In this document: one piece after another, positions 1-64,000 of the stretch
Layout: the number at the start of each line of letters is the position of its first letter
Numbering within the stretch: the stretch's first letter is position 1
DNA from: Pseudomonadota bacterium
Lineage (GTDB): Bacteria > Pseudomonadota > Gammaproteobacteria > Xanthomonadales > Xanthomonadaceae
DNA length: 64,000 bases
Direction of reading: 5' to 3'
Assembly: GCA_018242445.1 (NCBI GenBank)
Contig: JAFEBW010000053.1
Location: forward strand, 62,001-126,000
Made by a program: the position numbers and the translations under genes
The notes under the pieces: model-generated
What the model was told of the DNA's origin: nothing
The model's input: the letters and a program-made list of their open reading frames with translations, nothing else
Database searches by the model: none

Positions 1-2175
1 GTCGACGACCGCAGCAAACGGGTCATCGACCTGCATTTCGCCGGCAACAATCGCCTGCTGGCGACGCTCGCATCGCCGCAAGCTCGTGTTGGCGATGATG
101 CAAACGACGTGCGACTGCTGGATCTGCGACGCAGCGCATCGATCGCCCTGCCGACCGGGTTTGCCGCCGTGGCCTACGCCGACGACGGCGCAACAGCACT
201 GCTGCGATCCCGCGATGGCCGCATGCAGGCATGGCGAGGCGCGCCGTGGACCCAGCTATCGAGCCTGCTGCCAACACCGTCGAGCGATGCCTCGCGCCAG
301 ACCTGGTTGATCGCACCCGATGGCCACCACGCACTCGCATTCGACGCGGGCATGCGCCACCTTGACCTGTACACATGGCCGGAGCTGCAGCGCCAACGCA
401 GCGACAGCCTGCCGGCCGGCGCGGCGATCGGGGTGTGGTCTGCGGCACCCGACGGTCGCCACCTAGCCTTGGGTGACGGCGACGGGCATGTGTTCGTGTA
501 CGCGATCGACAGCGGCGAGTTGCGCGCGCTCTCGTCGGTGCGCAGCCTCGCGGTCACCGCGCTGGCGTGGAGCGAGGACAGCGCGTGGCTGGCGGTGGGG
601 GGCGGCGATGGCCGCGTGAGTGTGTTCGATCCGAGCAGCGATGATGCCCTGACCGGCGTCGAGTTGAATCCGGGATATCCGATTCGGCAGATGGAACTCC
701 AACATGCGCAGCGGTTGTTGTTGGCGGTCGGCGAACGCACGAGCGCGTTGTGGCGGATTCCAACCGCCGGTGTCCTGCATGCCTTGCCGCCGATCCGCCT
801 GGAGTTGGCGCCGGCGATCGATGGCTCGACCACCCGGCCAGCGCTGGCCTTCGCGCCACGCAACGGCTTGCTGGCCAGCGCCGATACGCGCGGCAACCTC
901 AGCCTCTGGCGCTTACCCGCATCACCCATCCTACCGATCCGTCCGGCCCAGCGGGTCGTCGCGGCAAGCGCCTTCGATGGCCTGCATGCCATCGATGTCG
1001 ATCACGATCGCGTGCGCACCGTCGCCCTCGACGGCGGCGTCGCGGGACGCTGGCTGCAATTGCCGCAGCCGCCCGACTACGCCGAGACGTCGGGCGAGGG
1101 CCGCACCCTGCTGGTGACCACGGGTGCGCAACTGCGCGTCCACGATGCGACCAGCCTGCGCCTGCTGCATCTGGCCGCCTTGCCATCGAGCCCGCAGTAC
1201 CTGCTGACCAGCCCGGACGGCCATCGTGCCGTGCTGGGCTTCGACGCGAGCAGCGCGGCTGATGGGCGCACGCGCCTGTGGCTGTATTCGCTCGATACCG
1301 GCACACGCCTGCCGGGCGAGGCGCTGTTGCGTGGGCCGTTGCGCAGCCTGCGCTACGCCGCCGATGGCGCGCGCGTGGCCGCGGTCGGGCCGCCGGACGG
1401 CGACACCAGCCTGCTCGAAGCCGGCGCGCAGTTGCGCGTGGTCGCTCGCTATCGGCACGAAGCCGGTCATCCGGTCATCGCCGCCGATTTCGCGGCGAAC
1501 GGGCACTCGTTGTTGCTGTTGACGCGCGACGAAAGCGTGGAGCACCCGGCTGCGGCGCTGCTGCTGCTGTGGGACGCGGCGCGACCGCCGACAAGGATCG
1601 CGTTGCCCGACGCGCTCCCGTATGGCGTGGTCGGGTTGGCCGACGGCACCGCCTTCCTGCCCGGCAAGGCTTACCACCTGCGCTACGACGGCAACACCGT
1701 GCAGCGCATCCCGCGGGTCGCCAACGGATACGAGGCCGGGATCGGTGCCTATGCGACCAATCGCGACCGTCGCTGGGTCGCCGTGGCCGGCTCGCGCAGC
1801 GTGCAGTTGTTCGGTGCCGACGGCACGCCGCTGAGCGTGCCGTTGTGGATCGATGCCCCGGCCGGCGACCGGATCGTCGGCTTGGCGTTGTCGCCGGACG
1901 GCAACGAACTGCTGGCGCGCACCGAGCATGTCGCCGCGCACTGGCGGATCGCACCTGCGCCATGGCCGGATGCACCGCTGGAACGTCTTCTGGCCATCCT
2001 GAGCGAGCACGCGGACAACCCCGAGCCGCTGGGTGACGAACGGCCGTTCCGCATCGCCCTGCGCCAGCGCGACCCCGGTACATGGCCGCCGTTGCCCGCA
2101 TCCGCACAAACCTCACCGCAAGCCCTGCAGTCCGCGCAGTTGCCGTCGCCACCGCACGGCAACAGCCACCCGTAA
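1..2175 (+). CDS. WD40-type beta-propeller protein, C-terminal part (5' truncated)
   Basis: The frame is open from the first base of the window, so the true start lies outside it. The visible 724 residues are a chain of WD40-like blades. Recurring turn motifs such as APDGHHALAF, APDGRHLALG, SPDGHRAVLGF and SPDGNELLAR are each followed by a short strand ending in W, L or V. No catalytic domain is visible in this portion. WD40 propellers serve as binding scaffolds; in bacteria they are often fused behind Ser/Thr kinase or AAA/NACHT modules, but the N-terminus is missing, so the class is unknown. The tail after the last blade is Pro/Ser-rich and low complexity. The gene ends at TAA and a small gene on the opposite strand follows within 30 bp. 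Confidence 0.75.
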   Translation, partial: VDDRSKRVIDLHFAGNNRLLATLASPQARVGDDANDVRLLDLRRSASIALPTGFAAVAYADDGATALLRSRDGRMQAWRGAPWTQLSSLLPTPSSDASRQTWLIAPDGHHALAFDAGMRHLDLYTWPELQRQRSDSLPAGAAIGVWSAAPDGRHLALGDGDGHVFVYAIDSGELRALSSVRSLAVTALAWSEDSAWLAVGGGDGRVSVFDPSSDDALTGVELNPGYPIRQMELQHAQRLLLAVGERTSALWRIPTAGVLHALPPIRLELAPAIDGSTTRPALAFAPRNGLLASADTRGNLSLWRLPASPILPIRPAQRVVAASAFDGLHAIDVDHDRVRTVALDGGVAGRWLQLPQPPDYAETSGEGRTLLVTTGAQLRVHDATSLRLLHLAALPSSPQYLLTSPDGHRAVLGFDASSAADGRTRLWLYSLDTGTRLPGEALLRGPLRSLRYAADGARVAAVGPPDGDTSLLEAGAQLRVVARYRHEAGHPVIAADFAANGHSLLLLTRDESVEHPAAALLLLWDAARPPTRIALPDALPYGVVGLADGTAFLPGKAYHLRYDGNTVQRIPRVANGYEAGIGAYATNRDRRWVAVAGSRSVQLFGADGTPLSVPLWIDAPAGDRIVGLALSPDGNELLARTEHVAAHWRIAPAPWPDAPLERLLAILSEHADNPEPLGDERPFRIALRQRDPGTWPPLPASAQTSPQALQSAQLPSPPHGNSHP

Positions 2176-2202
2176 TGAAGCCGCTCGCCGCAGTCGCGCC
2201 GA

Positions 2203-2595
2203 TCAGCCGTACATCGCCCACGCCACCGCCGCGATCAGCACCGCGCCGATGATCGCAAACCAGCCGGTGTGGTTCACGGAGTCGCCCGGGCTGACCGTGG
2301 GCATGGGTTTGGTGTCGAGAATCCGGCTCAAGGTCGCCGCACGCGCCTGACTGGCCGCATCGCCGCCGCGTCCGGGCTTCGACTCGGCCGCCGCGGCCGG
2401 CAGCGATGCCGTGCCATCGTCTGTCTGCTGGTTCAATTTCGCGATCAGCCGATTCAGGAACGGCGAACCTTCGCGCAGCAGTTTCTCGCGCATCGGCGCG
2501 GGCATCCGCGCCAACTGTTTCATGACCGTCGCGCGCACCGGCTCGGGCAAAGACGACAGATCCAGCCCTGCCACATCCGATGGGTCATCGTTCAT
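2203..2595 (-). CDS. small C-tail-anchored membrane protein of unknown function
   Basis: This predicts a 130-residue protein. I chose the ATG at 2595 because AGGAGC sits about 8 bases upstream; a longer frame starting at 2769 has no such site. The N-terminal 60 residues form an amphipathic helical region rich in Pro, Arg and Leu (LPEPVRATVMKQLARMP), followed by a low-complexity Ala/Ser linker. One hydrophobic segment of about 18 residues (FAIIGAVLIAAVAWAMYG) ends the protein, so it is probably anchored by its C-terminus with the bulk in the cytoplasm. It is convergent with the WD40 gene. I do not recognise the family. Confidence 0.6.
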   Translation of the reverse strand: MNDDPSDVAGLDLSSLPEPVRATVMKQLARMPAPMREKLLREGSPFLNRLIAKLNQQTDDGTASLPAAAAESKPGRGGDAASQARAATLSRILDTKPMPTVSPGDSVNHTGWFAIIGAVLIAAVAWAMYG

Positions 2596-2795
2596 GCCAC
2601 GCTCCTGCCCTGAGGTTGCTGCACGGCGGCCGACGAACGCGCCCGCCCTTGCATCATCGGCCATGCCGCCACCCAACGCCATCGCTTCGCAGGCCTTGAC
2701 CCGAGCCCGACGACTGCACCGTGCTTTGCCTGTCTCCCGGGCCTGGGCAGCAGCAGCTTGCACTGCCAACGGGTGCCCGGCACAATATGCGGCCC

Positions 2796-2872
2796 GCCCG
2801 AATAGCTCAGCCGGTTAGAGCACTTGACTGTTAATCAGGGGGTCCTTGGTTCGAGTCCAAGTTCGGGCGCCA
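2796..2872 (+). tRNA. tRNA-Asn (GTT)
   Basis: A 77-base cloverleaf is visible. The acceptor arms GCCCGAA and TTCGGGC pair fully, the D-arm contains AGCTCAG with GGTTA, and the anticodon loop CTGTTAA gives GTT. The T-loop is TTCGAGT, the discriminator base is G as usual for Asn, and the CCA end is encoded. A Rho-independent terminator follows 35 bases later. An integrase remnant lies downstream, which suggests the 3' end was once used as an attachment site. Confidence 0.97.
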
Positions 2873-2907
2873 TCTACCCATCCCGCAACACCCCGCAACA
2901 CCCCTAG

Positions 2908-2931
2908 AACCGCGCTACGGCGCGGTTTTTT
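2908..2931 (+). terminator. Rho-independent terminator after tRNA-Asn
   Basis: AACCGCGC pairs perfectly with GCGCGGTT around a TACG loop, and a run of T follows immediately. It ends the tRNA-Asn transcript. Confidence 0.85.
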
Positions 2932-2971
2932 GTTGTCCGCACGCCACGCAAGGCATGCCGATATCCCTTGA

Positions 2972-3045
2972 GTTACCGCAAGTCTGACGGTAACGTTGAC
3001 GGTAACTGGCGCAACCGACCCGTTTCACACAGGGAGTTACCGTCA
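2972..3045. repeat. TGACGGTAAC repeats upstream of the integrase remnant
   Basis: The 10-mer TGACGGTAAC occurs at 2985-2994 and again at 2997-3006, one 12-base period apart. Its exact inverse GTTACCGTCA lies at 3036-3045, overlapping the integrase start codon. A partial inverse, GTTACCG, is at 2972-2978. The arrangement resembles arm-type integrase sites or an operator for autoregulation. It sits between the tRNA and the integrase stub, where such sites are expected in an integrated element. Confidence 0.6.
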
Positions 3046-3302
3046 TGCTGACACCTTCCGCAGTCCAGAATGCCAAGGGCAAGGACAAGCCCTACAAGCT
3101 CGCCGACGAACGCGGCTTGTACCTGCTGGTAAAGCCCGACGGCGCGCGCTGGTGGCGGCGCCTGCGAAGTCGAGCAGCGCCTCCGAATGCCGTCGCGAGC
3201 ATCGCAAGCTCATTCCAGAACCCTGACCACGAACGGAATCGCGCGAGCCACGGCGTGCGCAGGCTTTTGGCAACCCGGCGGACGTACCCGGATTGCCGAT
3301 GA
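3045..3302 (+). pseudogene. tyrosine-type integrase, N-terminal stub
   Basis: The first 35-40 residues (LTPSAVQNAKGKDKPYKLAD, then RGLYLLVKPDG) match the start of P4-type tRNA integrases with the DUF4102 N-terminal arm domain. The similarity then stops at a WWRR run and the remaining codons look like noise. A full integrase is about 400 residues; here no SAM-like or catalytic R-H-R-Y domain is visible in any frame before the tonB-like gene. A good Shine-Dalgarno sequence (GGGAG) precedes the ATG. I read this as a deletion scar of a genomic island that used the adjacent tRNA-Asn. The 3' part up to 3405 holds nothing I recognise. Confidence 0.75.
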
Positions 3303-3405
3303 GCGGTTCGTCCAACTCGTCTGCCGGGAGGATGCTGACGACAACCCCATTCCCCGTCGCCCTCCGTTCAACGTCGGCAGTCCCGCACGGTCAAGGAGGT
3401 GGCTC

Positions 3406-4077
3406 ATGGTACGCAGCACGTCGTTGTTCCAACACGCGACCCAGCGCCCGGATCCGGTTCGCATCGCGGCCATCAGCGCGGCCATCCTCGTCAACCTGAG
3501 CCTGTTCGCCTTGCTGATGCAACCCATCAGCCCGACCGACTCGCCCATCGCGACGAACGGCGACATCCACACGCGGATCATCACCCCGCCGCCACCGCCT
3601 CCCGTCCCGCCCACGATCACGGTGAAGCCGCAGCCGCCGACGCCGGCCCCGCCGGCCATCGCGCCGCCGCGCAATCATCCGGCGACGATGCAGCCGCCGC
3701 CGGCCATCAGCCCAATTGCCATCCCGATCGGCCCGCCCGCCATCGTGGCCAGTGGCGTGGACACCCATGCCGACGCCTTGCCCGTCGCAAGCGCAAGCGA
3801 GACATCGCTCACGCCGCTGGTGAGCCCGGCTCCGGCCTATCCACGCGAGGCATTGCGCGACGGCGTATCCGGTACCGTGGTGCTGGAGCTACTGGTGGAC
3901 GTGGATGGCCGGGTGTTGCAGGCGCGCGTCGTGCACGGCAGCGGCGACCGCCGGCTCGATGCCGCGGCGCGCGAACAAATCCTGCGTTACTGGCGCTTCC
4001 AGCCGGCCCAGCGCGACGGCAAAGCCATTCAGGCCAGGGGACTGGTGCCCGTGGTGTTCCGGATCGACGACGCATAG
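3406..4077 (+). CDS. TonB-family energy transducer
   Basis: This predicts 223 residues, starting at the ATG preceded by a perfect AGGAGGT; an upstream in-frame start at 3187 lacks a ribosome site. A single N-terminal transmembrane helix lies near residues 17-37. A long Pro-rich periplasmic spacer follows (runs of PPPPPP and PQPPTPAPP, about residues 55-110). The C-terminal TonB domain is clear, with YPREALRDGVSGTVVLELLV, GRVLQARVVHGSG and FQPAQRDGKA. TonB proteins carry proton-motive energy from ExbB/ExbD to outer-membrane receptors. No exbBD is adjacent, so it probably works with a complex encoded elsewhere. The BtuB-like receptor at 23.7 kb is one possible client, by inference only. Confidence 0.85.
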   Translation: MVRSTSLFQHATQRPDPVRIAAISAAILVNLSLFALLMQPISPTDSPIATNGDIHTRIITPPPPPPVPPTITVKPQPPTPAPPAIAPPRNHPATMQPPPAISPIAIPIGPPAIVASGVDTHADALPVASASETSLTPLVSPAPAYPREALRDGVSGTVVLELLVDVDGRVLQARVVHGSGDRRLDAAAREQILRYWRFQPAQRDGKAIQARGLVPVVFRIDDA

Positions 4078-4120
4078 CACGTACCAGCAGGCCCAGCGGC
4101 TCGGCTGCTAGACTAGGCGG

Positions 4121-4789
4121 ATGCTCCCGCGCGCGCTGGTTTTGCTATTGGTGGTGATGAACCTCGGCGCGTTGGCGTGGTGGGGGTTGCATGCTTCCGC
4201 CAAGCCCGCGCCGGTGCCCGCCACCGACGCCGGGGTGCCCACGCTGATGCTGCTCAGCGAGTCCGAAGCCAGCCGCCAGAAAGGCTCGTCGGAAGAATTG
4301 GCGGCAGCACCGGTCTCCATGGATGCCACACCGCGCTGCCAGACCATCGGCCCGTTCGCCAGCCCGGACGACACACGCCGCGCGAGCGACACCCTCGCGC
4401 CGCTGGTCGGCCGCATCCAGCAGCGCACGGACAGCGCCACCGCCGCAACCGGCTACCGCGTCTTCGTCGCCGCCCTGCCCAACCGCGATGCTGCGCTGGA
4501 AGCCGTCCGCCAGATGGCCGCCAAGGGCATGACCGACTATTACGTGGTCACCACCGGCGATCAGGTCAACACCATTTCGCTGGGCTTGTTCCAGGATTTG
4601 GACAACGCCACCAAGCGTCGCGACGAGGTGCGCAAGCTCGGCTTCGACGCCCGCCTGGAGCCCAAGGTGGGGCAGGTGCAGCAATACTGGCTGGATGTCA
4701 CCGTCGCCCCGGACTTCGACTGGCGCGCGCACCTGACGGGTTTCAGCGGCATCGACGCGAAGGACATGGCTTGCCCGTCGCTGCATTGA
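4121..4789 (+). CDS. SPOR-domain membrane-anchored protein
   Basis: This predicts 222 residues. A short N-terminal hydrophobic anchor (LVLLLVVMNLGALAWWGLHA) is followed by a linker and a C-terminal SPOR-type domain (about residues 105-200), with YRVFVAALPNRDAALEAV and the strand TISLGLFQDLDNATKRRDE. SPOR domains bind denuded peptidoglycan glycans and often localise to division septa. A TAGACT hexamer lies only 7-12 bases upstream of the ATG and no Shine-Dalgarno is visible, so the transcript could be nearly leaderless. It stands alone between tonB and tRNA-Thr. Confidence 0.75.
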   Translation: MLPRALVLLLVVMNLGALAWWGLHASAKPAPVPATDAGVPTLMLLSESEASRQKGSSEELAAAPVSMDATPRCQTIGPFASPDDTRRASDTLAPLVGRIQQRTDSATAATGYRVFVAALPNRDAALEAVRQMAAKGMTDYYVVTTGDQVNTISLGLFQDLDNATKRRDEVRKLGFDARLEPKVGQVQQYWLDVTVAPDFDWRAHLTGFSGIDAKDMACPSLH

Positions 4790-4840
4790 GGCCGCGCTCG
4801 CGTATGCGATTTCACCCCGAAAGCAATGCGATCCCCTTTC

Positions 4841-4873
4841 GGCAGCCGCAACAGGCTGCCTGTCGACAGCCTG
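4841..4873 (+). other. two overlapping hairpins before tRNA-Thr
   Basis: GGCAGCC (4841-4847) pairs with GGCTGCC (4854-4860). CAGGCTG (4852-4858) can instead pair with CAGCCTG (4867-4873). The two helices exclude each other. They sit after the SPOR gene and just before the TAGAAT box (4875-4880) of the tRNA-Thr promoter. They may terminate upstream transcription, although no T tract follows. Confidence 0.4.
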
Positions 4874-4890
4874 CTAGAATCAGCGCCCAC

Positions 4891-4966
4891 GCCGGCATAG
4901 CTCAGCAGGTAGAGCAACTGATTTGTAATCAGTAGGTCCCCAGTTCGAACCCGGGTGCCGGCACCA
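4891..4966 (+). tRNA. tRNA-Thr (TGT)
   Basis: A 76-base cloverleaf is visible. The acceptor arms GCCGGCA and TGCCGGC pair fully, and the D-arm is AGCTCAGCAGGTAGAGC. The anticodon loop is TTTGTAA with anticodon TGT, the T-loop is TTCGAAC, the discriminator is A and CCA is encoded. A TAGAAT -10 element ends 10 bases upstream of the mature 5' end. Confidence 0.97.
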
Positions 4967-5140
4967 TTCCTTGAAATGTGACGCAGTTCACATCTTTTGC
5001 TTGAGCCCCACGCAAGCTCAGGACGCGACGCGAGCGACGACTTGCGCGCGCGTCGCATGCGGATACATGATGGGCTTGCGCAAGCGCGAGTGCCGCTTTG
5101 CAAGCCGCCGGCGGAACCGCGCCCTCATTCGCCAAGGAGA

Positions 5141-5470
5141 ATGGACGTGCCGCCGAACCAGAGCATTTCGCTGACGCTGTCCCGCAAAGGGCAGACCGAG
5201 CCGGAGATCGTCTACGTCAACCGCGCCAACGGCAAGTGGCGCTCTCCTGGCGACGGCTGGCTCGGCCCGCAAAACGGCTTCTGGACGCAGACCAAGGATG
5301 GCCTGTATTTGATGGATCCGGAGAAGAAACTGGAACTGGCGTTCTGCAAGCACCTGATGTTCGACACCTGCTACACCCTCGACAGCGGCAAGTCCACCTA
5401 CCGCGGCGGCGAGGGGCACGGCGAATGGCAGGTGCTCGGCGTGTTCCAGGCCCCGGCTAGCAACGTCTGA
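5141..5470 (+). CDS. small soluble protein of unknown function
   Basis: This predicts 109 residues from an ATG preceded by AAGGAGA. The protein is aromatic- and Gly-rich and has no signal peptide or membrane segment. Features include a YVNRANGKWRSPGDGWLG stretch, repeated short strands with WTQTKDGLYLMD, and two Cys residues in FCKHLMFDTCYTLD. The pattern suggests a small all-beta fold. It stands alone; about 150 bases with no other visible feature separate it from the AbrB-Doc operator. I do not recognise the family. Codon use matches the neighbours, so recent acquisition is not suggested. Confidence 0.6.
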   Translation: MDVPPNQSISLTLSRKGQTEPEIVYVNRANGKWRSPGDGWLGPQNGFWTQTKDGLYLMDPEKKLELAFCKHLMFDTCYTLDSGKSTYRGGEGHGEWQVLGVFQAPASNV

Positions 5471-5585
5471 AGCACGGCGGCGAGAGCCGTATCGACGGCC
5501 CCAATTCCGGCAAGCGTGCCGGGGAGTGCGCACGCGACCACGATGCAAAGCGTAAGGCTGGCGCTTGCCCGTCACCGTCCGACGG

Positions 5586-5601
5586 TATAACATCCGTTAT
5601 A
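5586..5601. promoter_or_regulatory. palindromic operator/-10 region of the AbrB-Doc operon
   Basis: TATAAC and GTTATA form a perfect inverted repeat around ATCC, ending 21 bases before the antitoxin ATG. TATAAC recurs at 5598-5603, so the palindrome overlaps two possible -10 hexamers. This is the expected position for autorepression by the antitoxin or the antitoxin-toxin complex. It is one of few AT-rich islands in the region. Confidence 0.6.
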
Positions 5602-5622
5602 ACTTTCGGCTGGGCACGTGCG

Positions 5623-5844
5623 ATGAAACTCAAAGTCACCGCCATCGGCAATTCCGCCGGCGTCATCCTGCCCAAGGAATTGCTCGCCCGCCTGCGCGTG
5701 GACAAGGGCGACGAGCTGTACGCGCTGGAAACCCCGGACGGCATCCGCCTGACCACCTACGACCCGGTTTTCGCCGCACAGATGGAAGTGGCCGAGAAGA
5801 TCATGCGCGAGGATCGCGAATTGCTGCGCAAACTCGCGCAGTGA
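5623..5844 (+). CDS. AbrB/MazE-type antitoxin
   Basis: This predicts 73 residues. The N-terminal 45 residues are a SpoVT-AbrB swapped-hairpin DNA-binding domain, with KVTAIGNSAGVILPKELLAR and a second strand pair in GDELYALETPDGIRLTTYD. The C-terminal helix (AEKIMREDRELLRKLAQ) is the usual toxin-neutralising segment. The gene lies 9 bases upstream of the doc-like toxin in the same direction and just behind a palindromic operator, so it is the antitoxin and autoregulator. Classical Doc is paired with Phd, which has a different fold. Length is normal for the family. Confidence 0.88.
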   Translation: MKLKVTAIGNSAGVILPKELLARLRVDKGDELYALETPDGIRLTTYDPVFAAQMEVAEKIMREDRELLRKLAQ

Positions 5845-5853
5845 CGCATCGTC

Positions 5854-6288
5854 ATGATCGTCTGGATCGATCGCACGCTCGCGCTGGCCGTGCACGAGCG
5901 GCAACTGTCCGAGCACGGCGGCGGTGGCGGCGTGCGCGATGAAGCCCTGCTGGAATCGGCGCTGGCGCGACCGCAGCAATTGTTCGCGTATGGCGCTCCG
6001 CCGCCCGATCTGGCCGACCTCGCAGCGAGCCTCGCCTTCGGCATGGCGCGCAATCATCCCTTCGTGGATGGCAACAAGCGTACCGCGCACGTGTGCTATC
6101 GCGTCTTCCTCGCGCTCAACGATGCGCGTCTGGAAGCTGGCGATGAAGACAAGTACACCCACATGCTCGCCCTCGCCGAGGGCAGCCTGTCCGAAGCCGA
6201 GTTCGCTGCGTGGCTGCGCCCGCGGTTGCGGATGGAAACCGATCGCGCCGTGCACGAGGCGAAGCCGAGCTATCGCCGCACGAAGTAA
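5854..6288 (+). CDS. doc: Doc-type toxin (Fic fold)
   Basis: This predicts 144 residues. The Doc signature HPFVDGNKRTA is intact near residues 69-79, preceded by the usual RDEALLESALARPQQLFAYG helix. Doc proteins are Fic-fold kinases that phosphorylate elongation factor Tu on a threonine and arrest translation. The first motif His and the GNKR anion-binding loop are present, so the toxin looks active. It follows the AbrB-type antitoxin by 9 bases and was probably exchanged as part of that pair. The heptanucleotide array at 6305 begins 16 bases after its stop. Confidence 0.88.
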   Translation: MIVWIDRTLALAVHERQLSEHGGGGGVRDEALLESALARPQQLFAYGAPPPDLADLAASLAFGMARNHPFVDGNKRTAHVCYRVFLALNDARLEAGDEDKYTHMLALAEGSLSEAEFAAWLRPRLRMETDRAVHEAKPSYRRTK

Positions 6289-6304
6289 TCTGGTCGCGCC
6301 TGCC

Positions 6305-6423
6305 GATCCCCGATCCCCGATCCCCGATCCCCGATCCCCGATCCCCGAATCACGAATCACGAATCACGAATCACGAATCACGAATCACGAATCACGAATC
6401 ACGAATCACGAATCACGAATCAC
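6305..6423 (+). repeat. heptanucleotide array: GATCCCC x6 then GAATCAC x11
   Basis: Seventeen consecutive 7-base units occur with no interruption of the period. Six copies of GATCCCC (6305-6346) switch at one point to eleven copies of GAATCAC (6347-6423), with the leading G kept in register. The array lies between doc and the MFS-PlsC gene. Units are identical without spacers, so it is not a CRISPR. Confidence 0.95.
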
Positions 6424-6538
6424 GAGCCCCCGTCGCGCAAAACGCTACCGGCCGCATCGATCCCCTGCACATCGCATTCGGTGCCACACGCCAGCAACCC
6501 CGCCGCTACACTGCACCGAACTCCACGGGATCGCGCGC

Positions 6539-8416
6539 ATGTCCGGCCACAACCAATTCGAATTGCTGCGCCAGCGTCGCTTCGCGCCGTTCTTCCTGAC
6601 CCAGGCGCTGGGCGCGTTCAACGACAACGCCTTCCGCCAGGCGCTGGTGGTGATGGTCGGCTTCCAGCTCGGTTTCGGGCATGACGCGGTGGGCTGGTAT
6701 TCCAACCTCGCCGGCGCGCTATTCATCCTGCCGTTCTTCCTGTTCTCCGCCAGCGCCGGGCAGATCGCGGAGAAGTACGAGAAGACGCGCCTGATCCGCT
6801 TCGTGAAGTTGTTCGAGATCGCGGCGATGACGCTGGCGACCTACGCCTTTTACGCCAAGAGCGTGCCGCTGCTGTTCACCGTGCTGGTGATGATGGGCCT
6901 GCATTCGACGATGTTCGGGCCGATCAAGTACGCGATCTTGCCGCAGGTGTTGCACCCGCAGGAACTGGTCGGCGGCAACGGCTTGGTGGAGATGGGCACC
7001 TCGATGGCGGTGCTGATCGGCATGATCGCCGGCGGCTTCGCGATGAGCACCTACGGCGCGCCGGCGGCATCGGCGGTGGTGATCGGCATGGCCCTCGCCG
7101 GCTATCTCGCCAGCCGGCGCATTCCGCCGGCACCGGCCACCGCGCCGGAACTGGCCTTCGACTGGAACATCGCGCGGGCGACCTGGCGCTCGCTGCAATT
7201 CGTCAAACAAAACCGCACGGTGTTCAACTCGGTGCTGGGCATCTCGTGGTTCTGGTTCTTCGGCTTCGTGTTCACCGCGCAATTGCCGACCTACACCAGC
7301 GATTACCTCGGCGGCAACGGCAGCGTGGAGACGCTGGCGCTGGCGCTGTTCTCGATCGGCACCGGTGCCGGCGCGGTGTTGTGCGAAAAACTCTCCGGGC
7401 GCACGGTGGAGATCGGGCTGGTGCCGTTCGGCGCGATCGGGCTCACGGTGCTGGGCGTGGACTTGTACTTCGCCCGCCACGCGCCGGCCGGCGCGCATGA
7501 CGTGAATGCATGGGCCTTCCTCGCCAGCAGCGCGAACTGGCACGTCTGCGCCGACCTGCTGCTGATCGGCCTGTTCGCCGGTTTCTACATCGTGCCGCTG
7601 TTCGCGCTGGTGCAAAGCCGCACTCCTCGCGAGCAGCTCTCGCGGGTGATCTCCGGCAACAACATCCTCAACGCGGTGTTCATGGTGGCCGCCGCGGTGT
7701 TCGCCGTGGGCCTGGGCAAGCTCGGGCTCACGGTGCCGCAACTGCTGCTGGCCACCGCGGTGCTCAACGCGCTGGTGGCGATCTACATTTTCACACTGGT
7801 GCCCGAGTTCCTGATGCGCTTTCTGTGCTGGATCTTCGGCCGCGCGCTGTATCGGCTGCGCGTGGAGGGCATCGAGCGCATCCCCGAGGAAGGCCCGGCG
7901 CTGCTGGTGTGCAACCACGTCAGTTATCTGGATGCCGTGCTGATCGGCGGCGCGCTGCCGCGCCCGGCGCGCTTCGTGATGTACCACAAGATCTTCAACA
8001 CCCCCGGCGCGGCGTGGATGTTCAAGGCGGCCAAGGCCATTCCGATCGCCGGAGCGAAGGAAGACGCGGCGCTGATGGAGCACGCTTTCGATAGTATCGA
8101 TGCCGCGCTCGCCGATGGCGAACTGGTGTGCATCTTTCCCGAAGGTGCGCTGACCAGGGACGGCGACATCGCACCGTTCCGCGGCGGCGTGGAACGCATC
8201 CTCGCAAAACGCCACGTCCCGGTGGTGCCGTTGGCATTGCGCGGCATGTGGGCCAGCATGTGGAGCCGCCGCGATTCGACATTGCGGCGGTTGCGTCTGC
8301 CGCGGCGCTTCCGTGCGCAGGTCGAACTGATCGCCGGCGAGGCGATCGATGGCGCGCAGGCGAACGCCGCGCTGCTGGAAGCACGCGTGCGGACACTGCG
8401 CGGAGAGATGGCATAG
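6539..8416 (+). CDS. MFS transporter fused to a PlsC-type acyltransferase
   Basis: This predicts 625 residues. Residues 1 to about 430 form a 12-helix major facilitator of the lysophospholipid transporter (LplT) type, beginning with an RFAPFFLTQALGAFNDNAFR signature. Residues about 440-625 are a lysophosphatidate/lysophospholipid acyltransferase with NHVSYLD (about 458-464) and FPEG (about 533). The pair would flip lysophospholipid inward and reacylate it, or make phosphatidate. In larger homologues a third acyl-ACP ligase (Aas) domain follows; here the protein stops after the acyltransferase. Start chosen at 6539; an in-frame extension to 5924 overlaps doc. It stands alone. Confidence 0.85.
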   Translation: MSGHNQFELLRQRRFAPFFLTQALGAFNDNAFRQALVVMVGFQLGFGHDAVGWYSNLAGALFILPFFLFSASAGQIAEKYEKTRLIRFVKLFEIAAMTLATYAFYAKSVPLLFTVLVMMGLHSTMFGPIKYAILPQVLHPQELVGGNGLVEMGTSMAVLIGMIAGGFAMSTYGAPAASAVVIGMALAGYLASRRIPPAPATAPELAFDWNIARATWRSLQFVKQNRTVFNSVLGISWFWFFGFVFTAQLPTYTSDYLGGNGSVETLALALFSIGTGAGAVLCEKLSGRTVEIGLVPFGAIGLTVLGVDLYFARHAPAGAHDVNAWAFLASSANWHVCADLLLIGLFAGFYIVPLFALVQSRTPREQLSRVISGNNILNAVFMVAAAVFAVGLGKLGLTVPQLLLATAVLNALVAIYIFTLVPEFLMRFLCWIFGRALYRLRVEGIERIPEEGPALLVCNHVSYLDAVLIGGALPRPARFVMYHKIFNTPGAAWMFKAAKAIPIAGAKEDAALMEHAFDSIDAALADGELVCIFPEGALTRDGDIAPFRGGVERILAKRHVPVVPLALRGMWASMWSRRDSTLRRLRLPRRFRAQVELIAGEAIDGAQANAALLEARVRTLRGEMA

Positions 8417-8529
8417 GGAAACGTGTTGCAGGATGGTGCACAAGGCACTGGATTTTCGGGTTCCGCCACAAACAGCGGCGGCGGCCCCGGAATGACGGGC
8501 AAAGCCTGAGCGTTGGGGGATGCCAGATC

Positions 8530-8561
8530 AGGCGGATGTCAGAGCAGGCGGATGTCAGAGC
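8530..8561. repeat. 16-bp tandem duplication at the 3' end of ampE
   Basis: AGGCGGATGTCAGAGC is present twice head to tail (8530-8545 and 8546-8561). The second copy contains the ampE stop codon on the minus strand (8555-8557). The event leaves the protein unchanged because the extra copy lies beyond the stop. Confidence 0.9.
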
Positions 8562-9442
8562 AACCGCGCGATCACGAAGATCGCGACCACCGCCAGCCAC
8601 AGCAGCAGCATGCGCCACACCAGGCTCATCGCATCGCGCAGCTCCAGAAATGCCGGGGTGGACGCGGCGACCTCGGCCTCCGCAAGGTCGGTGTCGTCCT
8701 GCGCGACCTCGACGTCCACGCTGGCGCGTGCGGCGGCGGCGAGGAAACCGGTGTCTAGGCGCATCCCGCCGGCATGCCACTCGCGCCACGCGGTGAACAC
8801 CGCATCGAAATTCGCCGCCAGCGCCAGCGCGAAAGTCATCAACTGCGCGGCCGGCCAGTCCAGCATCGCCAGCAACCAGCGGGCGTCCTCGCGCTGCGAT
8901 GCCGGCGCATCGGCGTGCGCGGCATCGGCCCCGAGCTGGGCGATCACGCGGTAAGCCAGCACGCCGGTCGGCCCCAGCAACAGGAACCACAGCAAGGGGC
9001 CGAACCAGCGCCGCAGGGCACCAGCGAACACCGCTTCGACATAGGCGTGGCCGTCCAGGTCTGCGGGCGGCTCGGCGTTCAACAAATGCGCGGTCGCCAC
9101 GCGCCGCGCCTCGGCGTCCGGCGCATCGACGATGGCGTCCACGTCCAGATCCAGATCGCGCGGGCCCCAGCACGCGAACAGGACGAGCGTCGCGAACACG
9201 AAGGCGGGCAGCCCCCACAACGCTTGCCGCAGGGCCAATTGCAGCAAGGCGACGAACACCACCGGCAGCCCGATCGTCAGCGCCAGCCCGAGGCGGCCGT
9301 TCATCGCCCCATCCGGCGTGGAAGCGCCCTCGATGTAACGCCGCCACGCCACCAGCCCATCGAAACGCCGCAACCCGGACAGCGACGGCAGCACATGCCC
9401 GGCCAGCAGGACGAGGACGACGGCGATCAGCGCGGCGGACAT
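8555..9442 (-). CDS. ampE: AmpE-like inner membrane protein
   Basis: This predicts 295 residues with about four hydrophobic segments. One is at the very N-terminus (LIAVVLVLLAGHVLPSL), two lie mid-protein (IGLPVVFVALLQLALRQALW; LWFLLLGPTGVLAYRVIAQL) and one is at the C-terminus (LWRMLLLWLAVVAIFVIARLL). The conserved core WLLAMLDWPAAQLMTFALAL and FDAVFTAW matches the AmpE/CobD-like family. AmpE is linked to beta-lactamase induction through AmpD and peptidoglycan recycling, but its biochemical role is not established. No ampD is adjacent in this window. A 16-bp duplication spans its stop codon. Confidence 0.8.
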   Translation of the reverse strand: MSAALIAVVLVLLAGHVLPSLSGLRRFDGLVAWRRYIEGASTPDGAMNGRLGLALTIGLPVVFVALLQLALRQALWGLPAFVFATLVLFACWGPRDLDLDVDAIVDAPDAEARRVATAHLLNAEPPADLDGHAYVEAVFAGALRRWFGPLLWFLLLGPTGVLAYRVIAQLGADAAHADAPASQREDARWLLAMLDWPAAQLMTFALALAANFDAVFTAWREWHAGGMRLDTGFLAAAARASVDVEVAQDDTDLAEAEVAASTPAFLELRDAMSLVWRMLLLWLAVVAIFVIARLL

Positions 9443-9605
9443 GGAAGCGCTCGGTGCATGGACGGGATTCTAGCCTGCCCGGGGCGCAGGCATGGCACGC
9501 CGCCGCGCCGCATCCGGCCGGCCATCCAGCGCCCGGCCTGCGCGGATCGCCCGCTGCGCCGATGCGACCGCACGCGCTGCGCCGGTGCGCGCGGCGGCCC
9601 TGGCC

Positions 9606-9971
9606 TCAGGCCGCGAACGAGCTGCCGCAACCGCAGGTGGTTTTCGCGTTCGGGTTGCGGATGGTGAACTGCGCGCCGTGCAGGCTCTCGCTGTAGTCCA
9701 CCTCGGCACCCATCAGGTACTGCAGGCTGAGCGGATCGACCAGCAAGGTGACGCCGTCGGTGTGCACGGCCAGGTCGTCCTCGGCCTGTTCCTCGTCGAA
9801 GGAAAACCCGTACTGGAAGCCCGAGCAGCCGCCGCCCTGGATGTACACGCGCAGCTTGAGCGCGGCATTGCCCTCCTCGCGCACCAGCTCGGCCACCTTG
9901 GCCGCGGCGGCATGGGTGAAGGCCAGCGGCGCTGGCAGGGCATCCGGATGCAGGGCGAGAACGTCGGTCAT
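9606..9971 (-). CDS. erpA: iron-sulfur cluster insertion protein ErpA
   Basis: This predicts 121 residues of the A-type carrier family. The three cluster-binding Cys are all present: one in [11 protein letters not shown] and two in the C-terminal CGCGSSF. A-type carriers receive [4Fe-4S] or [2Fe-2S] clusters from IscU/SufU and pass them to target enzymes, in E. coli including the IspG/IspH pathway. I chose the ATG at 9971 because the protein then has normal family length; an in-frame ATG at 10007 would overlap the gap to the upstream gene. The DUF6776 gene starts upstream in the same direction 39 bp away, so the two may be cotranscribed. Confidence 0.92.
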
Positions 9972-10010
9972 GCGGTCAAGGATGGGGCCGCCGGCCCGCG
10001 GGTTCAAGCG

Positions 10011-10748
10011 TCACGATCCATCGGCCGGGTCGGCGGGCTCGCCATCCATCGCCTCGGCCCAACTGAAGGCCTGCTGGATGGTGCGGCCATCCGAATGCAG
10101 GATCACCGTCACCTGATGCGGGGTGAAGCCCGCCGGCAGCATCACCGTGCCTTCCTCCTTCTGGAAATACCGGAACTGGAACGGCTGCCCCGGCGGCTGC
10201 GGCTTTTGCAACAAGTCGGCCCATTGCAGGGTGAGCAGCTTGCCGCCGCGCGCGCCGTCGATGCGCAGGCTCATGTCGCCTTCGGTGATCTTGCCGCGGT
10301 TGAGGTTCTGGGTGAGGGTGGCGGTGAAATGCCAACTGCCGTTGATGTCCTTCGCGAACTTCACGCTGTGCACGGACAGGCCGTGGCGCTGCCCGCCGGC
10401 ACCGACCAGGCGCTCGTAGAAAGCCACGTCCGCGCGCAGGGCCGACACTTCCTCGTCGCGCCCCGACAGGGTGGTCTGCAGATCCTGATTGGCGGCACGG
10501 GTGATCGCGTCGGAGTTCTTCAGGTTGGCGATCTGCTGCTGCAGCGCATCGATCTGGCCGAGGCGATGCCGCAAGCCGGCGTTCTCGCGTTGCAGTTCGA
10601 CCTGTTGCGGCAAAAACCAATGCACCGCGCCCCAGCCGGTGATGACGAGGCTTACGATCCACAGGGCCAGCAGCAGGGCGATCCAGCGATGCAGACGCAC
10701 CGTGCGCGGCGGCGGAACCGGGGCGGATTCGGGAGCAGGGTCGGTCAT
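10011..10748 (-). CDS. membrane-anchored coiled-coil protein (DUF6776 type)
   Basis: This predicts 245 residues. One transmembrane helix lies near residues 22-43 (WIALLLALWIVSLVITGWGA). A coiled coil follows at about 50-110 (VELQRENAGLRHRLGQIDAL, QQIANLKNS), and then a beta-rich C-terminal domain of about 130 residues. The topology suggests a cytoplasmic tip, a single crossing and a periplasmic domain. The gene resembles the DUF6776 proteins found beside erpA in related bacteria, whose function is unknown. It is read toward erpA with a 39 bp gap. About 195 bases with no gene lie between it and the divergent hemJ. Confidence 0.65.
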   Translation of the reverse strand: MTDPAPESAPVPPPRTVRLHRWIALLLALWIVSLVITGWGAVHWFLPQQVELQRENAGLRHRLGQIDALQQQIANLKNSDAITRAANQDLQTTLSGRDEEVSALRADVAFYERLVGAGGQRHGLSVHSVKFAKDINGSWHFTATLTQNLNRGKITEGDMSLRIDGARGGKLLTLQWADLLQKPQPPGQPFQFRYFQKEEGTVMLPAGFTPHQVTVILHSDGRTIQQAFSWAEAMDGEPADPADGS

Positions 10749-10943
10749 CGTGGGGGGTATAGACTCCGCGCTGGACGGCCGTCAAGTCGGCTTGGTTATA
10801 CTGCGCCCATTCCGCCATACGGCAGCTTGGGTCATGCCCGACACGACGAGCGCAGCGCCGTCCATTCCCGCCCGACCGCAGGCGTCGCTCGGCCCAGCGC
10901 ATCGGCCGCCTTCCCCCACGCGGTCGCCTGCCGAGACCCATGC

Positions 10944-11366
10944 ATGATTCTCTGGATCAAGGCCTTCCATATCGTCTTCGTGGTGGCCTGGTTCGCCGGC
11001 CTGTTCTACCTGCCGCGCTTGTTCATCTACCACCGTGAAGCGACCGACGCGATCTCCCGCGCGCGCTTCGTCACCATGGAGCGCCGCCTGCTGGCGATCA
11101 CCCACATCGGTGCCGTGCTGGCCGTGGCTCTGGGCATCAGCCTGTTGCTGGAGGCGCCGGCCTTCCTGCACCAGGGCTGGATGCACGCCAAGCTCGGGCT
11201 GGTCGTCGCCCTCGTCGCCTATCATGGCTGGTGCGTGAAGCTGGCGGGAGATTTCCGCCACGGCCGGCCGGTGCCCGGCTCGACCTGGTTGCGCTGGTTC
11301 AACGAAGCACCGGCGCTGCTGCTGGTCGCGATCGTGTGCCTGGTGGTGGTCAAACCCGCTTTTTGA
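10944..11366 (+). CDS. hemJ: protoporphyrinogen IX oxidase HemJ
   Basis: This predicts 140 residues with four hydrophobic helices. The N-terminus carries the HemJ signature (IKAFHIVFVVAWFAGLFYLP and RLFIYH), including the conserved His near residue 9. HemJ replaces HemG/HemY in many proteobacteria and oxidises protoporphyrinogen IX to protoporphyrin IX in the inner membrane, the step before ferrochelatase (hemH lies at 46.5 kb). A possible promoter upstream is TGGACG (10772-10777) with TATACT (10797-10802), at 19-base spacing, but it is weak. A signalling gene follows 87 bases later. Confidence 0.9.
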   Translation: MILWIKAFHIVFVVAWFAGLFYLPRLFIYHREATDAISRARFVTMERRLLAITHIGAVLAVALGISLLLEAPAFLHQGWMHAKLGLVVALVAYHGWCVKLAGDFRHGRPVPGSTWLRWFNEAPALLLVAIVCLVVVKPAF

Positions 11367-11453
11367 GCCGTCACCGGTCACGCGCCCTTTCCGCATCGCC
11401 CCGTCCACCACCCGGCAACGCTGGCGCATAATCGGCCTGTCCAGGGGATCCCG

Positions 11454-13970
11454 ATGAACACGACCGCCTCCTCGCAGCACGAAGAGTACCGACAGGCGTT
11501 CCTGCGCCACCTGCCCAAGCGGGTCGAGTCGATCGAGCAACGCATCGGCCGCTACCGCCGCGACGGCTGGGACGCCGAGGGCCTGCGCATGCTCACCGAC
11601 GACGTGCAGCGTCTGGCCGGCGCCAGCGGCCGCTACGACCTGATCGAGCCCAGCCAGCACCTGCTCACCCTCGAGCAGATGCTCGGCGAGCACATGTCCC
11701 AGCGCACCCTGCCCAACGCGCAGCAGTCCGACCGCATGTTGACGTTGACGGCCGCGGTCTCCGCCGCCCTGACCGTCAAATCGACCGGGCCGCAGAAGGT
11801 AGCCCACTCCGAAGTGCCCCCCGCCGCCTACTGGCGGCGCTGGACGGGCGACGCTCCCGACCCGAACGCCATGCCCGAGCCCATCGCCGAAAACGTCGCC
11901 AAACCCGGCGGCATCGCCCGCCGCATCTACCTGCTCAGCGACGGCAACGCCTTCGCCAGCGAACTGGCGCAACAACTGGAATCCGAAGGTTTCGAAGTCG
12001 AGCCGGTCGAGACCGCGGCGGACTTGTCCGAATTGCTGATGAGCCTGTCCCCGCACCTGGTGCTGGTGGACGCCTCGCGCATGCCCGACATCCTCGCGGT
12101 CGGCACCGCGCGCCGCGAAGCCCAGCAACGCGGCAGCGGGCAGCGCATCCAGCTGGTCGCGCTGGCCGCCGCGGACAACCTGCAATCGCGGCTGGATGCG
12201 CGCCGCGCCGGCAGCGATGCCCTGCTGTTCCCGCCATTCACCACCCCCGAGGTGATGCGTCAGCTGCATTCCCTGCTGACGCCGGCGACCGAGGAAAAGC
12301 TGCGCGTGCTCATCGTCGAGGACGACCGCGCGCAGGGCTTGTTCGCGCAGAGCGTGCTGACCAACGCGGGCATGCAGGCGGTGGTCGAACAGGAACCCCT
12401 GCACGTGCTGGAAGCGCTGGAGGCCCTGCACCCGGATCTGGTGCTGATGGACCTGCACATGCCGCACGCCAACGGGGTGGAGCTGACCGCGCTGATCCGC
12501 GAGCACGCCACCTTCAGGAACACCCCGATCGTGTTCCTGTCCGGCGAGAACGATCCCGACACGCGCTTCGACGCGATCAATGCCGGCGGCGACGATTTCC
12601 TCAGCAAGCCCATCCGCCCCAAGCACCTGATCACCGCGGTACAGAACCGGGTGCGCCGCACGCGCACGTTGCAGCAGCAACAAGCCGCCGACCTGCCCCC
12701 GCGCGACGAGGCGACCGGCCTGCACCGCCGCCCGTTCGTCCTCGACCGCGTCAACGAGGCGCTGGGGGCCGGGTCGGACAGCCCGGCGGCCGAAGGCGGC
12801 GCGTTGTATGTGGAGATCGACAATGCCACCACCTTGCGCGAACGGCTTGGGCTGGCCGCGCTCGAGCATCTGGTGGTGAACGCCGGGCGGGTCGTCCACG
12901 ACGAATTGATGGATCAGCACGTCGCCGCGCGCATCAACGACACCGCCTTCCTCGTCCTGGCGCTCGGGCTCGACGACGCAGCCCTGCTCGCGCTCGCCCG
13001 CCGCCTCCACGAGGCCATCGGCAGCCACGCCTTCGAGGCGGTCGGCAAGCCCATGCGCCTGCGCGCATCGATCGGCGCCTGCCCGCTGCGCTACGGCTTC
13101 GGCGACGCCAGCGCCCTGCTCAACACCGCCGAGCGCGATTGCCGCGACGCGCGAGCGAGCGAAAGCGGGGTGCGCCTGCACGAGCCGCCGAAGGCCAGCG
13201 AGGTCAATGCCGAAGCGGCGCTGGTCGAGCACATGCGGCAAGCGATCGAAAACGACGGCTTCGGCCTGATCTACCAGCCGATCGTCGCCGTGCAGGGCGG
13301 CGGCGGCGCGCAGTACCAGACCCTGCTGCGATTGCGCGACGCCTCGGGCAAGCAGGTGCCGGCCGCGCTCATCCTGCCGCTGGCCGAACGCGCGCACCTG
13401 ATGACCGACATCGACCGCTGGGTGTTGACCCGGGCGATGAGCGTGCTGGGCCAGCAGCACGAGAAGAACCACGCGATGCGCCTGTTCGTGCCGCAATCGA
13501 TGACGACCTTCGCCACCCGCGAGCAACCCGGTTGGCTCAAGGGCGAGATAGCCGCGCATGGCCTGGCGGGCGACAGCCTGGTGCTCGAATGCCGGCTGGA
13601 GGATGCCCTGCTCAACCCGCCGGCACTGACGACCTTCGCCAACGCCCTGCGCAACGATGGCGTGCGCCTGTGCATCGGCCAGTTCGAACGCTCGGCCGAT
13701 GCCGACCGCCTGCTCGACCAGGTGCCGCTGGGCTACATCAAGCTCTCGCACAAATACGCGGCCAGCGACGCCGCGCCCGAGCTGCGCGAGGAGATGAAGG
13801 CGATCATCGAGCATGCGCACGGCCTCGGCGTGCAGGCGATCGGCCACCGCGTGGAGGATCCGCAAGTGGCCGCGACCCTGTGGGTTGCCGGCATCGACTA
13901 CATCCAGGGCAACCTCGTGCAGAGCGCCAGCGGCGGGCTCGACTTCGACTTCAACGCCACGCTCATGTGA
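11454..13970 (+). CDS. signalling scaffold with Hpt-like, pseudo-receiver, receiver, GGDEF and EAL domains (enzymatic domains degenerate)
   Basis: This predicts 838 residues. The N-terminal 110 residues resemble an Hpt bundle, but the expected His is replaced (QRLAGAS where HxLKGSA is usual). A receiver-like domain without the acidic pocket follows (about 155-275). Next is an intact receiver (about 280-400, VEDD near its start, phospho-acceptor Asp333 in LMDLHMP, FLSGE, SKP). The GGDEF-like domain lacks its signature (INDTAF at that place). The EAL domain has QTLLR for EALLR, GQFERS for the DDFG region and HRVE for the AEGVE segment. Neither cyclase nor phosphodiesterase activity is expected; a c-di-GMP receptor or output scaffold is plausible. 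A hybrid kinase starts 10 bases downstream. Confidence 0.85.
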   Translation: MNTTASSQHEEYRQAFLRHLPKRVESIEQRIGRYRRDGWDAEGLRMLTDDVQRLAGASGRYDLIEPSQHLLTLEQMLGEHMSQRTLPNAQQSDRMLTLTAAVSAALTVKSTGPQKVAHSEVPPAAYWRRWTGDAPDPNAMPEPIAENVAKPGGIARRIYLLSDGNAFASELAQQLESEGFEVEPVETAADLSELLMSLSPHLVLVDASRMPDILAVGTARREAQQRGSGQRIQLVALAAADNLQSRLDARRAGSDALLFPPFTTPEVMRQLHSLLTPATEEKLRVLIVEDDRAQGLFAQSVLTNAGMQAVVEQEPLHVLEALEALHPDLVLMDLHMPHANGVELTALIREHATFRNTPIVFLSGENDPDTRFDAINAGGDDFLSKPIRPKHLITAVQNRVRRTRTLQQQQAADLPPRDEATGLHRRPFVLDRVNEALGAGSDSPAAEGGALYVEIDNATTLRERLGLAALEHLVVNAGRVVHDELMDQHVAARINDTAFLVLALGLDDAALLALARRLHEAIGSHAFEAVGKPMRLRASIGACPLRYGFGDASALLNTAERDCRDARASESGVRLHEPPKASEVNAEAALVEHMRQAIENDGFGLIYQPIVAVQGGGGAQYQTLLRLRDASGKQVPAALILPLAERAHLMTDIDRWVLTRAMSVLGQQHEKNHAMRLFVPQSMTTFATREQPGWLKGEIAAHGLAGDSLVLECRLEDALLNPPALTTFANALRNDGVRLCIGQFERSADADRLLDQVPLGYIKLSHKYAASDAAPELREEMKAIIEHAHGLGVQAIGHRVEDPQVAATLWVAGIDYIQGNLVQSASGGLDFDFNATLM

Positions 13971-13979
13971 CCTGAAGCC

Positions 13980-16679
13980 ATGGCGAAGTCCGCGTTGCTG
14001 CTGACCACCTTGCGCTGGATCACGCTGGGCGCCATCGGCGGCACCATCGTCGTGGTCGGCATCGATCTGTTCCGCGTCGAAGGGCCGTGGCTGATCGTCG
14101 CACTGGCGCTGTCGACGCTGTCCTTCGTCTGCTGCGCGACCGCCCTGCACCTGCTCAACGTCGCCATCGAGCAGGCCAGCGCCGGGGTGCGGCACGCCAG
14201 CGACGCCGCCGCCGATGCCGCCACCCGCGCCGACGAGCAGGAGGCGCGCTTCGCCTCGATGCGCAGCGAACTGGAGGAAAACCGGCGTCTGCAGGAAGAA
14301 CTGACGAGCGCCAAACAGGCTGCCGAAGACGCCACCCGGGCCAAGAGCGAGTTCCTGGCCACCATGAGCCACGAGGTGCGCACGCCGCTCAATGGCATCG
14401 TGCCGATGCTGGAACTGCTGCAATCCTCCAAGCTCGCGCTCGACCAGCGCGAGATGCTCAACACCGCGTTGCAGTCGTCGCGGCAACTGCTGCGCATCGT
14501 CGACGACATCCTCGACTATTCCAAGCTCGAAGCGCACAAGCTCGAACTGGAAAGCGTCAACATGAACCTGCGCGAGACGCTCGACTCGGTGATCCGCCTG
14601 CTCGATCGCCAGGCGCAATCCAAGGGGCTCGGCTTGTCCCTGCACATCGACCCGGATGTGCGCGCGGTGTTTCGCGGCGACCCGGTGCGCATGCGTCAGG
14701 TCGTCAGCAACCTGGTCAGCAACGCACTCAAGTTCACCGAGCGCGGCACGATCTCGGTGCACGTGAACAAGGTCAAGGAGACGCGCACCCACCATCAATT
14801 GCGCATCGAAGTGCGCGATACCGGCGTGGGCATCGCCCCGGATGCGGCGGGCAAGCTGTTCAGCGCCTTCTCGCAGGCCGACGCATCGACCACGCGGGTG
14901 TATGGCGGCACCGGCCTGGGGCTGGCGATCTGCAAGCGCATCGTGGACTTGATGGGCGGGCGCATCGGCGTGGAATCCGAGCTGGGTCGCGGCTCGACCT
15001 TCTGGTTCGAGATCCCGATGCTCAAGGCCGCAGGCGACATCGAAGGCCCGCGCGCCGGCCTGCAGAACGCCCGCGTGCTGGTGCTCACCTCCGACGAGGC
15101 GCTGCGCAAGCGCATCGCGTCCTCGCTGGCGCATACCGGCGCGCAACTGGCCTTCGTCGAAAACACGCAGGACGCGCTGAACCAGTTGCGCGGAGCCGCC
15201 ACCTCGCTCAAGCGCGGGCTGGACGTGTTCGTCGTCGATGCCGCCTCGATCCGCCACACCCTCGTGGCCCTGCAACGCAACCTGGCCGGCATGAACGACA
15301 TCCAGCGCCTGCGGGTCTTGTTCCTGGAAGCCTCCGACCCCTTGCCCGACGACGTGCGCGAGCTGCCCAACACCGTCGTCGCCCCGCGCGCGCTCGCCGA
15401 AAGCGACGTGCGCCCGAAACTCGACGAGCTGATGGCCGGCGAAGCCGTCAGCACCACGGGTCGCGATGCGCCGGCGGCGGTGAGCCTCATCGCCGGCGCG
15501 GACGAGGCCAGCGAGCCCAGACCCGCGCCGGCCAAGGTGCCGACGACGTCCGCGGCCGGCAGCGCCCCCCTCGTCGGCCCGATCAAGGGCAGGCTGCTGC
15601 TGGTGGAGGACAACCCCGTCAACCTGCTGGTGGCGCAGCGCATCATCTCGTTGCTCGGACCGCAATGCGACACCGCCGAAAACGGCGAACTGGCGCTCGA
15701 AAAGATCGCCCGCGGCGGCTACGACATGGTGTTGATGGACTGCCAGATGCCGGTGATGGACGGCTACACGGCCACCCGCAACTGGCGCACGCAGGAGGCC
15801 GATCGCGGCTTGCCGCCGTTGCCGATCATCGCCATGACCGCCAACGCGATGGCCGGCGACCGGCAGAAGTGTCTGGATGCAGGCATGGACGATTACCTGT
15901 CCAAGCCCGTCGCGCGCGATCAACTGGAAGCCATGCTGCGCCGCTGGATGAGCAGGTCGCCCCGCCTGCGCCGCTCCCTGCAACACGCGGATTCGGCCGA
16001 GCCCTCCGAATGGCCTGCACCGCCGCCCGAGCCGAGCCCATACAGCGCAGCGGCCGGTCTGACGCCCGAGGAAATCGCAGCGGCCAGCCAGGTAGCGGCG
16101 CAGGCCACCGCCGCCTTCGTCGCCCAGCAACCGCCCAGGGAAGAGGTGCCGCCCACCCCCGCGCCCGCGGCCGCGGCCGCGCCACGGCGCACGCTCGAAC
16201 CCGGCCCGGTCGCTGCGGCACCCGTACCAGCCCCCGCGGAAGTCGCCACCGCAAGCGCCGCGGCGGCGATCACACCCGTGGTAATCGCACCCGTGGAACC
16301 CGCCGCATCCAGGGCGATCGGTGAGCACCCGACACGCCCACCCTCACCGGCGCTGGATTCGGAGATCATCGAGGATCTGTGGAGCGCAATGGGCGACTCC
16401 TTCCGCGAGCTGCTGCAGGTGTTCCTCGAAGACGCGCCCAAGCATCTGGCCAAGCTCGACGAGGCGATCGCCAATCACGACGTTCCCGGTCTGGTGGGGC
16501 CGGCGCACGCGCTCAAATCCTCCAGCGCCAACCTCGGCGCGATGCAGTTGTCGGCCGCCGCCAAACACATCGAGCAAGGCGCGCGTGCGGGCACCCTCGC
16601 GCAGCCGCAGGTGGCGGTGAAGGTGGCGAGCTACGAATTCCGCCGCGCCGAACGCGAATTGCGCACCTTGCTCAGTTGA
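13980..16679 (+). CDS. hybrid sensor histidine kinase (TM-HisKA-HATPase-REC-REC-Hpt)
   Basis: This predicts 899 residues. Two transmembrane helices lie near residues 8-60 with almost no periplasmic loop, so the signal is probably sensed in or near the membrane. A coiled coil leads to HisKA with phospho-acceptor His131 in [10 protein letters not shown]. The ATPase domain has [15 protein letters not shown] and [10 protein letters not shown] first receiver (about 360-480) lacks the acidic pocket. A second (about 540-660) is intact with Asp587 in [12 protein letters not shown]. After an Ala/Pro-rich linker the Hpt domain carries His843 in [11 protein letters not shown]. It is therefore a complete phosphorelay. 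The natural target is the intact receiver of the gene 10 bases upstream. The order resembles RpfC/Rav-type kinases of Xanthomonas, but no rpf genes are present. Confidence 0.9.
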
Positions 16680-16827
16680 GGAAACGCTGATTTATTCAGC
16701 GTTTCCCGTTGGCCATGGATGGCCGCCCACGAAGCAATCACGCAAGTGATTGTTGCGTGCGAGTCGAGTCCGGGCGTGTACCGGACTCGACGTGCGCCGA
16801 GAATTCCTGGAAGGAATTATTCGGCGC
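16680..16827. repeat. five consecutive hairpins between convergent genes
   Basis: Five perfect or near-perfect stem-loops follow one another. The first pairs GGAAACGCTGA with TCAGCGTTTCC (16680-16706). The second is GGCCA-TGGA-TGGCC (16711-16724). The third pairs CACGCAA with TTGCGTG (16739-16759). The fourth is an 11-bp stem GTCGAGTCCGG/CCGGACTCGAC (16763-16791). The fifth is a two-part stem, GCGCCGA/TCGGCGC outside and AATTCC/GGAATT inside (16794-16827). The region separates the 3' ends of the hybrid kinase and rppH. It may terminate both transcripts or be a composite of REP-like elements; T tracts are absent. Confidence 0.8.
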
Positions 16828-16874
16828 TTCCTTGATGATGCGTGCGCGGGTGGCGTCGGCCGGGGGCGGTCGCC

Positions 16875-17426
16875 TCAACCCCAGCCACGCCGCCGGTACG
16901 GCCGGTCGGGGGTGTCCGGCAGCACCGGGCGCGGGCCGAGCGTGCCGGTCGCGCGCGCCTGCGCCTGCGGCTCCAGGTGGCGCAATGCCCGTGCATACAC
17001 GCCGCGCTTGAAGGTGACGACGTGTTCGAGCGGGTACCAGAAATCGACCCAGCGCCAGCGGTCGAACTCGGGTTTCTCGGTCAAGTCCAGACGCACGTCC
17101 TCGTCGCGCGCCAGCAGACGCAGCAGGAACCACACCTGCTTCTGGCCGATGCACACCGGCTGCCCTTCGCGGCGCATGCTGCGAAACGGCAGGCGATAGC
17201 GCAGCCAGCCGGGCGTGGCGGCCAGCACCTCGACATGCTCGGGCAACAGCCCGGTCTCCTCGTGCAGTTCGCGGTACATCGCTTCCAGCGGCGTCTCGTC
17301 GGTGTTCATCCCGCCCTGCGGGAACTGCCAGCCGTCGCGATGCACGCGGCGGGCCCAGAACACCTGCCCGTCGTCGCGCATCAACACGATGCCCACGTTG
17401 GGGCGATAACCGTCCGGATCGATCAC
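16875..17426 (-). CDS. rppH: RNA pyrophosphohydrolase RppH
   Basis: This predicts 183 residues. I chose the GTG start at 17426 because the N-terminus [14 protein letters not shown] then aligns with E. coli RppH and GGAG lies about 10 bases upstream. The Nudix box is complete ([17 protein letters not shown] followed by HEETGL). The family motifs [14 protein letters not shown] and [13 protein letters not shown] are present. RppH removes pyrophosphate from 5'-triphosphate mRNA ends and triggers RNase E-dependent decay. The C-terminal 25 residues are low-complexity and Arg/Pro-rich. It is the last gene of yicC-gmk-rppH on the minus strand. Confidence 0.93.
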
Positions 17427-17467
17427 GGCACGGACTCCGAATCCTTCAATGGTTCGACTGTGCCACA

Positions 17468-17510
17468 GCGGCGGATGCCGCCACAAGCCGCCGCCGGCGT
17501 CTGCGGCGGC
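17468..17510. repeat. two hairpins in the gmk-rppH gap
   Basis: GCGGC-GGAT-GCCGC (17468-17481) is followed by GCCGCCGC pairing with GCGGCGGC (17487-17510). They occupy most of the 97-base gap between gmk and rppH and continue the series of hairpins in adjacent gaps. Confidence 0.65.
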
Positions 17511-17523
17511 GATGGCCCGAGGC

Positions 17524-18144
17524 TCAGCCTCGCCCGCCGAGCAAGGTATCCAGCAAGGCGCCGTTGCGCGCGAGTTGCACGTCGCGCCGCAGGCGGCTGG
17601 CCGTGAAGATCGCCAGCAGATCGTCGACCGCGCGGTCGAACACCTCGTTGACGACGATGTAGTCGAACTCGCGGCAGTGCTGCATCTCTCCGCGCGCAGC
17701 CGCCAGCCGGCGCACGATGACCTCCTCGCTGTCCTGCCCGCGGCTGCGCAGGCGGCGCTCCAGTTCGGGCAAGGAAGGCGGCAGGATGAAGATGCCCACC
17801 GCATCGGGCATCTTCGCGCGCACCTGCTGCGCGCCCTGCCAGTCGATTTCCAGCAGTACGTCGCGGCCTTGCGCCAGTTGCGGCTGCACCGACTGCCGCG
17901 CGGTGCCCTTGTAGTCGCCGTGCACCAGCGCATGCTCGAAGAAATCGTCCGCCGCGACCATGCCCTCGAACGCCTGTGCGCTGACGAAGTGGTAGTGCAC
18001 GCCGTCGATCTCGCCCGGGCGCGGCGCGCGCGAGGTGAACGACACCGACAGGCTGATCGCCGGGTCGCGCGCCAGCACCGCCCGCACGAGGCTGGATTTG
18101 CCGGCCCCCGAGGGGGCCGCGACGATGAACAACGTTCCGCGCAT
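17524..18144 (-). CDS. gmk: guanylate kinase
   Basis: This predicts 206 residues from the ATG at 18144, which has AAGGA 8 bases upstream; longer in-frame starts exist but read through the hairpin region. The P-loop is [11 protein letters not shown] near residues 10-20. The GMP-binding segment reads [20 protein letters not shown], and [13 protein letters not shown] and the lid region are present. It phosphorylates GMP to GDP with ATP in the cytoplasm and is essential for guanine nucleotide supply. yicC lies upstream in the same direction, as in many gammaproteobacteria. In E. coli gmk is followed by rpoZ; here rppH takes that place. Confidence 0.95.
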
Positions 18145-18196
18145 GTGTGCATCCTTCCACTCGATTTTCCGAAGCTGGGTCGAACCGAAGCCGACC

Positions 18197-18309
18197 TTGG
18201 CACATGGATGTGCCAACGCCCAGCCGGCTTGATCGGCTGGGCAGCGCGACTCGAAAACCACGATTTTCGAGTCGTGCGTCGACGTTGGGCACGATGCCCC
18301 ATCGTCGAC
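18197..18309. repeat. four consecutive hairpins in the yicC-gmk gap
   Basis: TTGGCACA-TGGA-TGTGCCAA (18197-18216) comes first. GCCCAGCCG/CGGCTGGGC follows (18218-18242), then GACTCGAAAA/TTTTCGAGTC with extendable flanks (18248-18273). The last is a two-part stem GTCGACG/CGTCGAC around GGGCA/TGCCC (18278-18309). They fill most of the space between the yicC stop and the gmk start. The TGGA tetraloop is the same as in hairpin two of the block at 16680. Confidence 0.8.
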
Positions 18310-18316
18310 CATAAAC

Positions 18317-19183
18317 TCACTCCAAATTCTGCACCTGCTCGCGCAATTGCTCGATCAACACTTTCAAGTCCACCGATGCCTGCGAGGTGCGCGCATCCAC
18401 CGATTTGGAGCCCAGCGTGTTGGCCTCGCGATTGAACTCCTGCATCAAGAAATCCAGACGCCGCCCCACCGCTTCGGGCAGTCCCAGCACGCGGCGCGCC
18501 TCGACGATGTGGCTGTCGAGGCGGTCGAGTTCTTCCTCCACGTCGAGCTTCTGCAGGCCCAGCACGATTTCCTGTTCCAGCCGGCCCGGTTCCAGCGGCT
18601 GCTTGAGGTCGGCCAGTCGCGCCTGAAACTTCGCCCGCAGCCCGGCGCGGATCCCGGGCATCCACGCGCGCACCTGTTCGACCAGAACCGCGATCGCATC
18701 CAGCCGTTCGATCATCACCGCCGCCAGCTTGCCGCCCTCGCGCTCGCGCGCGGCGAGGAACTCGGCGACGGTCGCGTCCAGCAAGGTCAACGCTTCTGCC
18801 TGCAGTCCGGCGGCATCGGGGCTGGCTTCTTCCTGCACGCCCGGGAAGCGCAGCAAGTCCATGAAATCGGTGTGCATGCCGGGGAAACGGGTGTCGAGAT
18901 CGTTGGCCAACTCCGACAATCTCGTCAGCAGGGCGTGGTTGACGCGCAATTCGGCGGATGCGGTGTCCGCCGCACGCAGGCGCAGGCTCACATCGACCTT
19001 GCCGCGGCCGATCCGGGCCGCCAGCCGCTCGCGCAGCGTCGCCTCGAGCGGGCGCAGTTCCTCGGGCAGGCGCAAGCCGAGTTCGAAGAAGCGGTGGTTG
19101 ACCGCGCGCAGGTCGCAGCCGAGCGTTCCCCATGCCGTGCTGCGCTCGGCCGAGGCGAAGGCGGTCATGCTGCGGATGTTCAT
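18317..19183 (-). CDS. yicC: YicC-family endoribonuclease
   Basis: This predicts 288 residues, nearly the same length as E. coli YicC. The start at 19183 gives the canonical N-terminus [13 protein letters not shown]; the frame is open further upstream but into the rph leader. YicC_N ([19 protein letters not shown]) and the C-terminal DUF1732 ([33 protein letters not shown]) are both clear. YicC proteins are now described as endoribonucleases affecting small-RNA stability. It is divergent from rph with 75 bp between starts, as in E. coli. Confidence 0.93.
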
Positions 19184-19258
19184 GCAGATGTGGCCGAAGC
19201 GGGAAAACCCGGATGGTAAACTCTCGCGCCGCGTTTGCGGCACTTTCGGAACCTTGCG

Positions 19259-19990
19259 ATGACTTCGCCCACCCGCCCCAGCGGCCGCGCCGCCGACCAG
19301 TTGCGCGCCGTGCAATTGCAGCGCCATTACACCCGCCACGCCGAAGGCTCGGTGCTCGCCTGCTTCGGCGACACCCGCGTGCTGTGCACGGCCAGCGTGG
19401 ACAACCGCGTGCCCGGTTTCCTGCGCGGCAAGGGCGAGGGCTGGGTGACCGCCGAGTACGGCATGCTGCCGCGCTCGACGCATTCGCGGATGAACCGCGA
19501 GGCCGCATCCGGCAAGCAGGGCGGGCGCACGCTGGAGATCCAGCGCCTGATCGGCCGCGCGCTGCGCGCCTGCGTGGACCGCGCGGCGCTCGGCGAGCGC
19601 ACCATCACCCTCGATTGCGACGTGCTGCAGGCCGACGGCGGCACCCGCACCGCGGCGATCACCGGCGCCTACGTCGCCCTCGTCGATGCCCTGCGCGTGC
19701 TGCGCGCGCGCGGCGACATCGGCAAAGATCCGCTGCACGGCGCGGTCGCCGCGGTCTCGGTGGGCGTGTACCGCGGCGTGCCGGTGCTGGATCTGGATTA
19801 CGCCGAGGACTCGTCCTGCGACACCGACATGAACATCGTGATGAACGACGGCGGCGGCTTCATCGAATTGCAGGGCACCGCCGAGGGCCACGCCTTCCGC
19901 CGCGACGAACTCGACGCCCTGCTGGCGCTGGGCGAGAAGGGCGTGCGCGAGTTGCTGGCGTTGCAGCAGGGTGCGCTGTCCGGCGCATGA
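19259..19990 (+). CDS. rph: ribonuclease PH
   Basis: This predicts 243 residues. Motifs of the RNase PH fold are present: [11 protein letters not shown] at the N-terminus, [27 protein letters not shown], the phosphate-binding [17 protein letters not shown], and [18 protein letters not shown]. The enzyme trims 3' ends of tRNA precursors using inorganic phosphate. I chose the ATG at 19259 because it gives the family length; an in-frame ATG 24 bases earlier would add a short leader. rdgB follows with an ATGA overlap, so the two are cotranscribed. Confidence 0.95.
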
Positions 19991-20598
19991 CCCGCCTCGT
20001 CCTCGCCAGCTCCAACCGCGGCAAGCTCGCCGAACTCGGCGACCTGCTCGCACCTGCTGGTTACGAACTGGTCGCGCAATCCGACCTGCACGTCGGTGAT
20101 GCCGACGAAACCGGCAGCACGTTCATCGAGAACGCCATCATCAAGACTCGCCATGCCGCGCACGCGACCGGACTGCCCGCGCTGGCCGACGATTCCGGCC
20201 TCGTGGTGGACGCTCTCGGCGGCGAACCGGGCCTGCGCTCGGCGCGTTTTGCCGGCCGCCATGGCGACGATGCCGCCAACAACGCGTTGCTGATCGAGCG
20301 CCTGCGCGACGTGCCCGACGCACAGCGCGGCGCGCATTTCTACTGCGTGCTGGTGCTGCTGCGCTCGCCCAGCGACCCGCAGCCGCTGATCGCCGAAGGC
20401 GTGTGGCGCGGCCGCATCCTGCATGCCCCGCGCGGCGGCAACGGTTTCGGCTACGACCCGCTGTTCCAGCCCGATGGCCACGCATGCAGCTCGGCCGAAC
20501 TGGAACCTGCGCACAAGAACGCCATCAGCCATCGCGGGCAGGCGCTGGCGATGCTGCGCGAACGTTTGTCGGGAGCACACAAGGGCAGTGGCAGATGA
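19987..20598 (+). CDS. rdgB: dITP/XTP pyrophosphatase RdgB
   Basis: This predicts 203 residues of the HAM1/RdgB family. Motifs include [13 protein letters not shown] at the N-terminus, [48 protein letters not shown], and [12 protein letters not shown] near the end. It hydrolyses dITP, dHapTP and XTP to monophosphates and so keeps deaminated purines out of DNA. It overlaps rph by four bases. In many proteobacteria hemW follows directly; here about 1.4 kb of foreign-looking sequence comes between. Confidence 0.94.
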
Positions 20599-20611
20599 CC
20601 GGTAAAAAAAT

Positions 20612-20875
20612 GTGCTGAGCGCGAACCGGCCTGTGCAAACCGCGTGGCCGCCGCCTGAAGCCGAAGACCGCCGCCACCGCATCGCGCGGCTGGACGCGCT
20701 GTACTTCCGCCTGTACGGCCTGAACCGCGACGCGGCGGCCTACGTGCTCGACACCTTCCCCATCGTGCGCGAACAGGACGAGGCCGCGTTCGGCCGCTAC
20801 CGCACGAAGGAGCTGGTGCTTGGCTACATGAACGCGCTCGCCGCCGGCGATACGCACACCGTGCTGGCGCTCTGA
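20612..20875 (+). pseudogene. C-terminal fragment resembling a large DNA methylase/restriction enzyme
   Basis: An 87-codon frame opens at a GTG. Its content (RIARLDALYFRLYGLNRDAA, AYVLDTFPIVREQDEAAFGR, YRTKELVLGYMNALAAGDT) resembles the extreme C-terminus of Eco57I/type IIG-like or N6 adenine methylases. Those proteins are about 900-1600 residues, and no methylase motifs (DPPY/NPPF, FxGxG) are visible here. I read it as the tail left after deletion of a restriction-modification gene. It begins 13 bases after rdgB. If translated it would be a small soluble protein. Confidence 0.6.
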
Positions 20876-20898
20876 GCGGGACGCGCCGGGCACATCCC

Positions 20899-20946
20899 GT
20901 TTCGCTTGTTTCGTTTATTGCGTTTGTTTCGGATAACAGGTATTCT
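20899..20946 (+). promoter_or_regulatory. AT-rich promoter with GTTTCG repeats before the HTH-PIN operon
   Basis: GTTTCG occurs at 20899, 20908 and 20926, in a 9-base register. TTGCGT (20918-20923) and TATTCT (20941-20946) have 17-base spacing and could be the -35 and -10 elements. The antitoxin ATG is 40 bases downstream of the -10. The repeats overlap the promoter and are plausible binding sites for the HTH antitoxin. Confidence 0.45.
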
Positions 20947-20985
20947 TTCATCCCGGCCGCGCCCGCCCTGCCGAAGATCGCCGCC

Positions 20986-21441
20986 ATGATCGCCCTGCGC
21001 CACGAACAACTGATCACCCCGCCCGCCACGCCGCAGGAAAGCGAACTGGCCCGCACCAGCAGCCGCCTGCTCGCCGCCTGCATCGGCCACGGCCCGACCG
21101 CGCGCCTGCGCGTGATCGACGGCAAGCAGACCATCGAAGTGCCGGTGGCGGCGCTGCGCATGCTCGTGGACATCCTCGCCAACATGGCCGCCGGCAACGC
21201 GATGAGCCTGGTGCCGATCCACGCCGAGCTGACCACCCAGGAAGCGGCGGATTTTCTCAATGTGTCCCGCCCCTATCTGATCGGCGTGCTCGATCGCGGC
21301 GAACTGCCGCATCACAAGGTCGGCACGCATCGGCGCGTGTATTTCCGCGATTTGCTTGCGTACCGCGAAGCGCAATTGAAGGCGAACAAGGCCGGGCTCG
21401 CCGAACTCACCCGGCTGTCGCAGGAACTGGGCCTGTATTAG
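20986..21441 (+). CDS. excisionase-type HTH protein, probable antitoxin
   Basis: This predicts 151 residues. The C-terminal half contains a winged HTH of the excisionase/MerR-like type, with LTTQEAADFLNVSRPYLIGV followed by LDRGELPHHKVGTHRRVYF. The N-terminal half (about 1-75) is a small alpha/beta region with RLRVIDGKQTIEVPVAALRM. The PIN-domain gene starts at the base after its stop, so the two are translationally coupled. Such HTH-PIN pairs are toxin-antitoxin modules in which the HTH protein represses the operon and neutralises the PIN RNase. The promoter repeats upstream fit that role. Confidence 0.8.
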   Translation: MIALRHEQLITPPATPQESELARTSSRLLAACIGHGPTARLRVIDGKQTIEVPVAALRMLVDILANMAAGNAMSLVPIHAELTTQEAADFLNVSRPYLIGVLDRGELPHHKVGTHRRVYFRDLLAYREAQLKANKAGLAELTRLSQELGLY

Positions 21442-22011
21442 ATGTCCCAATTCGTCGCTGTCTATGACGCCTGCGTGTTGTATCCCGCGCTATTGCGCGA
21501 CCTGTTGATGCATCTGGCGCTGAGCGATCTTTTCCGGGCGCGCTGGACTGAACGGATCCATGCCGAATGGATGGGAAACCTGCGCATGAACCGCCCGGAT
21601 ATACCGGGCGAGAAGCTCGAACGGGTGCGCCGGCTGATGGATGCGCATGTACCCAACTGCCTCATCACCGGCTACGAGCCGCTGGAAGCGGATTTGCATC
21701 TGCCCGACCCGGATGATCGCCATGTGCTGGCCGCAGCGATCCATTGCCATGCGGGAACCATCGTCACGTACAACGTGAAACACTTTCCCGATGCCGCGCT
21801 CGCTCCCCATGGCATCAATGCGCAACACCCGGATTCCTTCATCGAGCATGCCTTTCACATCGACCTCGCTGCCGTGATCGCCGCCGTGGCCGACCATCGC
21901 GCGTCGATGGGCAGCCCCGCCATGACGGTTGCGCAATTGCTGGATGGGTACCTGAATCACGGGCTCGCCACGACTGTCAGCCTCTTGCGCCCGCATGCCG
22001 CGCTGCTGTGA
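21442..22011 (+). CDS. PIN-domain ribonuclease toxin (PIN_3 type)
   Basis: This predicts 189 residues. The PIN acidic residues are visible in VYDACVLYPALLRDLL near the N-terminus, in the mid-protein RARWTERIHAEWMGNL region and in LPDPDDRHVLAAAIH. PIN_3 proteins of this kind are VapC-like endoribonucleases that cleave tRNA or other RNA. The start codon directly follows the antitoxin stop with no intergenic base. Length is normal and nothing suggests inactivation. hemW follows after 42 bases. Confidence 0.83.
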   Translation: MSQFVAVYDACVLYPALLRDLLMHLALSDLFRARWTERIHAEWMGNLRMNRPDIPGEKLERVRRLMDAHVPNCLITGYEPLEADLHLPDPDDRHVLAAAIHCHAGTIVTYNVKHFPDAALAPHGINAQHPDSFIEHAFHIDLAAVIAAVADHRASMGSPAMTVAQLLDGYLNHGLATTVSLLRPHAALL

Positions 22012-22053
22012 TCCAGCAGTGACGCGATCGCCTGACATCGCCACGGCCTCGAC

Positions 22054-23265
22054 ATGCTGACCTTCCCACCCCTCGCCCTGTACGTGCACCTGCCGTGGTG
22101 CGTGCGCAAATGCCCGTACTGCGATTTCAATTCCTACCAGCAGCGCGGCGAGCTGCCGTTCGCCGGCTACGTGGATGCGCTGCTGGCCGATCTGGATCAG
22201 GACCTGCCGCTGGTGTGGGGCCGCACCGTGACCAGCGTGTTTTTCGGCGGCGGCACGCCGTCGCTGTTTCCGCCGGATGCGATCGACAGCTTCCTGCAAC
22301 AAGCTTCCGCGCGGCTGCGTTTCGCGCCGAGTCTGGAGGTCACGCTGGAAACCAACCCCGGCACCGCCGAGCACGGCCGCTTCGAGCATTACCTCGCCGC
22401 CGGGGTGAACCGGCTGTCGTTCGGCGTGCAGAGTTTCGACGACGGCTGCCTGCAACGGCTCGGGCGCATCCACGACAGTGCGCAGGCGCAGCGTGCGATC
22501 GAACTGGCGCGCGCTGCCGGCTACGCCAATTTCAACCTCGACCTGATGTACGCCCTGCCCGGGCAGACGCTGGCGATGGCCGAACACGACCTCGAGCGCG
22601 CGCTCGCCTTGCAGCCAACCCATCTGTCGCATTACCAGCTCACGCTGGAACCCAACACCGCATTCGCGGCGAAACCGCCGCAGGGCATCCCCGACGAAGA
22701 CCACGCGTGGGACATGCAGGAACACTGCCAGCGCCTGATCGCGCAGGCCGGTTTCGAGCACTACGAAGTCTCGGCCTACGCCAAGCCGGGAATGCAATGC
22801 GCGCACAACCGCAACTACTGGTTGTTCGGCGATTACCTCGGCATCGGCGCGGGCGCGCACGGGAAGATCACCTTGCCCGGGTTCATGCCGGAGTCCGGCA
22901 ACGACACGCAGGCCATTGCAGAGAGTCATCCCGGCGGCGGCATCCTGCGCCGCTGGAAGCGCCGGCATCCGGCCGCCTACATGAGCGTGGCCGCGAGTGT
23001 CGATCGCATCGGCGGCGACGAATGGCTGGACGCCACGCGCCGCCCGTTCGATTTCATGCTCAACGCCCTGCGCCTGCCGGAAGGCTTCACGCTGACGATG
23101 TTCGAGGCGCGCACCGGACTGCCGCGAACCGCGATCGCCGATGAACTCGCCATCGCCCGCGAACGCGGCTGGCTGACGATCGCCGGCGACCGCGTGCAAC
23201 CCACCGACCTCGGCCAGCGCTTCACCAACGACGTGATCGGATTGTTCCTGCGGTCAGAGGACTGA
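22054..23265 (+). CDS. hemW: radical SAM heme chaperone HemW
   Basis: This predicts 403 residues, slightly longer than E. coli HemW. The cluster motif is CVRKCPYC (Cys16, Cys20, Cys23), i.e. CX3CX2C as in HemN/HemW. SAM-binding segments FFGGGTPSLFPP and ETNPGT follow. The HemN_C domain is present, and the extra Cys of true coproporphyrinogen dehydrogenase HemN is missing from the N-terminus. HemW binds heme and hands it to respiratory proteins. The last four residues (RSED) and the stop codon are encoded by the first heptad of the repeat array at 23257. Confidence 0.9.
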   Translation: MLTFPPLALYVHLPWCVRKCPYCDFNSYQQRGELPFAGYVDALLADLDQDLPLVWGRTVTSVFFGGGTPSLFPPDAIDSFLQQASARLRFAPSLEVTLETNPGTAEHGRFEHYLAAGVNRLSFGVQSFDDGCLQRLGRIHDSAQAQRAIELARAAGYANFNLDLMYALPGQTLAMAEHDLERALALQPTHLSHYQLTLEPNTAFAAKPPQGIPDEDHAWDMQEHCQRLIAQAGFEHYEVSAYAKPGMQCAHNRNYWLFGDYLGIGAGAHGKITLPGFMPESGNDTQAIAESHPGGGILRRWKRRHPAAYMSVAASVDRIGGDEWLDATRRPFDFMLNALRLPEGFTLTMFEARTGLPRTAIADELAIARERGWLTIAGDRVQPTDLGQRFTNDVIGLFLRSED

Positions 23266-23382
23266 GGACAGAGGACAGAGGACTGAAAGGCATTGCTTCG
23301 TCTTTTCTGCCCGCTACCCTCTTGCCCTCTGTACGAGCTTTGCCACTTCTTTTCTGTCCTCAGTCCTCTGTCCTCAGTCCTC
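23257..23382. repeat. inverted pair of heptanucleotide arrays after hemW
   Basis: Four heptads GAGGACT/GAGGACA (23257-23284) are mirrored by four of TGTCCTC/AGTCCTC (23355-23382). Pairing the two arms gives a 28-bp stem with two mismatches, closing a loop of 70 bases. The hemW stop codon lies in the left arm. The right arm ends 8 bases before the cobalamin riboswitch. Confidence 0.9.
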
Positions 23383-23390
23383 TGTGATGT

Positions 23391-23600
23391 AAACTTGCCC
23401 CGCCCCGAGTGCTCGGGAAGCCGGTGAGAGTCCGGCGCTGCCCCCGCAACGGTAAGCCAGACAAACCCTCCATCACGCCACTGCGCAAGCGGGAAGGCGG
23501 AGGGCGGATGCCGCACCGCGAACATCGCGTGCCGCATCGCTGGCAAGCCCGGAGACCGGCTCGAGGCATCACCGGCGCGTCGCGGAGGGCGATGTGAGCG
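23391..23600 (+). promoter_or_regulatory. cobalamin riboswitch
   Basis: The conserved core is plain: GGGAAGCCGGTGAGAGTCCG, then GCTGCCCCCGCAACGGTAAG, and further down AAGCCCGGAGACCGGC ahead of the GGCATCACC region. This is the class I AdoCbl-type arrangement. It ends about 85 bases before the btuB start, leaving room for an expression platform. Binding of adenosylcobalamin normally turns the downstream transporter off. Exact 5' and 3' limits are estimated. Confidence 0.95.
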
Positions 23601-23684
23601 AGGTTCGCTTTCGTCGCGTGCCTCGTGCGTTGTCGTCTTCCGTTCGCGCTGCCCACGGGGTTTTTGCGCCACGGAGTTTTATCC

Positions 23685-25535
23685 ATGATCGTTTCATTCG
23701 TTTCGTCGCTGCCGCGCCGCCGCACCATCGTTGCCGCGCTGGCTTCCATCATCGTGCCGACCGCCTTCGCGGCCGACCCGCCCACCACCCTCGACACCGT
23801 CGTGGTCACCGGCACGCGCCACGCGCAGACGGTGGACGACGCGCTCGCCGCGGTCACCGTCATCACCCGCAAGGACATCGACGACAGCCCGGCCACCGAT
23901 GTGATCGCGCTGCTCGGCCAGCAGGCCGGCGTGGATGTGTCGCGCACCGGCGGCCCCGGGCAGACCAGCTCGGTGTTCCTGCGCGGTGCCAACTCGAACC
24001 AGACCCTGGTGCTGATCGACGGCATCCGCGTGGCGGCGGCCAGCAACGGCTACTTCGATTTCGCCAACCTGCCACTCGACCAGATCGAGCGCATCGAGAT
24101 CGTGCGCGGCCCGCGCGCGGCCTACTGGGGCTCGGACGCCATCGGCGGGGTGATCCAGATCTTCACCCGCAATCCGCACGGCTGGTCGGGCAGCGCGCAT
24201 GGGGGCAGCTACGCGCAGCGGGGCGGCACGGCGTCCTTCGGCACACCCGCCAGCAACGACGATGCCCATCTGGGCCTGACCATCGGCTACGACCGCCTGC
24301 ACGGCTTCCCCGCCACCGACCCCTTCAATCCCTACGGCAGCCCCGCCGACGACGGCTACCGCAACCGCAACGCCAGCCTTCGCGGCAGCATCCCGCTGGG
24401 CACGCAGACGCTGGGGGTGACCGCGCTGTACACCGATGGCGACACGCAGATCGCCGCCGGCCCCGGCCCCGAACCGGCGCACATGTTCTCGCGCAACACC
24501 TCCGGGGGCGCGACCCTGTCCGGGCCGATCACCGGCAACTGGACGCAGGCGCTCACCGTCGGCGGCGCCGACAACGACATCAACACGCCGGTCTACGCCA
24601 GCCGCACGTCGAGCCGGCGCACCAGCGTGGACTGGGTGAACAACGTGGCGTTGGGCACGGGACAGACCATCACCTTCGGCGGCAACTGGCAGCGCGAAAC
24701 CGGCGCATCCTACGAGTTCGGCGGCACCGACTACCTGCGCGCGATCAGCAACACCGCGGGCTTCGCCGGCTACGATGGCCGCTTCGGCAGCCAGCAGGTC
24801 GAGCTGGCGATCCGCCACGACGACAACAGCCAGTTCGGCGGGGCCACCACCGGCACCGCCGCGTGGGGCTGGCAGATCGACCAGGCGTGGAAGTTGCGCG
24901 CCTCGTGGGGACAGGGTTTTCGCGCGCCGAGTTTCGACGAACTGTATTCGCCGGGGTTCTTCGGCTACTACGCCGGCAATCCGCTGCTGCGGCCGGAGCG
25001 CTCGCAAAGCGTCGAGGCGGGGCTGGAGTTCAAGCCCTCCAGCGGGCACGCATTCAAGCTCTCGGCGTGGCGCACGCGGGTGCGCCAGATGATCGCCTTC
25101 GACGGGCCGCAGATGCAGGCGATCAACGTCGATCGCGCCGCGCTCGACGGTGCCGAGCTGGCGTACCGCTACACGCGCGGGCCGTGGAGCGCGGGCAGCG
25201 CGATCACCGTGCAGGATCCGCGCGACCTGGGCACCGGCCAGCCGCTGCTGCGCCGACCGCACCGCAAGCTCGCCGCCGACACCCGTTACGATTTCGGCAA
25301 CGGCTGGGACGTGTCGGTGGACGGACTGGCGGCATCCGAGCGCGCCGACTACGGCGGCGTGCGCCTCGGCGGCTACACCGTGCTCAACCTCGCCGCCGGC
25401 TGGAACTTCCATCCCGGCTGGCGCGCGCAGGTACGCCTGAGCAACCTGTTCGACAAGGATTACGAACTGGCCAGCGGCTACCGCACCCCCGGCCGCAGCG
25501 TGCTGCTGACCTTGTCCTGGCATCAGCAACCCTGA
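23685..25535 (+). CDS. btuB: TonB-dependent vitamin B12 receptor BtuB
   Basis: This predicts 616 residues. A signal peptide (cleavage likely after TAFA) is followed by a TonB box (TLDTVVVTGTR). The plug domain contains VFLRGANSNQTLVLIDGIRV, IERIEIVRGPRAAYWGSDAI and GGVIQIFT. A 22-strand barrel follows, with a C-terminal NLFDKDYELASGYRTPGRS ending in WHQQP. The start at 23685 has GGAG upstream. Placement behind a cobalamin riboswitch makes cobalamin or another corrinoid the probable substrate. No btuCDF genes are adjacent. Confidence 0.9.
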   Translation: MIVSFVSSLPRRRTIVAALASIIVPTAFAADPPTTLDTVVVTGTRHAQTVDDALAAVTVITRKDIDDSPATDVIALLGQQAGVDVSRTGGPGQTSSVFLRGANSNQTLVLIDGIRVAAASNGYFDFANLPLDQIERIEIVRGPRAAYWGSDAIGGVIQIFTRNPHGWSGSAHGGSYAQRGGTASFGTPASNDDAHLGLTIGYDRLHGFPATDPFNPYGSPADDGYRNRNASLRGSIPLGTQTLGVTALYTDGDTQIAAGPGPEPAHMFSRNTSGGATLSGPITGNWTQALTVGGADNDINTPVYASRTSSRRTSVDWVNNVALGTGQTITFGGNWQRETGASYEFGGTDYLRAISNTAGFAGYDGRFGSQQVELAIRHDDNSQFGGATTGTAAWGWQIDQAWKLRASWGQGFRAPSFDELYSPGFFGYYAGNPLLRPERSQSVEAGLEFKPSSGHAFKLSAWRTRVRQMIAFDGPQMQAINVDRAALDGAELAYRYTRGPWSAGSAITVQDPRDLGTGQPLLRRPHRKLAADTRYDFGNGWDVSVDGLAASERADYGGVRLGGYTVLNLAAGWNFHPGWRAQVRLSNLFDKDYELASGYRTPGRSVLLTLSWHQQP

Positions 25536-25632
25536 GCGCCGCACCCCGGCTCGCCCATGCCGTCCCGCCGCTGGTGGCGGGGCGGCTGCTGGACTATGAT
25601 CGGCTGTCCTTGTGACGGGGTCTGCCGTATCC

Positions 25633-28002
25633 ATGTCCGAAACCGGCTCGCATGCGTCCAATGCGGCATCCGACTTGGCGACGCTGTCCTCGCGCGCGCT
25701 CCCGCGGCGCGTGCGCACCTTGCTGGAAGGCATCTTCGAACTGGTCGCCGACGAGGTCGATCGCGGACTGACCGCGACCCTCGACGGCATCGAGCAGCAA
25801 CTGTTCAAGATGGCCGACCAGGTGCGCAGCAACGAGATGCAACTGCGTTGCCTCGAAGCCCTGGGCACGATCAAGCACGGCCGCTTCGACCTCATGCCGC
25901 GCTTCGTGGCCCTGCTCGAATCCGAGCTGGCGCTGGTGCGCGAATCGTCGCAGCGCGATCAGGCGGCGCTGCAGGCGATCTCCTACAACGATCTCGAACT
26001 CGTCGCCGAAGCCGATCTGGACGAGACGACCTTGTTGCACGAGATCGCCGCGCGTGCCGAATCCAAGGTCAGCCTGCCCTTGTTCCTGCTCAGCCAGCGT
26101 TTCGGGGTGATCGCCGGCAAGCCCGCCCTCGACGCCACCGCGTTGCCGGTCGGGCCGACGATGCTGTGCCGCCACCTGCGCCGCGCCAGCCAGTGTTTCG
26201 AGTTGCTGCCGGAGCATCGCCAGCTGTTGTTCCGCCAGTTCGAGCGGCACGTGCTGCTGGGATACCCGTCGCTGATCGATCGCGTCAACGCCTACCTCGT
26301 CCATCAGGGCGTGCTGCCCCACCTCGCCTACGTGCCGCCGCGGCACAAACCCGGCGCACGCGCCGAGGAAGCCCCGGCACCGGCACCGCCGCAACGTGTC
26401 GATGAGCGGTCGCGTACCGGCGGGCGCGCCACCTCGCCGGCGCACGTGGCCGCCGAAAGCGGCATGGCCCGGCCGACCGCCTTCACCGGCTGGCCCGGCG
26501 ATGCCATCGGCATCCCGGGCGCGCTGCCGCAGCGCCGCGCCGAGGATGCGATCTACACCAACCTGCGCGACATGCTGCACAACGCCCGCGGCATCCCGCC
26601 GGCCGGCGCATCCGTGCGCCCGCAGGGGCCCGGCGCGGTGTCCGCCAGCGACGTGCAGTCGATGCTAGGCCTGCTGCAACGGCGACCGCAGACATCCATC
26701 TCGGTCAACGGGCAGATGCGGCCGCCGTCCGTCACCCACATCAAGCAGGATCTGCTGGCGCAACTGCGCCAGGTCACCGGTGCCGACGTGGCCCCGGTGC
26801 TGGCCAGCGAGGACACCGACACCATCGATCTGGTGGGCATGCTGTTCGACCAGATCATGAAGGACGTGCGCCCCAACAGCACCGCCGCGCACCTGCTCAG
26901 CCGCCTGCAGGTGCCGCTGCTGCGGGTCGCGCTGTCGGACAAGGCGTTTTTCAGCCAGCAGGAGCACCCGGCCCGGCAGATGCTCGACGCGGTGGCCGAG
27001 ACCGGCGCGTACTGGGCGGGCGAGGACGCCGCCGACCGCGAGCTGATCGGCAACGTCGAACGGCTGGTGGGGCGCATCAGCCAGGAATTCGACGGCGACA
27101 TCAGTCTGTTCAACACCCTGCTCAGCGAGCTGGCCGGGCAGACCCAGACCGTGATGCGCCGCGCCGAGCTGGCCGAGCGCCGCCACGTCGAGGCCGCGCA
27201 GGGCCGCGAGAAACTCGCCGTCGCGCAGGCCCACGCCACCCGCATCATGCACGAGATCACCACCGCCCATCCGGTGCCGAAGTTCACCCGCACCCTGCTC
27301 ACGCAGGCATGGACCGACGTGCTGGCGCTGACCGCGCTGCGGCATGGCGAAGACAGCGACGAATGGCGCCATCAGGTGGAAATCGCCAACCAGATCGCCA
27401 CCACCGCATCGATCAGCGTCTCCGGCGATGCCGAGCATGGCCTGCCGGAAGACCCCGAACAGGCGGCGGCCTTGAGCGAGCACGTCGAACGCTCGCTGAT
27501 GCAAGTGGGCTACCACGCCGAGGAAGCCGCCGCGATCGGCCAGCGCCTCGGCGCAGGCGAAGCGGAGGGCGACGACAACGCCAGCCGCACCGAGCTGGCG
27601 CTGAAGATGAAGCACCGCGGCCGCCTCGGCGAAGCGGCGGCCGTCGCGGCCGACGAGGCCGAGCTGCCCGTGTTGACCGCGCACGAGCAGCGTTGCCTCG
27701 AACGCATCCGCGACCTGCCCTTTGGCACCTGGCTGGAGTTCATCACCAACCAGCAGGGCGACAGCGTGCGCCGCCGCCTGTCGTGGTTCAGCCCGATCAC
27801 CGGGCATTGCCTGTTCATCAACCATCGCGGGCAAAAGATCGGCGACCACACCCTCGACTCCCTCGCCCGCGCGATGGCGCGCAACCAGGTGCGCATCATC
27901 GAACCCAAACGCGAATCCCTGCTCGATCGCGCCCTGCACCGGGTACGCGACCTGCTGCGCAGCCCCGCCGACGCCACCCACGAAACCGGCGCGAAGGCAT
28001 GA
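25633..28002 (+). CDS. DUF1631 protein, probable partner of a PilZ protein
   Basis: This predicts 789 residues from the ATG at 25633; a GTG 21 bases earlier is also possible. The protein is mostly helical and cytoplasmic with no membrane segment. Recognisable DUF1631 segments are EMQLRCLEALGTIKHGRFDL, ISYNDLELVAEADLDE and HLLSRLQVPLLRVAL. The last 90 residues (LPFGTWLEFITNQQGDSVRR, RRLSWFSPITGHCLF) look like a small beta domain. The function of DUF1631 proteins is not established. The stop overlaps the start of a PilZ gene (ATGA), so the products are probably made together. Confidence 0.8.
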   Translation: MSETGSHASNAASDLATLSSRALPRRVRTLLEGIFELVADEVDRGLTATLDGIEQQLFKMADQVRSNEMQLRCLEALGTIKHGRFDLMPRFVALLESELALVRESSQRDQAALQAISYNDLELVAEADLDETTLLHEIAARAESKVSLPLFLLSQRFGVIAGKPALDATALPVGPTMLCRHLRRASQCFELLPEHRQLLFRQFERHVLLGYPSLIDRVNAYLVHQGVLPHLAYVPPRHKPGARAEEAPAPAPPQRVDERSRTGGRATSPAHVAAESGMARPTAFTGWPGDAIGIPGALPQRRAEDAIYTNLRDMLHNARGIPPAGASVRPQGPGAVSASDVQSMLGLLQRRPQTSISVNGQMRPPSVTHIKQDLLAQLRQVTGADVAPVLASEDTDTIDLVGMLFDQIMKDVRPNSTAAHLLSRLQVPLLRVALSDKAFFSQQEHPARQMLDAVAETGAYWAGEDAADRELIGNVERLVGRISQEFDGDISLFNTLLSELAGQTQTVMRRAELAERRHVEAAQGREKLAVAQAHATRIMHEITTAHPVPKFTRTLLTQAWTDVLALTALRHGEDSDEWRHQVEIANQIATTASISVSGDAEHGLPEDPEQAAALSEHVERSLMQVGYHAEEAAAIGQRLGAGEAEGDDNASRTELALKMKHRGRLGEAAAVAADEAELPVLTAHEQRCLERIRDLPFGTWLEFITNQQGDSVRRRLSWFSPITGHCLFINHRGQKIGDHTLDSLARAMARNQVRIIEPKRESLLDRALHRVRDLLRSPADATHETGAKA

Positions 28003-28343
28003 ACGACCTCCGCCGCAAGCCGCGCCGCAACCCCGACCGGATCATCGACGTGCAGGACACGATGACCGAAGCGGTGATCGGCCGCCTCGGCAACCTGTCC
28101 GAATCGGGCATGCTACTGCTGGCCGAGCAGGAGCTCGTGGAGGATGGCCTGTACCAGTTCCGCTTCGTCCTCACCGATGCCGAGAGCCATCGCCGCTCGT
28201 TCGAGATCGGCTCGCACCACCTGTGGTCGGAACCGGCCGCCACCCCGGGCCAGACCTGGATCGGCTTCCGCTTCATCGACATCTCCACCGACGACGCCAC
28301 CCGCCTGCGCGAATGGGTGGGGCTGGATACGGGTGCGCGGTGA
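27999..28343 (+). CDS. PilZ-domain c-di-GMP receptor
   Basis: This predicts 114 residues. The two c-di-GMP-binding elements are present: an Arg-rich segment at the N-terminus (RRKPRRN, fitting RxxxR) and NLSESG (fitting D/NxSxxG), with the barrel strands between and after. A single PilZ domain with no effector domain usually acts through a partner; the translationally coupled DUF1631 protein is the obvious candidate. It ends 10 bases before a heptad array. Confidence 0.85.
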   Translation: MNDLRRKPRRNPDRIIDVQDTMTEAVIGRLGNLSESGMLLLAEQELVEDGLYQFRFVLTDAESHRRSFEIGSHHLWSEPAATPGQTWIGFRFIDISTDDATRLREWVGLDTGAR

Positions 28344-28353
28344 TCCTGAAGCA

Positions 28354-28486
28354 GTGATTCGTGAATGGTGATTCGTGATTTGTTGCAAGCAAGAGCCGAA
28401 GCCGCGTCACTCGAAATGTCAGCTTTCATGGGATCGACGCGACGGCGATTGCCTCCGCATCTCACCAATCACCAATCACCATTCAC
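28354..28486. repeat. inverted pair of heptanucleotide arrays between pilZ gene and pepQ
   Basis: The left arm has four heptads of the GTGATTC/GTGAATG type (28354-28381). The right arm has CACCAAT, CACCAAT, CACCATT and CAC (28463-28486). GTGAATGGTGATT in the left arm is exactly complementary to AATCACCATTCAC in the right. About 80 bases lie between. The right arm ends 7 bases before the pepQ ATG and occupies the place of its ribosome site. Confidence 0.85.
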
Positions 28487-28493
28487 GGCACCC

Positions 28494-29804
28494 ATGCACA
28501 CCACCGCCTACCAGAACCACATCGCCACCCTGTGCGCACGCATGGATCGCGCGCTGGAGCGCAGCGGCCACGACCACGCACTGATCGCCGCGGGCGTGCA
28601 GAAGATGCAGTTCCTCGACGACATGCCGTACCCGTTCGCGGTCAACCCGCACTTCAAGGCCTGGGCACCGCTGACCCAGCACCCGGATTGCTGGATCGCC
28701 TACACGCCGGGCGCGATGCCGGTGCTGGTGTACATGCAGCCCGACGACTACTGGCACCTGCCGCCGGCGCCGCCGTCGGGCTACTGGACGCACAGCCTCG
28801 ACGTGCGCGTGGTGCGCGCGGCCGAGGATGCGACCAAGCACTTCCCGACCAGCGGCCGCATCGCCATCCTCGGCGAAGCGGACGCGGTCCTGCCCGGCTG
28901 CGTGCCGAACAATCCGCAGCCGCTGCTGGACTACCTGCACTATCACCGCGCGTTCAAGACGCCCTACGAAATTGCGATGCTGAAAGTCGCGCAACGTGAG
29001 GCGGTGGCCGGCCACCGCGCGGCCGAGGCGTGTTTCCGCGACGGCGGTTCGGAGCTGGACATCCACCACGCCTACCTCGTCGCCAGCACGCAAACCGACC
29101 GCGACCTGCCCTACGGCAACATCGTCGGCCTCAACGAACACGGTGCCACCCTGCATTACCAGCACCAGCAGGCGAAGGCGCCCGGGCATTCGCATTCATT
29201 GCTGATCGATGCCGGCGCCGCGCATGCCGGCTACGCGGCCGACATCACCCGCACGCACCACGACGGCGATGAGCGCTTCGGTGCACTCGTGGCAGGCGTG
29301 GATCGCGAGCAGCAGGCGCTGGCCGCGCAGGTGCGTCCCGGAATGGACTATCGCGAACTGCATCTGCAGGCGCATCGGCGGCTGGCCGGCGTGCTGCGCG
29401 AGGTCGGCGTGGTGAGGATGGATGCCGGCGCGATGGTGGAGACCGGCGTGTCCTCGGTCTTCTTCCCGCACGGACTGGGCCACCAGCTCGGTTTGCAGGT
29501 GCACGACATCGGCGGCTTCATGGCCAGCGATGCCGGCGGCACGCTGCCCAAGCCCGAGGGGCACCCCTACTTGCGCATGACCCGTACGCTGGAAGCGGGG
29601 ATGGTGGTCACCATCGAACCGGGACTGTATTTCATCGACCTGTTGCTGGCGCAGCTCAAGGCCGGCCCGCACGCGCAGGCGGTGGACTGGGCGGTGGTCG
29701 AACACCTGCGCGGCTTCGGCGGCGTGCGCATCGAGGACGACGTGCACTGCACCGACGCCGCGCCGGAGAACCTCACCCGCGAGGCGTTCGCCGCCGCGCA
29801 TTGA
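28494..29804 (+). CDS. pepQ: Xaa-Pro dipeptidase
   Basis: This predicts 436 residues, close to E. coli PepQ (443). The pita-bread M24 fold is indicated by the five metal ligands: two Asp in LLIDAGAAHAGYAADITR, His in FFPHGLGHQLG, Glu in TIEPGLYF and Glu in GGVRIEDDVH. The substrate-side segment THHDGDERFGALV is present. It cleaves Xaa-Pro dipeptides and can hydrolyse organophosphate esters. No Shine-Dalgarno is visible because a heptad repeat arm ends 7 bases upstream. It stands alone. Confidence 0.92.
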   Translation: MHTTAYQNHIATLCARMDRALERSGHDHALIAAGVQKMQFLDDMPYPFAVNPHFKAWAPLTQHPDCWIAYTPGAMPVLVYMQPDDYWHLPPAPPSGYWTHSLDVRVVRAAEDATKHFPTSGRIAILGEADAVLPGCVPNNPQPLLDYLHYHRAFKTPYEIAMLKVAQREAVAGHRAAEACFRDGGSELDIHHAYLVASTQTDRDLPYGNIVGLNEHGATLHYQHQQAKAPGHSHSLLIDAGAAHAGYAADITRTHHDGDERFGALVAGVDREQQALAAQVRPGMDYRELHLQAHRRLAGVLREVGVVRMDAGAMVETGVSSVFFPHGLGHQLGLQVHDIGGFMASDAGGTLPKPEGHPYLRMTRTLEAGMVVTIEPGLYFIDLLLAQLKAGPHAQAVDWAVVEHLRGFGGVRIEDDVHCTDAAPENLTREAFAAAH

Positions 29805-29847
29805 GCTTGCGGACGATCCAATTCTTCGCAGCTATCGAACCCCGCGC

Positions 29848-29949
29848 TCCCTCACCCGCCGCGCCGTAGGCGCGTCGGCCTCTCCCAGAGGGAGAGGCGG
29901 TTTCTTTCCTTCCCCCTCCGGGGGAAGGTGCCCGTAGGGCGGATGAGGG
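29848..29949. repeat. paired GC-rich palindromes between pepQ and glyS
   Basis: CCTCTCCC-AGA-GGGAGAGG lies at about 29879-29897, and CCTTCCCCC-TCC-GGGGGAAGG at about 29909-29927. They are embedded in a larger inverted pair, CCCTCACCCGCC at one end and GGCGGATGAGGG at the other. The element is about 100 bp and is probably transcribed from both convergent genes, so it could act as a bidirectional terminator. Confidence 0.8.
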
Positions 29950-30006
29950 CGTCAACCTTGGATGCAACGAGTGCTCAAGTTGAGAGCACAGCATGCGCCA
30001 GTGATC

Positions 30007-32184
30007 TCAGCTGCTGGCGAGCAAGGCGATGTCCGCCGCCGCCCTGAAGCGGTCGGCCAGTTGCTTGAGCAGGGCGAGACGATTGCCGCGCACGCGCGCA
30101 TCCTCGACATTCACCATCACGCCATCGAAGAAGGCGTCCACCGACGCGCGCAGTGTGGCGAGCCGACGCAGGACGCCGACGTAGTCGCGTTGTGCAAGCA
30201 ATGGATCGGTGTCAGCGATGGCGGACTCGACCGCCGCATGCAACGCGCGCTCGGCGTCGTGGTCGAACAGCGACGCATCGACCCTTGCCGGGATCGCATC
30301 GGTGGCCTTGCGCAGGATGTTGCCGATGCGCTTGTTGGCCGCGGCCAGCGCCGGGGCTTCGGGCAGCGCGGCGAAATCGGCGATGGCGCGCAGGCGGCGG
30401 TCGAAGTCGATCAGGGAAGCGGGCCGCAGCTCGGCGACGGCATCGAATTGCGCGGCGGTGAAACCCTGATCGGCGTAGTAGCCGCGCAGGCGGTCGAGGA
30501 TGAAGTCGAATATCTGGACTATATCGTCCTGACTGTACTCGCGGCTCACATTCGCATGCGCATGTCTGATTGCCACGCCAGCATCAGCGGCTGATTTTGC
30601 CGCACGCAACTTCCGCTCCGCTGCTTCAGCCCCCAAGGCCAGATCATTCAGATCGAATGCTTCAACGAGCAACGGAAAAAGTGCGATCTCGATTTCGCCT
30701 TCGATCAGCGTGCGCGCCAGCCCCAGCGCATGGCGACGCAACGCGAACGGATCCTTGTTGCCGGTCGGCTTGAGGCCCGCGGCGAAACCGCCCGCGAGGG
30801 TGTCGAGCTTCTCGGCGAGCGCCAGCACCTGCCCCAAGGTCGATGGCGCGATGGCGTCGCCGGCAAAGCGCGGCATGTAGGCCTGATCGATCGCATCGGC
30901 CACCGCGCCGGGCTCGCCGGCCGCGCTGGCGTAATGGCGGCCGGCGACGCCCTGCAATTCGGGAAACTCGCCGACCATGCGCGAGAGCAGGTCGGCCTTG
31001 GACAGTTCGGTCGCGCGGCGCGCCTGCGCCGGATCGACGCCGACCTCGCGCGCGATCGCTTCGGCCAGTGCTGCCACGCGCGCGGTCTTGTCGGCGTAGC
31101 TGCCGAGTTTTTGCTGGTAGGTCACCGTGGCCAGCCCTGCACGCATCGCGTCCAGGCCCTGCTTGATGTCCTCGTCGAAGAAGAACTTCGCATCGGCGAA
31201 GCGCGGGCGGATCACCCGCTCGTAGCCCTTGCGGATCTGCGCCGGGTCGGCGCTGTCGATGTTGGCCACGCCGACGAAATGCGCGGTCAGACGGCCTTCG
31301 TCATCGAGCACCGGGAAGTATTTCTGGTTGGCCTGCATGGTGGAGACCAGCGCCTCGTGCGGCACGCGCAGAAACTGCGGCTCGAAACCGCAGGCGATCG
31401 CGCGCGGCCATTCGACGAGGCCGTTGACCTCCTCCAGCAAGTCGCCGGGGATGCTCGCCCGACCGCCGCTGCGTTCGGCTGCGGCGGCCACCTCGTTACG
31501 CACGCGCTCGCGGCGCTCATCCGCATCCACCAGCACGCGCGCGCTGCGCAGGGCTTCGACATAGTCGCCCGGCTCGCCGATCCACACCGATCCGGGATGA
31601 TGGAAGCGATGCCCGCGGCTCATGCGGTCGGCGTGGATGCCGAACACCTCGGCGGCAACCACCTGCTTGCCGTGCAGCAGCACCAGCCAGTGCAGCGGGC
31701 GCGCGAAGGCGAAGTCGTGATCGCCCCAGCGCATCGGCTTGGGGATCGGCATGCCGGCGATGGCATCGCGGACGACCTCCGGCAACAGCGCCGCCGTCGT
31801 CGCGCCGGCCTGCACGCGGCGCACGGCGAAGCGCTCGCCACGGGCATCGCTCACGCGCACCAGTTGCGCGGGATCCACGCCGTTCTTCTGCGCGAAACCG
31901 CGCAGCGCCGGGGTCGGCTCGCCATGCGCATCCAGGCCGATGTTGAGATACGGACCGAGCGCTTCGCTGCGCTGCTCGGGTTGTTCGGCGGCAACGCCGG
32001 GCAACAGCACGGCCAGCCGCCGTGGCGTGTACAGCGGCTTGGCGCCGGCGGAATCCACCTCGATGCCGCGCTTGGCGAGGCCCGCCAGCACGCCTACGAA
32101 GAACGCCTGTGCCAACTGCGGCAGGGCCTTGACCGGCAGTTCCTCGGTGCCCAGTTCGATCAGCAACGGCTGCATCGTGTTCAT
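30007..32184 (-). CDS. glyS: glycyl-tRNA synthetase beta subunit
   Basis: This predicts 725 residues; E. coli GlyS has 689. The N-terminus ([20 protein letters not shown]) and the HD-like core ([27 protein letters not shown]) are typical, as are [17 protein letters not shown] and the C-terminal anticodon-binding region ([13 protein letters not shown]). The start overlaps the glyQ stop by four bases. The beta subunit works with GlyQ in an alpha2-beta2 enzyme that charges tRNA-Gly. Between about 30500 and 30690 the codon use is noticeably less GC-rich, with ATA, AGA and TTT codons, and the protein is longer than E. coli there. Confidence 0.95.
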
Positions 32185-33092
32185 GCCGCCACCCCCGCAC
32201 CGCGCAAGCCGGGAAAGCCGAGTTTTTCACGCTGCGCGAAATACCCTTCGGCGCAGGCCTTGGCCAGCGTGCGCACGCGCAGGATGTAGCGCTGGCGCTC
32301 GGTGACGGAAATCGCGCGGCGCGCATCCAGCAGGTTGAAGCTGTGCGAGGCCTTGCAGACCTGCTCGTAGGCCGGCAGCGGCAGGCCCAGTTCGACCAGC
32401 TTCAGCGCCTGCCGCTCGTGCACGTCGAAGGCGTGGAACAGTTCGGCCACGTCGGCGTGCTCGAAGTTGTAGGCGCTCTGCTCCACCTCGTTCTGGTGGT
32501 ACACGTCGCGGTAATGCACCGTACCCTGCGGGCCGTGCGTCCACACGATGTCGAACACGCTGTCCACGTTCTGCAAATACATGCACAGGCGTTCCAGCCC
32601 GTAGGTGATCTCGCCGAGGACGGGCTTGCACTCCAACCCGCCGGCCTGCTGGAAATAGGTGAACTGGGTGACTTCCATGCCGTTCAACCACACTTCCCAG
32701 CCCAGGCCCCAGGCGCCCAGCGTGGGCGATTCCCAGTTGTCCTCGACCAGCCGCAGGTCGTGCGTCAACGGGTCGATGCCCAGTTCCTTCAACGAACCGA
32801 AATACAGCTCGACGATGTCGTCGGGCGAGGGCTTCATCGCCACCTGGTACTGGTAATAGCGTTGCAGGCGATTGGGGTTGTCGCCGTAGCGGCCGTCGGT
32901 GGGCCGCCGGCAGGGCTGCACGTAGGCCGCGTTCCACGGCTCGGGGCCGAGCGAGCGCAGGAAGGTGGCCGGATGGAAGGTGCCGGCGCCGACTTCGAGG
33001 TCGAGCGGCTGGATCAGCACGCAACCGCGCTCGCCCCAGTAGGTATTCAGGCGCTGGATGAGTTGCTGGAAGGTCGGTGCGGACGCAGGCAT
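32181..33092 (-). CDS. glyQ: glycyl-tRNA synthetase alpha subunit
   Basis: This predicts 303 residues. Typical segments are [60 protein letters not shown] and [13 protein letters not shown]. The alpha subunit carries the class II catalytic core that makes glycyl-adenylate. It is followed by glyS with an ATGA overlap, the standard operon. The start codon lies only 65 bases from that of the divergent GspE-type gene. Confidence 0.97.
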
Positions 33093-33157
33093 GCCGTGGC
33101 TTTGCGGGGAAAGCGGCTAGTATAGCCGGCAGCACTCGGCCGACCTGCGTCCACGCC

Positions 33158-34978
33158 TTGGAAACCACCGCCTCACCGCAACCTTCGACGCGCTCTCCCG
33201 CGCGCAAGCGCCTGCCGCCGGGCAAGCTGACGCTCGAGCGCGTGCTCGGGTTGCTGGTGGCCGACGGCATCGTCGCCCCGGGCGATGCCGCGCGCGCCTC
33301 CGCCACCGCGCGCGAGACGCGCACCGAGGTGCACCCGCTGATCCTGCTGGCCAACCTCAAGCTGCCCAGCCAGCAGACGCCCGGCGTGCCGCTGAGCCTG
33401 GAACGCCTGACCGAATGGCTGGCGCAGGAAACCGGCCTGCCCTACGTGCGCATCGACCCGACCAAGGTGGACGTGCCGGCGGTGACGGCGCTGGTTTCGC
33501 AAGCCTATGCGCAGCGCTATCGCTTCCTGCCGCTGGAGGTGCGCGCCGATTGCGTGCGCATCGCCACCAGCGAACCGCAGGCGACCGACTGGCTCGGCGA
33601 TGTCGAACGCCTGTTGCGCCGGGACATCGAGCTGGTGATCGTCAACCCGCTCGATCTGAACCGCTACACGATGGAGTTCTTCGGCGTCAGTCGCTCGGTG
33701 CGCGGCGCGCGCGATGCCCGCGATGCGAAAGACGCCAACGCCGGCATGCCCAACTTCGAGCAGTTGGTCGAGCTCGGGCGCGCCGGCGAGCTGGGCGCGG
33801 ACGACCGCCACGTCGTCCACATCGTCGATTGGCTGTTGCAGTACGCCTACGAGCAGCGCGCATCGGACATCCACCTGGAACCGCGGCGCGAGATCAGCCG
33901 GGTGCGCTTCCGCATCGACGGCGTGCTGCACAAGGTGTACGAACTGCCTTCGCCGGTGATGAACGCGGTCACCGCGCGCATCAAGGTGCTCGGGCGCATG
34001 GACCTGGCCGAGCGCCGGCGCCCGCAGGATGGGCGCATCAAGACCCGCTCGCCGGGCGGGCGCGAGGTGGAGATGCGCCTTTCGACCATGCCCACCGCCT
34101 TCGGCGAGAAGACGGTGATGCGCATCTTCGATCCCGACACCGCTTTCAAGACGCTGGAACAACTCGGCTTCGACGCCGACGAGGCAGCGGTTTGGAACGA
34201 GCTGGTCGAGCGTCCGCACGGCATCGTGCTGGTCACCGGACCGACCGGTTCGGGCAAGACCACCACCCTGTATTCGGCGCTGCGCCGATTGGCCACGACC
34301 GACGTGAACGTGTGCACGGTCGAAGATCCGATCGAGATGATCGCGCCCGAGCTCAACCAGATGCAGGTGCATCCGCAGATCGACCTGAGCTTCGCGGTCG
34401 GCGTGCGCACCCTGCTGCGGCAGGATCCGGACATCATCATGGTCGGCGAGATCCGCGACCTCGACACCGCGCAGATGGCGGTGCAGGCCTCGCTCACCGG
34501 GCATCTCGTGCTGTCCACCCTGCACACCAACGACGCGCCCTCGGCGATCACCCGCCTGCTCGACCTGGGCGTGCCGCATTACCTGATCGCCTCCACCTTG
34601 AACGGCGTGCTCGCCCAGCGCCTCGTGCGCACCTTGTGCCCGCACTGCAAGCAGCCCGCACCGGTGAGCGCGGACGGCTGGGAGGCGCTCAACGAGCGCC
34701 ACGGCCTGCTGCCGCTGCCGACCTCCGGCACCTGCGGCCCCAAGGGCTGTCTGGAATGCCGCAACACCGGCTTTCTCGGCCGCACCGGTTTGTACGAACT
34801 ACTGCCCCTGACCCCGGCCCTGCGCGGCCTGATCCGCGCCGACATGGATCTCGACGGCTTCACCCGCGCCGCCATCGGCCAGGGCATGCGCAGCCTGCGC
34901 ACCACCGCGATGCAGAAGATCGCCGCCGGCCTGACCACGGTGGAAGAAGTGCTGTCCGTGTTGCCGCCGCGGGAATGA
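33158..34978 (+). CDS. stand-alone GspE/PilB-type secretion ATPase
   Basis: This predicts 606 residues from a TTG start at 33158; an in-frame ATG at 33077 would overlap the glyQ start. The N-terminal 160 residues hold a T2SSE_N/MshEN-type domain (WLAQETGLPYVRIDPTKVDV, RYRFLPLEV). The ATPase follows with Walker A GPTGSGKTTT, Asp box ASDIHLEP, VEDPIEM, Walker B IIMVGEIRDLDTAQ and a zinc-binding CPHCKQ...CLEC segment. Such ATPases drive pilus or type II secretion pseudopilus assembly. No pilin, GspF or GspD gene is near, so the machine served is unknown. MshEN domains can bind c-di-GMP. Confidence 0.85.
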   Translation: METTASPQPSTRSPARKRLPPGKLTLERVLGLLVADGIVAPGDAARASATARETRTEVHPLILLANLKLPSQQTPGVPLSLERLTEWLAQETGLPYVRIDPTKVDVPAVTALVSQAYAQRYRFLPLEVRADCVRIATSEPQATDWLGDVERLLRRDIELVIVNPLDLNRYTMEFFGVSRSVRGARDARDAKDANAGMPNFEQLVELGRAGELGADDRHVVHIVDWLLQYAYEQRASDIHLEPRREISRVRFRIDGVLHKVYELPSPVMNAVTARIKVLGRMDLAERRRPQDGRIKTRSPGGREVEMRLSTMPTAFGEKTVMRIFDPDTAFKTLEQLGFDADEAAVWNELVERPHGIVLVTGPTGSGKTTTLYSALRRLATTDVNVCTVEDPIEMIAPELNQMQVHPQIDLSFAVGVRTLLRQDPDIIMVGEIRDLDTAQMAVQASLTGHLVLSTLHTNDAPSAITRLLDLGVPHYLIASTLNGVLAQRLVRTLCPHCKQPAPVSADGWEALNERHGLLPLPTSGTCGPKGCLECRNTGFLGRTGLYELLPLTPALRGLIRADMDLDGFTRAAIGQGMRSLRTTAMQKIAAGLTTVEEVLSVLPPRE

Positions 34979-34985
34979 GCACGCC

Positions 34986-35720
34986 ATGAACCATCGCGCC
35001 CCGTTCCTCGTCATCGAGACCGGCGATCCGGCCCCCGAACTGCGGCGTCTGGGCCCGTTCTCGCACTGGATCCGCATCGCGGCGGGGCTGGAACGCGACG
35101 AAGCGGTGGTGTGCCGTGTGCTCGACGGCGAAACCTTGCCCAACCGGGAAGGCTACGCCGGCGTGCTGATCACCGGCTCGGGCGCGATGGTCACGGACAA
35201 GCTGGACTGGAGCGAGCGCAGCGCGGCCTGGCTGCGCGACGCAGCGCACGCCGGTCTGCCGCTGTTCGGAATCTGCTACGGCCACCAGTTGATCGCGCAT
35301 GCACTCGGCGGGCAGGTGGACTGGAACCCGGCCGGGCGCGAGATCGGCACGGTATGCATCGAACGCCTCGCCGGGGCCGCTGGCGATCCACTGTTCGATG
35401 GTCTGCCCGACAACTTCGGCGCCCACGCCACCCACATGCAAAGCGTGACCCGCCTGCCGGACGGTGCCGTGCGGCTGGCGAAATCGGCCGGCGACGGCTG
35501 CCATGCCTACCGCTGGGGCGAGCACGCATGGGGCGTGCAGTTCCATCCCGAGTTCAGCACCGCGATGATGCGCGGCTACATCGCCGTGCGCCGCGAGAAA
35601 TTGCGGCACGAGGGCATCGACCGCCACGCGGTGGAAGCCACCGTCACCGCCGCGCCGCTGGCGCGAAGGGTGCTGCGCCGCTTCGTGCGGCATGCCCGCG
35701 CACATACCGCGTGTGCCTGA
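34986..35720 (+). CDS. class I glutamine amidotransferase
   Basis: This predicts 244 residues. The catalytic nucleophile is in GICYGHQLIAHALGG, and the His-Glu pair is in WGVQFHPEFS. The oxyanion segment ITGSGAMVTDK is present. The protein is a free-standing GATase of the GuaA-like group and may release glutamine-derived ammonia or hydrolyse gamma-glutamyl compounds; the substrate is not known. It starts 7 bases after the ATPase stop, so the two may be cotranscribed without functional relation. The C-terminal 45 residues are Arg- and Ala-rich. Confidence 0.85.
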   Translation: MNHRAPFLVIETGDPAPELRRLGPFSHWIRIAAGLERDEAVVCRVLDGETLPNREGYAGVLITGSGAMVTDKLDWSERSAAWLRDAAHAGLPLFGICYGHQLIAHALGGQVDWNPAGREIGTVCIERLAGAAGDPLFDGLPDNFGAHATHMQSVTRLPDGAVRLAKSAGDGCHAYRWGEHAWGVQFHPEFSTAMMRGYIAVRREKLRHEGIDRHAVEATVTAAPLARRVLRRFVRHARAHTACA

Positions 35721-35790
35721 CGATCAGGTGGGCGCAGGCTCCAGCCCAGAAGGTTTCAGTCCTGCAGATGAAAACGGCATCATGACACCA

Positions 35791-35880
35791 CCCTCCCCCG
35801 TAAGCGGGGGAGGGTTGGGGTGGGGGCGATACATGCGACCAAAGCCCCCATCCCTGCCTTCCCCCCAAGCGGGGGAAGGA
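35791..35880. repeat. paired GC-rich palindromes (BIME-like)
   Basis: CCCTCCCCC pairs with GGGGGAGGG (35792-35815) and is followed by TTGGGGTGGGGGC. The inverse copy GCCCCCATCCC leads into CCTTCCCCC/GGGGGAAGG (35857-35879). The two halves are inverted relative to each other. It lies between the amidotransferase and the membrane protein gene. Confidence 0.85.
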
Positions 35881-35944
35881 GTAAAAGCAGCCCTCACCTC
35901 GATGGTTGGGATCGACGCTCATTTTCGTAAAAGGATGTCGATAA

Positions 35945-36805
35945 ATGGACTACAAAGTAGCAGCGCCCAGCCGTGGCCTGGCCTGGTTTCAGGGCGGGGT
36001 GCGCATGCTTGATCGCAACCCGCGCGGCTTGCTGGCGGTGGCGCTGGGGCTGGTGTTGCTCAACCAACTGCCCGGCCTGTTCATGCAATCGCAACAAGAG
36101 GCATGGCTGGGCTTGCTGGTGCTGCTGGCCTTGTTCACGCCGGCCTTGCTGGGCGGCTTGTTCACCGCCATCGACGCCGCCAGCGAAGGCCAGCCGGTCG
36201 GCCTTGCCCAACTGTTTGCGGGCCTGCGTCGGCCCGGTGTGCGCGGCCAGTTGATCGTGCTCGGCGTGGTGATGCTGTGCGTCTGGGCATTGCTCGCGGT
36301 AGCCGCGTACCGGATCGTCGGCGAGGACAACCTGCGCACCTTCCAGCATCTCATTGAAACCAACGCCAAGCCCGACAGCCCGGAAATGCAGGCGATCATC
36401 CTGCCCTTCCTCAAGGTCGTCGGATTGGCCGTGGCGGTGTTGTTCGTGCTGATGGCGGCGATGTACTTCGCGGTGCCGCGGGTGCTGTTCGATGGCCGCA
36501 ACGCCTTGGCCGCACTGGGCGAGAGCCTGCTGGCCTGCGCCGCCAACGTGCTGGCGTTGTTCGTGTACGGGGTGGTGCTGCTGGCGGTGGCCTTCGTGGC
36601 GGCGATCGTGATCTCTATCGCCTTCGCTTTCCTGCACTTGCTGGGCAACGTCGGCGCGCTGTTGCAGCAAGGGCTGATGATCGCCTTCACGGTGGTGTGG
36701 ATGCTGGTCAGCACCTCGGCCAATTACCTCGCCTGGCGCGAGGTGTTCGGCCGCGGCGAGGGTGCACCAACCCAGCCACCGCCGCGCGCGGGCGTGGTGC
36801 TGTGA
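35945..36805 (+). CDS. BPSS1780-type inner membrane protein
   Basis: This predicts 286 residues with six hydrophobic helices, including GLLAVALGLVLLNQLPGLF, LLVLLALFTPALLGGLF, LIVLGVVMLCVWALLAVAA and VVGLAVAVLFVLMAAMYFAV. The N-terminus (AAPSRGLAWFQGGVRMLDRN) and PRVLFDGRNALAALGESL match proteins annotated as BPSS1780 family. Their function is unknown. The ATG follows a short AT-rich stretch with AAAAGGATG. The C-terminus is Pro/Arg-rich. It is monocistronic as far as can be seen. Confidence 0.75.
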   Translation: MDYKVAAPSRGLAWFQGGVRMLDRNPRGLLAVALGLVLLNQLPGLFMQSQQEAWLGLLVLLALFTPALLGGLFTAIDAASEGQPVGLAQLFAGLRRPGVRGQLIVLGVVMLCVWALLAVAAYRIVGEDNLRTFQHLIETNAKPDSPEMQAIILPFLKVVGLAVAVLFVLMAAMYFAVPRVLFDGRNALAALGESLLACAANVLALFVYGVVLLAVAFVAAIVISIAFAFLHLLGNVGALLQQGLMIAFTVVWMLVSTSANYLAWREVFGRGEGAPTQPPPRAGVVL

Positions 36806-36848
36806 TCATGAGGGGCGTGTAAACCCGGGAACGTGACACCAGGTCGCT

Positions 36849-36884
36849 GCATCTCATGGGCAGGACGAGATGCGAAGGCGCATG
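36849..36884 (+). promoter_or_regulatory. leader with mutually exclusive hairpins
   Basis: GCATCTC (36849-36855) pairs perfectly with GAGATGC (36867-36873). Part of the same strand, ATGCG (36870-36874), pairs instead with CGCAT (36879-36883) around an AAGG loop. The two helices compete. The region lies 53-88 bases ahead of the ATG of the secreted helical protein and may be an attenuator or ligand-responsive leader. It matches no riboswitch class that I recognise. Confidence 0.4.
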
Positions 36885-36936
36885 CAATCCGCTAACGACG
36901 CTCGATCCTGAACCACCACCCTTCAGGAGCACTCCC

Positions 36937-37632
36937 ATGTCGTCGATGATGAAATCCCGTTTGCCCTCCATTCGCCACCTCGTGCTGGCAAGCGCCAGCG
37001 CAGCCCTGCTGGCAGTCCCTGCGATCTTCCCGGTGACCGCTGACGCCCACGCCGGCCATTCCACGCACACCGCCTCGGCCGATTGCCGCACGCCCAGCGC
37101 GAGCGCGCTGTATTCGGCCATGCAGGGCTTGTGGGCGCAGCACATGGAGTGGACGTATGCGGCGGTGACCGCGCTCGCCAGCGATTCGCCGGCCACCGGC
37201 GCGACGGCGGCGCGCCTGATGCAGAATCAGGTCGATATCGGCAACGCCATCAAGCCGTTCTATGGCGATGCCGCCGGCGACGCGCTGACCAAGCTGCTGC
37301 AAGAGCACATCGCTGGCGCGGTCGCGGTCGTGAAGGCGGCCAAGGCCGGCGACAAGCCCGCGCTGGACAAGGCCATCGCCGCCGCTTATGCCAACGCGCA
37401 GGAAATCGCCGATTTCCTCGCCAAGGCCAACCCCAACTGGAAGCAGGACGACGTCCGCGAAATGCTCAAGGGCCATATCGACACGACCCTGGTGTATGCC
37501 ACGGACGTGTTGCAGGGCAAGTACGCCGATGGCATCGCCGCCTACGGCAAGGCCGAGTCGCACATGATGATGTTGGCCGACATGCTCAGCGCGGGTCTCG
37601 TCAAGGCGTTCCCCGACAAGTTCAAGAACTGA
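36937..37632 (+). CDS. secreted four-helix-type protein of unknown function
   Basis: This predicts 231 residues; the ATG at 36937 follows CAGGAGC. A signal peptide ends near TADAHA and leaves a His-rich mature N-terminus ([13 protein letters not shown]). The rest is helical: [76 protein letters not shown] and [21 protein letters not shown] His recurs at similar positions of most helices, which would suit metal or heme binding, though this is inference. Similar proteins are found in Bacillus and Proteobacteria without assigned function. A CxxCxC barrel gene follows in the same direction. Confidence 0.75.
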
Positions 37633-37653
37633 CCTGATCGGTGCCGAACCCGG

Positions 37654-37685
37654 CCCGTCATTCCCGCGAAGGCGGGAATGACGGG
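37654..37685. repeat. 14-bp perfect hairpin, REP-like
   Basis: CCCGTCATTCCCGC pairs with GCGGGAATGACGGG around a GAAG loop. It lies 20 bases after the stop of the secreted protein and 68 bases before the barrel gene. This palindrome is a widespread intergenic repeat type in proteobacteria. The right half recurs at about 8489-8500 (GGAATGACGGGC). Confidence 0.9.
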
Positions 37686-37753
37686 CAATGGCAATCTCAG
37701 GCCGAGGCTCGACGCGAATCAGGAAAACCAGCATTCGCGTCGAGCCGCATTCC

Positions 37754-38830
37754 ATGAACGATGCCTCAACCACGATGATGTCCATGCCTGCGCTTTCGCG
37801 TGCCGCCCTTGCGATCCTGTCGTTGCTGCCGGTTCCGGCTTTCGCCTGCGCGTCCTGCGGTTGCACGCTGAGCACGGATGCGGCGGCCGGCTATTCCTCG
37901 CAACCGGGCTGGCGGATCAATCTCGACTACAGCTACATCGATCAGGATCAGTTGCGGCATGGCAACGGTTCGGCATCGCCAGGGCAGGTCATCGACAATC
38001 CCGTCGAACCATCTGCGGGTGGTGCCGAAATCGAGAAACGCACGATCAACCGATACCTCGACCTGAGCCTGACGTATCGGCCCAATGCGGATTGGGGTTT
38101 CACCCTCGTGCTGCCGTGGGTGTCGCGCAACCACACCACCTATGGCAACCAGAGTGCACCGTTCACCCCTGCCGAGATCGCGCCCGACCAGATCAGCGGC
38201 GTGGCGCTGTCGGGTCTGGGCGACGTGAAACTGATGGCGAGCTGGCAAGGGTTTCTGCCGACCCACAACCTCGGCATCCAGTTCGGACTGAAACTGCCCA
38301 CCGGTCGTTACGGCGGGCAGGATGGCAATGGCGCGATCTACGGGCATCCGCAAATGTTCCAGTCCGGGCCCGCGACGGGCAGTGCTCTGGATACCAGTTT
38401 GCAGGCGGGCAATGGCAGCACCGATTTCATCGTCGGCGCTTATTGGTATCAGGCGGTCAGCCAGGATTTCGATGCCTACGTCAACGGCCAGTTCCAGGCG
38501 GCGATCACGCACAACCTCGACCGCGCCGGCGGCGATTTCCGCCCCGGCAATCAGCTCAGTCTCAGTGCCGGGCTGCGCTACGAGGCCAACCCGACGTGGG
38601 TGCCCCAGTTGCAGGTGAACCTGCTGCACAAGAGCCGCGACCAGGGTGCGCTCGCGGATACTTTCGATACCGCCGGTACCGTAGCCTATCTCAGCCCGGG
38701 CATCACCGTGAGCCTGCGCCAGAACCTGCAACTGTACGGCTTCGTGCAGGTGCCGGTGTACAGCCGGTTGCAGGGCTACCAGTTGTTTCCGCGCTGGACG
38801 GCGACGGCGGGTATCAGTGCGGGGTTTTGA
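37754..38830 (+). CDS. outer-membrane beta-barrel protein with N-terminal CASCGC motif
   Basis: This predicts 358 residues from the ATG at 37754; the frame is open upstream but lacks a ribosome site there. After the signal peptide (ALAILSLLPVPAFA) comes CASCGCTLSTDAAAGYS, with three closely spaced Cys at or next to the mature N-terminus. The rest alternates in amphipathic strands (WRINLDYSYIDQDQL, RYLDLSLTYRPNADWGFTLV, GIQFGLKLPTGRYGG, TDFIVGAYWYQAV) and ends in aromatic Phe, as outer-membrane barrels do. It resembles the phenol-degradation meta-pathway porin group. Substrate is unknown; the Cys cluster suggests metal or redox chemistry at the periplasmic face. Confidence 0.75.
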   Translation: MNDASTTMMSMPALSRAALAILSLLPVPAFACASCGCTLSTDAAAGYSSQPGWRINLDYSYIDQDQLRHGNGSASPGQVIDNPVEPSAGGAEIEKRTINRYLDLSLTYRPNADWGFTLVLPWVSRNHTTYGNQSAPFTPAEIAPDQISGVALSGLGDVKLMASWQGFLPTHNLGIQFGLKLPTGRYGGQDGNGAIYGHPQMFQSGPATGSALDTSLQAGNGSTDFIVGAYWYQAVSQDFDAYVNGQFQAAITHNLDRAGGDFRPGNQLSLSAGLRYEANPTWVPQLQVNLLHKSRDQGALADTFDTAGTVAYLSPGITVSLRQNLQLYGFVQVPVYSRLQGYQLFPRWTATAGISAGF

Positions 38831-38867
38831 CGGACTTGCGAGTTCGCTGATGAACTACAGGCATCGA

Positions 38868-39518
38868 TTAGCCACGCACACCGCCGGGTTTGCAGGAAGG
38901 ATGCAAGCTGGCCGCCGCCGATGGGCGCGCGGCGATGCGCTCGAACCAGGGCGCGAGGTGGCGCAGGCTGCGATCGAAGGGCTGGCCGACCGAATCGGCA
39001 AAGTCCAGCCAGACATAAAGCCAGATGTCGGCGCTGCTGAAGCGTGCTCCGGCGAGAAAAGCATGGCCTGCGAGCATGCCATCCAACCATGCGATGCGAT
39101 TTTGCGCGACGGCCTTGAGACCATCGGCCGCTTCCGGCGCAACCGGGATACGCTCACGGAAGCGCGCCAATCCTTCGGCGTAGTGGTAGGCGTTGTGGAT
39201 GTTTTCGGTGATGTTGAGCTCGACGCGCCGCAGCCATTGCCGCGTGATCGCACGCTCATGTGGTGTGGAGCCGATCAAGGCCGGCGTGGGATGGCTTTCT
39301 TCCAGATATTCCATGATCGCCGCGGACTCGGCGAGCGTGCTGCCATCGTCGAGCTGCAACGCGGGTGTCTGTCCGGCTGGATTGCGCGCCAAGAAGGACG
39401 CTTGCCGATTCTCGCCACTGAATACGTCGATCTGTTGCGTCGGCAGCTCGAGCCCTTTTTCCGCAAGGTACATGCGCAGCGTGCGTGGAGCAGGGCTGAG
39501 GGCGTCGAATAGCAGCAT
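38868..39518 (-). CDS. glutathione S-transferase
   Basis: This predicts 216 residues. The N-terminal thioredoxin-like domain has MLLFDALSPAPRTLRMYLAE, the cis-Pro loop QTPALQLDDG and the glutathione-binding LAESAAIMEYLEE. The C-terminal helical domain is normal. Ser8 or nearby residues would activate glutathione; the substrate cannot be inferred. It is convergent with the barrel gene, with 37 bases between stops. The C-terminus ends in an Ala/Gly-rich tail. Confidence 0.88.
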   Translation of the reverse strand: MLLFDALSPAPRTLRMYLAEKGLELPTQQIDVFSGENRQASFLARNPAGQTPALQLDDGSTLAESAAIMEYLEESHPTPALIGSTPHERAITRQWLRRVELNITENIHNAYHYAEGLARFRERIPVAPEAADGLKAVAQNRIAWLDGMLAGHAFLAGARFSSADIWLYVWLDFADSVGQPFDRSLRHLAPWFERIAARPSAAASLHPSCKPGGVRG

Positions 39519-39612
39519 GGCAACTTTGAATGGAGTCGTTCGGTTCTCGGGATCAACCCGGTGTTCGGGCGCGAAGCGATGGACTGGCGATGTGCGTCCG
39601 CATCTGGCGCAG

Positions 39613-40116
39613 TCACTTCTCGCGCAGCAGCGGCAGTACTTCGCGATCCAGCGCGGCAGCGTCGAGAATCTCGGTGTACTTGAAACCGTCGCGGCGCAAG
39701 TTGCCGCGGCGGTCGATCACGAAGGTCAGGGGCACCCGCCAGATGCGGCCATAGCCCTTGGCCTGCGTGGCCGAGAGCAGAGCCGTCGGGTAGCTGATGC
39801 CGTGCATCGCGTCCTTCACCCTGGCCAGATCGCCGGGCTCGTCGAGGCTGATCGCGATCACGGCGAGACCTTCGTCCTTGTGCGCACGAAAGAACGCCTC
39901 CATCGCCGGCATTTCGATACGGCAGGGCTCGCACCACGTCGCCCAGAAGTGAACCACCACCACCTTGCCCTTGTCGGCGGCAAGATCGAAAGGCCGGCCG
40001 TCGAGGGTGGTGGTCGTGACCTGCGGTGCAACCGCACCCACGACGAGACCATGGGCCCAAACGGGAGCAGCAAGACCGCCCAGCAAGGCCAAGGCAAGCC
40101 ATCGTGCGCCTTTCAT
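39613..40116 (-). CDS. TlpA-like periplasmic thioredoxin
   Basis: This predicts 167 residues from the ATG at 40116, which gives a clean signal peptide (WLALALLGGLAAPVWA). Two other in-frame ATGs lie within 35 bases upstream. The thioredoxin fold has VVHFWATWCEPCRIEMPAME with the CEPC active site, the cis-Pro region RVPLTFVIDRRG, and AISLDEPGD. TlpA/ResA proteins reduce disulfides in the periplasm, often for cytochrome c or copper-centre assembly. It follows the ECF sigma gene in the same direction with a 113-base gap. Confidence 0.88.
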   Translation of the reverse strand: MKGARWLALALLGGLAAPVWAHGLVVGAVAPQVTTTTLDGRPFDLAADKGKVVVVHFWATWCEPCRIEMPAMEAFFRAHKDEGLAVIAISLDEPGDLARVKDAMHGISYPTALLSATQAKGYGRIWRVPLTFVIDRRGNLRRDGFKYTEILDAAALDREVLPLLREK

Positions 40117-40229
40117 GGGCTGGCACCACATCGCAAATTCCGTGCACATGGAGCCTGCATCCCTGACCCATGCCCATGCAACCCGAACCCTTTCATGGAA
40201 AGTCAGCTTGTTCACGACAGGAGAAACGC

Positions 40230-40937
40230 TCAGCACAAGCCTTCGGCAGCCGCCCTGGCCAGCACGCCCGCCACGATGCGGTCGCAGCGCGCGCCATCGA
40301 AGGAGAACACATCGGCCATGCCGTGATCGACCTCGCTGGCCAGACCCTCGCGCAGCAGGCTGCGGGCGCGGAAGAAGCGCGTGCGCACGGTGGCCTCGGG
40401 GATGTCCAGCGCGGCGGCGACTTCCTCCACGCTCAACTCCTCCACCCCGCGCAGCAGGAACACCGTGCGGAAGGCTTCCGGCAGCAGGTCGATGCGCGCT
40501 TCCAGAAGTTGCCGCAATTGCACGCGCATGGCCGCGCGCTCGGGCTGGCGCTCGGCGTCCTCGGTCAGCGCGGCTTGCGTCGCGGATTCGGTGGCGGTCA
40601 TGGCGGCCTCCAGCGGGATGATGGTGGCGGACTTGCGGCGGGTGCGCGCCAGCGCCGCGTTGGCGGCGATGCGCACCAGCCAGGTGGACAGCCGCGCGTC
40701 GGCCCGGAAGGTATCCAGCGCACGCCAGGCATGCAGCCACGCTTCCTGCAAGACATCCTCGGCTTCGGCGTCGTCCTTGAGGATGCTGCGCGCGGTGCGG
40801 AACAGCAGGCGGTTGTGGCGGCGCATGATCGCCTCGAAAGCCGCCGCATCGCCGGCGGCGGCGAGCGCGACGAGTTCGCTTTCCGACAGGCTGGCATAGT
40901 CGTTGGGTGCGGCGGATCGTGGCGATGACGTGTGCAT
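40230..40937 (-). CDS. ECF sigma factor with C-terminal extension
   Basis: This predicts 235 residues. Region 2 has LLFRTARSILKDDAEAEDVL and QEAWLHAWRALDTFR. Region 4 has LLPEAFRTVFLLRGVEELSV and an HTH in VEEVAAALDIPEATVRTRFF. A tail of about 35 residues follows (HGMADVFSFDGARCDRIVAG), longer than in minimal ECFs. No anti-sigma gene with a ZAS or FecR domain is adjacent. The neighbours on the same strand are an FAD/NAD(P) reductase upstream and a TlpA-like protein downstream, which suggests but does not show a redox or envelope-stress regulon. Confidence 0.9.
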   Translation of the reverse strand: MHTSSPRSAAPNDYASLSESELVALAAAGDAAAFEAIMRRHNRLLFRTARSILKDDAEAEDVLQEAWLHAWRALDTFRADARLSTWLVRIAANAALARTRRKSATIIPLEAAMTATESATQAALTEDAERQPERAAMRVQLRQLLEARIDLLPEAFRTVFLLRGVEELSVEEVAAALDIPEATVRTRFFRARSLLREGLASEVDHGMADVFSFDGARCDRIVAGVLARAAAEGLC

Positions 40938-41012
40938 GGATTACTCCGAGCGGTCGCTGCAATCAGCGCGGTGGCATCTGCCCGCTTGCCGATGTGCAGT
41001 CGATGGCGTGGA

Positions 41013-41738
41013 TCAATAACCAAAAAACTCCTCGCTGCGCACATCGTCCTCGTCCACGCCGGCCTCGACGAGCAGCTTGCGCATCGCCGCCACCAGCCCC
41101 GGCGGGCCGGAAACGTAGTAGATCGGCTCGGGCAATTCACGCGACAGGTCGCGGATGCGCGCGGCATCGAGCATGCCGGTCGGGCCATCCCACGGTTGTT
41201 TCGACAAGGGCATGTCGGTCATCGTGGCGTGCAGGCGGAAGCGCGGATTGCGTTGTTCCAGCTCCTGCAACTCGTGCAGGAAGGCGGCGTCCTCGGGGCG
41301 ACGGTTGGAATACAGCAGCAACAAGGGCTGCGGCGCCTGTTCGTGCGCGGCCTGCCGGAGGATGCTCATGAACGGGGTGATGCCCACGCCGCCGGCGATC
41401 AACACGCCGGCGCGGGTGGGCTTCTTGTGCAGGGTGAGCGCGCCGAAGGGGCCGTCGATCTGCACCGGCGCGCCCATCGGCAGCTCGCGCAGCACGCGCT
41501 TGTAGGCGCTGTCGCGCATGCGCGTGGCGAAGATCAACTCGTCCTCGAACGGTGCGGCGACGATGGAGAAGGCGTGTTTGGCGTCGCTGGAATCGGCGGC
41601 CACGCCGGGGATGGGCAGGATCAGGTCGATCGCCTGCCCGGCGCGAAACTCGAAACCCGCCGGCTTGTCGAAATGGAAGGCCATGGTGCCCTCGGCGACG
41701 GTCTTGCTGGCGGTGAGGGTGGTGGATAGCGTGCTCAT
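41013..41738 (-). CDS. FAD/NAD(P)-binding oxidoreductase (ferredoxin reductase type)
   Basis: This predicts 241 residues. The FAD domain has FRAGQAIDLILP and HAFSIVAAP (the RxYS place), the nucleotide-binding domain GVLIAGGVGITPFMSILRQA, and the C-terminus ends IYYVSGPPGLVAAMRKLL followed by EEFFGY. No [2Fe-2S] or flavodoxin domain is attached, so it passes electrons to a separate partner. The ATG at 41738 starts a protein of normal length; the frame is open further upstream. An ECF sigma gene follows 75 bases later. Confidence 0.87.
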   Translation of the reverse strand: MSTLSTTLTASKTVAEGTMAFHFDKPAGFEFRAGQAIDLILPIPGVAADSSDAKHAFSIVAAPFEDELIFATRMRDSAYKRVLRELPMGAPVQIDGPFGALTLHKKPTRAGVLIAGGVGITPFMSILRQAAHEQAPQPLLLLYSNRRPEDAAFLHELQELEQRNPRFRLHATMTDMPLSKQPWDGPTGMLDAARIRDLSRELPEPIYYVSGPPGLVAAMRKLLVEAGVDEDDVRSEEFFGY

Positions 41739-41807
41739 GACTGGTACCTCGCGAACTGAACGTGAAACAGCAATTGCATCCTCAGCCTTCCGGTTCGACT
41801 GCTTTTG

Positions 41808-41901
41808 CCCTTTCCCCCGCTTGCGGGTGAAGGCTGGAATGGGGGAAGCTTTTGCCGCGCATCGCCCCCACCCCAACCCTCCCCCGCAAGCGGGGGAGGA
41901 A
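41808..41901. repeat. paired GC-rich palindromes (BIME-like)
   Basis: TTTCCCCCGC-TTGCGGGTGAA (about 41810-41831) continues as GGCTGGAATGGGGG. The inverted half runs CGCCCCCACCCCAACCCTCC into CCCCCGCAAGCGGGGG. It lies between folE and the reductase gene, in a gap of 290 bases that holds nothing else I can recognise. Confidence 0.8.
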
Positions 41902-42028
41902 GCGCCGACTCAGGCTCTTCAGCATCACCAGCGGTAGCAGCAGACCACCCAATTCCTCAAGTTGAAAAATCCCGACGACAGGTTACTGCGATCATCGCAT
42001 GACGACGTGGAGCACGGTGTTGCGCAGC

Positions 42029-42778
42029 TCAGTCTTCACGCTTTCCGAGCAAGCCGATGAACTCGCGGCGCAAGCCGGCGTTCTGCTTGAACGCGCCACG
42101 CATCACCACGTTCTTCATTTCCGCGCCGTCGTCCTTCACCCCGCGCCAGTGCATGCAGTAGTGATCGGCCTGCATCACCACCGCCAGGCCATCGGGACGG
42201 ATGCGGCGTTCGAGTTCGTCGGCCAGCATCACCACGGCTTCCTCCTGGATCTGCGGGCGGCTCATGACCCAGTCGCACAGCCGCGCGTACTTGGACAGGC
42301 CGATCAAATCGGAAGTGGCGTTGGGCAGCACGCCGATCCACACCTTGCCGATGATCGGGCACAGGTGGTGCGAGCAGGCGCTGCGCACGGCGAGCGGGCC
42401 GACCACCATCAGCTCGTCCAGATGCGAGACGTTCGGAAACGCGGTCACTTTCGGCGCGCTCTGGTAGCGGCCGCGGAACACCTCGTCGATGAACATCTTC
42501 GCCACCCGTTTCGCGGTGTCGGCGGTGTTGTGGTCGTTGCCGATGTCGATCACCAGCGCATGCAGCACCTCGCGCAGCTTGCCTTCGACCTCGCCGCGCA
42601 GCTCGTCCAGCTCGCCTTCGCGGATGTGCGCGGCGATGTTGTCGTTGGCGTGGTAGCGCTGCCCGGCGCGCATCAAGCGATGACGGATGCGGTCGGAGAC
42701 CGGGACGAGGGCGTGCGCCTCGGCGCGGGACTCGGGTTCGGCGGGCGCGAGGGCGGCGGTCGGCAACGGGACGAGCAT
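42029..42778 (-). CDS. folE: GTP cyclohydrolase I
   Basis: This predicts 249 residues from the ATG at 42778; the upstream frame is open but not convincing. Zinc ligands are in SACSHHLCPIIGKVWIG and in QADHYCMHWRGVKDD. Other segments are HNTADTAKRVAKMFIDEVFR and GLSKYARLCDWVMSRPQIQE. The enzyme converts GTP to dihydroneopterin triphosphate for folate. The N-terminal 45 residues are longer and more variable than in E. coli FolE. It stands alone; the 322-base gap upstream holds only repeats. Confidence 0.94.
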   Translation of the reverse strand: MLVPLPTAALAPAEPESRAEAHALVPVSDRIRHRLMRAGQRYHANDNIAAHIREGELDELRGEVEGKLREVLHALVIDIGNDHNTADTAKRVAKMFIDEVFRGRYQSAPKVTAFPNVSHLDELMVVGPLAVRSACSHHLCPIIGKVWIGVLPNATSDLIGLSKYARLCDWVMSRPQIQEEAVVMLADELERRIRPDGLAVVMQADHYCMHWRGVKDDGAEMKNVVMRGAFKQNAGLRREFIGLLGKRED

Positions 42779-42932
42779 GGGCGGCTCCGGTGGGTGGCGG
42801 TGGGGCGGATCGGCGGTGAAGCCGATACGTCCGCGTTCTGCCCATTGGATGCACCAACTGGCCGTTGCGTTCCCGAGGATTTTACGGGTGCCCCGGATCG
42901 GGGGTCTCACATACCTTCGCTTCGGATCGAAT

Positions 42933-43036
42933 ACCCTCTCCCCCTGCGGGAGAGGGTGGCGCGCAGCGCCGGGAGAGGGGTGTAAGTAGCGATCGAGCTA
43001 CCCCCTCCCAACATCCCCCTGCTGCGCAAGGGGAGG
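42933..43036. repeat. paired GC-rich palindromes upstream of folE
   Basis: ACCCTCTCCC-CCTGC-GGGAGAGGGT is followed by a GGCGC-GCAGC-GCC-type hairpin. An inverted half then runs CCCCTCCCAACATCCCC with GCTGCGCAAGGGGAGG. It lies directly before the heptad array and together they fill the folE to RDD gap (42779-43100), where no gene is visible. Confidence 0.75.
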
Positions 43037-43046
43037 AGTAAGAGCC

Positions 43047-43100
43047 GCTTCCCGCTTCCCGCTTCCCGCTTCCCGAGTCCCGAGTCCCGAGTCCCGTCCC
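43047..43100. repeat. heptanucleotide array: GCTTCCC x4 then GAGTCCC x3
   Basis: Seven contiguous heptads run from 43047 to 43095. The unit switches from GCTTCCC to GAGTCCC at 43075 while the leading G stays in register, as in the array at 6305. It ends 6 bases before the stop of the RDD gene. Confidence 0.92.
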
Positions 43101-43739
43101 TCACACCTGTCCGATCGCCGCCACTGCCTGCCATGTCGCAAACACCGTGGTGACGATGAGCGTGACGAAAGCCAGCACGCTGGCGGCCACCACCAGCCAG
43201 CCCCACCACGGCATGTCCGTCCGCGCGGGATCGGCATCGACCACGCGGGTGCCGGCGATGAGGTCGTGCAGGGCTCGGTGTTCGGGTGGTATGGCCGCCA
43301 TCGCCTGGCCGAGGTTCAGCACCGCCCACGACAGCCCGGCTGCAAGGAAACGCGCGGCGGCGCGAGCGCCGCCGATGCGTGCGCCATCGGCATCGGTCAC
43401 CTTGATCCCGACCAGCCGTTTGCCCGGCGTGGCTTGCCAGCCAGAGGATTCGAAGCCGATGAAATACGCGCCGCCGACCAGCGCCCACGCCAGCGTGAGC
43501 CACAGGGTCAGCCGGGTGAGCAAACCCACCGCCTGCGTCAACACGGCGGCTTGTTGTTCGATGCCGGCATCCGGATCGGCGTTGCCCAGCAGGGTTTGCA
43601 GGTGCGCGACTTCGCCCATGCCCAGATCGGGGACGAACAGGCGGGCGAGCCCTTCCAGCACGGCCCACAGCAGCAGCGCGTCGATGCTGTAAGCAACGTA
43701 GCGCTTCCAGAATCCGGCTGGCCGGTTCACCGCGTTCAC
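43101..43739 (-). CDS. RDD-family membrane protein
   Basis: This predicts 212 residues. I chose the GTG at 43739, which overlaps the tatC stop as GTGA. The N-terminus (PAGFWKRYVAYSIDALLLWA) holds the RDD Arg-Asp signature in the variant RYVAYSID. Further segments are GKRLVGIKVTDADG and LHDLIAGTRVV. Four hydrophobic helices are visible. RDD proteins are poorly understood; some act as ion antiporters. Overlap with tatC suggests cotranscription with the Tat operon. Confidence 0.8.
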   Translation of the reverse strand: MNAVNRPAGFWKRYVAYSIDALLLWAVLEGLARLFVPDLGMGEVAHLQTLLGNADPDAGIEQQAAVLTQAVGLLTRLTLWLTLAWALVGGAYFIGFESSGWQATPGKRLVGIKVTDADGARIGGARAAARFLAAGLSWAVLNLGQAMAAIPPEHRALHDLIAGTRVVDADPARTDMPWWGWLVVAASVLAFVTLIVTTVFATWQAVAAIGQV

Positions 43740-44527
43740 GCCAATGGCGTCGGCGCGGGCCTGGCGATGGCCCTGGCCGCCAGCACGCCCACCTCGTACA
43801 GCAGGCACAGCGGGATCGCCAGCATCAGCATCGACACCGCATCCGGCGGGGTGATGAGGGCGGCGACCACCGAATTGCCGAGGATGGCGTAGGGCCGCGC
43901 CGCGACCAATTGCTTCGGCGTGACCCAGCCGAGCAGGACGAGGATCACCACCGCCACCGGCAGCTCGAAACTGGCACCGAAGGCGATGAACATGACACCG
44001 ACGAAGTTCAGGTAATGGCCGATGTCGGTCATCATCGACACGCCCTCGGGAGTGACCGCGACGAGGAAGCGGAACGCCATCGGCAGCACGATGAAATAGG
44101 CGAACGCGCAGCCGCCGTAGAACAACGTCGTGGCCGAGACCAGCAAGGGCAGCGCGGCTTTCTTCTCGTGCTTGTACAGGCCCGGCGCGACGAAGGCCCA
44201 GAGCTGGTAGATCACCACCGGCATCGCCAGGGTGAGGGCGGCGAAGAAGGTGAGCTTGATCGGCACCAGAAAGGGCGAGGACACGTCGATCGCCACCAGG
44301 TGCGCGCCCGGCGGCAGCCGCGAGAGCAGCGGCGCGGCCAGCCAGGAATAGAGTTTTTGCGAGAACGGCAGCAGGGCGAGGAAGGCCGCCAGCACCGCCG
44401 CGATGGCGCGCAGCAGGCGCGAGCGCAGTTCGACCAGGTGGCCGATCAGGCCTTGATCCTGCGGCGTCGGCTCGCCGGGCCGGGCAGCGGCTTCGGGCGC
44501 GGCGGGATGAGCCTCGTCGCTAGCCAT
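43736..44527 (-). CDS. tatC: Sec-independent translocase subunit TatC
   Basis: This predicts 263 residues with six transmembrane helices. The signature LIGHLVELRSRLLRAIAA contains the conserved Glu that contacts twin-arginine signal peptides. PVVIYQLWAFVAPGLYKHEK and the FELPVAVVILVLLGWVTP segment are typical. TatC forms the signal-peptide receptor with TatB. It overlaps tatB by 8 bases and the RDD gene by 4. The N-terminal 25 residues are an Ala/Pro/Glu-rich extension. Confidence 0.96.
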   Translation of the reverse strand: MASDEAHPAAPEAAARPGEPTPQDQGLIGHLVELRSRLLRAIAAVLAAFLALLPFSQKLYSWLAAPLLSRLPPGAHLVAIDVSSPFLVPIKLTFFAALTLAMPVVIYQLWAFVAPGLYKHEKKAALPLLVSATTLFYGGCAFAYFIVLPMAFRFLVAVTPEGVSMMTDIGHYLNFVGVMFIAFGASFELPVAVVILVLLGWVTPKQLVAARPYAILGNSVVAALITPPDAVSMLMLAIPLCLLYEVGVLAARAIARPAPTPLA

Positions 44528-45044
44528 CGGCGCGCGACCGCGGGTTGACGGCTTGCGAAGGCTCGGGATCGAGCAGGCTCAACTGCGCCGGATCGGATGC
44601 CGTGGCCGTGGATGCGGCTGTCGGAGCCGTCGCCATCACGCGCGATGGAATAGAGGCTGAATCCTCCACGCCTTCGATCACCTCCGTGGATTGCCCATCC
44701 CCCCGTTCACGGGGGGAGGCTGGGAGGGGGGGCGATGCAGACTCGCCCATCACACCGCTCGCCTGCGACACCATCTGCCCACCGGCATCGGCCAGCCTTT
44801 CGTGCGCCGCATGCAGCGACTGCGCGCCTTGGCGCAGGGCAGCGGAAGCTTCACGCAGGTTGCGCCGCAGCTCCTCGTCGGCGATCTCGTTCTCCAGTTC
44901 GGCCTTGACCGCGTTCCACTGGCTGCGCGCGCCGCGGATCCAGCGCCCGAGCAGGCGCGCGGCCACCGGCAGGCGCTCCGGGCCGAGCACCACCAGACCG
45001 ATCACGCCCAGCAGCAGCAGTTCGCCGAAGCCGAAGTCGAACAT
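44520..45044 (-). CDS. tatB: Sec-independent translocase subunit TatB
   Basis: This predicts 174 residues. The N-terminal helix (FDFGFGELLLLGVIGLVVLG) with Glu8 and the PERLPVAARLLGRWI amphipathic hinge are standard. The C-terminal half is long and low complexity. Residues about 103-117 (SASPPLPASPRERGD) are encoded by a GC-rich palindromic repeat that is otherwise intergenic. TatB and TatC bind twin-arginine substrates. It lies 27 bases after tatA. Confidence 0.94.
   Translation of the reverse strand: MFDFGFGELLLLGVIGLVVLGPERLPVAARLLGRWIRGARSQWNAVKAELENEIADEELRRNLREASAALRQGAQSLHAAHERLADAGGQMVSQASGVMGESASPPLPASPRERGDGQSTEVIEGVEDSASIPSRVMATAPTAASTATASDPAQLSLLDPEPSQAVNPRSRADG
44695..44735. repeat. 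GC-rich palindromic repeat inside tatB
   Basis: CCCATCC-CCCCG-TTCA-CGGGGGG-AGGCTGGGAGGGGGGG matches one half of the paired palindromes found in gaps at 35.8, 41.8, 50.9 and 63.8 kb. Here it is in frame within tatB and adds a Pro/Ser/Arg-rich tail segment. Confidence 0.75.
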
Positions 45045-45071
45045 GTCCGCCCATCCCGCCCGCGCGCGGGA

Positions 45072-45329
45072 TCAACCCTGCTGGTTCGGATCGCCGTTCG
45101 ACGACGACGGCGGCCGTTCGACGCGGGTGACATCCGGCGGCGGGGCCTGCGTGGCCTGCTGCACCGGATCGGTCTTCTTGCCCGCCTCCGGGTCGTCGGC
45201 CATGGCCTTCTTGAACTCCTTGACCGCCGCGCCCAGATCCCGCGCCCCGCCCGTCAATCGCTTGGTGCCGAAGATCACCACCACGATGACGAGCACGATC
45301 AGCAAATGCCAAATGCTCAGACCGCCCAT
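45072..45329 (-). CDS. tatA: Sec-independent translocase subunit TatA
   Basis: This predicts 85 residues. The N-terminus [20 protein letters not shown], the FGTKRL hinge and an amphipathic helix ([15 protein letters not shown]) are typical. TatA oligomerises to form the transport pathway for folded proteins. It is first in tatABC-RDD. The C-terminal tail is polar and rich in Pro/Gln. About 200 bases with no recognisable feature separate it from the SYLF gene, apart from an Arg/Gly-coding GC-rich run. Confidence 0.95.
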
Positions 45330-45536
45330 GGAAGTGCCTCGCCGTGATGAAGATGGGAATGCTCAAGGATAACGCACGCGGTTGCGATCCGCCGACGCGC
45401 GCGTCCCAACCCATTACGCGACGAGCCGGTCGCCGGATGCAGCTCGACGCGATGGATGGGCCCGCACATGCCACGCCGGGCGGCCGGCACCGTCGCGCGG
45501 ACGGATCGCGCCTGCCCGGGGGCTGGCGGGGCCGCC

Positions 45537-46310
45537 TCAGCCGCCGTTGAGCGGCGCGGTCTGCGCCGGTTGCGGCGGCGGCAGTTCGCTCTGCTGGTCG
45601 GACGAAACGGGATGGTAGCGACGGCTGGCGCTGTATTCCTCGAGGCGGTCGCGGAAGTCCACGATCACCGCGGGCGGCTGATGGCCACGGCCCTCGAAGA
45701 TCGCGCGCGGGGTGGCGTCGATGCCGTAAATCACCTCGTTGGAGCGGTCGTCCATCTGCAGCACCGCACCGTCCAGCGCCACGCCGGCGAACAGCCCGCG
45801 CGAACGCGACCAGGAATAGATCTCGGCCTTGAGTTTCTCGTCGGTGGAAGCGCTGGCGGAGCGGCCGACCGGGCCGGCGGCGACCGAGGCGTCGGCGCCG
45901 AGGGTGAACTTGCCGTGGACGATGGAATCCACGCCGCGCCGGGTGGTGAAGACCAGCACCACGTCGGTGCTGTTCACGCCCGCCTGGAAACCGAAGCTGC
46001 CGCCGGCGATGGTGACGAAGCTCGGGTTGCTCCACGCGCCATTGGGGCCGCGCACCGAGATCAGGCCGCGACCGAAGCGGCCGCCGACCATGAAGCCGGC
46101 CTTGATGACGTTGGGGATCACGGCGATCGCGTAGGCTTCGTCGAGCATGGACTGCGGGATCGAGCGGTCCGGCGTGCGCATGATCTTGTCGAGCACATTG
46201 ATGGCTTCGCGGGTGCGCTTGAGTTCGGGCGCCGCAGCAAAGGAGGGCTGCGGCAGCACGGCCACGCAGGCCAGCACGAAGGTGGCGAGGAAGGCGAGGG
46301 CTCGGTGCAT
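45537..46310 (-). CDS. SYLF/YSC84-domain secreted protein
   Basis: This predicts 257 residues with a signal peptide (FLATFVLACVAVLPQPSFA). The SYLF domain follows: AIAVIPNVIKAGFMVGGRFG, RGLISVRGPNGAWSNPSFVT, IAGGSFGFQAGVNSTDVVLV and the Gly-rich ADASVAAGPVGR segment. SYLF domains bind phosphoinositides in eukaryotes; in bacteria the role is unknown but a lipid-binding function is likely. The mature protein should be periplasmic. The C-terminus is Pro/Gln-rich. It is divergent from hemH. Confidence 0.87.
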   Translation of the reverse strand: MHRALAFLATFVLACVAVLPQPSFAAAPELKRTREAINVLDKIMRTPDRSIPQSMLDEAYAIAVIPNVIKAGFMVGGRFGRGLISVRGPNGAWSNPSFVTIAGGSFGFQAGVNSTDVVLVFTTRRGVDSIVHGKFTLGADASVAAGPVGRSASASTDEKLKAEIYSWSRSRGLFAGVALDGAVLQMDDRSNEVIYGIDATPRAIFEGRGHQPPAVIVDFRDRLEEYSASRRYHPVSSDQQSELPPPQPAQTAPLNGG

Positions 46311-46452
46311 CGGGTGAGTCTCCGTCGTCGGATGGGTGCGTGCAGTATGGCGCGAACCGATGAATCATGGGTGAGCATCGGCCTTGCGACCATGATTCGA
46401 ACGGATGGTTCCGGGCGGCCGTTACAATGCGCGCCGATCTCCGGAAGGTCGC

Positions 46453-47439
46453 ATGCCCACCGCCCCGCCCGCCGCCACCGCCGTCCTGCTGGTCAACCTC
46501 GGCACGCCCGATGCGCCGACCGCGCGCGCGGTGCGCCGCTTTCTGGCCGAGTTCCTGCATGATCGCCGGGTGGTCGATACCCGCCGGCTGCTTTGGTATC
46601 CGTTGTTGTACGGGGCGATCCTGCCCTTGCGCTCGCGCCCGGTGGCGCAGCGTTACGCGACGATCTGGCGCGCCGACCGCGGCTCGCCGTTGCGCGCGTG
46701 CTGCGAGGATCTCGCCGCCGCACTGGCGCCCCGGTTGGCGCCGCTGCACGTCGCGCTGGCGATGCGTTACGGGAATCCGTCGATCCCTTCCGTCCTGCGG
46801 TCGCTGCGCGAAACGGGGTTGCGCCGGCTGCTGGTGCTGCCGCTGTATCCGCAGTATTCGGCAACCACCACCGAAAGCGTGTTCGATGCGGTGGAGGACG
46901 AGCTGGCGCGCTGGAAGTTGCGCCCGGAACTGCGCTGCATCCACGACTATCACGACGACGACGGCTGGGTCGATGCGCTGGCCGACTCGATCCAGCGTGC
47001 CCGCGGCGATGCGCCCGGCGAACGTCTGCTGCTGTCCTTCCACGGCATCCCCGAGCGCTACGCCCGCCGCGGCGACCCCTACCCGCAGCAGTGCGAGGCC
47101 AGCGCGCAGGCCATCGCGCAACGCCTGCGACTGGCCCCCGACCAATGGCAGCTCGCTTATCAATCGCGCTTCGGCCGCGAGCCCTGGCTGGGCCCGGCCA
47201 CCCTCGACGTGCTGCGCGACTGGGCGCGCGCGGGCGTGCGCCGGGTGGACGTGGCCTGCCCCGGATTCGCCGCCGACTGTCTGGAAACGCTGGAGGAAAT
47301 CGCGATCGACAACGCCGCCGCCTTCGTCGCCGCCGGCGGCGAGCGTTTGCGTTATATACCCGCGCTCAATGCCGAGCCCGCGCACGTCACCGCGCTGGCG
47401 AGCTTGATCGAGCGCCATGCCGCAGGCTGGATCGAGTGA
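46453..47439 (+). CDS. hemH: ferrochelatase
   Basis: This predicts 328 residues. Segments include VLLVNLGTPDAPTARAVRRF, AMRYGNPSIP, VLPLYPQYSATTTESVFD and the catalytic LLLSFHGIPERYARRGDPY with its His, plus VDVACPGFAADCLETLEEIA. It inserts ferrous iron into protoporphyrin IX, the step after HemJ (10.9 kb). The ATG at 46453 lies 8 bases after GGAAGG. It is followed by a hydrolase gene on the same strand after 58 bases. Confidence 0.95.
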   Translation: MPTAPPAATAVLLVNLGTPDAPTARAVRRFLAEFLHDRRVVDTRRLLWYPLLYGAILPLRSRPVAQRYATIWRADRGSPLRACCEDLAAALAPRLAPLHVALAMRYGNPSIPSVLRSLRETGLRRLLVLPLYPQYSATTTESVFDAVEDELARWKLRPELRCIHDYHDDDGWVDALADSIQRARGDAPGERLLLSFHGIPERYARRGDPYPQQCEASAQAIAQRLRLAPDQWQLAYQSRFGREPWLGPATLDVLRDWARAGVRRVDVACPGFAADCLETLEEIAIDNAAAFVAAGGERLRYIPALNAEPAHVTALASLIERHAAGWIE

Positions 47440-47497
47440 TCGCTCCACGCATCCGCGCGATCATGATGGCCATCGACCCATCGGCAGGCACCCGTTG

Positions 47498-48349
47498 ATG
47501 CAGGAAATCTTCCTCGACAGCCCGCGCGGGCGCATCGCCGCGCTGCGCGCCGGCGATCCGCAGGGCGCGCCCTTGCTGGCGATGCACGGCTGGCTCGACA
47601 ACGCCGCCAGCTTCATCCCGCTGCATCCGTACCTGTCCGGATTCGATCTCGTCGCGCTGGACATGCCCGGTCACGGCGCCTCGGCGCACCGCGCGACCGG
47701 CTACGACTACACCTTCGTGGACTGGGTGCACGATGCCCTCGACGCGCTGGATGCGCTGGGCTGGCCGCGCGCGCGCCTGCTCGGGCATTCGATGGGCGCG
47801 GCGATCGCCACCATGGTCGCCGCCGCCGCACCCGAACGCGTGGAACGACTGGTGCTGATCGAGGCGCTCGGGCCGGTGGCGGGTGCCGCAGAGACCGCCG
47901 GCAGCCGCCTGCGCGCGGCGGTCACCGCGCGCCGTACCGCCGCGCAGCGCCCGCGCAAGACCATCGCCAGCATCGACACCGCGGTGAAATCGCGCCTGGC
48001 CGTGGGCGACATGCGCGCCGACGCCGCGCGCCTGATCGTGGAACGCAACCTGCGCGCGGTCGAGGGCGGCTGGCGCTGGCGCTCCGATCCGCGCCTGGCC
48101 CTGCCCTCGCACCTGCGCATCACCGAGGAGGCGGCGCTGTCGATCGTGGCCGCGGTGGAAGCGCCCACCCTGCTGATCGCCGCCGACCCCTCGCCGCCGT
48201 ATTTCCTGCAGGCGATGCGCGATGCGCGCGTGGCGCGGCTGCGCGATGGCCGCCTGCGCGTGCTGCCCGGCGGCCACCACCTGCACATGGAGCAGCCCGA
48301 AATCGTCGGGCCGATCGTGCGCGACTTCCTGCGCGAAGGCGCGCCCTGA
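47498..48349 (+). CDS. alpha/beta hydrolase
   Basis: This predicts 283 residues. The oxyanion motif is MHGWLDNAASF, the nucleophile elbow GHSMGAAIATMV, and the catalytic His is in PGGHHLHMEQPE near the C-terminus. The fold and size fit serine hydrolases of the esterase/MhpC group; the substrate is unknown. The related gene often lies next to hemH in this order. The cap region (about 140-190) is helical and Arg-rich. The start is preceded by GGCAGGCA. Confidence 0.87.
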   Translation: MQEIFLDSPRGRIAALRAGDPQGAPLLAMHGWLDNAASFIPLHPYLSGFDLVALDMPGHGASAHRATGYDYTFVDWVHDALDALDALGWPRARLLGHSMGAAIATMVAAAAPERVERLVLIEALGPVAGAAETAGSRLRAAVTARRTAAQRPRKTIASIDTAVKSRLAVGDMRADAARLIVERNLRAVEGGWRWRSDPRLALPSHLRITEEAALSIVAAVEAPTLLIAADPSPPYFLQAMRDARVARLRDGRLRVLPGGHHLHMEQPEIVGPIVRDFLREGAP

Positions 48350-48367
48350 CCGAATCGCGGGGGGCGC

Positions 48368-48892
48368 TTACTTCGCCTCGGTCGCCACCTGCAGGTGCAC
48401 GTCGGTGCCGCCTTCGCTGGCGGTGTTGATCGACACCACCACGTTGCGATTGGGCTTGGTGAAATTGAGCATCGACTCCTTGTCGGAGGTCTGCATCGCC
48501 ATCGCCTCGGTCCAGCCGCCGGACTTCATCGCGCCGTCGTAATCCGAATATACCGCCTGCAGCGCCGCCGGCGTGTGCAACTCCAGCACCACCCCGGTGG
48601 GCGCGGTGATCGCGGTCTTGATGGTGTACGAGGCCGGCAGGTGCACGTCGGCCGGGAAGTCCTTGGGCAGGGCGACGTTGCCGCCGGCGTTCATGTGGAT
48701 CTCGTTGCCCTTGTCGTCCTTGATCGTCATCTGCGTCTTGTCGCCGGACTGGTTGACCTGCACCTTGCCGCCGGTGGCCGCCGCGACCGCGGCTTCGGCC
48801 GCGCTTTGCGAGGGCGACTTGCCGCAACCGGACAGGGCGGCGAGCACGGCGGTGGACACGATCGAGGCGAGGAACAGGCTGCGGGTGTTCAT
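48368..48892 (-). CDS. secreted lipoprotein of unknown function
   Basis: This predicts 174 residues. The signal peptide ends in a lipobox (LAALSGC), so it is probably lipidated at Cys23. The mature part begins with an Ala/Ser-rich linker, then small alpha/beta elements (KTQMTIKDDKGNEIHMNAGG, TGVVLELHTPAALQAVYSDY). No family is recognised with certainty. It lies convergent with the hydrolase, 18 bases between stops, and 118 bases downstream of the metallopeptidase on the same strand. Confidence 0.7.
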   Translation of the reverse strand: MNTRSLFLASIVSTAVLAALSGCGKSPSQSAAEAAVAAATGGKVQVNQSGDKTQMTIKDDKGNEIHMNAGGNVALPKDFPADVHLPASYTIKTAITAPTGVVLELHTPAALQAVYSDYDGAMKSGGWTEAMAMQTSDKESMLNFTKPNRNVVVSINTASEGGTDVHLQVATEAK

Positions 48893-49010
48893 GGATGGCT
48901 CCGGGCAATGGCGAGATGGACGGATGGTAGCGCGCCCGCTCGCCGGGCGCTTGCGCGGATCAACGCAGATCGTGGCCAGGCTCGGCCACGAGCGCACGCC
49001 CCGCGACTCA

Positions 49011-49799
49011 TCAGCCGCCGAGCAGCGCCCGCAACCGCGCCTTGAGCGCCGGCCCGCGCGCGCGCAGGTAATCGCGCTGCGCCCGCCAGTCCTGCCCGCG
49101 CGCTTCCACTGCACGCCAGAACGATGGGCGATGGTGGCGATGGAGCAGGTGGCACAACTCGTGGACGAGCACGTACTCGAACGCCGCCGGCTCGCCCAGC
49201 ACCAGCGCCAAGTCGAGCGACAGCGCATCGCCTGCGCTGAGCGAACCCCACAGCGAAGACAGCGGCCGCAGCCGGATCGCGCTTGGCGCGCGCGGGAACG
49301 AAGGCAAATGGCGCGGCAGCCAGCGGCCGACGTCGGCGCGCGCCTGCGCGAGGTAGAACTCCTTCAACGCCCGTCGAGCGGACGCATCGCCGGCCTGCGA
49401 TGGCAGCGACAGGACGATCCCATCATCGTCGTGTCGTATCCGTGCATAGCGCCCTGTTTCGCGGCGCAGCGGCAGCTCCTGCCCGCGCAGGGGCAGCGTC
49501 GCCGCATCCCCGTTCAGACCACCGGCATCGTCGCGCGCCATCCATTTCGGCAACTGCGCTGCGATCCACTCGCGGTGGGCGAGCAGGAAGGCATCCGCCG
49601 CACGCAGCGAGGCACGCATCGGCAAGGTCAGCCGCACGCCGCGTTCGTTGACCGACAGCTTGAGCCGTCGCGCCCGTGGGTGACGGATGCGCAGGACATC
49701 GATCTGGCTGCCGTCGGGCAACATCAATGCCGTGCGATCGTCGTCCACGGCAGGTTTCGCCGGTGGTCTGGCGAACAGTCTGTTCAGAAGTTCTCGCAT
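49011..49799 (-). CDS. YgjP-like zinc metallopeptidase (DUF45)
   Basis: This predicts 262 residues. The metal site is HELCHLLHRHHRPSFW (HExxH with a third His downstream), close to residue 215. The N-terminal domain has RIRHPRARRLKLSVNERGVR, typical of YgjP/M48-like DUF45 proteins. It is cytoplasmic with no signal peptide. The biological substrate is unknown; homologues are near restriction systems or stand alone. About 110 bases of plain sequence separate it from rdgC. Confidence 0.85.
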   Translation of the reverse strand: MRELLNRLFARPPAKPAVDDDRTALMLPDGSQIDVLRIRHPRARRLKLSVNERGVRLTLPMRASLRAADAFLLAHREWIAAQLPKWMARDDAGGLNGDAATLPLRGQELPLRRETGRYARIRHDDDGIVLSLPSQAGDASARRALKEFYLAQARADVGRWLPRHLPSFPRAPSAIRLRPLSSLWGSLSAGDALSLDLALVLGEPAAFEYVLVHELCHLLHRHHRPSFWRAVEARGQDWRAQRDYLRARGPALKARLRALLGG

Positions 49800-49911
49800 G
49801 GCGACCCGATGCTATCGCAAGCCGATGCGTCCGGCAGCGGATGCCATCTATCAGAGCGATCCATCCTTGGATCGCGCCAGCAGGTTGTTTCTCAACAGCC
49901 TGCCATTGCAG

Positions 49912-50814
49912 CTACTCCACGCCACTGAGCTCGAACGCCTTCTCGATCATCGCGAACAGGCGCTTGAGCTCGGCCGACATCAGCGCGAAGCGGGCGTCGA
50001 GTTCGGCGGCGACCGAATCGCGCTCGCTGTTTTCAAGCTTGTCCACCGCGCCATCGAGGAACTTGAGCTTGCGCACGACCAGATCCTCGCCCAGCACGCA
50101 GGAAACGTGATCGTCGAGGTTCAGCGCCAGCCGGGTGACCTGCTTGCCGGATTCCAGGTGCCCGGCGATCTCGTCGGACTGCAATTCCTGGCGCTGGCAC
50201 TTCACCACCGCGCCGCGATCGGCTGGATCCTTGAGCTCGCATTCATCGCCCAATGCCACACCCTCGGGCAGCGTCTCGCCGGCGATCCAGCCGGTGAGCA
50301 CGCCGCGCGGGCTGGTCTCGGCGTTCGGCGGCAGCGCGGGGAAACTGCCGAGCGCGCGGCGCACTTCGCTGACCACGTTCTCGGCCTGCTTGCGCGAGGA
50401 GGTGTCCACGGCGATGAAACCGTGTTCGAGGTCGAGGTAGGCATCGGTGCGCAGCGGGCGCACGAAGGCACGCGGCAGCAGTTCATGGAGCACATCCTCC
50501 TTGATCTTCTTGCGCGCCCGCCCACCAAGCTTGCGGCCTTCGCGCTGCTCGGCGGCCTCGATCTTTTTCGCGGCTTCCTCGTTGACCACCACGGAGGGCA
50601 GCAAGCGTTCTTCGCCGCCGACGGTGAGCCAGATGCAATCGCCCACCCGGTGCAGCAAGGCCTCGCCGGCACGCCCGAACGGCGGCACGAAACCCCGCGA
50701 GGACAGCTCCAGCGGGCCGGCGGGCTTGAGCGCGCACTCGGGCAGGCTGGTTTCGAGGTGGGTGAGGTCGAGCGAAGTCGGGAAGCGGAAGAACGTCAGG
50801 TTGCGGAAGAACAT
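49912..50814 (-). CDS. rdgC: recombination-associated protein RdgC
   Basis: This predicts 300 residues, the family length. Conserved segments are MFFRNLTFFRFP, GFVPPFGR, LPSVVVNEEAAKKIEAAEQR and GRKLGGRARKKIKEDVLHEL. RdgC forms a ring around duplex DNA and inhibits RecA loading. It is cytoplasmic. The start codon is only 9 bases from the heptad array, so its upstream region is repeat DNA. ttcA lies upstream in the same direction but behind the palindrome pair. Confidence 0.95.
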   Translation of the reverse strand: MFFRNLTFFRFPTSLDLTHLETSLPECALKPAGPLELSSRGFVPPFGRAGEALLHRVGDCIWLTVGGEERLLPSVVVNEEAAKKIEAAEQREGRKLGGRARKKIKEDVLHELLPRAFVRPLRTDAYLDLEHGFIAVDTSSRKQAENVVSEVRRALGSFPALPPNAETSPRGVLTGWIAGETLPEGVALGDECELKDPADRGAVVKCQRQELQSDEIAGHLESGKQVTRLALNLDDHVSCVLGEDLVVRKLKFLDGAVDKLENSERDSVAAELDARFALMSAELKRLFAMIEKAFELSGVE

Positions 50815-50823
50815 TGAAAATCC

Positions 50824-50957
50824 GGGATTGGGGATTGGGGATTGCGGATTGGTTGATGGTCTCCCTCCCCTGCTTGCAGGGGAGGGTTGGGGTGGGGTCG
50901 TTCAGCCGGAAATCTGCGGGCAACCCCCTCCCAGCCCCCTGCAACGCAGGGGGAAGG
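50824..50957. repeat. heptad array plus paired palindromes between ttcA and rdgC
   Basis: GGGATTG x3 and CGGATTG form four heptads (50824-50851). Then comes a BIME-like pair: CCCTCCCCTGC-TTGCAGGGGAGGG followed by TTGGGGTGGGG, with the inverted half CAACCCCCTCCCAGCCCCC and CTGC-AAC-GCAG ending in GGGGGAAGG. The two repeat classes touch. This array supplies the whole leader of rdgC. Confidence 0.9.
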
Positions 50958-50960
50958 CGT

Positions 50961-51893
50961 TCATGCGTCGCGAGCGCTGCGATCTTCCCCCGCCAGCCAC
51001 GCATGCGCATCCGGCAATGGCGCATCGCCGCGGCGCGCCAGCGCGAGGAAGTCGAACAGTTGGGCGTCGGCCAGTTGCGAGGGGCGCACGTCGGTCAGTG
51101 CGTTGGCGATCTGCTCGATGCGCCCGGGCGTCTGCCGCTCCCATTCCTCCAGCATGCGCTTGACCTGCTTGCGTTGCAGGTTTTCCTGCGAGCCGCACAG
51201 ATTGCAGGGAATGATCGGGAAACGCTGGTGCGCCGCGTAGGCCTCGATGTCGCGCTCGGCCACGCGCGCCAGCGGGCGGATGACGACATGCTTGCCGTCG
51301 TCGCTCAACAGCTTGGGCGGCATGGTCGCGAGCTTGGCGTGGTGGAACAGGTTGAGGAAAAAGGTGGCGACCAGATCATCGCGATGGTGGCCGAGCGCGA
51401 TCTTGGTGAAGCCTTCGCGTTGCGCATGCTCGTACAGCGCGCCGCGGCGCAGGCGCGAGCACAGCGAGCACATGGTCTTGCCCTCGGGGATCACGCGCTT
51501 GACCACCGCGTAGGTGTCCTGCTCGAGGATGGTGAAAGGCACGCCCACGGAGCTCAGATAATCGGGAAGCACGTGCGCGGGAAAATCGGGCTGCTTCTGG
51601 TCGAGATTGACCGCCACCAGCTCGAAACGCACCGGCGCCTTCGCCTGCAATTGCAACAGGATGTCGAGCATCGTGTAGCTGTCCTTGCCGCCGGACAGGC
51701 AGACCATCACCTTGTCGCCTGCCTCGATCATGCCGTAGTCGGCGATCGCGCGGCCGACCTGGTGGCGCAGCCGCTTGGCGAGCTTGTGCTGTTCATGCAC
51801 GGCGCGGGCATCGTGCGCCGCCGTTGCCGGCGTCACGCCAGGCGGCGACGCGCCGGCGGATGCGGCATCGGTGGAGTAAATGGGAAGATCCAT
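50961..51893 (-). CDS. ttcA: tRNA 2-thiocytidine synthetase TtcA
   Basis: This predicts 310 residues. The PP-loop is [20 protein letters not shown] and CNLCGSQ supply the two CxxC motifs that hold the [4Fe-4S] cluster. [14 protein letters not shown] and [14 protein letters not shown] are typical. It thiolates C32 of several tRNAs. I chose the ATG at 51893; an in-frame ATG at 51920 would add 9 residues. The frame is open much further upstream across ydcH and plsB, which I treat as chance. It is divergent from the YdcH-type gene. Confidence 0.95.
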
Positions 51894-51983
51894 CGGATGA
51901 CTCGTCTGCAAGCCGGTCATTCTAGCGCGTGGCGATCGCCGACTTCGGTGTAAGCTGGCGACGACCCGCGCGCGAGCCCACGC

Positions 51984-52190
51984 ATGCCCTCCAGCGACAC
52001 TTCCACGATCGTCGCCAAACTGCAGACGCTGCGGCTGGAACATCGCGACCTGGACGCGGCCATCGAGCGTCTGGCGGCCGATTTGGCGATGGACGAATTG
52101 CAGTTGCGCCGCTTGAAAAAGCGCAAATTGGCGATCAAGGATGCCATCGCGAAACTGGAAAGCCGGCTGATCCCGGATCTGGATGCCTGA
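51984..52190 (+). CDS. YdcH-type small coiled-coil protein (DUF465)
   Basis: This predicts 68 residues, nearly all helical: [20 protein letters not shown] and [16 protein letters not shown]. This is the DUF465/YdcH pattern of two antiparallel helices. Function is unknown; the family is widespread and often near divisome or metabolic genes. It lies between ttcA and plsB on the opposite strand, 91 bases from the ttcA start. Confidence 0.88.
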
Positions 52191-52267
52191 GCCGAAAGTG
52201 TCCGCGGCAGGCGCATGCGTCGCCGGATGCGGGGCAACGCAGCCCGTCGGATACGGCGGCAAGCGCC

Positions 52268-54802
52268 CTACCCGGCGGCCGCATCCGGGATGTCCGCTGC
52301 CGCAGCGCGTGCGGTTTCCGGGGTGATTTTCAGGATCGTGTGCTGCAACTCGCGACCGAGGATCACCTTCGCGTCCCGCGCCCACTGTTCCAGTTGTTCG
52401 TCGAAGTCGAGCTTGCCGTTGGCGTCGGTCTTCACCACGCCCGACTCGCGCAAGCGGTTGATGAAGCCGCGGAACAGCGACTTGTCGAAGAACTCCGGCG
52501 CGGTGTGGGCGTACAGCAACGATAGCCTTTGCGCGGTCATCTGGCACAGGTTTTCCAGCTCGCCCACCGACAAGGTGCGCGGCCCGTTCTTCACCAGCAC
52601 CGACACCGCGATGAAGTAGCGCTCGAACGCCTGCTGCAGCGAGTTGGCGATGGTGCGCAGGCGGAACACCTCGTCGGTCTGCCCGGGCCCGCGGCCGAGG
52701 TATCCGCTGGCCGCGTCGAAGGTGAGCAAGCCTTCCTCGACGAACCGGTCGACGGTCGCCTCCACGCGCCGGCCGTAGGCGTCCACCGTCCACGGCAGGA
52801 ACAACTCGCCCTGCAGGAACGGATACAGCGCGCGGCCCAATTGCAGGACGGCGTCGCGGCGCATGCGGCGGTTGTGCTGGAAACAGCAGGCGACCCACGC
52901 GGCGGCTGTGAACAGGTGCAGGACGTTGTTGCGGTAATACGTCTGCAGGACGGCGGTTTCCTCGTCCATCGACAAGACATCGCCCAGCGGGTGCGCGGTG
53001 CGCTGGAGGATGCCCATCGCCTGCCCGTATTCGACGATCTGCGCAGGCTCCATGCGGGTGACGGTGATGCGATCCGAATACGGGATTGCCGCCAGCAAGC
53101 GCTTGTACAGCGCCAGCAAATCGAGCAGGTCGGCCTCGGCCATCGCGCGCCTGGGGCTGGACAGCACGGTGAGCGCGAGCAGGTTCACCGGGTTGACGTT
53201 CGCGCTGCCGTTGACGTTGACCTGGATGCGCACGGCCAGATCCTCCACCGCCTCGCGCATCCACCTCGGGCGCTCGTCGCCATCCAGCGGGCGCTGCTTC
53301 CAGTCGGGCGCATGCTGGCTCAGCACGTCCTCCAGCCGGATCGGTTCGCCGAAACTCACCGCCACCCGTCCGTGGTTCTCGCGCAACGCCGCGTAGCCCC
53401 CGCGCACGATGGCCCAGAGCGTCTCTTTCTGTTTCGGTCGCCCGGACAACTCGTCGAGGTAGCTCTTGCCCTCCATCAGCTTCTCGTAGCCCAGGTACAC
53501 CGGCTGGAACACCACCGGCCGCCGCGGCTCGCGCAGGAAGCCGCGCACCGTCATCGCCAGCATGCCGCCCTGCGGCTGCAACAGGCGACCGGTGCGCGAA
53601 CGTCCGCCCTCGACGAAATACTCCAGCGAAAAACCCTCGCCGACCAGCATCGCCACGTACTCGCCGAGCACCGCCGAATACAGCGCGCTGCCACGGATGG
53701 AGCGGCGGATGTAGAACGCGCCGCCCTTGCGCAGGATGGTGCCGATCACCGGCAGGTTGAGGTTGACGCCGGCGACGATGTGCGGCGGCACGATGCCGTG
53801 CGCGTACAGCAGGTAGGACAGCAGCAGGTAATCCATGTGGCTGCGGTGCGAGGGCACGTAAACCACTTCATGGCCCGGCGCGACGTCCTTGAGGCGGTCG
53901 AGGTGGTGCACCTCCACGCCGTCGTACACCCGGTTCCAGAACGGGGTGAGCAGGAACGACAGCGAGCGCACCACCGGGTGCGAATAATCGGCGGCGATCT
54001 CCCATGCCATCGCATGCGCCTTGCGCCACGCATCCTCGACCGGCTTGTTCTCGCGCCGCGCCTGATCGGCGATGGCCTGGCGCACGGTGGGCGTGGCCAG
54101 CACCTTGTCCACCAGCAGGCGACGGTGCGACAGATCCGGGCCGATCACCGCCGCACGGATGCGCGCGAAGTGCACGCGCAGCACGCGCGAGAGCTTGCGC
54201 ACGGTGCGCTCGGGCGGCAGGTCCTCGGCGATCGCCGCGCGCAGCGCCACCGGCGTGGCGATCCGCACGAGAGTGTGGCGGCCGTTGAGCAGGATCGACA
54301 GGAAGCGGCGAAAGCGTCCGACCAGTTCCCAGTTTTCCGAGAACAACACCGAGAACCAGCCCGATTGTCGATCGGGAGCGCGGCCGACGAAGATCGATAC
54401 CGGCACGAGCTGGATGTCCAGATCGGGCTGCGCGCGCTGGCGATCGAGCAGCCTGGCCAGGCTCTCCGAGTGCGTGCGCGTGCGCGGGCGTCCGAACCAG
54501 CGGCCGCGCCGGCGCGACAGGCCGATGTAGGCGCGCGGCAGCCCCAGCGCATCGTTGCCGCCGGCGGCCAGCGGCGAATCCAGGCCCAACTGCCGGCAGG
54601 CGCGATCGAGGATCAACGCATTGGACAGCCCGTAGCGTTCGAGCACGAAGCACACCGGGCGTTCTTCGACCGTCAGCGCCGTCGCCTTTTCGGCGGGCTC
54701 GATGCGCAGACGGATCCACGGATCGAACAGCCGAGCCAGTAGCCGGAACCACCACGGCGCGCGGCGTGGCGGCGGCGGGACGGCGCTGAGGGAATCGGTC
54801 AT
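52268..54802 (-). CDS. plsB: glycerol-3-phosphate acyltransferase PlsB
   Basis: This predicts 844 residues; E. coli PlsB has 807. Acyltransferase blocks are [17 protein letters not shown] near residue 316 (HxxxxD), [40 protein letters not shown] and [15 protein letters not shown]. The protein is a peripheral or monotopic inner membrane enzyme that starts phospholipid synthesis by acylating glycerol-3-phosphate at sn-1. It complements the MFS-PlsC gene at 6.5 kb in function but not in position. Confidence 0.95.
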
Positions 54803-54872
54803 CGATCAGGCACCGGGACGGTGCGGTGGCGCACCGGCCCGGCGTAGCGGATGCTCGACGGACCGGCGGGGA

Positions 54873-55895
54873 TCAGGCGCCGGTATTGCCGGACGCATCG
54901 CTCGCGGCGGACGGAGCCGGCGCCGCCTCGGCAGGTGGTTGGGCGGCTTCCGGAGCCGGTTGCGTCTGCTCCGGGGCAGCAGCGGGCGCAGCTTCAGCAG
55001 GCGCGGCTTCGGCAGGAGCGGCGGCGGCGGGTGCGATTCCAGTCGGCGCGGCGGGCTTGTCGGACAACGAGTCCTCGACGGTCTTGAGCAGATCGGCGCT
55101 GTACCAGCGGCCGTCGCGCCGCACCATGTCCAGATCGAACGTCACCGGCGTGTCCATGATCGTGTAACTCACGGTCACCACGGCCTTGTCGCCATCCTGC
55201 GATTTTTTCGCCACGCTCACGCTGTCGAGCATCTTGTCGGTGTCGAAGCCGTACACGGCCAGCGCCTTGCGCACGCCGCCGATGCCGGTGCCGGCCTTGT
55301 CCATGACCTGCGCGAAGCTGAGCTTTTGCGCGTCGGCGAGGGTGGTGAGCTGGAGGCTGCGGGCGGTCGCCACGATCACGCCAATGGCCTGCTTGGCCTT
55401 GTCCGGGTCGTCGAGCTTGGCGGTGGTGGCCCACTTGGTGATCGCGGTCAGCACCGCCTTGGCCTGATCCTTTTCGGTCGGGGTGAGCTTGGGGTTCTGC
55501 TCGATCGACTGCCCCATGATGCCGCTCATCATCGCCACGCCCATCGGGATCTGCGGCCCCATCTGCGCCAGTTTCGGCTGCACCTGCGCGAACAGCTTGG
55601 CCTCGGCGTCGGGCGCGGTGTATTCGGCCAGCTGGTCGGCGAATTGCTTGCTTTCCTCGTCCGTGGGTGCCGGCGTCTTGGCCTGCTTGTCCTTGTAGCG
55701 GGCCTCCAGTTTCGCGTAGTCCTCGGGCGGGGCCATGATGTGGGTGAGGCGGTCGAAATCGTTGGCACGGAACGCCACCGACAAATCCTTGGCGGCGGTG
55801 ACCGGATCCTTCGCGGCGAGGTTCTTGTCGCCGGTGCAGGCCGACAGGGCCAGCGCGGTCAGACCGGCGCAGGCCAGCAGTTTCAGACGATTCAT
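54873..55895 (-). CDS. secreted lipoprotein of unknown function
   Basis: This predicts 340 residues; the ATG at 55895 gives a clear lipoprotein signal (LLACAGLTALALSAC, Cys20). The mature part is helical (DPVTAAKDLSVAFRANDFDR, LTHIMAPPEDYAKLE) followed by a NTF2-like or DUF-type beta sheet (DKAVVTVSYTIMDTPVTFDL, DLDMVRRDGRWYSADLLKTV). The last 60 residues are an Ala/Pro/Glu repeat (AAPAEAAPAEAAPA) and look unstructured. Related proteins occur in this order without assigned function. It lies between plsB and rep on the same strand. Confidence 0.7.
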   Translation of the reverse strand: MNRLKLLACAGLTALALSACTGDKNLAAKDPVTAAKDLSVAFRANDFDRLTHIMAPPEDYAKLEARYKDKQAKTPAPTDEESKQFADQLAEYTAPDAEAKLFAQVQPKLAQMGPQIPMGVAMMSGIMGQSIEQNPKLTPTEKDQAKAVLTAITKWATTAKLDDPDKAKQAIGVIVATARSLQLTTLADAQKLSFAQVMDKAGTGIGGVRKALAVYGFDTDKMLDSVSVAKKSQDGDKAVVTVSYTIMDTPVTFDLDMVRRDGRWYSADLLKTVEDSLSDKPAAPTGIAPAAAAPAEAAPAEAAPAAAPEQTQPAPEAAQPPAEAAPAPSAASDASGNTGA

Positions 55896-56012
55896 CGCAA
55901 ACTCCAGTGGGCCGTCGGCCGATGATGGGCCGGACAGGATACCGGCTGGCCGGCTGGCAAGGAAGCGACACCGCCGCCGTGCCATCAGGCATGGATCGGG
56001 GATCGCCGCCGG

Positions 56013-57989
56013 TCAGGTTCGCAACAATGCAGCGATGGCGTCGAGCTGGGCGCGCGAGCGTTCCCGCTTCGCCTGCGCATCGCGCCCGGGGTCGTCGCCG
56101 TCGCGGTGCAGGTCGGCGGCCGGCAATTCGTCGAAAAAGCGGCTCGGGCGGCGTTGCTCGATGCCGCCCCAGCGTTTCGTCTCGCGGCTGTGCGACAGGT
56201 AGAGGGCTTGCTTGGCGCGGGTGATGCCGACGTAGAACAGGCGACGTTCCTCCTCGAGACGGCCCTCGTCGAGGCTGGCCTCGTGCGGCAGGGTGCCATC
56301 CTCGCAGCCGACGATGAACACGCAGGCGAATTCCAGCCCCTTGGCCGCGTGCAGGCTCATCAGCCGCACCGCGTCGCCGGGCTCGCCGCGGTCGGCGTGC
56401 GCGAGCAAGGCCAGTTGCGCGGCCAGCGAACCGGCCGAGGGCGGCGCATCGCGGAACCAGTCGGCCAGTTCGTCCAGATGGCCCTTGCGGCGGGCGAACT
56501 CGGGCTCGCCCTTGCACTGCGCGCGCAACGCGGCGAGCAGGCCGCTGCGCTCGGCGGTCTGCTTGCACAACTCGGCGGCAGGCAGGCGTTCGGCATCGGC
56601 CTGCAGGCGCGCGAGGATGGCGGTGTACTCGGCCAGCCCGGCCGCGCCGCGTGCCGGCAGAAGTTTCAGCAACGAGGGCTGCATCGTCGCGCGCGCCAGC
56701 GGCAGGCGGGCGTGGCGCGCCAGATCGGCGAGCTTGGTGAGCGTGGTCGCGCCGACTTCGCGCTTGGGCGCGCCGATCGCGCGCAGGAAGGCCGCATCAT
56801 CCTCGGGGTTGGCCAGCACCCGCAGCCATGCCAGCAGATCCTTCACCTCGCCGCGGTCGAGGAATGCCGTGCCGCCGGTGAGGTGGTAGGGGATGCGCAG
56901 CAGTTGCAGCGCTTTCTCCAGCGGCCGCGACTGGTGGTTGCCGCGGAACAGGATGGCGAAATCGCCGGGGGCGAGCTTGCGCGACTGCCGCAGGAAATCG
57001 ATTTCGCCGGCCACGCGCTGCGCCTCGGCATCGGCATTCTGGCAACTCCACACGCGGATCGGCGCGCCCTCGTCGAGCCGGCTCCACAACTGCTTGGGAT
57101 GCGCGTGCGGATTGTTGGCGATCAGCTTGTTGGCGGCGCGCAGGATGCGCGCGGTACAACGGTAGTTCTGTTCGAGCTTGACGACGCGCAGTGCCGGATA
57201 GTCGCGGGCCAGCGCGTCGAGGTTCTCGGGATTCGCGCCGCGCCATGCGTAGATGCTCTGGTCGTCGTCGCCCACGCAGGTCAGGTTGCCGCGCGACCCA
57301 GCCAGCGCCTTGAGCAGCCGGTACTGCGCGCCGTTGGTGTCCTGGCACTCGTCCACCAGCAGGTGGCGGATGCGCTCTTGCCACGCTGCGGCAAGATCGG
57401 CGTCGTCTTCGAGCAGTTGCAGCGGCAGCCGGATCAGGTCGTCGAAATCCACCGCATTGAAGGCGGACAGGCGCTCCTGATAGCGCGCATACATGGCCGC
57501 GGCCTCGCGCTCGCGCGGGCTGCGCGCGGCCTCGCGCGCCTGTTCGGGCGAGAGGCCTTCGTTCTTGGCGCGCGACACGAGCTGGCGCAGCGCTTCGATG
57601 GCATCCTTGTTCGCGCCCGCGCCGGCCAGCTCGCGGATCTGCGCCAGCGCATCGTCGGCATCGAACACCGAAAAGCCGCGCCGCAACCCCGCGCGTTCGT
57701 GCTCGATGTGCAAGAACCGCAGGCCCAGCGCGTGGAAGGTGCACACCGTCAAACCCTCGCCGCGATCGCCGGGCAGCAGCTTGCCGACGCGCTCGCGCAT
57801 CTCGCGCGCGGCCTTGTTGGTGAAGGTGATCGCGGCGATGCGCTGCGGCGACACCCCGCGCTCGCGCACCAGGAAAGCGATCTTCTCGGTGATCACGCGG
57901 GTCTTGCCGCTGCCGGCGCCGGCCAGCACCAGCAGCGGGCCATCGACGTGGCGCACGGCGGCGAGTTGATCGGGATTGAGTGCGGGCAT
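56013..57989 (-). CDS. rep: ATP-dependent DNA helicase Rep
   Basis: This predicts 658 residues; E. coli Rep has 673. Superfamily 1 motifs are complete: LNPDQLAAVRHVDGPLLVLA with GAGSGKT, ITFTNKAAREM, LLVDECQDTN (Walker B), VGDDDQSIYAWRGA, EQNYRC, LMSLHAAKGLEF and the FYVGITRAK motif. It moves 3' to 5' on single-stranded DNA and clears protein roadblocks ahead of forks. UvrD is the other family option; the N-terminal sequence and length favour Rep. Confidence 0.93.
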   Translation of the reverse strand: MPALNPDQLAAVRHVDGPLLVLAGAGSGKTRVITEKIAFLVRERGVSPQRIAAITFTNKAAREMRERVGKLLPGDRGEGLTVCTFHALGLRFLHIEHERAGLRRGFSVFDADDALAQIRELAGAGANKDAIEALRQLVSRAKNEGLSPEQAREAARSPREREAAAMYARYQERLSAFNAVDFDDLIRLPLQLLEDDADLAAAWQERIRHLLVDECQDTNGAQYRLLKALAGSRGNLTCVGDDDQSIYAWRGANPENLDALARDYPALRVVKLEQNYRCTARILRAANKLIANNPHAHPKQLWSRLDEGAPIRVWSCQNADAEAQRVAGEIDFLRQSRKLAPGDFAILFRGNHQSRPLEKALQLLRIPYHLTGGTAFLDRGEVKDLLAWLRVLANPEDDAAFLRAIGAPKREVGATTLTKLADLARHARLPLARATMQPSLLKLLPARGAAGLAEYTAILARLQADAERLPAAELCKQTAERSGLLAALRAQCKGEPEFARRKGHLDELADWFRDAPPSAGSLAAQLALLAHADRGEPGDAVRLMSLHAAKGLEFACVFIVGCEDGTLPHEASLDEGRLEEERRLFYVGITRAKQALYLSHSRETKRWGGIEQRRPSRFFDELPAADLHRDGDDPGRDAQAKRERSRAQLDAIAALLRT

Positions 57990-58069
57990 GGATGCGACGG
58001 GAAGAAACAGGTGCGCAGTTTACCGATACGCCCGGCATGCCATCACCGCCGTGCGCGGCGATGCGCTCT

Positions 58070-60868
58070 TCAAGGCCCGCAGGCTTGCAGCGCCGCCGCC
58101 GCTTCGCGCTGCACCGAATCGACCGGGAGCGTCGCGGCCATTTCCGTCAGCACGCCCTGCAACGCCTGCCGTCCTGACACCGCCTGCGACGGCTGCGCGC
58201 ACTGCATCTGCGCGGCGAGGATGCGTGTTTGCCAGAGCAGCCGCCGATGCTCGGCATCGACGGGCTTGAAGCGGCTGCGGATGTCCGCGAGCAACCGTTG
58301 CGCGTCGGCCGGGCGCTGCTGCGCCACGCGCAGGCGCGCGATCGCCAATTCCGCCACGCCCGTCGCGGTGTGCGCGGCACCGTAGTCGGCAAGCAGGATC
58401 GCCTGCGCACGCGACAGCAGCGGTTCGGCGCCCGCGAGGTCGCCGCGCGCCAGCCGGATCGACCCGAGCTGGCGCAGGCTCCTGCCGACCAGCCCGTTGC
58501 GTTGCCCGAACTGCTTTTCGCGCAACGCCAGGGCTTGCCGCGCCAACGGCTCGGCCTCGTCGTCGCGGCCGGCATCGTGCAACACCATGGCGAGGTTGAA
58601 GATGCCGCCTTGCAGACGCGGCGAGGCATTCCATAAGGCGATCGCGCGCCGCATGTGCGACTGCGCCGTCGCGATGTCGCCGCGCTCCCACGCGATCACG
58701 CCCAGCGAGTTCTCGATCGAGCCCAGATCCGGGTGATCGGGCCCGAGCAGACGCACGAGCTGGATCCGCGCTTGCCGGAACAGCGCCTGCGCCTGATCGA
58801 GCTTGCCCTGATCGACATAGATCGCGGCCAGCCCGCGCTCGGCATCGATGGTGGACGGGTGGCCTTCTCCAAACAAGGCCGCGGCCAACCGATGCGATTC
58901 CTGGAACGCATTCTCGGCGGCCGCTTCGTCGCCCATCTCGCGATACAGCATGCCGAGGTTCAACCAGATCGAAACCGCCAGCGGGCCCCGGTCGTTGTGC
59001 GCCGCGTGCAGCCGGTCCAGCGCCCCCCGCATCCCGCCGAGCGCGACCTGCAGACGCCCGGCATCGGCATCCAGGGTGGCCAGATCGAACAGGCTTTCGG
59101 CCGGTTCGGCCCCGGTATCGACGTGCGCTTCGCGCAACGCCAGGGCCTCCTGGAAATGCTTGCGCGCCGCATCGCGATCCTGCAGGGCGCGCTCGCAGCG
59201 GCCGAACACGGATTCGAAATCGGCGGCGTCGCGCTTGGCGGCGTCGCCGCGCACGTCCAATTCGTTCTCGTGGGCCAGCAGCAGGTCGCGGCATTGCGTC
59301 GGCTTGCCGAGCAGGCGCAAGGCGTCGCCGCGCAGTTGCAGGGATTCGATCTGCACCGCTGCCGGCGCACGCCGCAGTGCGCCGTCTTGCAGGTTCAGCG
59401 CGGCGATCGCGCCGCGATAATCGCCCAGGCGCAGGCGGATGCGCGCGATCAACGCCAGCAGTTCGATCCGGGTGGTCGGCTGCCCGGCGAACTCGGACTG
59501 CATGCGGCGCACACCGGCATCGAGCAGGTTGCCGATGTCCACCGTGCGGTCGGGCCCCGCTTCCTGCTGCGCCTGCTCGAACAGGCCGATCACGAAATCG
59601 TGCATCGCCTGCGCGCGTTGCGTTTCGGCGCGCGCCTGCAACTGCTGTTGCCACATCACGTACAAGCCCGAACCGAGCACCGCGATCAGGGCCAGCATGG
59701 CCACCAGCGACACCGCGTGGCGGCGCACGTACTTGCCGAACCGGTATCCGAATCCCTTCGCATGCGCCTCGATCGGCAGGCCGGCGAGATGGCGCTTGAT
59801 GTCCGATGCCAGCGCTTCGACCGAACGGTAGCGGTCGTCCGGGTGCTTTTGCAGCGACTTGAGGACGATGGTGTCGAGGTCGCCCGCGAGCACGCGCGCG
59901 AGCCGGCGCTCCGAACGGGTGACCAGATCGGCGCGCTCGTGCGCGACCACCGAGGGCTTGGCGGGCTCCGCGCCGACGATGGCCTCCTCCCACGCCGCGT
60001 CGGTGTCGCGATCCACCCGGTACGGCCGGCACCCGGCCAGCAGTTCGTACAGGATCACGCCCAGCGAGTACACGTCGGTGGCGGTGGTGATCGTGTCGCC
60101 GCGTATCTGTTCGGGCGCCGCGTAGTACAAGGTGAAGGCGCGCGCGCCGGTTTGCGTGCCGTCGCTGGACGTGTCGCGGCCGGGCGCATCGAGCAGCTTG
60201 GCGATGCCGAAATCCAGCAACCGCACCTCCCCGGCGGGGGTGACGAGGATGTTGGACGGCTTGAGATCGCGGTGCACCACCAGCCCGGCATGCGCATGGC
60301 TGACCGCGCTGCACACCTGCAGGAACAATTGCAGCTTCTGCACCACGGTGAGCTTGTGCGAACCCGCGTAGCTGGTGATCGACTGGCCCTCGATGTATTC
60401 CAGCGCGATGTAGGGCTGGCCATCGGCGGCGATGCCGGCGTCGAACATGCGCGCCACGTGCTCGTGGCCGAGGCTGGCGAGGATCTGCCGCTCGCGGTCG
60501 AAGCGCGCGCGCAGGCCCGCGCCGGCCAAGCCCGGATGCAGCAATTTCAGCGCGACGCGGCGCTCGAACAGGCCGTCGGCGCGCTCGGCCAGCCACACCT
60601 GGCCCATCCCGCCCTCGCCGATCATCCATTGCAGGCGGTAAGGCCCGACCCGCGCTCCGGGCACGGGCGCGTGCAGCGATGCCTGCGGCACCGGGGTGTC
60701 GAGCCATCGCGAGTCGGTGGTTTCGAAGGCCAGCAATCGGCGCAGCTCGCTGGCGAGCGCTGCGTCTTCGTGGTCGATGGCGTCGAGCCGCCGTTGCCGC
60801 AGGTCGGGCGGCAAGTCGAGCAACTCGTCCAGCAGGGGGCCGACCCGCGCCCACAGTTCCGGCTGCAC
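58070..60868 (-). CDS. Ser/Thr protein kinase with C-terminal TPR repeats
   Basis: This predicts 932 residues from a GTG at 60868. The N-terminal 60 residues resemble the tail of anti-sigma or sensor regions. The kinase domain follows (about 75-365) with GEGGMGQVW, VALKLL, HRDLKPSN (near 198), DFGIAK and YAAPEQ. One transmembrane helix lies at about 390-412 (LVAMLALIAVLGSGLYVMW). The remaining 500 residues are helical TPR repeats, probably periplasmic. The ECF sigma gene ends 10 bases upstream on the same strand. In Xanthomonas and Vibrio, kinases of this architecture phosphorylate and activate their linked ECF43 sigma factor. Confidence 0.92.
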   Translation of the reverse strand: MQPELWARVGPLLDELLDLPPDLRQRRLDAIDHEDAALASELRRLLAFETTDSRWLDTPVPQASLHAPVPGARVGPYRLQWMIGEGGMGQVWLAERADGLFERRVALKLLHPGLAGAGLRARFDRERQILASLGHEHVARMFDAGIAADGQPYIALEYIEGQSITSYAGSHKLTVVQKLQLFLQVCSAVSHAHAGLVVHRDLKPSNILVTPAGEVRLLDFGIAKLLDAPGRDTSSDGTQTGARAFTLYYAAPEQIRGDTITTATDVYSLGVILYELLAGCRPYRVDRDTDAAWEEAIVGAEPAKPSVVAHERADLVTRSERRLARVLAGDLDTIVLKSLQKHPDDRYRSVEALASDIKRHLAGLPIEAHAKGFGYRFGKYVRRHAVSLVAMLALIAVLGSGLYVMWQQQLQARAETQRAQAMHDFVIGLFEQAQQEAGPDRTVDIGNLLDAGVRRMQSEFAGQPTTRIELLALIARIRLRLGDYRGAIAALNLQDGALRRAPAAVQIESLQLRGDALRLLGKPTQCRDLLLAHENELDVRGDAAKRDAADFESVFGRCERALQDRDAARKHFQEALALREAHVDTGAEPAESLFDLATLDADAGRLQVALGGMRGALDRLHAAHNDRGPLAVSIWLNLGMLYREMGDEAAAENAFQESHRLAAALFGEGHPSTIDAERGLAAIYVDQGKLDQAQALFRQARIQLVRLLGPDHPDLGSIENSLGVIAWERGDIATAQSHMRRAIALWNASPRLQGGIFNLAMVLHDAGRDDEAEPLARQALALREKQFGQRNGLVGRSLRQLGSIRLARGDLAGAEPLLSRAQAILLADYGAAHTATGVAELAIARLRVAQQRPADAQRLLADIRSRFKPVDAEHRRLLWQTRILAAQMQCAQPSQAVSGRQALQGVLTEMAATLPVDSVQREAAAALQACGP

Positions 60869-60878
60869 GGCCTGCGCC

Positions 60879-61445
60879 CTAGCCCGGCTGCAATTCGGCC
60901 AGCAGGAACAACCGCGCCTTCTGCCAGTCGCGGCGCACGGTGCGTTCCGAGCAGCCCAGCAATTCGCCGATCTGCACTTCCGACAGGCCTGCGAAATACC
61001 GCATCTCCACCACCTGCGCCAGCCGCCGGTCGGCGGCCGCGAGTTTTTCCAGCGCGCGATCCAGATGCAGCATTTCCTCGCCCAGTTCGATGCCCGCGGT
61101 GATGTCTTCGGGCAGGTCGGTCACCCGGTGCTGGTCGCCGCCGCGCTTCTGGCTCAAGCGCTGGCGGGCGTAGTCCACCACCACCGAGCGCATCGCGGTG
61201 GCGGCATAGGCGAAAAAGTGCGCGCGGTCGGCGAATTGCGCGTTCTGGTTGCGGATCAGCTTGAAGTAGGACTCGTGCACCAGCGCGGTGGTGTCCAGCG
61301 TGCCGTTGCGCTGGCCATGCAGCTGCCTGCGCGCCATCGCGTGCAACTCGCGGTACAGCGATGCCAGCACCTGATCCAGCGCAGCCCGGTCGCCGGCGCG
61401 GGCCGATGCGAGCAAGGCGGCGATGTCGGTTTCTTCAACCATCAT
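60879..61445 (-). CDS. ECF43-type sigma factor, probably phosphorylation-activated
   Basis: This predicts 188 residues of the TIGR02999/ECF43 type. Region 2.2 reads NGTLDTTALVHESYFKLIR. Canonical ECFs have an acidic DAED-type stretch there; this one has D-T-T-A, so two Thr take the place of acidic residues. Region 4 has FAGLSEVQIGELLGCSERTV and RRDWQKARLFLL. The kinase gene starts 10 bases after its TAG stop. Known pairs (EcfP/PknT of Vibrio parahaemolyticus, EcfK/PknS of Xanthomonas citri) need kinase phosphorylation of a Thr in this region for RNA polymerase binding. That this pair works likewise is inference. Confidence 0.9.
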   Translation of the reverse strand: MMVEETDIAALLASARAGDRAALDQVLASLYRELHAMARRQLHGQRNGTLDTTALVHESYFKLIRNQNAQFADRAHFFAYAATAMRSVVVDYARQRLSQKRGGDQHRVTDLPEDITAGIELGEEMLHLDRALEKLAAADRRLAQVVEMRYFAGLSEVQIGELLGCSERTVRRDWQKARLFLLAELQPG

Positions 61446-61517
61446 CGTGTTTTCTCCCCGAAGCCGCGATCATACCGCCCCGGCGCGCGGTCTACCCGTA
61501 TCGGGCAACCGGATCGA

Positions 61518-62330
61518 TCAATGCTGGCAGCGTGGGCACCACACGCTGGCGCGCTGGCCGAGCATGCGTGCGCGCAAGGCCGTGCCGCACGCCTTGCAAG
61601 CCTGCCCTGCACGGCCGTACACGGACAACTCCTGCACGAAATACCCGGGCGCGCCGTCGGGTGCGATGAAATCGCGCAGGGTGGTGCCGCCGCGGGCGAT
61701 GGCGCGGGCGAGGATGTCCTTCACCGCCGCGGCCAGCGCCGCGTAGCGTTCCCGGCTCACTCTGCCGGCGGCGCGGCCCGGCGCGATGCCGGCGCGGAAC
61801 AAGGCTTCGGCGGCATAGATGTTGCCCACGCCCACCACCACCGACTGATCCATCAGGAAGGTCTTGACGGGTGCAGTGCGGCCGCGACTCGCGCGCCACA
61901 GGTGGTCGCCGTCGAAGGCCTCGTCCAGCGGCTCGGGGCCGAGGCCGGCCAGCAGCGGATGCACGGCCCCGTGCGCCTGCCACAGCAGGCAGCCGAAGCG
62001 GCGCGGATCGTTGAAGCGCAGCACATGATCCGAATCGAGCAGCACGTCGACGTGATCGTGCTTGCCGTGCGGGGTGCCCTCCGGCAGCACACGCAGGCTG
62101 CCGGACATGCCCAGATGCAGCAGCGCCGCGCCGGTTTGGGCTTCCAGCAACAGGTACTTGGCCCGCCGCGAGACGGATTCGATCGTCTGCCCGGGAAGTT
62201 CGGCGGCAATTTGCGGGGCAATCGGCCAGCGCAGGTCGGCCCGGCGCAAGGTCGCGCCGCGCACGCACCGGCCGACCAGATGCGGGGCCAGGCCACGGCG
62301 GGTGGTTTCGACTTCGGGAAGTTCGGGCAT
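61518..62330 (-). CDS. mutM: formamidopyrimidine-DNA glycosylase
   Basis: This predicts 270 residues. The catalytic N-terminus is [18 protein letters not shown] (Pro2, Glu3). Conserved parts are [10 protein letters not shown], the H2TH segment [28 protein letters not shown] and a C-terminal zinc finger with CKACG and WCPRCQ. It excises 8-oxoguanine and formamidopyrimidines in base excision repair. It is read on the minus strand, with the sigma factor gene next downstream after 72 bases. The start is divergent from the desaturase gene. Confidence 0.96.
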
Positions 62331-62445
62331 CGGCGGGCAGCATCACCTGTTTCCATCCTGCCTGCCAGTGATCGCGATGGCCGGCTCGCGGTGGAAAACC
62401 CGCCCGGGAAGCCCCATCATGTGCAGCCCGGTTCCGGAGCCCGCC

Positions 62446-63648
62446 ATGGCCCCCGCCCTGCATCCTGCCCTTTACGACTGGCTCACGCACGGCCTGACGG
62501 GATTCGGCTGGCTCGGCATCGGTGGGTATTTCCTGATCGTCACCCAGTTGACGATCTTCTCGGTCACCCTGTACCTGCACCGCAGCCAGGCGCACCGCGC
62601 GGTGGATTTCCATCCTTGGCTCGCGCACTGCTTCCGCTTCTGGACGTGGCTGACCACCTCGATGATCACCCGCGAGTGGGCGGCGATCCACCGCAAGCAC
62701 CACGCCAAGTGCGAGACGGCCGAAGACCCGCACAGCCCGCAGATCCTCGGCATCGAAACGGTCATGTGGAAGGGCGCGGAGCTGTACCGCGCCGCCCGCG
62801 ACGACCGCGCCTCGATCGACAAGTACGGCAAGGGCTGCCCGGACGACTGGATCGAGCGCCATCTGTACGCGGCGCATCCCAATTGGGGGCCGACGCTGAT
62901 GCTGTTCATCGACGTGGCGCTGTTCGGCGTGCTCGGTGTGGTGATCTGGGCGGTGCAGATGGCGTGGATCCCGTTCTGGGCCGCCGGCGTGGTCAACGGC
63001 ATCGGCCACTGGTGGGGCTACCGGAACTTCGAGACCACCGACACCGCCACCAACCTCACGCCGTGGGGCGTGTGGATCGGCGGCGAGGAACTGCACAACA
63101 ACCACCACGCCTTCCCCAGCTCGGCCAAGTTCGCCCTGCGCAAATTCGAGTTCGACATCGGCTGGGCGGCGATCAAGCTGCTGGAAACGTTGCGGCTGGC
63201 CAAGGTGCTGCGCGTGGCGCCCACGCTGGACGTGCGCCCGAACATCGCCCTGCCCGACGCCGAAACCCTCAAGGCGCTGCTGGCAATCCGCTTCCAGGCC
63301 ATGACCGACTACTGGCGGCACGTCATGCGCCCGGCCCTGCGCGCCGACACCACGCCTGCGCCAGACCGCCTGCCACGCAAGCTGCGCAAGGGTCTGGCCG
63401 ATGGCGGGCGCTGGCTGGATGGCAGCGCGCGCGAGCGCATGCAGGCCTTCCTCGCCCGCCGCCCGCATCTGGCCACGCTGGCCGAGTTCCGCACGCGTCT
63501 GGCCGCGGTGCTGGAAGAACGCTCCACCGATGCGAATGCGTCGTTGCAACGTCTGCAAGCGTGGTGCGCGGAAGCCGAGGCCACCGGGATCCGCGCCCTG
63601 CAGGAGTTCTCGGCGCGCATGAAGGGTTACGCCCTCGCCGCGCGCTGA
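62446..63648 (+). CDS. membrane fatty acid desaturase (DesA type)
   Basis: This predicts 400 residues from the ATG at 62446, which has GGAG upstream; an in-frame ATG 27 bases earlier is less likely. Three His boxes are present: LYLHRSQAHRAV (HxxxxH), IHRKHHAKC (HxxHH) and EELHNNHHAFPSSAKF (HxxHH). Several hydrophobic helices flank them (FLIVTQLTIFSVTLYL, LFGVLGVVIWAVQMAWI). This di-iron enzyme inserts a double bond, probably delta-9, into acyl chains. The C-terminal 130 residues are helical and Arg/Glu-rich, longer than in minimal desaturases. It is divergent from mutM. Confidence 0.9.
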   Translation: MAPALHPALYDWLTHGLTGFGWLGIGGYFLIVTQLTIFSVTLYLHRSQAHRAVDFHPWLAHCFRFWTWLTTSMITREWAAIHRKHHAKCETAEDPHSPQILGIETVMWKGAELYRAARDDRASIDKYGKGCPDDWIERHLYAAHPNWGPTLMLFIDVALFGVLGVVIWAVQMAWIPFWAAGVVNGIGHWWGYRNFETTDTATNLTPWGVWIGGEELHNNHHAFPSSAKFALRKFEFDIGWAAIKLLETLRLAKVLRVAPTLDVRPNIALPDAETLKALLAIRFQAMTDYWRHVMRPALRADTTPAPDRLPRKLRKGLADGGRWLDGSARERMQAFLARRPHLATLAEFRTRLAAVLEERSTDANASLQRLQAWCAEAEATGIRALQEFSARMKGYALAAR

Positions 63649-63810
63649 GGGGCGGTCGCAAGCTTCAGGGATAAAGCCATGCGGATCGGCTTGAAGAACT
63701 CGAATGCACGACCGCAAGGCGCGACATCTGTCGGCTCAAGCCATGATCGTCATGGCGATAACAGCAAGCCAACTGCCGACGAACACCTGACATTCGCCGA
63801 CACCCATACA

Positions 63811-63850
63811 CCTTCCCCCGCTTGCGGGGGAAGGCTGGGATGGGGGCAGG
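63811..63850. repeat. GC-rich palindrome, single half of the paired type
   Basis: CCTTCCCCCGC-TTGCGGGGGAAGG is followed by CTGGGATGGGGGC, the same order as one half of the pairs at 35.8 and 50.9 kb. No inverted half is visible here. It lies in the gap after the desaturase (63649-63882), which otherwise holds nothing I recognise. Confidence 0.8.
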
Positions 63851-63882
63851 CAGACTCGGAATTCGGGCCCAACAAACCGAGT

Positions 63883-64000
63883 GTGCGCGGCTTGTGGCCA
63901 TGGCTGTCGCTCGCAGGTCTTGCACTGGCGCTGTTCTGCACGACCGGCTTCGCCCGCGCCGACGAGCTGCCGCGCACGCCGCGCGAATACCTGCAACGCA
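63883..64000 (+). CDS. start of a secreted protein (3' truncated)
   Basis: A GTG at 63883 opens a frame to the window end. It encodes a signal peptide with hydrophobic core WPWLSLAGLALALFCTTGF and cleavage likely after FARA, then DELPRTPREYLQR. Only 39 codons are visible, so the family is unknown. The start codon is not supported by a strong ribosome site. Confidence 0.5.
   Translation, partial: MRGLWPWLSLAGLALALFCTTGFARADELPRTPREYLQR

Follow-up and report, generated by a model that had tools for sequence, protein, structure and literature searches.

A gene pair encoding an ECF43-type sigma factor and a transmembrane Ser/Thr kinase lies in the window, the whole 64,000-nucleotide stretch of contig JAFEBW010000053.1 (assembly GCA_018242445.1) that was analysed. 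The best explanation for its features, and one that we regard as probable, is that the kinase directly phosphorylates Thr53 of the sigma factor encoded beside it. Direct phosphorylation by a kinase is a recently found sigma switch, with two well-studied pairs: EcfP/PknT of Vibrio parahaemolyticus (ECF43; PMC8999054, PMC8103513) and EcfK/PknS of Xanthomonas citri (ECF43; PMC13147305). An ECF43 sigma factor of Hyphomonas neptunium is reported to behave like these pairs. The mechanism has already been described, and the window pair is an ordinary member of this recently described type of switch.

The sigma gene (P0001; 60879..61445, minus strand) has an ATG start and encodes 188 amino acids. The protein matches NCBIfam TIGR02999 over its full length at 193.7 bits (cut-off 126.15), and matches PF07638 (Sigma70_ECF), also over its full length, at about 155 bits (155.2, above the curated cut-off). 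Both models are broader than the kinase-regulated groups, and the classification as ECF43-type rests on these matches together with the region 2.2 motif and the adjoining kinase gene. One ECF43 sigma factor is recognisable in the genome. Its two other recognisable ECF sigma factors have acids in region 2.2 (DIDD and ECQD), which favours the Thr53 model.

The kinase gene (P0002; 58070..60868, minus strand) begins with GTG 10 bases downstream of the sigma gene and encodes 932 amino acids. The product is a Hanks-type kinase matching PF00069 at 135.5 bits, with additional TPR_12 and TPR_10 matches. Its catalytic domain (residues 73-365; 59774..60652, minus strand) carries HRDLKPSN and DFG motifs that are invariant across 43 aligned orthologues. 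The closest PDB sequence is X. citri PknS (9eed, 1e-51), itself the kinase that phosphorylates EcfK, and an intact kinase with this similarity argues for the Thr53 model. A single transmembrane helix at about residues 386-406 (59651..59713, minus strand; hydropathy peak 2.31), flanked on the kinase side by the basic segment KYVRRH, places the kinase, by prediction, in the cytoplasm and the C-terminal half in the periplasm. AlphaFold models this half (residues 407-932; 58073..59650, minus strand) as TPR repeats that are helical throughout, and from residue 500 onwards most pLDDT values exceed 90. Cys526, Cys558, Cys890 and Cys930 are kept in 42-43 of the 43 orthologues and would fit periplasmic disulfides. 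Mean column conservation is 0.80 in the catalytic domain versus 0.50-0.66 in the outer half, a difference that would be expected if the outer half is a sensor. The first-pass annotation had described an ECF43-type sigma factor beside a Ser/Thr kinase-TPR gene, with intact catalytic motifs and a long helical periplasmic TPR half; both reading frames were recovered exactly where it had placed them, and the remainder of that description agrees with the results above, the topology being a prediction. Three further Hanks kinase matches lie on the same contig just outside the window (C48:60708, 128369, 131009). The 2.9 Mb genome has 12 Hanks kinase matches in all, so adjacency does not prove which kinase is the partner.

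Evidence for the site of phosphorylation comes from region 2.2, where residues 50-58 read LDTTALVHE. The motif D51-T52-T53-A54 (61284..61295, minus strand) takes the place of DAED, the acidic stretch of most ECF sigma factors. Among 95 distinct orthologues, position 51 is Asp in 94, position 53 is Thr in all 95 and position 54 is Ala in 93. Position 52 is Ala in 79 and Thr in only 14, so T52 was ruled out as the switch residue. That T53 is invariant while its neighbour drifts to Ala supports T53 as the phosphorylated residue. In a pairwise MAFFT alignment, T53 (codon at 61287..61289, minus strand) is matched with T51 of X. citri EcfK, which was identified experimentally as a site phosphorylated by PknS (PMC13147305). 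The EcfK sequence used here comes from a Xanthomonas genome; the PknS encoded there shares 99% identity with the solved X. citri fragment of that kinase. For EcfP, the comparison was with the published motif, STTA, whose second Thr is phosphorylated by the neighbouring kinase (PMC8999054). The two motifs share xTTA, and the predicted site, T53, corresponds to that second Thr. An alignment of this kind had been proposed as a check on the initial annotation; run against EcfK, it places T53 on the phosphosite of that protein.

The same annotation held that Thr replaces the acidic patch of region 2.2. This is true only in part. Relative to DAED, the orthologue consensus DATA (DTTA in the window protein) keeps the Asp and the Ala, has Thr at the Glu position and has lost the last Asp. 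Of the two Thr residues, only T53 is a candidate switch, and since D51, the first DAED acid, is retained, replacement of the patch is incomplete. The STTA motif of EcfP has no acid, in contrast to the window motif. Among 98 other members of the family, an acid is found at the first motif position in 13 and at the fourth in 25, indicating that retention of D51 is variation within the family rather than an anomaly. A phosphate on T53 would restore a D-x-acid pattern.

Most genera of the family carry the pair as a constant feature. All 40 genomes examined, which represent 30 genera, have the sigma and kinase genes side by side, with mutM adjoining in 39, and the pair is fixed between mutM and rep across these 30 sampled Lysobacteraceae genera. 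Given this constant order and the invariance of T53, neither the motif nor the gene pair is due to chance. Of 80 named loci (from Lysobacter, Luteimonas, Arenimonas, Pseudoxanthomonas, Thermomonas and unclassified metagenome-assembled genomes), the kinase is present in 78 and mutM in 76 within the examined stretch; the two that lack the kinase run near a contig end. The clade is widespread in the five named genera, usually beside mutM, and a tree of sigma sequences places the window protein in this mutM-linked clade with support of 100/98. Conversely, neither a sigma gene nor a kinase gene was found within roughly 1.5 kb on each side of mutM at 23 mutM loci in 22 genomes, which were chosen because a first scan had found no close sigma orthologue in them. 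For two of these genera, relatives do carry an orthologue (L307 and L340, both inside the clade), so some of the absences beside mutM may reflect relocation rather than loss. The joint presence of the two genes at most loci and their joint absence at others support the model in which the kinase acts on T53.

The identified neighbours of the pair are mutM and then a divergent fatty acid desaturase gene upstream, and a rep-type helicase gene and plsB downstream. No anti-sigma factor was found among these identified neighbours; one gene further away has no Pfam match. A recurrent gene between the kinase and rep was considered as a target, but in the example scanned it encodes a thymidine kinase and was not persuasive. 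Upstream of the sigma gene is a −10-like box, TATGAT (61469..61474, minus strand), which belongs to a GSGCTATA[GT]TC consensus found in 39 of 41 upstream regions. In the same 41 regions, no conserved −35 element was seen, and no column elsewhere is comparably conserved. The box looks more like part of a housekeeping promoter than of an autoregulated ECF promoter, and ECF autoregulation at this promoter was rejected. A conserved −10 box with no evident ECF −35 element suggests that control is more likely to be post-translational. Elsewhere in the window, a cobalamin riboswitch was detected at 23344-23578 (82.6 bits).

By analogy with EcfP and EcfK, the proposed mechanism would begin with an inactive sigma factor, whose region 2.2 lacks most of the DAED acids that contact the β′ subunit of RNA polymerase. 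The kinase would sense an envelope or extracellular signal via its periplasmic TPR half, autophosphorylate, and then phosphorylate T53. The phosphate would replace the Glu of DAED, such that D51-x-pT53 resembles D-x-E, and the phosphorylated sigma factor would bind RNA polymerase and transcribe its regulon. The first-pass annotation had likewise proposed that phosphorylation of a Thr supplies the missing charge and switches the sigma factor on. The match between T53 and EcfK T51 is consistent with this proposal, while the retention of D51 complicates it: some charge is already present, and the off state may be leaky.

A further complication is that a second residue could be involved. PknS also phosphorylates EcfK at linker residue T106, and EcfK fails when T51 and T106 are both lost, whereas a T51A mutant is still functional (PMC13147305); if the window protein behaves similarly, this would count against T53 as the sole switch. 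Counting without gaps from the shared KR..G motif, a reading of the sequence by eye, places T109 of the window protein (61119..61121, minus strand), which is followed by D110, opposite EcfK T106. T109 may therefore contribute as a second site. It is also conceivable, if rather unlikely, that T109 is the main switch, or that either of T53 and T109 suffices, as seems to be the case for the two EcfK sites, while D51 already contributes some of the charge in region 2.2. The matching linker spacing, the EcfK mutants and the presence of D51 in nearly all orthologues are in line with this reading. However, MAFFT introduces gaps into the linker, such that the match to T106 is not secure. Moreover, Ala replaces Thr at position 109 in 14 of 95 orthologues (the other 81 have Thr), while T53 is invariant, and position 110 is acidic in 94 of 95 in any case. 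A two-site version is compatible with the favoured model, in which the adjacent kinase acts on T53, and the alternatives overlap with that model in part.

Evidence against the T53 model also comes from more distant relatives. The corresponding residue is Thr in 91 of 98 TIGR02999 relatives and is thus a family-wide feature; Thr alone is therefore weak evidence for kinase control. If the residue served kinase control alone, its loss might be expected in relatives that have no kinase nearby. A kinase gene is found on the same strand within 2.5 kb downstream for 70 of the 91 relatives with Thr (21 lack one) versus 4 of the 7 without it. In this sample, the presence of Thr is not associated with an adjacent kinase (Fisher p = 0.36), although with only seven relatives lacking Thr the test is weak, and most of the 98 are paralogues from few genomes, with few Thr losses; the outcome weighs neither for the model nor against it. 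Co-occurrence across these relatives was consequently rejected as independent proof. Genomes G022 and G633 (L269-L286 and L289-L306) have about 22 TIGR02999 paralogues each, many beside their own kinase. Four relatives (L335, L354, L367 and L368) are encoded beside a kinase and lack Thr at the region 2.2 position, their motifs being SAPE, DTSA, DSRA and QPAA, respectively; they may use another site, or the Ser in the case of DTSA. The family-wide occurrence of Thr raises the alternative that the sigma factor is constitutively active, with T53 kept for structural reasons common to TIGR02999 and the kinase acting mainly elsewhere. D51 and D110 would then provide some charge. We consider this improbable given the EcfP and EcfK precedents, the association of the pair across 30 genera, and the joint absence of both genes beside mutM in sampled genomes.

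The similarity to EcfK/PknS includes the sigma-kinase gene pair, a Thr at the equivalent place in region 2.2, another at a matching linker spacing, and a kinase with an N-terminal helical segment, one transmembrane helix and periplasmic TPRs. The sigma factors also differ: EcfK has QATE in place of DTTA, is only 35% identical to the window protein in a pairwise alignment, and falls in a separate, supported branch of the sigma tree. The EcfK/PknS genes lie in a type VI secretion cluster; the window pair does not. An earlier remark that the window has no type VI secretion gene extends to the whole genome, where a search for the sheath protein VipB gave no match; nor was VipB found in three congeners. 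Across the family, VipB turns up in just 28 of 119 genomes, and the sigma orthologue is carried both by genomes with a type VI secretion system and by genomes without one. Despite the common family, the shared gene order and the closeness of PknS, it is hardly credible that the window pair is the local EcfK/PknS controlling type VI secretion, and this orthology was rejected on the strength of the sigma tree and the VipB search. Since neither the genome nor these congeners show any sign of the secretion system, the regulon would differ from that of EcfK/PknS.

The signal may differ from that of EcfP, which responds to polymyxin (PMC8999054, PMC8103513). We suggest, tentatively, that the Lysobacteraceae-wide ECF43 clade with D51 is a graded switch, not an all-or-none one, that forms, together with its kinase, a conserved envelope-sensing pathway whose regulon is distinct from type VI secretion. 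The clade occurs in culturable soil bacteria, and it is therefore a convenient one in which to study the signals perceived by TPR kinases and the number of charges that region 2.2 requires.
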